From: a virus | Length of the DNA stretch: 21,263 nt | Reading direction: 5' to 3' (one strand) | Virus record (IMG/VR): IMGVR_UViG_3300044940_000311 | Coordinates: 1-21,263 of that record | Shown: positions 1 to 21,263 of the stretch, one piece after another | Layout of the letters: the number at the start of each line of letters is the position of its first letter | How positions within the stretch are numbered: position 1 is the first letter of the stretch | The notes under the pieces: model-generated | The model's database searches: none | What the model saw: the letters and a program-made list of their open reading frames with translations, nothing else | What the model was told of the DNA's origin: nothing | Position numbers and translations under genes: made by a program

Positions 1-123
1 TACGCGATCCGCCAGACCGAGGCGCGCATCGCGCGCGATGTGCGGCTGGCGGTGCTGATCGAGGGGCTGCTGGCGCTGCCGCTCGGCGCGGTCAAGCCTC
101 ACCGGCACGGGGCAGGGCAATGA
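1..123 (+). CDS. C-terminal end of an unknown phage protein (partial)
   Basis: The window opens inside a reading frame that runs from base 1 to a TGA at 121-123 and gives 40 residues (YAIRQTEARIARDVRLAVLI, ending HRHGAGQ). The stop overlaps the start of the next gene in an ATGA arrangement, which supports it being a real gene in the same operon. The visible part is a short amphipathic, Ala/Leu/Arg-rich tail with no recognisable motif. Most of the gene lies outside the window, so no function is offered. Confidence 0.6.
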   Translation, partial: YAIRQTEARIARDVRLAVLIEGLLALPLGAVKPHRHGAGQ

Positions 124-641
124 GCCGGTCGGCCAATCCGTTCCGGACGCTGCGCGGCTGGGGCGTCAATTCCAGGGCCAAGGCGCGCTCGGCCAGGCGC
201 GCGCGCGAGCCCACGCCTCGCCCCGACCCCGGGCTGATCAGCGACATTGCCCTGCCGCCGGGGCCGCGGGTGATCTTGCCCTGGCCGCCGGCTGAGCTTT
301 CGCCCAACTGGCGCGGGCACTGGGCCAGGCGCGCGCGTGCGGCGCGATCCTATCGCCTCACCTGCCGGGTGCTGGCGCGCGCGGCGGGCCTCACGCTTCC
401 GGCCGAGGCCGGGCCAGCAGCGCGGATCGGCTTGCGGTGCGACTTCTTCCCCCCCAGCCGCGCGCGGCGCGATGACGACAATCTCACCGCCCGTTTCAAG
501 CCGGGGCGCGACGGGATCGCCGATGCGCTGGGCTGCGATGATGCCCGCTTTGTCAGCCTCACCGTGCTCCATGCCGAGCCGCGCGGCTGCGTGGTGGTGA
601 CGCTGCTGGGGGCAGCCGAGCTGCCCGGGGGGCGGGAATGA
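120..641 (+). CDS. rusA: RusA-family Holliday junction resolvase
   Basis: This 173-residue protein resembles phage RusA endonucleases, dimeric enzymes that cut Holliday junctions during recombination and before packaging. What is seen: an N-terminal basic extension (residues 1-45), a segment ILPWPPAELSPN (52-63) like the family's opening strand, and the acidic cluster RRDDDN (116-121), followed by a lysine at 127, D131, D135 and DD at 140-141. This matches the DxDN...K...DxxxD...DD pattern in which conserved aspartates bind Mg2+. RusA proteins are usually about 120-140 residues, so the basic 45-residue head is extra. The start overlaps the upstream stop (ATGA), and the stop overlaps the next start in the same way. 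Placement just before the replication initiator fits an early or middle gene role. The family call is good; activity is inferred. Confidence 0.83.
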   Translation: MSRSANPFRTLRGWGVNSRAKARSARRAREPTPRPDPGLISDIALPPGPRVILPWPPAELSPNWRGHWARRARAARSYRLTCRVLARAAGLTLPAEAGPAARIGLRCDFFPPSRARRDDDNLTARFKPGRDGIADALGCDDARFVSLTVLHAEPRGCVVVTLLGAAELPGGRE

Positions 642-856
642 GGGGGATGGCACCTGAGCTGCTCGCGATCGGGCTGATCGTGCTCGCGGCCTGGGCCAAC
701 GCGGCCTCGCGCGCTCGCCCGCGCCGATGCGCCGATCAAGCAGCCGATCGAACAGGGGCGATGCCCTGCTCCAATGGCAACACAAGGAGGGACGCGAGGA
801 TGACGAAGAACAAGCTGGCTGATCTCAACGCAAGGCGCAGGGGACGAGCATCATGA
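638..856 (+). CDS. small ORF with hydrophobic N-terminus and an internal strong start
   Basis: This 72-codon frame starts with an ATGA overlap on the rusA stop and ends with an ATGA overlap on the initiator start, so it fits the operon at both ends. Residues 5-20 (ELLAIGLIVLAAWANA) are hydrophobic and could form one membrane segment or signal anchor. The rest is basic and low in pattern. An in-frame ATG at 800 has the best ribosome-binding site in this arm, AAGGAGG at 784-790, and would give only 18 residues, MTKNKLADLNARRRGRAS. From memory, MTKNKLADLN opens a longer small-protein family in alphaproteobacterial phages, so this could be a shortened relic or a leader that couples translation to the initiator. 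Function unknown. The full-length frame could be a chance extension of the short ORF. Confidence 0.5.
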   Translation: MRGMAPELLAIGLIVLAAWANAASRARPRRCADQAADRTGAMPCSNGNTRRDARMTKNKLADLNARRRGRAS

Positions 857-1812
857 GCAGCGAGACAATCGCCTGGGCCAAGGAGCAGGCTTGCGGCAAC
901 CCCGTGACCAAGGCGGTGCTGATGGAAATCGCCAACTGGGCGCGGCCCAATGGGGTGTGCGAATATCTCTCGGTCAAGCGGATTGCCGAGGTGGTCGAGG
1001 TCTCGATCCGCACGGCGCGGCGCCACATCGCGCTGCTCGAGAGCCCGGACGCAACGCGCGGCGGGCTGGGGCTGATCCGCCGGATCGAGCGCTACCGCGA
1101 GAATGGCGGGCAAGATGCCAACTGCTTCGAGCTGGTGGGCTATCAGCCGCCGCTTTCGCTCGGCGCGCGCCCCCGCGGCAACCCGACACCCCCCCCGGTC
1201 AATTTGTCACCCCCCCCGGTCACCGGTGACTGCCCCCCCCGGTCAATTTGTCACCCCCCCCCGGTCACTGGTGACCGGGGAGAAAATATGAATTTAAATA
1301 TACCCCCCTCCTCTCCTGACGGAGAGGAGACCCCCACGCCCGATTTTCCGGATTTACCGGATGAGGCGGGCAGGGATGAACAGCGCACGGCCGAGACCGC
1401 GCTGCCAGACATGCAAGAGGGCGCGGCTGGGGGCAGGGGCGGGCAGGAGCCCAAGCCGGAGGGCTTGCCGGATGCGCCTCCGGAGACGCGCGAACGGGAG
1501 CGCCATTCCGCGCCCGCGCCAGACGATGCGATCACCTTCGACGATTTTGTCGAGGCGTGGAACGAGGTGGCCGAGGCATGCGGGCTGGCCAGGCTGTGCA
1601 AGCCAACCGAGGCACGCAAGCGGGCGTTCCGAGCGCGCCTGCGCGAATATCCTGCAATCGCCGACTGGCAGGCGGCATTCAGGTGCCTGCGGCAGACCAG
1701 GTGGATGCACGGCGACAATCCCAGGGGCTGGCGCGCGGACCCCGATTTTTTCCTGCAGGCCAAATCTTTCACCAAGCTGGTGGAGGGGCAGTATGGCCAA
1801 GCTGACAGGTGA
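853..1812 (+). CDS. phage replication initiator, winged-helix (lambda O-like in role)
   Basis: This 319-residue protein probably recognises the phage origin and recruits the host replication machinery. The N-terminus (about residues 1-97) reads as a winged helix-turn-helix, with LSVKRIAEVVEVSIRTARRH near 39-58 as the helix-turn-helix. A Pro-rich, low-complexity linker (about 110-235) follows and is encoded by DNA repeats described separately. The C-terminal domain (about 225-316) has FDDFVEAWNEVAEACGL and NPRGWRADPDFFLQAKSFTK, a module common at the ends of phage helix-turn-helix replication proteins. An SD-like AGGGGA lies at about 838-843, 9 nt before the ATG, and the start overlaps the previous stop. 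The origin-like repeats inside the gene strongly support the replication role, as lambda O also contains its own ori. No helicase-loader gene like lambda P is seen downstream. Confidence 0.78.
   Translation: MSSETIAWAKEQACGNPVTKAVLMEIANWARPNGVCEYLSVKRIAEVVEVSIRTARRHIALLESPDATRGGLGLIRRIERYRENGGQDANCFELVGYQPPLSLGARPRGNPTPPPVNLSPPPVTGDCPPRSICHPPPVTGDRGENMNLNIPPSSPDGEETPTPDFPDLPDEAGRDEQRTAETALPDMQEGAAGGRGGQEPKPEGLPDAPPETRERERHSAPAPDDAITFDDFVEAWNEVAEACGLARLCKPTEARKRAFRARLREYPAIADWQAAFRCLRQTRWMHGDNPRGWRADPDFFLQAKSFTKLVEGQYGQADR
1189..1276 (+). repeat. four iterons inside the initiator gene (candidate origin)
   Basis: Four tandem units begin at 1189, 1210, 1233 and 1254, so the spacing is 21, 23 and 21 bp, about two helical turns. 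Each is a run of 8 or 9 C followed by GGTCA and a GTCAC or GTGAC end. Units 1 and 3 are identical (C8 then GGTCAATTTGTCAC). Units 2 and 4 carry the palindromic forms GGTCACCGGTGAC and GGTCACTGGTGACC, giving an A-B-A-B order. Because of the 23-bp step, unit 3 is translated in a different frame from unit 1 (PPPVNLS versus CPPRSICH). The repeats are therefore conserved as DNA, as expected for initiator-binding sites. The binding itself is inferred. Confidence 0.8.
1281..1302 (+). other. AT-rich segment next to iterons (candidate DNA unwinding element)
   Basis: Directly after the last iteron come 22 bases, 1281-1302, with only two G and no C. The core is AAAATATG then AATTTAAATATA. The surrounding coding sequence is strongly GC-rich, so this is a sharp local dip. 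Iterons followed by an AT-rich stretch is the layout of the lambda origin inside gene O, where the AT-rich part melts first. It is translated as part of the initiator linker (around ENMNLNI). The role as unwinding element is inferred from position and composition. Confidence 0.65.
1308..1329 (+). other. 9-bp perfect hairpin at the edge of the candidate origin
   Basis: CTCCTCTCC at 1308-1316 is the exact reverse complement of GGAGAGGAG at 1321-1329, with a four-base loop TGAC. It starts six bases after the AT-rich segment. It lies inside the initiator coding region, so it is not a terminator. A stem at this place could be a primase or replisome-loading structure, or could influence initiator mRNA; both ideas are inference. 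Confidence 0.5.
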
Positions 1813-2029
1813 CCTGGGGCCGGCATCGCGCAACGCCAGCGGCGAGGATGGCAAGGATGAGCTGCTGCGCTTCATCGATGAGATCAACGCAATCCGCGCG
1901 CGCTCGGGCCAGCGCCGGCGCTTCCGGCCCGAATGGCGCGACGGCAAGCTGTGCATGGAGGAATGGCTGGAGGTCAACCGCCCGCTGCCAGCCAATACCC
2001 CGAGCCGGCGCTATGCTGGGCGGAAATGA
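1793..2029 (+). CDS. small basic protein of unknown function
   Basis: This 78-residue protein starts at ATG 1793, with the ribosome-binding sequence GGAGGGG at 1782-1788, and overlaps the last 20 bases of the initiator gene. The same frame is open further upstream, to 1361, but that part only shadows the initiator, and the good ribosome-binding site fixes the start at 1793. The protein has an acidic helix (residues 17-33, GEDGKDELLRFIDEINA) followed by an Arg-rich segment and EWRDGKLCMEEWLEVNRP. No family is recognised. It stands where lambda has its helicase loader P, but it is far too short to be one and shows no ATPase motif. It may be an accessory to the initiator or a small regulator. 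Confidence 0.65.
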   Translation: MAKLTGDLGPASRNASGEDGKDELLRFIDEINAIRARSGQRRRFRPEWRDGKLCMEEWLEVNRPLPANTPSRRYAGRK

Positions 2030-2069
2030 CGCAGTGGCTGCACACCCCCAATCCCCAATACCCCCTGTA

Positions 2070-2175
2070 GCCGCCGGAAGGGGCCAAATAATGCGTGTAA
2101 GGGGCTTTCGGGTTGGGGTAGCGGACAGGTGCTCGATGCAATTCTAGGCCCATCCAGGGCCGTCTGAAGGGCATG
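2070..2175 (+). repeat. left direct repeat flanking the methyltransferase
   Basis: This intergenic stretch is an imperfect direct repeat of 2980-3080 on the other side of the methyltransferase gene. The best-conserved pieces are GCCGCCGGAAG at 2070-2080 (GCCGCCGGAGG at 2980-2990) and 2119-2148 against 3028-3057, where 25 of 30 bases agree around GCTCGATGCAAT. The distance between these pieces is nearly the same in both copies (61 versus 60 bases). Loose similarity continues to an ATG at 2173, which corresponds to ATG 3076 of the next gene. Here that ATG leads only to an 8-codon frame. A short hairpin GGCCC-ATCCA-GGGCC sits at 2147-2161. No convincing promoter is visible. Confidence 0.65.
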
Positions 2176-2200
2176 ACGGGAAACACTAGTGGAGGTTGAC

Positions 2201-2956
2201 GTGAATGAACCAGTGGTGATTGGCGATGCGACGCTGTATCTTGGGGACTGCCGCGACATTCTGCCGACGCTGGGGAAGGTTGACGCGGTCGTGACCGATC
2301 CGCCTTATGGTCTGGGTGACAAGTGGCAAGGCGGGGGCAGGGGCAAGAAGTCAAGCTGGACATTTGATCCCGGCGAGGTAATGGCGTGGGATGGCCAAAC
2401 CGTTGAAGGGGTCGAAAGACTTCCGGATTGCGCCCGCGATGTGATTATCTGGGGCGGCAATTACTACGCGCTTCCGCCCATGCGGTGCTGGTTCATATGG
2501 GACAAGAAGCAACCTGACACTTGGACAGCCGGTCAATGCGAATTGGCGTGGACGAATTTTGATAGGCCGACGCGCGTCTTTCGTTTTGCGCAGTGCGAGC
2601 AGGCCAATGAAGGGCCGAAGTTGCATCCTACGCAAAAGCCTCTCGCTCTTATGCTGTGGTGCCTCAAATGGACGGACGCTCAAACCATCCTCGACCCCTT
2701 CATGGGCAGCGGCACCACGGGCGTTGCAGCAGTGCAGATGGGCCGCAAGTTCATCGGCATCGAAAAGGAGCCGCGTTACTTCGACATCGCCTGCCGTCGC
2801 ATTGAGGAAGCGCAAAGGCAAGGCGACCTGTTCACCCCGCCTGCGCCGCCTGTGACGCCAGAGCAAAGCGAACTTGCGCTGGAGCCATCACCGTGGCGGA
2901 TGAGGATCGATGCAAACGCGGACCGTATTGTCTCGACTGCAGCGCGGAGCAGCTAA
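2201..2956 (+). CDS. beta-class DNA methyltransferase (N6-adenine or N4-cytosine)
   Basis: This 251-residue enzyme transfers a methyl group from S-adenosylmethionine to an exocyclic amino group in DNA. Catalytic motif IV, DPPY, lies at residues 33-36; HPTQKP at 142-147; and the AdoMet-binding motif I, DPFMGSG, at 165-171. The order IV then I places it in the beta group. DPPY is most common in N6-adenine enzymes. Start GTG 2201 has GGAGG at 2191-2195 with a 5-base gap; an upstream GTG at 2189 is possible but has no site. The tail after about residue 210 is Pro-rich. No restriction enzyme is adjacent, so it is an orphan, perhaps protecting phage DNA. Base and codon use are clearly less GC-rich than in the neighbours (for example TTG CAT CCT ACG CAA AAG), and it is flanked by direct repeats. 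Both suggest a recently acquired cargo gene. Confidence 0.94.
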   Translation: MNEPVVIGDATLYLGDCRDILPTLGKVDAVVTDPPYGLGDKWQGGGRGKKSSWTFDPGEVMAWDGQTVEGVERLPDCARDVIIWGGNYYALPPMRCWFIWDKKQPDTWTAGQCELAWTNFDRPTRVFRFAQCEQANEGPKLHPTQKPLALMLWCLKWTDAQTILDPFMGSGTTGVAAVQMGRKFIGIEKEPRYFDIACRRIEEAQRQGDLFTPPAPPVTPEQSELALEPSPWRMRIDANADRIVSTAARSS

Positions 2957-2979
2957 GTTTGATTTGATGGCCGTCAAAG

Positions 2980-3080
2980 GCCGCCGGAGGGCCCTAGAAT
3001 TGCGTTTTGCAGAGTTTGGCTAGGTAGAAGCGGCCAAGCGCTCGATGCAATCCTAGGGCTGTTTGCGGGCGGCTGATGGC
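2980..3080 (+). repeat. right direct repeat flanking the methyltransferase
   Basis: This is the partner of the repeat at 2070-2175, lying between the methyltransferase stop and the next gene. It contains arms GCCCTAGAATTGC (2991-3003) and GCAATCCTAGGGC (3047-3059), which match as an inverted repeat at 12 of 13 positions with 43 bases between them. The left copy keeps a weaker form of the same arms (2081-2094 and 2138-2151, 10 of 14). The pair of copies may mark the borders of an inserted cassette. Confidence 0.65.
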
Positions 3081-3111
3081 ACAGTGGCAGGGTGAACAGA
3101 AGGGCAGGGGA

Positions 3112-3720
3112 ATGGGCAGGCACAGGCAGAGGCGGCGGGGCACGGGCAGGGCGCAGGGCGCAAGGCCGCTTCACCCGGTGATGCAGCAGGCGATCAGCAA
3201 CGGCGCGCGGCTGGAACATGGGCTGTTCGAGGTCGCGCCGGTGCCAAATCCGCACGGCGAGGTGGTGGTGCGCGGGGAAATCCGCCCGCACGAGGCGGTG
3301 CGGCGCGTGCCGCGCTTCGAGACGCTCTACCGCTCGCGGGTGGTTGATCGCGGGGTGTTTGCAGTGCTCGAGTGGTATGCCGCGCGGCTGGAGCTGGCAA
3401 AGGGCGGGCTCTATCGCAGCGCGCTCGATACCACCGGGCGCGGCGGCGGCTCGCCCTTTGCGCATCTGCCCGCCGGGGCCGCAGCGATCAGCGCGCGCGA
3501 GGATATTGATTGGGCGCGCGGGTTTATCCCGGCTGATCTGCTTGCCGCCTTTGATGGGGTGATGGAAGAGGAGGAGAGCTTTGCCGCGATCGCCGCGCGG
3601 CTCTATCCCGCGCTTTCGCCCGATAGCGGGCAGCGCCGGGTTTCGGACGAGTTCAAGCTGGCGGCAAACTACCTGCTGAAGGGGGCGGGGCCGCGGGTGC
3701 TGGGCGCGGCGGTGGCTTGA
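3112..3720 (+). CDS. unknown phage protein in the late-regulator position
   Basis: No family is recognised with confidence. From ATG 3112 the protein has 202 residues. An in-frame ATG at 3076 would add 12, but 3112 has AGAAGGG at 3098-3104 with a 7-base gap, while 3076 has no clear site. The first 20 residues are very basic (MGRHRQRRRGTGRAQGARPL). The middle has a likely helical region (VVDRGVFAVLEWYAARLELAKGGLYRSAL), followed by an acidic segment (AAFDGVMEEEESFAAIAARLYP) and a C-terminal helix (VSDEFKLAANYLLKGAG). The overall plan, a helical protein with a basic head just before the packaging genes, is where many phages encode a late transcription activator or antiterminator, as with lambda Q. 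That function is inferred from position only. Confidence 0.7.
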   Translation: MGRHRQRRRGTGRAQGARPLHPVMQQAISNGARLEHGLFEVAPVPNPHGEVVVRGEIRPHEAVRRVPRFETLYRSRVVDRGVFAVLEWYAARLELAKGGLYRSALDTTGRGGGSPFAHLPAGAAAISAREDIDWARGFIPADLLAAFDGVMEEEESFAAIAARLYPALSPDSGQRRVSDEFKLAANYLLKGAGPRVLGAAVA

Positions 3721-3771
3721 CAGCGCCCATGCACGTGATAGAAATGAGGCACAGTCCAAAAGTGCGCCCGG

Positions 3772-4164
3772 ATGGCTGGTGTTGCAAACCCGCCGCCCGG
3801 GCGTTTGTGTGAGCGCTGCATGGCGAGGCGCCCTCCCAGTCTCAAAATCGGCACGGGCGTGAAACCGGGTGCCCTGCTTGCCACAGCGCGGGGCTGGGCG
3901 GCGAGCCGGCGCGGATCGCGCCACAAGCGCGGCTATGGCTCGGCCTGGGTGAAGCTGAGGGCGCGGGTGCTCGAGCGCGAGCCGCTGTGCCGGATCTGCC
4001 GTGCGGCTGGGCGCGCGGTGATTGCTGCAACGGTCGATCACATCGTGCCCAAGCACCTGGGCGGGACGGATGACGAGAGCAATCTGCAGCCGCTGTGCTG
4101 GCCCTGCCACCGGGCGAAGACGGCGCGCGAGGGACGCAGGGCGCGCGTCGTGACGCCGGACTGA
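3772..4164 (+). CDS. HNH endonuclease, packaging-associated
   Basis: This 130-residue protein has a complete HNH nuclease motif: DH at 89-90, N104 and H113, with zinc-binding cysteine pairs CRIC (73-76) and CWPC (109-112). The segment RHKRGYGSAWVKLRARVLER (50-69) is the usual lead-in of phage HNH proteins. HNH proteins encoded next to terminase, such as HK97 gp74, work with the terminase in cutting cos-type phage genomes, and this gene sits one intergenic gap before terS. Start choice is uncertain: ATG 3772 is used, and ATG 3820 (MARRPPSLK) would still keep the whole nuclease domain. No strong ribosome-binding sequence favours either. A homing endonuclease is unlikely given the packaging context. 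Confidence 0.9.
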   Translation: MAGVANPPPGRLCERCMARRPPSLKIGTGVKPGALLATARGWAASRRGSRHKRGYGSAWVKLRARVLEREPLCRICRAAGRAVIAATVDHIVPKHLGGTDDESNLQPLCWPCHRAKTAREGRRARVVTPD

Positions 4165-4285
4165 TTGGCAGCTCGGCGATGCGGTGCAGCAGTGGCGGCT
4201 TGCATCAGCTCGATTGAACTGCCGCGCCTTGATGGCCACGCGAACCCCAGGGGGCTGTCCAATCTCTGGCAGCGCGCGCCCTGGG

Positions 4286-4436
4286 GACCGGCGCGCGGGT
4301 CAAAAATTTGCGCGGCCAAATAAAAATTTCGGCGCCAATAAAATTTGCGGACGGAATTAAATCTTCGCGATCGGGACCGCCACCGGGGCCTGGACAGGGC
4401 AACAATCATGATCGAATTTCGCCTCGCGAGGGCGTC
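4286..4436 (+). promoter_or_regulatory. candidate cos / terminase-binding region with phased A-tracts
   Basis: The 272-base gap before terS holds a near-palindrome at 4286-4301 (GACCGGCGCGCGGGTC, 14 of 16 bases symmetric), immediately followed by AT-rich units. AAATTT occurs at 4304-4309, 4324-4329 and 4341-4346, with a related AAATCT at 4359-4364, so the spacing is 20, 17 and 18 bases. Each is followed by a GC-rich piece such as GCGCGG, CGGCGCC or GCGGACGG. Nothing else in this GC-rich window has such a pattern outside the origin. In cos phages the packaging site lies just upstream of terS and includes repeated terminase-binding sites. That reading is inferred. A promoter or curved DNA site is possible. 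The part 4165-4285 shows no clear feature. Confidence 0.45.
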
Positions 4437-4853
4437 GTGAAGCGCGGACCCAAGCCCCAGACGCCGGCCGTCAAGGCCAAGCGCGGCACTCTGCGACCGT
4501 GTCGTGACGGCTCGGGGCCAGTGCAGCTGATCACTCCCGGCGATCCGCCGATAATGCCGGCCTACCTGTCAGCTGCGGCGCAGGAAATCTGGCTCGAGGA
4601 GATCAGCCGCGTGATGGCGGCCGGGATAACCGAGCGCGACAGTTCGCTGTTTGCCACCTATTGCGCGACCGAGGCGCTGGCACGCGCGGCGTTCAAAGCC
4701 GGTGAGCCGCCTCCGGCTGCTTACCTTACCGAGCTGCGCCGCATGCGCGAGCTCTTGGGCATCGCCGGGCCGCGCGTTCGCCAGGAAATGAAGGATGGCG
4801 CAACGCAAAGCAGCGAAAACCCCTTCACGCGCAACGGCCGCAAGCCAATTTGA
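4437..4853 (+). CDS. terS: terminase small subunit, P27 family
   Basis: This 138-residue protein would bind the packaging site and deliver DNA to the large subunit. It begins KRGPKPQTPAVKAKRGTLRP, which matches the usual opening of P27-type small terminases (RGRKP..T..K...G..RP). Helices follow (LSAAAQEIWLEEISRVMAAG; DSSLFATYCATEALARAAF), and the C-terminal helix ELRRMRELLGIAG is also typical. The start is GTG 4437, after CGCGAGGG at 4425-4432. The frame is open back to 4308, but that extension covers the AT-rich repeats and lacks family similarity, so it is rejected. Its end overlaps the large subunit by 59 bases, as often seen for this pair. Confidence 0.86.
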   Translation: MKRGPKPQTPAVKAKRGTLRPCRDGSGPVQLITPGDPPIMPAYLSAAAQEIWLEEISRVMAAGITERDSSLFATYCATEALARAAFKAGEPPPAAYLTELRRMRELLGIAGPRVRQEMKDGATQSSENPFTRNGRKPI

Positions 4854-6687
4854 GAGCCCCTACGTCCGCATCGCCTTCGACTATGCCTCGCGCGCCGTCG
4901 CGGACCGCCAGCGCCGGGAGCATTGTGAGTTTGTGCGCTTGGCAGCCCGGCGGTTTCTCGCCGATCTCAAGCGCACCCGCCGGCGGGACTGCGGGTTCTA
5001 TTTCAGCGAGTGGCACGCGCATGACGTGTGCGATTTCCTGGAGAAATTGCCGCATGTTCAGGGGGCCTGGGAGACGCCGACGCTGAAGCTCGAGCCCGCA
5101 CAGGTCTTCATCCTCGTCAACGTGTTCGGGTTTCGGCGCAAATCGGATGACCGGCGGCGCTTTACGCGGGCCTATATTGAGGTCGCGCGCAAGAATGCGA
5201 AGAGCACGCTCACCGCGGGGATCGCGCTCTACTGCCTGACCTGCGAGGGCGAACTGGGGCCGGATATTGTGATTGGTGCGACCACGGGCGCACAGGCGGA
5301 CAAGGTGTTCAAGCCCGCCAAGCTCATGGTTCAGCGCACCCCGGCGCTGCGCGAGGCCTTCAACCTGCAGGTCTGGGCGCGCGCGATCACCTGCGGGGAC
5401 AATGGCGGCGCGATGCAGCCGATCAACGCCAAATCCTCGACGCAGGATGGCTGGAACCCTTACGTCGGGATCCTCGACGAGCTGCACGCGCACAAGGATC
5501 GCGGGCTGTTCGACGTGATCCGCTCGGCATTCGGCGCGCGCAAGCAGCCGCTGATGTGGATGATCACCACCGCGGGCTACAACGTGCGCGGAGTGTGTTA
5601 CGAGCAGCGCGTGCTACTCGCCAAGGTGCTTGCCGGCACGGTCGAAGCGGACCACTTTTTCGGCGTGATCTTCACGATCGACGAGGGCGATGATCCGTTT
5701 GACGAGGCAAGCTGGCGCAAGGCCAACCCACTGCTTGGCACGGCCGTCGATCTCGACGAGTTGCGCGGCTACGCGCTCGAGGCCAAGAGCTCGCCCGCCT
5801 CGCTCGGCGAGTTTCTGACCAAGCGGCTCAATGTCTGGCTGAGCGCGGCGAGCGCCTGGCTTTCGGTCGAGCAATGGAAGAAGGCGACAATCGAGGGGCT
5901 CGACTGGGAGGACTTCCGCGGGCTTGAATGCACGATCGGGGCGGACCTCGCAGACAAGGACGATATTACCGCGGTGGTGCTCGCCGGGCAGTGCCCGGAT
6001 GGCCGGATCCTGTTCAAGCCCAAGTTCTTCATCCCCGCCGCCGCGCTGATCCGCGAGACCCAGAGCGACACGGGGCAATCGACCTACGGCGTGTGGGCTA
6101 GGCGGGTTCCGAGATCGGAGGATGAGGTGGCCGGGCTGCCGCCGCTGTTCGCGCTCGATCAGCAGGGCAGGCCGATCTGGAACAGGCCGCTCGAGCGGCT
6201 GCCGCGGCAATGGCAGGGAGAATTGCTGGTCACCCCCGGCGATTTTGTCGATCACAACATGGTCGAGATGTTCATCCGCTGGCTGATTGCCACACAATCG
6301 GTGCGGCGCGTGACATTTGACCAGTTTGCCGCCGCGCAGCAGATGGCCTCGCGCCTCAATGAGGAGCTTTCGGGTGATGAGCCGATTGCAGCGATCCTGC
6401 ACAAATCGGCGGCGAACGTAACCCCGGCGGCCAGGGAGCTCGAGGCACGGGTCCGGGCCCGCGATCCGGCGCGCTATCTCGGGCATGATGGCAGCCCGGT
6501 GCTGACCTGGATGGTCTCGAACGCGGTCGTCACCCGGCATGTCAACGGCACGATCCTGCCCAAGAAGGAAAGCGCCGAGAGCCCGAACAAGATCGACGGA
6601 GTGGACGCGATGATCAACGCGCTTGCCGCGATTGTCATGGCCGAGCCCAAGGCCGAGGCAAAAATCCTCGAATACACGGGGCTGTGA
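4795..6687 (+). CDS. terL: terminase large subunit, HK97-type
   Basis: This 630-residue packaging motor has an N-terminal ATPase that pumps DNA into the prohead and a C-terminal RNase H-like nuclease that cuts concatemers. The Walker A variant ARKNAKST is at 131-138, Walker B GILDE at 225-229, and the coupling motif TTAG at 258-261. In the nuclease, likely metal-binding acids are D384 (GADLADKDD), D509 (TFDQ) and D604 (DGVDA). The opening helix YASRAVADRQRREHCEFVRLAARRFL agrees with ATG 4795 as start. The protein is longer than the usual 500-580 residues. Part of the difference is an apparent insertion at about 435-475, between YGVWAR and LLVTPGDFVD, which is normally a short connection. The stop overlaps the portal start. 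Confidence 0.97.
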   Translation: MAQRKAAKTPSRATAASQFESPYVRIAFDYASRAVADRQRREHCEFVRLAARRFLADLKRTRRRDCGFYFSEWHAHDVCDFLEKLPHVQGAWETPTLKLEPAQVFILVNVFGFRRKSDDRRRFTRAYIEVARKNAKSTLTAGIALYCLTCEGELGPDIVIGATTGAQADKVFKPAKLMVQRTPALREAFNLQVWARAITCGDNGGAMQPINAKSSTQDGWNPYVGILDELHAHKDRGLFDVIRSAFGARKQPLMWMITTAGYNVRGVCYEQRVLLAKVLAGTVEADHFFGVIFTIDEGDDPFDEASWRKANPLLGTAVDLDELRGYALEAKSSPASLGEFLTKRLNVWLSAASAWLSVEQWKKATIEGLDWEDFRGLECTIGADLADKDDITAVVLAGQCPDGRILFKPKFFIPAAALIRETQSDTGQSTYGVWARRVPRSEDEVAGLPPLFALDQQGRPIWNRPLERLPRQWQGELLVTPGDFVDHNMVEMFIRWLIATQSVRRVTFDQFAAAQQMASRLNEELSGDEPIAAILHKSAANVTPAARELEARVRARDPARYLGHDGSPVLTWMVSNAVVTRHVNGTILPKKESAESPNKIDGVDAMINALAAIVMAEPKAEAKILEYTGL

Positions 6688-7925
6688 TGGGTATTGGCGC
6701 GCGTTTGAGGCGCTGGTGGCAGGGTGCGGGTGCCGATGCCGGGCCCGCGCCAGTCACCGCGGGCACTCTGGCTGACGCCGGCAGCGAGGCGCTCTGGTTC
6801 ATGACCGGAACGAGCGGCAGCGCCCGCGTTGCTGTGAACGAACGCGCGGCGATGAGCCTGCCGGCGGTGCTGCATGCGCTCGAGATCCTCACCGGCGTGT
6901 TCGCCATGACCCCGATGCTCTACTATCGCCGCGAAGGCGACGGGAAGGCGCGCGCCGACACCTCGCCGCTGTTCGCGCTGTTCCACGACCGGCCCAACGC
7001 CGCGCAGAGCATCTTCCTGTTCAAGGAGGTGCTGCTTGGCGACATGCTGATGGCGGGCTCTTTCGCGGTGTTTGTCCACCGCGACGGAATGTTCCGCCCC
7101 AAGGCGCTCTCGCGGCTCGATCCGCGCAGCGTTCAACCGGCACAATTCTGGGACCGGGCCGACGGGCTCGAGCTGTTCTATGATGTTACTCTGCCCGATG
7201 GCAGCTCGGGGCGGTTCAGCCGCACCGATGTCTGGCACGTGCCGGGTTTCAGCCGCGACGGGCTGCTGGGCGTCAACCGGATCAGGCTGCTCGACGATAT
7301 GCTCGCCTCGGCGGTGGCGGCGGGCGAATATGCGCGGCATTTCTGGGAGAACAATGCCCAGCCCGCAACGCTGCTCAAGACCAAGGGCAAGGTCAATCCC
7401 GAGGACAAGGACAAGCTCAAGCGCGATTGGAAGCGGATGTTTTCCGGCCCCCGCCGGGCGGGCGAGGTGGCGGTGCTCGACCAGGAAATGGAGGCAACCA
7501 CGCTCGGGGCGACCAACCGCGACAGCCAGTTTGTCGAGATCCGCGCCTTCAACGTGGTCGAGGTGGCACGCGCCTTCGGGGTGCCGCCGCACCTGCTTTA
7601 TGAGCTCTCGCGCGCAACCTTCTCGAACATCGAGCAGCAGAGCCTCGAGTTCATCATGTATTCGATGATGCCGCATTACGAGCGGGTGGCAAGCGCGGCG
7701 ACGCACTATTTTGCCGAGCCCGGGCATTTTTTCGAGTTCCTGCCCGATGCCCTGCTGAAAGGCGACGTCAAGACGCGCTGGGAGGCCTACAAGGCCGCGC
7801 GCGAGGCAGGGGTGATGAACGCCGACGAGATCCGCCGGCGCGAGAACATGCAGCCGATCGGGGGCCGCGCGGGCGAGGAGTATTGGCGCCCGGCCAACAT
7901 GGCGGTCTCGGGCGAGCCCAATTGA
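6687..7925 (+). CDS. portal protein, HK97 family
   Basis: This 412-residue protein would form the dodecameric ring at the capsid vertex through which DNA enters and leaves. Family features seen: VNERAAMSLPAVLHALEILTGVFAMTPMLYYR near the N-terminus, the WHVPGFSRDGLLGVNRIRL block in the centre, and FSNIEQQSLEFIMYSMMPHYERV near residues 310-335, which is the most diagnostic stretch. The start ATG 6687 shares its A with the terL stop (TGATG); a GTG at 6684 in the same frame would add one residue. Length is normal for the family. The place between terminase and protease is the standard HK97-type order. Confidence 0.97.
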   Translation: MGIGARLRRWWQGAGADAGPAPVTAGTLADAGSEALWFMTGTSGSARVAVNERAAMSLPAVLHALEILTGVFAMTPMLYYRREGDGKARADTSPLFALFHDRPNAAQSIFLFKEVLLGDMLMAGSFAVFVHRDGMFRPKALSRLDPRSVQPAQFWDRADGLELFYDVTLPDGSSGRFSRTDVWHVPGFSRDGLLGVNRIRLLDDMLASAVAAGEYARHFWENNAQPATLLKTKGKVNPEDKDKLKRDWKRMFSGPRRAGEVAVLDQEMEATTLGATNRDSQFVEIRAFNVVEVARAFGVPPHLLYELSRATFSNIEQQSLEFIMYSMMPHYERVASAATHYFAEPGHFFEFLPDALLKGDVKTRWEAYKAAREAGVMNADEIRRRENMQPIGGRAGEEYWRPANMAVSGEPN

Positions 7926-7947
7926 GGCGCCTCTGGAGCAATCGACG

Positions 7948-8877
7948 ATGAGCAACCGCATTTTGGCTGCGATCCGCTCGCAGCCCTGGGCGATTGTGCC
8001 CGAATATCTCGCGGCGATCGAGGCGCTGGCCGCGCGCGCGCTCGATGATCCGGCGGTGATCGCGGTCTCGCGCGATGGCCATGCCGAGCGGATCGCCGAG
8101 GCGGTGGCCGAGATGGGCACCGCCTTTCCGGGAACGCGCGCAGCAGCAATCCGCGACGGGGTGGGCAGCCTGCCGCTGTTCGGGCCGATTGTCCCGCGCG
8201 CCAATCTTCTGACCGAGGCCTCTGGCGCAACCTCGCTCGCCAGCCTGGCTGCCGATTTCCGCAAGCTTGAGGCGAGCCCGGAGGTGCGGCGCATCCTGAT
8301 CGTCTCGGACAGCCCCGGCGGGATGATCACCGATGTCCGCGCCTTCGGCACGTTGATCGCGCGCGCCTCCAAGCCGGTGAGCGTGTTCGTCTCGGGCCTG
8401 TGCTGCTCGGCGGCCTATTGGATCGCGTCGCAGGCCAGCGAGATCATCGCCGATCCGTCCGCGCTGATCGGCTCGCTCGGGGTGATGATGGCAGCACGCG
8501 TGCAGGAGGCCCCCAACAGCGAGGGCGAGCGCACTGTCCACATCACCAGCTCGAATGCACCCGACAAGCACGCCGACCTCACAAGCGACGAAGGCCAGGC
8601 GAAAATCCGCGCCATGCTCGATGAGATTGAGGCGGTGATGCTCTCGGATGTCGCGCGCGGCCGCAAGGTCCCCATCGCCCAGGTGCGCGAGGGCTTCGGC
8701 CGCGGCGCAACCCTGTCTGCACGGCAGGCCAGGCAAGCCGGAATGATCGACCGGATCGAGGCAGGCGGCCTCGATGCGGTGCTGCGCCAGCTTGCCTGGG
8801 CCGGCCGTTCAGCCACGCCAAAGCGCGCCGCTGCGGCACACCAACTCGCGCTGATCCGCGCACAATCCTGCATCTGA
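7948..8877 (+). CDS. S49-family prohead protease
   Basis: This 309-residue serine protease probably matures the prohead by cleaving the capsid N-terminal domain. It has the SppA/ClpP-like fold signature. DSPGG is at 121-125. The catalytic serine is S154 in CCSAAYW. The probable general-base lysine is K207 in APDKHAD, 53 residues later, close to the Ser-Lys spacing of single-domain SppA enzymes. The ATG has GGAG at about 7934-7937, nine to ten bases upstream. HK97 itself uses an unrelated protease fold, but S49 enzymes in the same slot are common, as with lambda gpC. Some S49 phage genes carry an internal scaffold start; none is obvious here, but the C-terminal part after residue 225 is helical and charged and could act as scaffold. 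Confidence 0.93.
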   Translation: MSNRILAAIRSQPWAIVPEYLAAIEALAARALDDPAVIAVSRDGHAERIAEAVAEMGTAFPGTRAAAIRDGVGSLPLFGPIVPRANLLTEASGATSLASLAADFRKLEASPEVRRILIVSDSPGGMITDVRAFGTLIARASKPVSVFVSGLCCSAAYWIASQASEIIADPSALIGSLGVMMAARVQEAPNSEGERTVHITSSNAPDKHADLTSDEGQAKIRAMLDEIEAVMLSDVARGRKVPIAQVREGFGRGATLSARQARQAGMIDRIEAGGLDAVLRQLAWAGRSATPKRAAAAHQLALIRAQSCI

Positions 8878-8889
8878 TGGAGTGAAACT

Positions 8890-10227
8890 ATGCGTCTTTC
8901 CGCACTCAAGCAGCAGCTGGCGGCAACCGTGGCCAGCATGGAGGACATCATCGCCGGGGCCACCGAGACGGTTTCGGCCGAGGATGGCAGCCAAACTACT
9001 GAGCCCCGCGATCTGACGGCCGAGGAACAGGCCCAGTTCGATGCGCTCAAGGCCAAGGCGAGCGGCCTGCAGGCGCAGATCGCGCGCGAGGAGCAGGTGC
9101 TTGCGCTCAAGGCGCAGGCTGCGACGCCAATCGCCCCGCTCCCCGGCGCTGCGCAAGGCGTGAGCGCCACCGTCCCGGCCGCGCCCAAGGAGCCGCCCGC
9201 CCCCGGGGTGCGGTTCGCGCGCATTGCCCAGGTCTTGGCGATTGGCCGCGGTGACCTGCGCGCCAGCGCATATGAGGCCGAACGGCTTTATGGCTCGGAA
9301 ATGGCGCAGATTGTCGCCAACATGGAGCAGAGCACCGCGACCAAGGGCGGCTTTCTGGTCGATACCGCCTACTCGCGCGATTTCATCGAGTTCCTGCGCC
9401 CGCAGGTGGTGATCCGGAACATGGGCGCGCGCTCGGTGCCGATGCCCGAGGGCAACCTCACCATGCGCAAGGCCACCGCAGGCACCGCCGCGAGCTATGT
9501 CGGCGAGCGCGTGCCCGCGCCTGCCACCGATGCCACGATTGGCCAGATCACGATGAGCGCCAAGCGGCTGACCGCGCTGGTGGCGATCACCAACCAGCTC
9601 ATCCGCCGCGCCTCGATCGATGTTGAGACGATGATCCGCGACGATCTCGCGCGGGCGGTGGCGGTGAAAGAAGACCAGCAGTTCCTGCGCGGCGTGGGCT
9701 CCTCGACCGCGCCCACCGGGCTGCGCAATCTGGTGGCGGCGGGGAACGTGATCCCCGCCAACGCCACGGTCAACCTCGTCAATGTCACCAATGACCTCGG
9801 CAAGCTGCGGCTCGCGGTGATGAACGCCAACATTCCGATGACCCGCTGCGGCTACATCATGAGCCCGCGCACCGCGATGTTCCTCGAGAATTTGCGCGAT
9901 GGCAACGGCAACCGCGCTTTCCCCGAGGTTTCCGAAGGGCGGCTTGGCATCTACCCGATCGGGATCACCACCTCGGTGCCCGACAATCTCGGCGCCGGAT
10001 CGAACCAGAGCGAGGTCTATTTCGGCGATTTCAACGAGTTCCTGATCGGCGATACCGGGCAGATCGCGATCGCGGCCTCGGATGTGGCGGCCTATGATGA
10101 CGGCGGCACGCTGCGCGCGGCCTTCAGCAATGACGAAACGGTGGTGCGGGTGATCGCCGAGCACGACACCGCGCTGCGCTATGACACCGCCTTTGCGGTG
10201 CTCACCGGCGTGACCTGGACGCCGTAA
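8890..10227 (+). CDS. major capsid protein, HK97 fold
   Basis: This 445-residue shell protein has a helical N-terminal region (residues 1-80, with LTAEEQAQFDALKAKASGLQAQIAREEQVLALKAQ) that looks like the coiled-coil delta or scaffold domain. A Pro/Ala-rich linker (about 80-108) follows, then the HK97-fold body from about residue 130 (TATKGGFLVDTAYSRDFIEFLRPQVVIRNMGARSVPMPEGN). The C-terminus has the usual DTAFAVLTGVTW. The linker is the likely site for cleavage by the protease encoded just upstream; the exact site cannot be read from sequence. ATG 8890 has GGAG at 8879-8882. The gene is followed by a stable hairpin. Confidence 0.97.
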   Translation: MRLSALKQQLAATVASMEDIIAGATETVSAEDGSQTTEPRDLTAEEQAQFDALKAKASGLQAQIAREEQVLALKAQAATPIAPLPGAAQGVSATVPAAPKEPPAPGVRFARIAQVLAIGRGDLRASAYEAERLYGSEMAQIVANMEQSTATKGGFLVDTAYSRDFIEFLRPQVVIRNMGARSVPMPEGNLTMRKATAGTAASYVGERVPAPATDATIGQITMSAKRLTALVAITNQLIRRASIDVETMIRDDLARAVAVKEDQQFLRGVGSSTAPTGLRNLVAAGNVIPANATVNLVNVTNDLGKLRLAVMNANIPMTRCGYIMSPRTAMFLENLRDGNGNRAFPEVSEGRLGIYPIGITTSVPDNLGAGSNQSEVYFGDFNEFLIGDTGQIAIAASDVAAYDDGGTLRAAFSNDETVVRVIAEHDTALRYDTAFAVLTGVTWTP

Positions 10228-10234
10228 GGAAGGT

Positions 10235-10266
10235 GCGGGGCGGCCAGGTAAGCGCGGCTGCCCCGC
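10235..10266 (+). terminator. stem-loop after the capsid gene
   Basis: GCGGGGCGGCC at 10235-10245 pairs with GGCTGCCCCGC at 10256-10266 over 11 positions, one of them a G-U pair, with a 10-base loop. It begins eight bases after the capsid stop. There is no run of T after it, so it is a weak intrinsic terminator at best. It may instead protect the 3' end of an abundant capsid mRNA or reduce read-through. Confidence 0.45.
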
Positions 10267-10299
10267 TTGCTGCTGCCAGCCAATTGAAGGAGCACGTTC

Positions 10300-10485
10300 A
10301 TGAAAGCAGTCAGGTTTCTGATGCCCTACACAATCGGCACGCTCTACAATCCGGGCGAGATCGCCGGCTTTGACGCTGGCCTTGCCGACAGCCTGATCGA
10401 GCGCGGCATTGCCGAGCCCATCAAGGACAAATCGCCCAAGGCCAAGGGCGCAGGCGCAGCCGAGGCTAGCGAGGCCGCGGCCTGA
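10300..10485 (+). CDS. small head-region protein
   Basis: This 61-residue protein begins at ATG 10300 with the strong site AAGGAG at about 10287-10292. The fold-like part is VRFLMPYTIGTLYNPGEIAGFDAGLADSLIERGIAEPI, and the tail is Lys/Ala-rich (KDKSPKAKGAGAAEASEAAA). Short proteins of this pattern (VRFL...Y..GE.A......A..LI..G.A) are common directly after capsid genes in siphophages, but their role is not well established. The second small protein at 11936-12124 has the same layout and may be a paralogue. The strong ribosome-binding site suggests high expression, in line with a capsid-associated part. Confidence 0.75.
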   Translation: MKAVRFLMPYTIGTLYNPGEIAGFDAGLADSLIERGIAEPIKDKSPKAKGAGAAEASEAAA

Positions 10486-10511
10486 TCCTCCCCTCCTCTC
10501 CCTCCCGCCTA

Positions 10512-10550
10512 GCGGCCCTCTCCTGCTCCCCCGGAGGGGGCCGCAATTTT
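10512..10550 (+). terminator. GC-rich hairpin with short T-run (possible terminator)
   Basis: GCGGCCC at 10512-10518 is the reverse complement of GGGCCGC at 10538-10544, and an inner CTCC (10526-10529) can pair with GGAG (10533-10536). The stem is followed by AATTTT (10545-10550), which resembles a weak intrinsic terminator. It lies in the 96-base gap between the small head protein and the connector gene, the largest gap within the head and tail genes. It could lower transcription of the connector and tail genes relative to capsid. Confidence 0.4.
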
Positions 10551-10581
10551 CAAGATTTGCAGCCGGGCTGGAGATTGCGCA

Positions 10582-11169
10582 ATGCGCCAGGGCACAATCG
10601 TCACTGTCCCGCCTAGCGGGCATCCGCTTTCGCTTGCCGAGGCCAAGCGGCAGCTGCGGATCGAGGAGGCCGATACCGATCAGGATGCGCATATCACTGC
10701 GCTGATTGCCGCGGCGCACCGGATGATCGAGCGCGAGCTCGGCTATCCGATCCTGCGCCAGACGCGCCAGACGCATCTGATGCAGTTTCCCTGCGGGCCG
10801 ATCTGGCTGGCTGGCGGGCACAATCTTGAGCTGCTCGCGATCCAATACCGCGATCATGCGGGCACGGTGCAGCTGCTCGATCCGGCCCAATACGCGCTCG
10901 ATGCCGTCTCGCGCCCGGCGCAAGTGCTGCCCGCATCGGGGCAAGTCTGGCCCGCGACGAGCTTCGGCCCGGGCGCGGTGATGGTCGAATGGCGCGCGGG
11001 CTGGCCCAATGCCGCCGAGGTGCCCGAGGATCTCGTCCACGCGATGAAGCTGCTCGTCGCGCACTGGGACCAGAACCGCGAGGCGGTGGTGGTGGCAACC
11101 GTCGCGACCGAGGTGCAATTGGCACTCGCGGCGCTGCTCGCGCCCTTCCGCGTCCCCTTCGTTGCCTGA
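10582..11169 (+). CDS. head-tail connector (gp6-like / phiE125 gp8 type)
   Basis: This 195-residue protein probably forms the ring that binds the portal and starts the neck. The N-terminal half, PLSLAEAKRQLRIEEADTDQDAHITALIAAAHRMIERELGYPIL, is the hallmark of the gp6-type connector family, in which helices start with L.EAK..LR. and contain D..I..LI..A...E...G. The later part (VMVEWRAGWPNAAEVPEDLVHAMKLLVAHWDQNREAV) is also typical of the phiE125 gp8 group. ATG 10582 has TGGAG about nine bases upstream. The stop TGA is followed at once by the next ATG, which suggests coupled translation. Confidence 0.87.
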   Translation: MRQGTIVTVPPSGHPLSLAEAKRQLRIEEADTDQDAHITALIAAAHRMIERELGYPILRQTRQTHLMQFPCGPIWLAGGHNLELLAIQYRDHAGTVQLLDPAQYALDAVSRPAQVLPASGQVWPATSFGPGAVMVEWRAGWPNAAEVPEDLVHAMKLLVAHWDQNREAVVVATVATEVQLALAALLAPFRVPFVA

Positions 11170-11571
11170 ATGCCGATGAACCGCGTATCGCTTGCCCTTG
11201 GCGAGGCTTTTGCCAACGTCGCGCTTGCAAAACTCACGCCTGGCGAACGGCTGTTGCAAGGCGAGCATCCGCGCGATTGCTGCACTTTGGCCGAGGAATG
11301 GCCATACGTTTTCCCCTCGGGCCAGGCGGGCAGGGAACACGAGCTTGAGCTGACCTTTTTCATGCCGTGCGCAGGTCTCGCCGAGGCCGCGCGGCTGTGT
11401 GAGCAGATCCGCGCCGCGCTCGAGGAGGCGATCGTTGGCGATGCCATCACGCTTCCCGGGCACATCGTGATCGAGGCGGTGGTAAGCAGCCAGGTGATCC
11501 ATCGCGATCGCCTCAACGATGTTGCATTTGTGCGCCTTGCCCTGCTCGCGCGCACGCTGGTGGAGCAATAA
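11170..11571 (+). CDS. unknown neck or tail-completion protein
   Basis: This 133-residue protein lies between the connector and the head-closure protein, directly abutting both (start right after the previous TGA; next ATG right after its TAA). It is probably a neck component, but no family is recognised from sequence. What is seen: an N-terminal amphipathic segment, EWPYVFPSGQAGREHELELTFFMPCAGLAEAARLCEQIRAALEEAI in the middle, and a beta-rich C-terminus ending in VRLALLARTLVEQ. The alternation of a long helix with flanking strands resembles tail-terminator proteins in outline, although a DUF3168-type terminator is already encoded at 12561. An ATG at 11176 could also be the start. Confidence 0.75.
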   Translation: MPMNRVSLALGEAFANVALAKLTPGERLLQGEHPRDCCTLAEEWPYVFPSGQAGREHELELTFFMPCAGLAEAARLCEQIRAALEEAIVGDAITLPGHIVIEAVVSSQVIHRDRLNDVAFVRLALLARTLVEQ

Positions 11572-11922
11572 ATGCGCTTAGGGCCCCTCAACCGCCGGAT
11601 CACGATCCGCCGCGCGAGCGCGCCTGCGCGCAACGCGCTCAACGAGCCGATTGCCAGCTGGAGCAATTTCGGCACCTTCTGGGCCGAGGAGGACGCGCGG
11701 CGCTTCAAGGGGAGCGAAGGCCTGCAGGCGGGCGGAGTGCGCGCGCAGGCGCTGCGCTGCTGGCGCCTGCGCTGGAGCGCGCGCACCGCCACGATTTCCC
11801 CGGCCGATCGGGTCGCGTGCGGCGGGGTTACCTACGAAATCGTTTCGGCCACCGAAATCGGCCGGCGCGAGGGGGTGGAAATCGTCGCAATCGGCCCGGT
11901 CGCCGATATTGCCGGGGCATGA
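11572..11922 (+). CDS. head closure / head-tail adaptor protein
   Basis: This 116-residue protein matches the Phage_H_T_join or SPP1 gp16-like pattern. It starts with LGPLNRRITIRRAS, followed by NEPIASWSNFGTFWAEE (the usual N.G....W...ATVWAxx step) and ends with a beta segment DRVACGGVTYEIVSATEIGRREGVEIVAIG. Such proteins sit under the connector, plug the portal channel and dock the tail. Length is normal for the family (about 100-120). The start directly follows the previous stop. No clear ribosome-binding sequence is seen, so translation is probably coupled to the upstream gene. Confidence 0.86.
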   Translation: MRLGPLNRRITIRRASAPARNALNEPIASWSNFGTFWAEEDARRFKGSEGLQAGGVRAQALRCWRLRWSARTATISPADRVACGGVTYEIVSATEIGRREGVEIVAIGPVADIAGA

Positions 11923-11935
11923 GAGAGGACAGAGA

Positions 11936-12124
11936 ATGATCAGGGTTCGCGCGCTCCAGGCGCACGGCAATCCGCGCGGGAGCGCATTTTGGAAAACGCC
12001 AGGCACGATCTACGCGCTGCCCGAGAATGAAGCCGCGGCGCTGATTGCCGCCGGGCTGGTTCGGCCGGTGCCTGCGCGCGCCGCCAGGGCGCAGGGGCCA
12101 GGCGATGACAACCGTCAGAGTTGA
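11936..12124 (+). CDS. small protein, possible paralogue of the post-capsid protein
   Basis: This 62-residue protein starts at ATG 11936 behind a purine-rich site (GAGAGAGGAC) and overlaps the next gene by 20 bases. Its sequence MIRVRALQAHG, then TPGTIYALPENEAAALIAAGLVRPV, shares with the 10300-10485 product the order VR.L, PG.I, a helix A..LI..G and a terminal P, followed by a charged, Ala-rich tail. The similarity is weak but the layout is the same. The frame is open upstream to 11651, but that part lies over the head-closure gene and is not coding in this frame. Function unknown. Confidence 0.66.
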   Translation: MIRVRALQAHGNPRGSAFWKTPGTIYALPENEAAALIAAGLVRPVPARAARAQGPGDDNRQS

Positions 12125-12557
12125 GGGGCTGGCCGAACTCGAGGCCGCGCTGGCCGAACTGCCCAAGGCGACCGGGAAAAACGTGCTGAAGCGCGTGCTG
12201 ATGGCTGCAGCCGCGCCGATCGAGGCCGATGCCGCGGCGGCTGCGCCGCACCTTACCGGCCGGCTCCGCCGCGATGTTGCCACGGGAACGCGCCTCACCC
12301 GCCGCCAGGCGGGCCTTGCGCGCAAGCTTGGCAAAAGCGAGGTCGAGGTCCATGTCGGTGTGAAGGACCCGGCAGGCGTCCAGAACGAGTTTGGCAATAT
12401 CCACCAGCCCCCGCAGCCTTTTCTGCGCCCGGCCTGGGATGCGAACAAGGACAGCGCGCTCGAGACGATTGCCTCGCAGCTCGGCGAGGAGATCGAAAAA
12501 TCGGCCGCGCGGCTGGCGCGTCGGGCTGCCCGGCGGGCGAAAGTCCAGGGGGTGTGA
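12105..12557 (+). CDS. HK97 gp10-family neck/tail protein
   Basis: This 150-residue protein shows the gp10 family pattern: VRVEGLAELEAALAELPKATGKNVLKRVLMAAAAPIEADAAAAAPHLTGRLRRDV at the start, then VEVHVGV, and the C-terminal EFGNIHQPPQPFLRPAWDANKDSALETI. The A..AP..TG.L...I and FGT..Q.A.PFL.PA elements are diagnostic. Members act in tail completion or attachment between head closure and tail terminator. The ATG at 12105 fits the family start; an upstream in-frame ATG at 12045 covers another gene and is rejected. The C-terminal helix is rich in Arg and Ala (SAARLARRAARRAKVQGV). Confidence 0.88.
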   Translation: MTTVRVEGLAELEAALAELPKATGKNVLKRVLMAAAAPIEADAAAAAPHLTGRLRRDVATGTRLTRRQAGLARKLGKSEVEVHVGVKDPAGVQNEFGNIHQPPQPFLRPAWDANKDSALETIASQLGEEIEKSAARLARRAARRAKVQGV

Positions 12558-12560
12558 GAG

Positions 12561-12959
12561 GTGGAGGAGGCGCTCACCGCGCGGCTGCTTGCCGCCCCGG
12601 CGCTTGCCGCGCTGGTGGGCAACCGCATCACCTGGGGCTGGCGCGCCCCTGGCGAGGGGCTGCCGGCGGTCACGCTCACCAATGTCTCGCCCGGGCGCAA
12701 TTACACCTACCAGGGCCCGGCGGGGCTTTCGGGCCCGCGCGTGCAGTTTGACATCTGGGCGCGCGATTTTGCCACCGCCAAGGCCATCGAGCGCGCGCTG
12801 GTGGCCGTGCTCGAGCAGCCCGCTGAGCTTGGCGGCATCCGCTTTGCCCCGGCTTTTCTTGATGCCGCGCGCGGGCCGATTGTCGAGGAGCTCGGCGGCG
12901 GGCTGATCGCCCAGCGCGTGAGCATGGATGTTTTCATCTGGTTTTCACCTGCCGCGTGA
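12561..12959 (+). CDS. DUF3168-type tail terminator/completion protein
   Basis: This 132-residue protein matches the DUF3168 pattern: an N-terminal helix with L.A.PALAALVGNRITWGWRAPGEGLPAVTL, then the YQGPAGLSGPRVQFDIWARDFATAKAIERALVAVLE block, with a final strand VSMDVFIWFSP. These proteins form a ring that stops tail tube growth and joins tail to neck. The start codon is GTG 12561, three bases after the previous stop, with GAGAGG nearby. Order gp10-like, DUF3168, tail tube is the usual siphophage arrangement. Confidence 0.86.
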   Translation: MEEALTARLLAAPALAALVGNRITWGWRAPGEGLPAVTLTNVSPGRNYTYQGPAGLSGPRVQFDIWARDFATAKAIERALVAVLEQPAELGGIRFAPAFLDAARGPIVEELGGGLIAQRVSMDVFIWFSPAA

Positions 12960-12984
12960 GCGGCTTGCCCAAAAGGAGTAGCAC

Positions 12985-13428
12985 ATGGCTGGAGAAAAGA
13001 TCGGCTGGGGCACCGAGGTTTACATCTTCAACGACGCCACCCCGCCGGTGAAGATCGAGCTCGAGGGCGTGTTCAACATCACGCTGCCCAATCCGCAGGT
13101 CGAGGATATCGAGGTCACGCATTACAAGAGCCCGAACCGCGAGCGCGAATATATCGGCGGGCTGATCGAGAACGGCGAGATCCAGATCGAGATGAACTAC
13201 ATCGCCGGCAGCGTCACCGATCTCACCATCTCGGCGGCCAAGGCCGCGGGCACGGTGCGCAACATGGAGGTGATTGTCCCCACCTCGGTGGGTGCCTCGA
13301 AAAAGTGGAAATTCACCTTCCCCTGCTATGTCAAGGGCTATGAGCGCGCGATCCCGGTCGATGACCGGCAGACGGCAGTAGCCACGATCAAGGTGGCCGG
13401 CGCGGTGACCGAGGCGCAGGTGCCCTGA
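12985..13428 (+). CDS. major tail tube protein
   Basis: This 147-residue protein is predicted to stack into the tail tube. Seen: GWGTEVYIFNDATPPVKIELEGVFNITLPNPQVEDIEVTHYKSPNREREYIGGLIENGEIQIEMNY, a typical tube-protein opening in which the strand pair VEDIEVTHY and a GLI..GEI.IEMN step recur across families, followed by strands KWKFTFPCYVKGYERAIPVDDRQTAVATIKVAG. ATG 12985 has the strongest ribosome-binding sequence of the tail genes, AAAAGGAG at about 12970-12977, which suits a protein needed in hundreds of copies. The stop and the next start overlap (TGATG). Confidence 0.87.
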   Translation: MAGEKIGWGTEVYIFNDATPPVKIELEGVFNITLPNPQVEDIEVTHYKSPNREREYIGGLIENGEIQIEMNYIAGSVTDLTISAAKAAGTVRNMEVIVPTSVGASKKWKFTFPCYVKGYERAIPVDDRQTAVATIKVAGAVTEAQVP

Positions 13429-13775
13429 TGGCTGACAACGGAACTATCCAGTTTGAGGCGCTGGGGCAGGTGTGGACCCTGCGCTTTGACATCAACGCCT
13501 TTTGCCGGATCGAGGAGGAGCTTGGCATCGAGGATGCCGAAGCGTTTCAGCAGATGCTGGGGCAAAAGCTCTCGTTCCGCAAATTGCGCGCGCTGTTTGC
13601 CTGCGCGCTCGCGCCTGCGGCAACGCTCGAGGAGGCGGGCGAGATCATCACCGCGCTGGGGCTTGAACGCACCACCGAGCTTATCCGCACAGGCATTGAG
13701 GCCGCTTTCCCAAACGCAAAGGGCGCGCCCAGCCCCAAGGGCCCGCCGCCGAGCCCGGCGGCTGGAACTGGCTAG
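13428..13775 (+). CDS. tail assembly chaperone, short form (gpG-like)
   Basis: This 115-residue protein lies between tube and tape measure, the conserved position of tail assembly chaperones. It begins IQFEALGQVWTLRFDINAFCRIEEELG, as in gene-transfer-agent and phage chaperones related to the tail-chaperone superfamily, and then has helices (AFQQMLGQKLSFRKLRALFACAL; LERTTELIRTGIEAAFPNA). The last 19 residues are a Pro/Gly/Ala tail that ends at TAG 13773-13775. That tail overlaps the -1 reading frame, so most copies would stop here and a minority would continue into the next ORF by frameshifting. Starts one base inside the tube stop. Confidence 0.84.
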   Translation: MADNGTIQFEALGQVWTLRFDINAFCRIEEELGIEDAEAFQQMLGQKLSFRKLRALFACALAPAATLEEAGEIITALGLERTTELIRTGIEAAFPNAKGAPSPKGPPPSPAAGTG

Positions 13776-14086
13776 GGCTGCTCACAGAGTGGTGCGCCGG
13801 GGGGCTCGATCCGGAGGCATTCTGGCGGCAGACCCCGCGCACGCTCGATGCGGTGCTCTCGGGCCTGGCTGAGGCGCGCTTGCGCCAATACGAAATCGCG
13901 ATGTTTGCCGCCTGGCGCACGGCGGCTTTCATGCGCGCGGGGAAAATCCCGCGCCGCCTGCCCAGCATCCGCCAGCCACAGCGGCGCGCCAGCCCCGACA
14001 ATCCGCAATCACCTGAGGAGGTGCTGGCGGTGATGCGCCAGCTGGTGGCGATGACCAACCCCGCTGCCAACCGGAGTGAGAGATGA
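13700..14086 (+). CDS. -1 frame extension of the tail assembly chaperone (gpGT-like)
   Basis: In the -1 frame relative to 13428-13775 the sequence is open from 13700 to TGA 14084-14086. There is no ATG before 13853, yet the strong sequence begins earlier: WNWLGLLTEWCAGGLDPEAFWRQTPRTLDAVLSGLAEARL, which resembles the C-terminal part of tail chaperones (W..L...G L.P.EFW..TP.E). It therefore needs to be made as a fusion. With slippage at 13709-13715 the long product has about 219 residues. The stop overlaps the tape measure start (ATGA). The alternative, an independent gene starting at ATG 13853, would lose the conserved front half. Confidence 0.75.
   Translation, partial: GRFPKRKGRAQPQGPAAEPGGWNWLGLLTEWCAGGLDPEAFWRQTPRTLDAVLSGLAEARLRQYEIAMFAAWRTAAFMRAGKIPRRLPSIRQPQRRASPDNPQSPEEVLAVMRQLVAMTNPAANRSER
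13709..13762 (+). other. candidate -1 ribosomal frameshift site
   Basis: Within the overlap of the two chaperone frames there are two X-XXY-YYZ heptamers in the correct register: C-CCA-AAC at 13709-13715 and A-AAG-GGC at 13718-13724. Downstream, GCCC-CAA-GGGC (13732-13742) begins seven bases after the second heptamer, and a perfect 6-bp stem GCCGCC/GGCGGC (13745-13750 and 13757-13762, loop GAGCCC) follows. Slippery heptamer plus stem is the standard -1 signal in tail chaperone genes, as for lambda G/T. Which heptamer is used cannot be decided from sequence. Confidence 0.65.
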
Positions 14087-16467
14087 GCCAAAGCGTCATC
14101 GGCGCGCTGCGCGTCACGCTCGGGATCGACACCGCCGCCTTCGAGGACGGGCTGAAGGCAGCGCAGAAGCAGGTCGCGGCGGCGGGCACGCGCCTGCAGC
14201 AGGCGGGCGAGAGCATGGCCTCGGTGGGCAAGACGCTTTCGGTTGCCGTCACCGCGCCGCTGGTGGCCTTCGGGGTCTCGGCGGTCAAGGCGGCCAACGA
14301 AAGCGCGGACGCGCTGGCGCAGGTCAATGCCGCACTGGCAAGCATGGGGCCGGTGGCCGGGCGCAGCAGCGAGCAGCTCCAGCAGGCCGCGGCCGAGCTC
14401 CAGCGCCTCTCCACCTTCGATGATGACGACATCCTGCGCAACGTCACCGCCAATCTGCTCACCTTCGGCAATATCAGCGGCGAGGTGTTTGACCGCGCGC
14501 AGCTTGCGATCGTGAACTTTGCCACCCGCTCGAAAAGGGACCTGCAGTCGGCAACCCTGATTGTCGCCAAGGCGCTCAATGATCCGGTCAAGGGGCTGAC
14601 GGCTCTCGGGAAAGCGGGCGTCAAGTTGAGCGAAGATCAAACAAGGCTGATCAAGAGCCTGGTCGAGACCGGCGATGTCGCGGGGGCGCAGGCGATCATC
14701 CTGAACGAGCTCGAAACGAAATATCGCGGTGCGGCCAGGGCCGCGCGCGATGCCGCCCCGGGCTCGGACATGATCGATGCCTGGCGCGAGTTTCAGGAAA
14801 CGATCGGCGCGATCATCGCCAAGGCGCTCCCGCCGCTCACCGACATGCTCGCGCGCGTGCTCGGGGCGTTCAATAGCCTGTCGCCGGGCACGCAGGCATT
14901 TGTGGTGGGCATGGGCGCGGTGGCGGCAGCCGTCGGGCCGCTGCTGGTCATCTCAGGCACGCTGGTCTCCTCCGTCGGCTCGTTGGTGACCGCCTTTGCC
15001 CCGGCGATTGCCGCCGCAGGCGGGCTGGGCGGCGCGCTGGCCGCGCTCGGCGGCGCGCTTGCCCCGCTGCTCGCGCCGCTTGCCGCAGTCGCGGCGGCGG
15101 GCGCGCTGATTTACCTCAATTGGGACAAGATCGCCCCGGTGCTCGAGGCGCTCAAGGCCAGGTTTGTTGAGGTGATCGGGCCCAAAATCCAGGCGCTGAT
15201 CGAAACCGTCAAGGCGCGGCTCACCGAGCTCTGGAACGGCCCGCTCGGCGAGGCGATCCGCACGGTGATCGACTGGATCGGCAGGCTCGGCGCGGCCTTC
15301 CTCGAATGGCTCGGCGAGAGGATCATCGCGATTGCCTCGGCCTTCGTCTCGGCAATCGAGGCGGGGTTCAAGATCGTCACCGACGTGCTCAACATCGTGA
15401 TCGGCGTGCTCACCGGCGATTTCGCGCGCGCCTGGCAGGGGCTCAAGAGCCTGGTGGGCGATGTGATCGATGGCATTGTCGGCATCGTCAAAAGCCTGTT
15501 TCCCGAAACCGCCAGGGTGCTCGGCGCTCTTGCCGAGGGCTTTGCCCAGTGGTTTTCCAACCTGGCAGGCCGCATGATCGAATGGGGCCGCGCGATCATC
15601 GACGGGCTGGTCAAGGGGATCGAGGCCGCGCGCGAAGCGGTGTGGAACGCGCTGCGCGAGGTGGTGCTGCGCGGGGTCGAAAACGTCCGCAAACTGCTCG
15701 GCATTGCCTCGCCCTCGCGGCTCTTCATGACCTTTGGCGCGGCGGTTTCCGAGGGGCTCGCGCTGGGCATCACCGGCGGCCTGCCCAAGGTTGAGGCGGC
15801 GATGGACCGGCTGGGCCAAAGCGTTGCCAAGGGGCTGGCCGAGCTTCCCGCCGGGCGGGGCATCGCGCTCGATTTTTCCCCGACGATCGGCGAGGGGATC
15901 GAGGCCGCGAGCGATGATCTGCGCAGCACCTTCAGCCAGACCTTTGCCGATGGCATCCGCGCCGCGCTCAAGGGCGATCTCAAGGGTTTCCTGCAGCGCC
16001 TGTTCGACAGCATCCTCGACAATGCGGTGCGCAATGCCGCCGATGCGCTGGCGCAGGTTGTGAGCGGGCTGCTGGGCAATCTGGGCCGCGGCGGTGGGCT
16101 CGCAGGTGTTTTTGCCCAGGTCTTCTCCGGCCTGTTTGGCCGCGCCCCGGGTTTTGCCCTGGGGGGCTCGTTCACCGTTGGCGGCCGGCCGGGGCGCGAT
16201 GCCAACCTCATCGCCTTCCGCGCAACGCGCGGCGAGCACGTGCGCATTTCGCGCAGCGAGGCCGAGGGCGCAAACATCATTGCCCCAGCCAGCGCACCGG
16301 TTGTCAACATCACCCAGAATATCGATGCCACCGGCGCAGATCCGGCGGCCATTGCCCGGCTCAACAGCAAGCTTGAGCAGATGAATGCGCAGCTGCCGGC
16401 GCTGATCGTGCGCACGGTGCAGGATGCGAGCAACCGGCGGATCATCACTCTGGGGGCGCGCGGATGA
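14083..16467 (+). CDS. tail tape measure protein
   Basis: This 794-residue protein sets tail length and is ejected with the DNA. The N-terminal part (residues 1-75: LRVTLGIDTAAFEDGLKAAQKQVAAAGTRLQQAGESMASVGKTLS) is the standard tape measure opening, followed by long helical stretches. A strongly hydrophobic Ala/Gly/Leu region at about 273-345 could span the inner membrane several times during DNA entry. LGIASPSRLFMTFGAAVSEGLALGI is near 543-567. The C-terminus has FALGGSFTVGGRPGRDANLIAFRATRGEHVRIS (about 688-720), as in lambda H-type proteins. At about 0.15 nm per residue this would give a tail near 120 nm, a rule-of-thumb estimate. The length is short to moderate for the family. Confidence 0.95.
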   Translation: MSQSVIGALRVTLGIDTAAFEDGLKAAQKQVAAAGTRLQQAGESMASVGKTLSVAVTAPLVAFGVSAVKAANESADALAQVNAALASMGPVAGRSSEQLQQAAAELQRLSTFDDDDILRNVTANLLTFGNISGEVFDRAQLAIVNFATRSKRDLQSATLIVAKALNDPVKGLTALGKAGVKLSEDQTRLIKSLVETGDVAGAQAIILNELETKYRGAARAARDAAPGSDMIDAWREFQETIGAIIAKALPPLTDMLARVLGAFNSLSPGTQAFVVGMGAVAAAVGPLLVISGTLVSSVGSLVTAFAPAIAAAGGLGGALAALGGALAPLLAPLAAVAAAGALIYLNWDKIAPVLEALKARFVEVIGPKIQALIETVKARLTELWNGPLGEAIRTVIDWIGRLGAAFLEWLGERIIAIASAFVSAIEAGFKIVTDVLNIVIGVLTGDFARAWQGLKSLVGDVIDGIVGIVKSLFPETARVLGALAEGFAQWFSNLAGRMIEWGRAIIDGLVKGIEAAREAVWNALREVVLRGVENVRKLLGIASPSRLFMTFGAAVSEGLALGITGGLPKVEAAMDRLGQSVAKGLAELPAGRGIALDFSPTIGEGIEAASDDLRSTFSQTFADGIRAALKGDLKGFLQRLFDSILDNAVRNAADALAQVVSGLLGNLGRGGGLAGVFAQVFSGLFGRAPGFALGGSFTVGGRPGRDANLIAFRATRGEHVRISRSEAEGANIIAPASAPVVNITQNIDATGADPAAIARLNSKLEQMNAQLPALIVRTVQDASNRRIITLGARG

Positions 16468-17162
16468 TCCTTACCCTGCCGCAAACCACCGTCGGCTATC
16501 CGGCGATCATTTTCGAGCCCGAGCGCGTCGATTTTGCCGCGCCCGAGGCAAGCGGGCGCCAGGGCGGCGTGCAGGCCGGCTGGCCGCTGTGGACCGCGCG
16601 TTTCGAGATGGACCGCAACACGCCCGAGGATGCTGCGCTGCTGCGCGCTTTCTTTGCGCGGCTGCGCGGGCGTATCCGCCGCTTCTATTGCTGGGATCTC
16701 TCGCGCCCCTTCCCACTCGCCTACCCGAACGGCTTTGCTGGGCTCACCCGCGCGGGCAGCAGCACCGCGTTTGACGGCAGCGCCACGAGCTGGTCCCAGG
16801 CAATCAACAGCCAGGGTGATGCGCTGATCACACTCAATGGCTTGCCCGCGAATTTCAAGATCGCGGTTGGCGATTACATCGGCTTCAAATGGAATGCCGC
16901 CGGCGCCCCGGCGGGCAGTTTCGAGCGCCGCACGCTGGCGCGCGCGGTGCTGCCGGCTACGGCCACGGCGGCCGGGCAGGCGCAGGTGATAGTTGAGCCG
17001 CCGGTAAACACCGCCCTGGTTCCGGCCGCGGCCATCGCTCATCTGGATAACCCGCGCTGCGTGATGCAGCTTGTCCCTGAGGAAAGCAAGCTCGGGGTGA
17101 TCGGCACCGGGGCCTGGATGAGCGGCGGCAGCCTGGTTGCCATTCAGGATTTGAGGCCATGA
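16464..17162 (+). CDS. distal/minor tail protein
   Basis: This 232-residue protein follows the tape measure with an ATGA overlap, the position of the distal tail protein that forms the tail-tip ring. Seen: an N-terminal beta region (PERVDFAAPEASGRQGGVQAGWPLWTARFEMDRN), a helix (TPEDAALLRAFFARLRGRIRRFYCWDL), then a beta-rich middle with a Gly/Ala/Ser-rich part and a C-terminal YxG-poor strand region. It fits Dit-type or minor tail proteins in outline, but no named domain is certain. It is not a clear DUF2460 member, although that family holds the same slot in gene transfer agents. The stop overlaps the next start. Confidence 0.75.
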   Translation: MILTLPQTTVGYPAIIFEPERVDFAAPEASGRQGGVQAGWPLWTARFEMDRNTPEDAALLRAFFARLRGRIRRFYCWDLSRPFPLAYPNGFAGLTRAGSSTAFDGSATSWSQAINSQGDALITLNGLPANFKIAVGDYIGFKWNAAGAPAGSFERRTLARAVLPATATAAGQAQVIVEPPVNTALVPAAAIAHLDNPRCVMQLVPEESKLGVIGTGAWMSGGSLVAIQDLRP

Positions 17163-17800
17163 AAAACCTGGCTCCGGCAGCGCTTGAAGCGCTTGAAAAA
17201 GGTGCCGCAATTGTCAGCGGCGCGGTCGAGATCGCCTGCAATCCGGTGGTGCGCGTGTGGGGCGGCTGGCAGCCGATCACGTTTGACGGGCGCACCTTTG
17301 ATCCGGTTGGCGATCGCGGGCTGGTCCAGGTGAGCGGCGGCGCGCTCGGCGATGCAGCGCAGAGCATCACCCTCACCCTCTCCGGGATCGATCCCGAAAC
17401 GCTCGCGCTGCTCGAGGCCGAAAGCCTGGCCGGGGCTCCGGCGGTGCTCTGGCGGCTGATTTTTGACCAGAGCGGCAACACCCTGCTTGATTACCACGTC
17501 TGGGCGCGCGGACGGCTCGACACGATCACGCGCGAGGAGGAGATCGGCGGCACCGCCGCGATCATCGCCCAGCTCGAAACCGCAGCCAAGGGGCTGGGGC
17601 GGCGCGGGGCGCGGATGCGCTCGGATGCCGATCAGCGGCTGATCGACCCCAATGACGGGTTTTTCAAGCACGTCTCGTTTGCCGCCGAAAAGACGCTCTA
17701 CTGGGGCGGGCGGCGCCCCGCGCGCGCGGGCTCGGCGCTGCCCGATGCGGGCAGCGGGTTTCTTGGCGGGATCGGCTGGCCTGACGAGGTGGCACGATGA
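17159..17800 (+). CDS. minor tail protein, hub-associated
   Basis: This 213-residue protein overlaps the genes on both sides by 4 bases. It has a first half of strands (VVRVWGGWQPITFDGRTFDPVGDRGLVQVSG; SITLTLSGIDPETLALLEAESLAGAPAVLWRLIFD) and a C-terminal DQRLIDPNDGFFKHVSFAAEKTLYWGG, a motif (D...DPNDGFF..V......YWG) frequent in phage tail proteins upstream of the NlpC/P60-like gene. It is in the place of DUF2163 or lambda L-type proteins. The role in the tail-tip complex is inferred from order; there are no cysteines arranged as in the Fe-S cluster of lambda gpL. Confidence 0.75.
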   Translation: MKNLAPAALEALEKGAAIVSGAVEIACNPVVRVWGGWQPITFDGRTFDPVGDRGLVQVSGGALGDAAQSITLTLSGIDPETLALLEAESLAGAPAVLWRLIFDQSGNTLLDYHVWARGRLDTITREEEIGGTAAIIAQLETAAKGLGRRGARMRSDADQRLIDPNDGFFKHVSFAAEKTLYWGGRRPARAGSALPDAGSGFLGGIGWPDEVAR

Positions 17801-18213
17801 ACCGCGATTTTGCCGCGCTGGTGGCGGCAATCGAAGCCCGCTCCCAGCGCCCCTTCGGCTGGCGGCGCGGGCGCGACTGCGTGAGCTTTGCCGCCGCCTG
17901 CATCAAGGCGATGACGGGGCGCAATGTGCTTTCCGACATTCCGCGCTGGCGCAGCCGGCGCGAGGCGCTCGCCATTGCCGAGGAGCTCGGCGGGCTTGAG
18001 GCGGCGCTTGACGCGCGGCTTGCGCGCATTCCACCCGCGCTCGCCCAGCGCGGCGACATTGCCGGCCTGCCCGATGCGATTTTCGGCGTGCGGCTGATGG
18101 TGATCGAGGGCGAAACGCTCGTCGGCCCAGGCGCTCGCGGCGCCGAGCGCTTGCCGCGCAGCGCGATGGTGATCGCCTGGTCTGCCACGCCGCCGGAGCC
18201 GGGCGATGAGTAA
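17797..18213 (+). CDS. NlpC/P60-like tail protein (DUF6950-type)
   Basis: This 138-residue protein has the front part of a cysteine-peptidase fold: RPFGWRRGRDCVSFAAACIKAMTGRNV, in which C28 of GRDC would be the catalytic cysteine. RGDIAGLPDAIFGVRLMVIEG follows in the middle, a usual GD-containing strand, and the end is SAMVIAW. DUF6950 proteins have this plan and sit before the tail-tip gene. They may cut peptidoglycan during DNA injection. A catalytic histidine is not evident after the GD segment, where NlpC/P60 enzymes have one, so it may be structural and not an active peptidase. The start overlaps the previous stop (ATGA); the stop overlaps the next ATG. Confidence 0.78.
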   Translation: MNRDFAALVAAIEARSQRPFGWRRGRDCVSFAAACIKAMTGRNVLSDIPRWRSRREALAIAEELGGLEAALDARLARIPPALAQRGDIAGLPDAIFGVRLMVIEGETLVGPGARGAERLPRSAMVIAWSATPPEPGDE

Positions 18214-21200
18214 GGTCGTCAAGATCATCGCCGGGGCGGCGCTGGTGGTGGCCGGCGCGATCACCGGCAATTTCCAGCTGATTGTCGCCGGGGCCTCGCT
18301 GGTCGGCGGGAAGCTGTTCCAGCCCGCGCAGCCGAAGAACCGCGCTGCATCCGCCGCGCAGCTGCAGCTGGGCGAACAGCCGCGCCAGGCAATTTTCGGG
18401 CGCGCGGCAACCAGTGGATCGCTGGTTGATGCCTTCAACTACGGCGGGAAATACGGCACCGATTGGGAGGTGCTGGTGATCGCGCTCGCCGATCACCGCT
18501 GCGACGCGCTCGAGGGGTTTTACGTTGACGACACCTACGTCGCCTTCAGCGGCGACGGGTATGTCCCTGGCTACAACAACCAGCTTCAGGTATTCTGGCG
18601 GCCCGGCACTTGGAACCAGACTGTCCCTGCCATCCTCACCAGCTACGGCCCCGGCTGGACCGCCAATGACCGCGGGCGCGGCGTGGCCTACGTCGTTGTT
18701 GCCTACAAGGCCGATGCTGCCGATGCCAAGAACCCTGTCTGGCCGAGCGGGCGGCCGCGTTTTCGCTGGGTGGTGCGGGGCTTGCGCTGCTATCAGCCGC
18801 GCAAGGACAGCACCGTTGGCGGCAGCGGGCCGCACCGCTGGAATGATCCGTCCACCTGGGAGTGGACCGAAAACCCCATCGATATTGCCTATAACTGGCG
18901 CCGCGGCATCTACGCAGGCGATCAGGTCGATCAGCCGGGGATGCTGCTGATTGGCCGCGGGCTCTCGCAAATCGAGACCCCACCCGCGAGCACCTTTGCC
19001 AGCGCCAATCTGTGCGACGAGCTGGTGGCTGGCAGCCCGCGCTACCGCATCGGCGGGGTGGTGGCCTCAACCGAAAGTTTCATCGAGGTCGAAAGCGACA
19101 TCGCCGCCGCCTGCGCCGGGGTAATTACCCAGCGCCAGGGCGCCGTGGAAATAGAGCCGGGGGCAGCCAAGGCCCCGATTGCGCATTTCACCGATGCCGA
19201 TCTGATCGTCGGCAGCAAGGTCAGCTGGAACGAGCGCATTCTCGGCGAGCAGGACAGCGGCTGGGTCAACACCGTGGTGGCGCGCTATGTCGAACCGGCG
19301 CAGCGCTGGGCCCAGCACAGCGCGCCGGTGCTGCGCAATCTGGCCGATATTGCCGCCGATGGCGCCCCGCGCGAGCAGACGCTCCAGCTCGATCTGGTCA
19401 CCAGCGGCGCGCAGGCGCAGCGCGTGGGCGAGGTGGTGCGCCGGCTGGGGCGGCTGTGGGGCCGCGCGCAGGTGACACTGCCGCCGCGCTTTGCCTTCAT
19501 CGAAGAGGGTGACTGGATCACCTGGCAGAGCGATCGCTATTTCGGCGGGGCAACGCGGACCTTCCGGGTCGAGGCCTGGGGATCGGATGCCGCCTGGCAT
19601 CACCAGCTTACCCTGCGCCAGATTTCGGCGAGCGTGTTTTCTGACACCGCCCCGCTTGATGATGGATCGGTGGCGAGCACGAAGGCGCCGCCACCGGTTG
19701 TCGCTGCCCCAGGGCCTTCTGCCTGGAGCGTTGCCGCCGTGCTGCTGGGCAGCGGGCCAGTCCAAGTGCCCAATCTACGCGTGAGCGGGGCTGCCGATGA
19801 TCCGGCGGCAAGGTTCATCGTGTTTGAATATGTCCAGCAGGTCGACGCGCCGACGCCGACTACAAACTGGACGTTTGCCGCCAGTTCGCCTCCCGACACG
19901 ACGTTGCTCGATATCGCGGTGCCCGAGGGCGGCACCTTCTGGGTCGCGGTGTCCTACGTGGTTGATGGCATCCTGGGCGAGCGCCGGGTGCTGGGGCCAG
20001 TATCGACCAGCTCGCTTGCGTTTAGCGATGGCAGCCCGGTAGCTCCAACCGCCCCCGCCAACGCCAACCTTGTGCCCTTCTCGCGGATGGAGGGGGATCG
20101 CGGATGGGGGGTGAACTACAATCCCTCCAATCTTGCCGCGACCACCACTTACGGAACAGAGGGCGGCCGGCGCTTTTTCCGTGCCAGCGTGACGGCGACC
20201 GCAGCCAATCAGGATTTCTCGATTGGTGCGGCATCGACCAGCACCCAGCAATTCCCGCTGGTGCCGGGCAGCCGGGTTTCCGTGCAGGCGCGCGCCGAGA
20301 CGACCGGCGTTGCCGTCGGGCCGTGGCGTCTGGCGCTGTGGGGCTTCACCGCCGCCGGAACGCAGTCCGAGATCGCTTCCGTCTCCGGCTCCGGCCTGCG
20401 CGCGTTGACCGCCGCGCCGCTGCAAATGTTTGTGGATGTCCCCTCGAATATCGTTGGTGGGCGGCTCGAGTTCTATTGCCGCACGACCGGCGCGGGCAGC
20501 TTCACGGTGGCGCTGGCCGAGCCGATGGTGGCCTATGCGGCGGCGGGGCAGACGGTGCACTCACCGTTCACGCCGGGGCCGAATGCCAGCGATGGGGCCG
20601 ATCCGAACAATCTCATCACGATTGACGGCGACGGCCTGCTCCAGGGGATCGGCTCGGGCGCGGGCACCCCGGTCAACAACATCAACGTGGTGCTCACCGG
20701 GACACTCGCGGCGCGGCCTGCATCGGGGCAGTTTGTCGGGCAGACCTACGTCGCAACGGATACCGGACAGTTTTTCCGCTGGAATGGCACGGCCTGGAAT
20801 GTCGCATCGGACGTGACCGGGCTGCACACCGCCGCGTTCATCGCCAACCAGGGCCCAGCGGCGACCGATCCCCGCGGTCTGGGCCCGCTCTACAACAGCA
20901 CTGCCAACATCGTTTACGACGGCGGGTTGACGCTGCGCGGGCACAACTGGGCGTTTGACGCGGGTTGGAGTGTTATCACTGGGCAATATGCAGAGGGGAA
21001 TTACGGTTTCTGCTCGCAGGGCGGGACGAAATTGGTCCACTCGCCGAAGTTTCCTGTCGTTGCCGGTGGATCATATTACCTGTCAGTGGACCTGTTCGCT
21101 GGAGGTGTGACGGCAGGCAGTCTGAACGCCGATATTGTCTGGCTGGACGCATCCGATCAGGTCATTAATGCGTCGACGCGCCTCACCCCCGTCAACGGGA

Positions 21201-21263
21201 CGGGCTGGCAGCGCTACAACAGCGGGGCGCTGGTGGCACCAGCGGGTGCGGCGTCTGGCAGAG
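18206..21263 (+). CDS. tail-tip / host-recognition protein, lambda J-like (3' end cut off)
   Basis: The frame is open from ATG 18206 to the window end, over 1,019 codons. It begins with a hydrophobic segment (IIAGAALVVAGAITGNFQLIVAGASLVGG). A hub region follows, with GEQPRQAIFGRAATSGSLVDAF near 55-76, LQLDLVTSGAQAQRVGEVVRRL at about 392-413 and EEGDWITWQ near 433-441. A fibronectin-like stretch covers about 495-605. Then come a beta-sandwich-like domain (NLVPFSRMEGDRGW onward, about 618-790), the tail-fibre module GTLAARPASGQFVGQTYVATDTGQFFRWNGTAW (about 831-863), and a second beta-sandwich-like domain from about 913 (NWAFDAGWSVITG) up to the edge. These C-terminal parts probably bind the cell-surface receptor. 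The last 250 bases are visibly less GC-rich. Start overlaps the previous stop. Confidence 0.86.
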   Translation, partial: MSKVVKIIAGAALVVAGAITGNFQLIVAGASLVGGKLFQPAQPKNRAASAAQLQLGEQPRQAIFGRAATSGSLVDAFNYGGKYGTDWEVLVIALADHRCDALEGFYVDDTYVAFSGDGYVPGYNNQLQVFWRPGTWNQTVPAILTSYGPGWTANDRGRGVAYVVVAYKADAADAKNPVWPSGRPRFRWVVRGLRCYQPRKDSTVGGSGPHRWNDPSTWEWTENPIDIAYNWRRGIYAGDQVDQPGMLLIGRGLSQIETPPASTFASANLCDELVAGSPRYRIGGVVASTESFIEVESDIAAACAGVITQRQGAVEIEPGAAKAPIAHFTDADLIVGSKVSWNERILGEQDSGWVNTVVARYVEPAQRWAQHSAPVLRNLADIAADGAPREQTLQLDLVTSGAQAQRVGEVVRRLGRLWGRAQVTLPPRFAFIEEGDWITWQSDRYFGGATRTFRVEAWGSDAAWHHQLTLRQISASVFSDTAPLDDGSVASTKAPPPVVAAPGPSAWSVAAVLLGSGPVQVPNLRVSGAADDPAARFIVFEYVQQVDAPTPTTNWTFAASSPPDTTLLDIAVPEGGTFWVAVSYVVDGILGERRVLGPVSTSSLAFSDGSPVAPTAPANANLVPFSRMEGDRGWGVNYNPSNLAATTTYGTEGGRRFFRASVTATAANQDFSIGAASTSTQQFPLVPGSRVSVQARAETTGVAVGPWRLALWGFTAAGTQSEIASVSGSGLRALTAAPLQMFVDVPSNIVGGRLEFYCRTTGAGSFTVALAEPMVAYAAAGQTVHSPFTPGPNASDGADPNNLITIDGDGLLQGIGSGAGTPVNNINVVLTGTLAARPASGQFVGQTYVATDTGQFFRWNGTAWNVASDVTGLHTAAFIANQGPAATDPRGLGPLYNSTANIVYDGGLTLRGHNWAFDAGWSVITGQYAEGNYGFCSQGGTKLVHSPKFPVVAGGSYYLSVDLFAGGVTAGSLNADIVWLDASDQVINASTRLTPVNGTGWQRYNSGALVAPAGAASGR

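Follow-up and report, generated by a model that had tools for sequence, protein, structure and literature searches.

A segment of about 150 nucleotides, positions 1189-1335 of the DNA analysed here, lies in the linker of the initiator gene and is very probably the replication origin of the phage, an arrangement known from lambda. This reading comes from comparison of sequences and from analogy with annotated origins. The most novel part of the segment appears to be a conserved, covarying hairpin, whose function we infer. The DNA under study (the window, whose positions are used throughout) comprises the 21,263 bases of an incomplete virus record, and because of this incompleteness further origins may lie elsewhere. 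Relatives of the window's terminase were found in Sphingomonadales and Novosphingobium genomes as well as in viral contigs, and the window is therefore assigned to a sphingomonad phage or prophage.

A reading made from the letters alone (the sequence-only reading) had taken the gene for a winged-helix initiator. This was borne out by a match to Pfam HTH_36 (PF13730; E=3.7e-6, 27.1 bits, above the curated cut-off of 25), by a match of residues 209-314 to PHROG 345, 'replication initiation O-like' (E=1.5e-19), by N-domain matches to PHROGs 391, 4617, 1032 and 8540, and by AlphaFold, whose model of the N-domain (pLDDT 88.9) has helices followed by two wing strands. A Foldseek search with this model returned generic winged-helix proteins only (best E=0.013). 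All putative origin elements lie inside the gene, downstream of the N-domain and upstream of the PHROG 345 domain (Table 1). The gene is preceded by a RusA-like resolvase gene and followed by a short ORF and then a DNA methyltransferase gene. The latter (N6/N4 type, ~2189-2956) is itself flanked by repeats, namely a direct repeat of 51 nt (73% identical, at 2120-2170 and 3029-3079) and an inverted repeat of 37 nt (at 2138-2174 and 2967-3003), as if it were an inserted cassette.

Table 1. Features of the initiator gene and of the putative origin embedded in it (positions in the window)
Feature	Positions	Strand	Remarks
O-like replication initiator gene, 319 aa	853-1812	+	HTH_36 N-domain, putative origin-bearing linker, O-like C-domain
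Winged-helix DNA-binding domain	853-1152	+	AlphaFold N-domain model; putative iteron binding
Iteron 1	1189-1209	+	C8 + GGTCAATTTGTCA
Iteron 2	1210-1230	+	C8 + GGTCACCGGTGAC; inverted half-sites
Iteron 3	1233-1253	+	C8 + GGTCAATTTGTCA; same as iteron 1, other codon frame
Iteron 4	1254-1280	+	C9 + GGTCACTGGTGACCGGGG; 1259-1280 perfect 9-bp palindrome, loop CTGG
AT-rich block, putative DNA unwinding element	1281-1302	+	2 G/C in 22
C6 tract left of hairpin	1303-1308	+	last C within stem; kept in most sphingomonad-phage relatives
Hairpin	1308-1329	+	CTCCTCTCC-TGAC-GGAGAGGAG; perfect 9-bp stem, C-TRRM-G type loop
C5 tract right of hairpin	1331-1335	+	
O-like C-domain (PHROG 345), putative recruitment of helicase machinery	1477-1809	+	PHROG match

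The four iterons reported inside the initiator gene at 21-23 bp spacing are indeed there, their GGTCA anchors at 1197, 1218, 1241 and 1263 being 21, 23 and 22 bp apart. The sequence CCCCGGTCA occurs at 1193, 1214, 1237 and 1259 on the plus strand and at 1272 on the minus strand, against 0.22 occurrences expected from dinucleotide shuffles of the window. The iteron had been described as a C-tract plus GGTCA; the C-tract stands, but the core has to be redrawn, since the tract is followed by GTCAATTTGTCA or GTCACCGGTGAC. Half-sites are inverted in iterons 2 and 4 and imperfect in iterons 1 and 3, and the palindrome of the fourth repeat was absent from the earlier description. The whole array consists of a 44-nt block present twice and contains an exact repeat of 29 nt; none of 2000 synonymous-codon shuffles gave a repeat of at least 29 nt (shuffle maximum 22). 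As 44 is no multiple of 3, the reading frame changes from one copy to the other, giving PPPVNLSPPP and PPRSICHPPP. The four homopolymer runs of 8 or 9 C between 1189 and 1262 lie within coding sequence and are likely mutational hot spots, because any slip would truncate the initiator. The pattern CCCCGGTCANNNNGTCACCCC gave five matches in viral contigs, which were rejected as chance, one of them being an unrelated repeat array in another gene; an unrelated viral contig (L004) has CCCCGGTCACCGCGTCACCCCCTCACCCCGTCACC three times, at 4101-4247, inside another coding sequence.

The segment of 22 bp almost devoid of G and C that was said to follow the iterons was likewise recovered. It is the lowest-GC 22-mer in the entire window, and its AT richness was reached in none of 2000 synonymous shuffles of the initiator gene. 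A GC-skew switch, named by the sequence-only reading as a check, was not seen at the putative origin. Among the 30-mers of the window, AT content is highest at 4317-4346 (8 G/C), just upstream of the terminase genes, where no repeats were found.

Searches with the full-length protein in viral and genome contigs returned no relatives, and homologues were therefore sought via the terminase and then with N- and C-domain alignments. Five complete close homologues were obtained (L040, L050, L051, L052 and L063; N-domain identity 62-72%), and all five carry repeats, AT block and hairpin in this order and at the same place. The outcome that the sequence-only reading had named as a refutation, homologues lacking repeats here, was thus not obtained. 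Their repeats are composed of a C-tract plus TGACA-N-TGTCA dyads, such as CGTGACAATTTGTCACCCCC, which makes GGTCAATTTGTCACCCCC of the window a variant of the same unit. The layout varies little: the array is 87-95 nt long (85 in lambda), starts 295 to 336 nt from the ATG (348 in lambda) and is separated from the hairpin by 26-31 nt (43 in lambda). L051 and L052 agree in 22 of 22 positions of the AT block, compared with identities of 75% in the N-domain, 44% in the following linker and 54% in the C-domain. N-domain type, iteron family, AT block and hairpin are shared by the window with L040, L050-L052 and L063. In sphingomonad prophage initiators such as L040, L018, L051 and others, however, the C-domain ends in DnaA_N (PF11638), whereas that of the window is of the PHROG 345 O-like type. 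In DnaA, the DnaA_N domain contacts DnaB.

Loci reached via the terminase or the C-domain have other winged-helix N-domains, with other repeats at the same place. Tabulation of repeat motif against winged-helix type in 37 genes gave a nearly block-diagonal arrangement. TGACA/TGTCA belongs to types A and E, GGAACAGT to type B (and also to Burkholderia, Acinetobacter and EBPR phages, though not to Edwardsiella EPP-1), GTRTAGC/CACCGGTG to type C, GCACGAMRTGC to type D and CTACCGGCA to type F. Because the motifs were derived from these same sequences, finding them within a type is in part circular, whereas their near-absence outside it is not. Repeat type thus follows the type of DNA-binding domain, and of the evidence at hand this speaks most strongly for recognition of the repeats by the N-domain. 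Nor is the C-tract repeat confined to this phage; it is the form belonging to one winged-helix subtype.

Resemblance to lambda concerns both place and order. In lambda and lambdoid phages (P22 gene 18, HK97, epsilon34) the origin lies in the initiator-gene linker, ~300-350 nt from the ATG, as in the window, and the annotated lambda and P22 origins occupy the same place within their respective initiator genes. Lambda has four dyad-like iterons starting at 39034, 39054, 39078 and 39101, i.e. spaced by 20-24 bp, and in both lambda and the window an AT-rich block lies 3' of an array of 85-95 nt, with an inverted repeat beyond. In lambda the iterons are bound by O, and supercoiled DNA is opened at the AT-rich region (PMC5043065; PMC7466680). 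The window differs by an unrelated iteron sequence, by a gap of 27 instead of 43 nt, and by a hairpin that is perfect and flanked by C-tracts; the lambda inverted repeat, GTCAGAGAATTC-TGGC-GAATCCTCTGAC, is imperfect (28 bp, 11 of 12 pairs) and may be regarded as its weaker counterpart. The proposal of a lambda-like origin with an unrelated iteron inside the initiator gene is therefore supported by order and geometry in the homologues and by the matching of repeat and domain types. The lambda logic holds for the architecture, and the hairpin is not an addition to it: an inverted repeat occupies this position in lambda, where it is imperfect, and in many phages, where it is perfect.

The initiator had also been assigned to a different family than lambda O. 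This is correct at the Pfam level, where lambda O matches Phage_rep_O (PF04492; E=5.7e-36) while the window protein has no match to it at E<=1 and matches HTH_36 instead. At the level of PHROGs, O-like families link both proteins: lambda O also matches phrog_345 and phrog_391, although largely in other parts of the profiles than the window protein. We thus appear to be dealing with a lambda-type embedded origin in an HTH_36, not a Phage_rep_O, initiator. Iteron plasmid origins (RK2, F, P1, R6K) similarly combine a winged-helix initiator with an iteron array beside an AT-rich unwinding region (PMC5043065). The plasmid origins covered by that paper rely on mostly direct repeats and on DnaA boxes, in contrast to the dyad-like array embedded in a gene found here. 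The literature covered, which took in few subscription papers and none of the lambda origin papers of 1977-1979, supplied background on origins of the lambda and P22 type, but neither this hairpin nor this iteron was described in it. Already in those early papers the lambda inverted repeat had reportedly been noted.

The perfect 9-bp hairpin announced beyond the AT segment was confirmed. Taken alone it proves little, because a hairpin equally long is present in 172 of 2000 whole-gene synonymous shuffles (a local test gave p ~0.02); its weight comes from covariation among relatives. By C-TRRM-G origin hairpin we mean a stem of at least 7 pairs, closed by C-G over a TRRM loop and immediately 3' of the AT block; the window hairpin (9 pairs, C-TGAC-G) belongs to this class. 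The hairpin is retained in initiators of different winged-helix types, where changes in one arm are compensated in the other. In a gapless alignment of twelve hairpins, 99.1% of the cells are paired, changes on both sides are seen in 8 of the 9 pairs, and the covariation score is 1.07, against 0.22 after shuffling. In a set of 23 sequences, which includes PAJU2, a Mannheimia phage, HK97 and P22, 95.2% of the cells are paired, the closing C-G and the first T of the loop are invariant, and the covariation score is 1.00 (0.21 shuffled, at most 0.23 slid). The six inner pairs of these 23 hairpins are Watson-Crick in 136 of 138 cells, with no G-U at all. Local synonymous-codon tests, gene by gene, gave p between 0.003 and 0.27; summed as log10 over 25 genes, which are not independent of one another, these values reach -42.7. 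Loops are TGAC, TAAC, TAAA, TAGC or TGAA, so that the bottom strand has mostly GTCA or GTTA. Both would belong to the cGNNAg type, which is known in stable DNA hairpins.

Among known phages the same hairpin type is found in P22 (CCCCC-TAAA-GGGGG), HK97 (CCCCC-TAAC-GGGGG), PAJU2 (ACAACTCC-TAAC-GGAGTTGT) and Mannheimia 535AP2 (GAATTTAC-TAAC-GTAAATTC), and hairpins with other loops in D3-like PMG1, PSA04, epsilon34 and mEp043. In the scan of phage initiators it was not visible in Aggregatibacter S1249, the EBPR podovirus and Acinetobacter MD-2021a; Bcep176, Vibrio H20, EPP-1 and Yen21.09 were undecided. Since it is weak or absent in some related initiators (L049 and L056, and those of S1249, the EBPR podovirus and MD-2021a), the hairpin is not strictly required in all. 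It is thus widespread, though not universal.

The aligned sequences had been picked as initiators with a hairpin at that place, and a blind search therefore matters more. For this we used R1, a 38-nt covariance model built from the first twelve hairpins, which gives the window hairpin a score of 50.5 bits and, across 772 kb of loci, matches at this place only. Three overlapping draws of 299, 80 and 348 genomes were searched, with a limited number of candidates scored per genome, so that the outcome is uninformative on frequency. Nine new genomic sites were obtained, apart from a match (L125) identical to a training sequence. Seven of the nine lie in winged-helix initiators, after repeats (L071 and L126-L131), two of these initiators (L128 and L129) being of a further winged-helix type. 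Another (L132) falls in a DUF1376 protein of primosomal PHROGs, and an intergenic one (L133) is probably due to chance. A C-domain of PHROG 345 type is present in L126 and L130 too, both genes having the same hairpin type. Both C-domain types, the DnaA_N-ending one and PHROG 345, thus occur with the same hairpin, which makes it unlikely that the hairpin is tied to either. The site in L132 (~1501-1538, reverse strand) reads CATCAGAATC-TAAC-GATTCTGATG and is located in coding sequence, with no obvious iterons just upstream; the hairpin may accordingly reach beyond winged-helix O-like genes. The exact hairpin pattern together with its C-tracts had no match in viral contigs.

By analogy with lambda, the following course of events may be proposed. 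The winged-helix N-domain would bind the four C-tract/GTCA iterons (1189-1280), the AT block (1281-1302) would open on supercoiled DNA, and the replicative helicase machinery would be recruited to the separated strands by the C-domain. On its far side the AT block is bordered by the hairpin, which most likely acts as DNA by folding on the opened strand or strands, and could hold or mark the limit of melting, the place of action of helicase or primase. A role as DNA is favoured by the lack of G-U pairs and by the place adjoining the AT block. We further suggest, tentatively and aware that it may well prove otherwise, that phages of alpha- and gammaproteobacteria share the hairpin as a portable origin part whose structure is conserved. 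Its stem letters would be free to change while pairing, closing C-G and TRRM loop are kept, and iterons, DNA-binding domain and C-domain would be exchanged around it; it might be read by a common host factor (primase or helicase?) or act physically, as a single-strand hairpin, at the melted edge.

For the hairpin alone, the main rival is a role as transcript RNA (terminator, pause or translation control) unrelated to the origin, which we consider unlikely without dismissing it. Read as RNA, TGAC and TAAC are UNAC-type tetraloops. Transcription through the region is moreover what activates the lambda origin (PMC5043065). An intrinsic terminator was rejected, as neither strand has a T-run after the hairpin: ACCCCC follows on the plus strand, GGGGG and then TATATTTAAATT on the minus strand. 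RNA stems usually tolerate some G-U, but none is found in the inner pairs of the 23 sequences; Rfam has no match to the hairpin, which folds equally well as DNA on either strand (bottom -9.8, top -9.3 kcal/mol) and always adjoins the AT block.

As to the array, the repeats might be operators through which the initiator represses its own operon, with replication starting elsewhere. Autoregulation is common among winged-helix proteins, and the N-domain of this protein could plausibly bind the repeats. We nevertheless regard this as improbable, because the array lies ~340 nt inside the gene, which is no promoter position, because AT block and hairpin always follow it, and because its geometry agrees with the annotated lambda and P22 origins. 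An initiator bound at the origin could also regulate. That the G-runs of the minus strand form a G-quadruplex controlling replication or transcription is more improbable still: there are four runs of 8-9 G between 1189 and 1262, but the loops between them, of 13-15 nt, are long for a quadruplex, and in relatives with the same dyads the G/C runs are shorter or gone, and they are absent from the other repeat types. This inconstancy of the C-runs speaks equally against the least probable explanation, by which the array is a low-complexity proline-rich linker, or a recent product of C-tract slippage, with no role as DNA. The array is indeed proline-rich, its C8 and C9 tracts are prone to slippage and its 44-nt halves may be a recent duplication. 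The two copies, however, stand in different frames, so that no protein repeat is kept, homologues retain DNA dyads of different sequence at the same place, and AT block and hairpin would be left unexplained. An embedded origin is thus the reading that we prefer.

Origins of most environmental phages are unmapped, and the combination of iterons matching the winged-helix type, AT block and covarying hairpin offers a way of finding them from sequence alone; in bacterial genomes, the 38-nt model led blind to initiator genes. The many subtypes over which repeat type and domain type pair constitute a ready set for studying how initiator specificity changes. The hairpin would point to a step at the origin that follows melting, a step to which no element is assigned in the lambda papers covered.

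Three closely similar initiators carry unequal numbers of GCACGAAATGC-type repeats, namely two in L095 and at least 4-5 in L096 and L100, and arrays therefore expand or contract; iteron number is four in lambda and six in Stx phages (PMC7466680). In the initiators of L053 (4339-4530), L054 and L055, palindromes of the form CTACCGGCA-N-TGCCGGTAG precede a block less rich in AT and a long stem of the GCGCGCG-AAGG-CGCGCG type; this stem, at the position of the hairpin, forms a separate class. Further embedded repeat types are present in the initiators of L056 (1830-1940, GGTGAACCCAGTTCACC) and L057 (300-400, AAGCGCGCAAAACGCGCGG).
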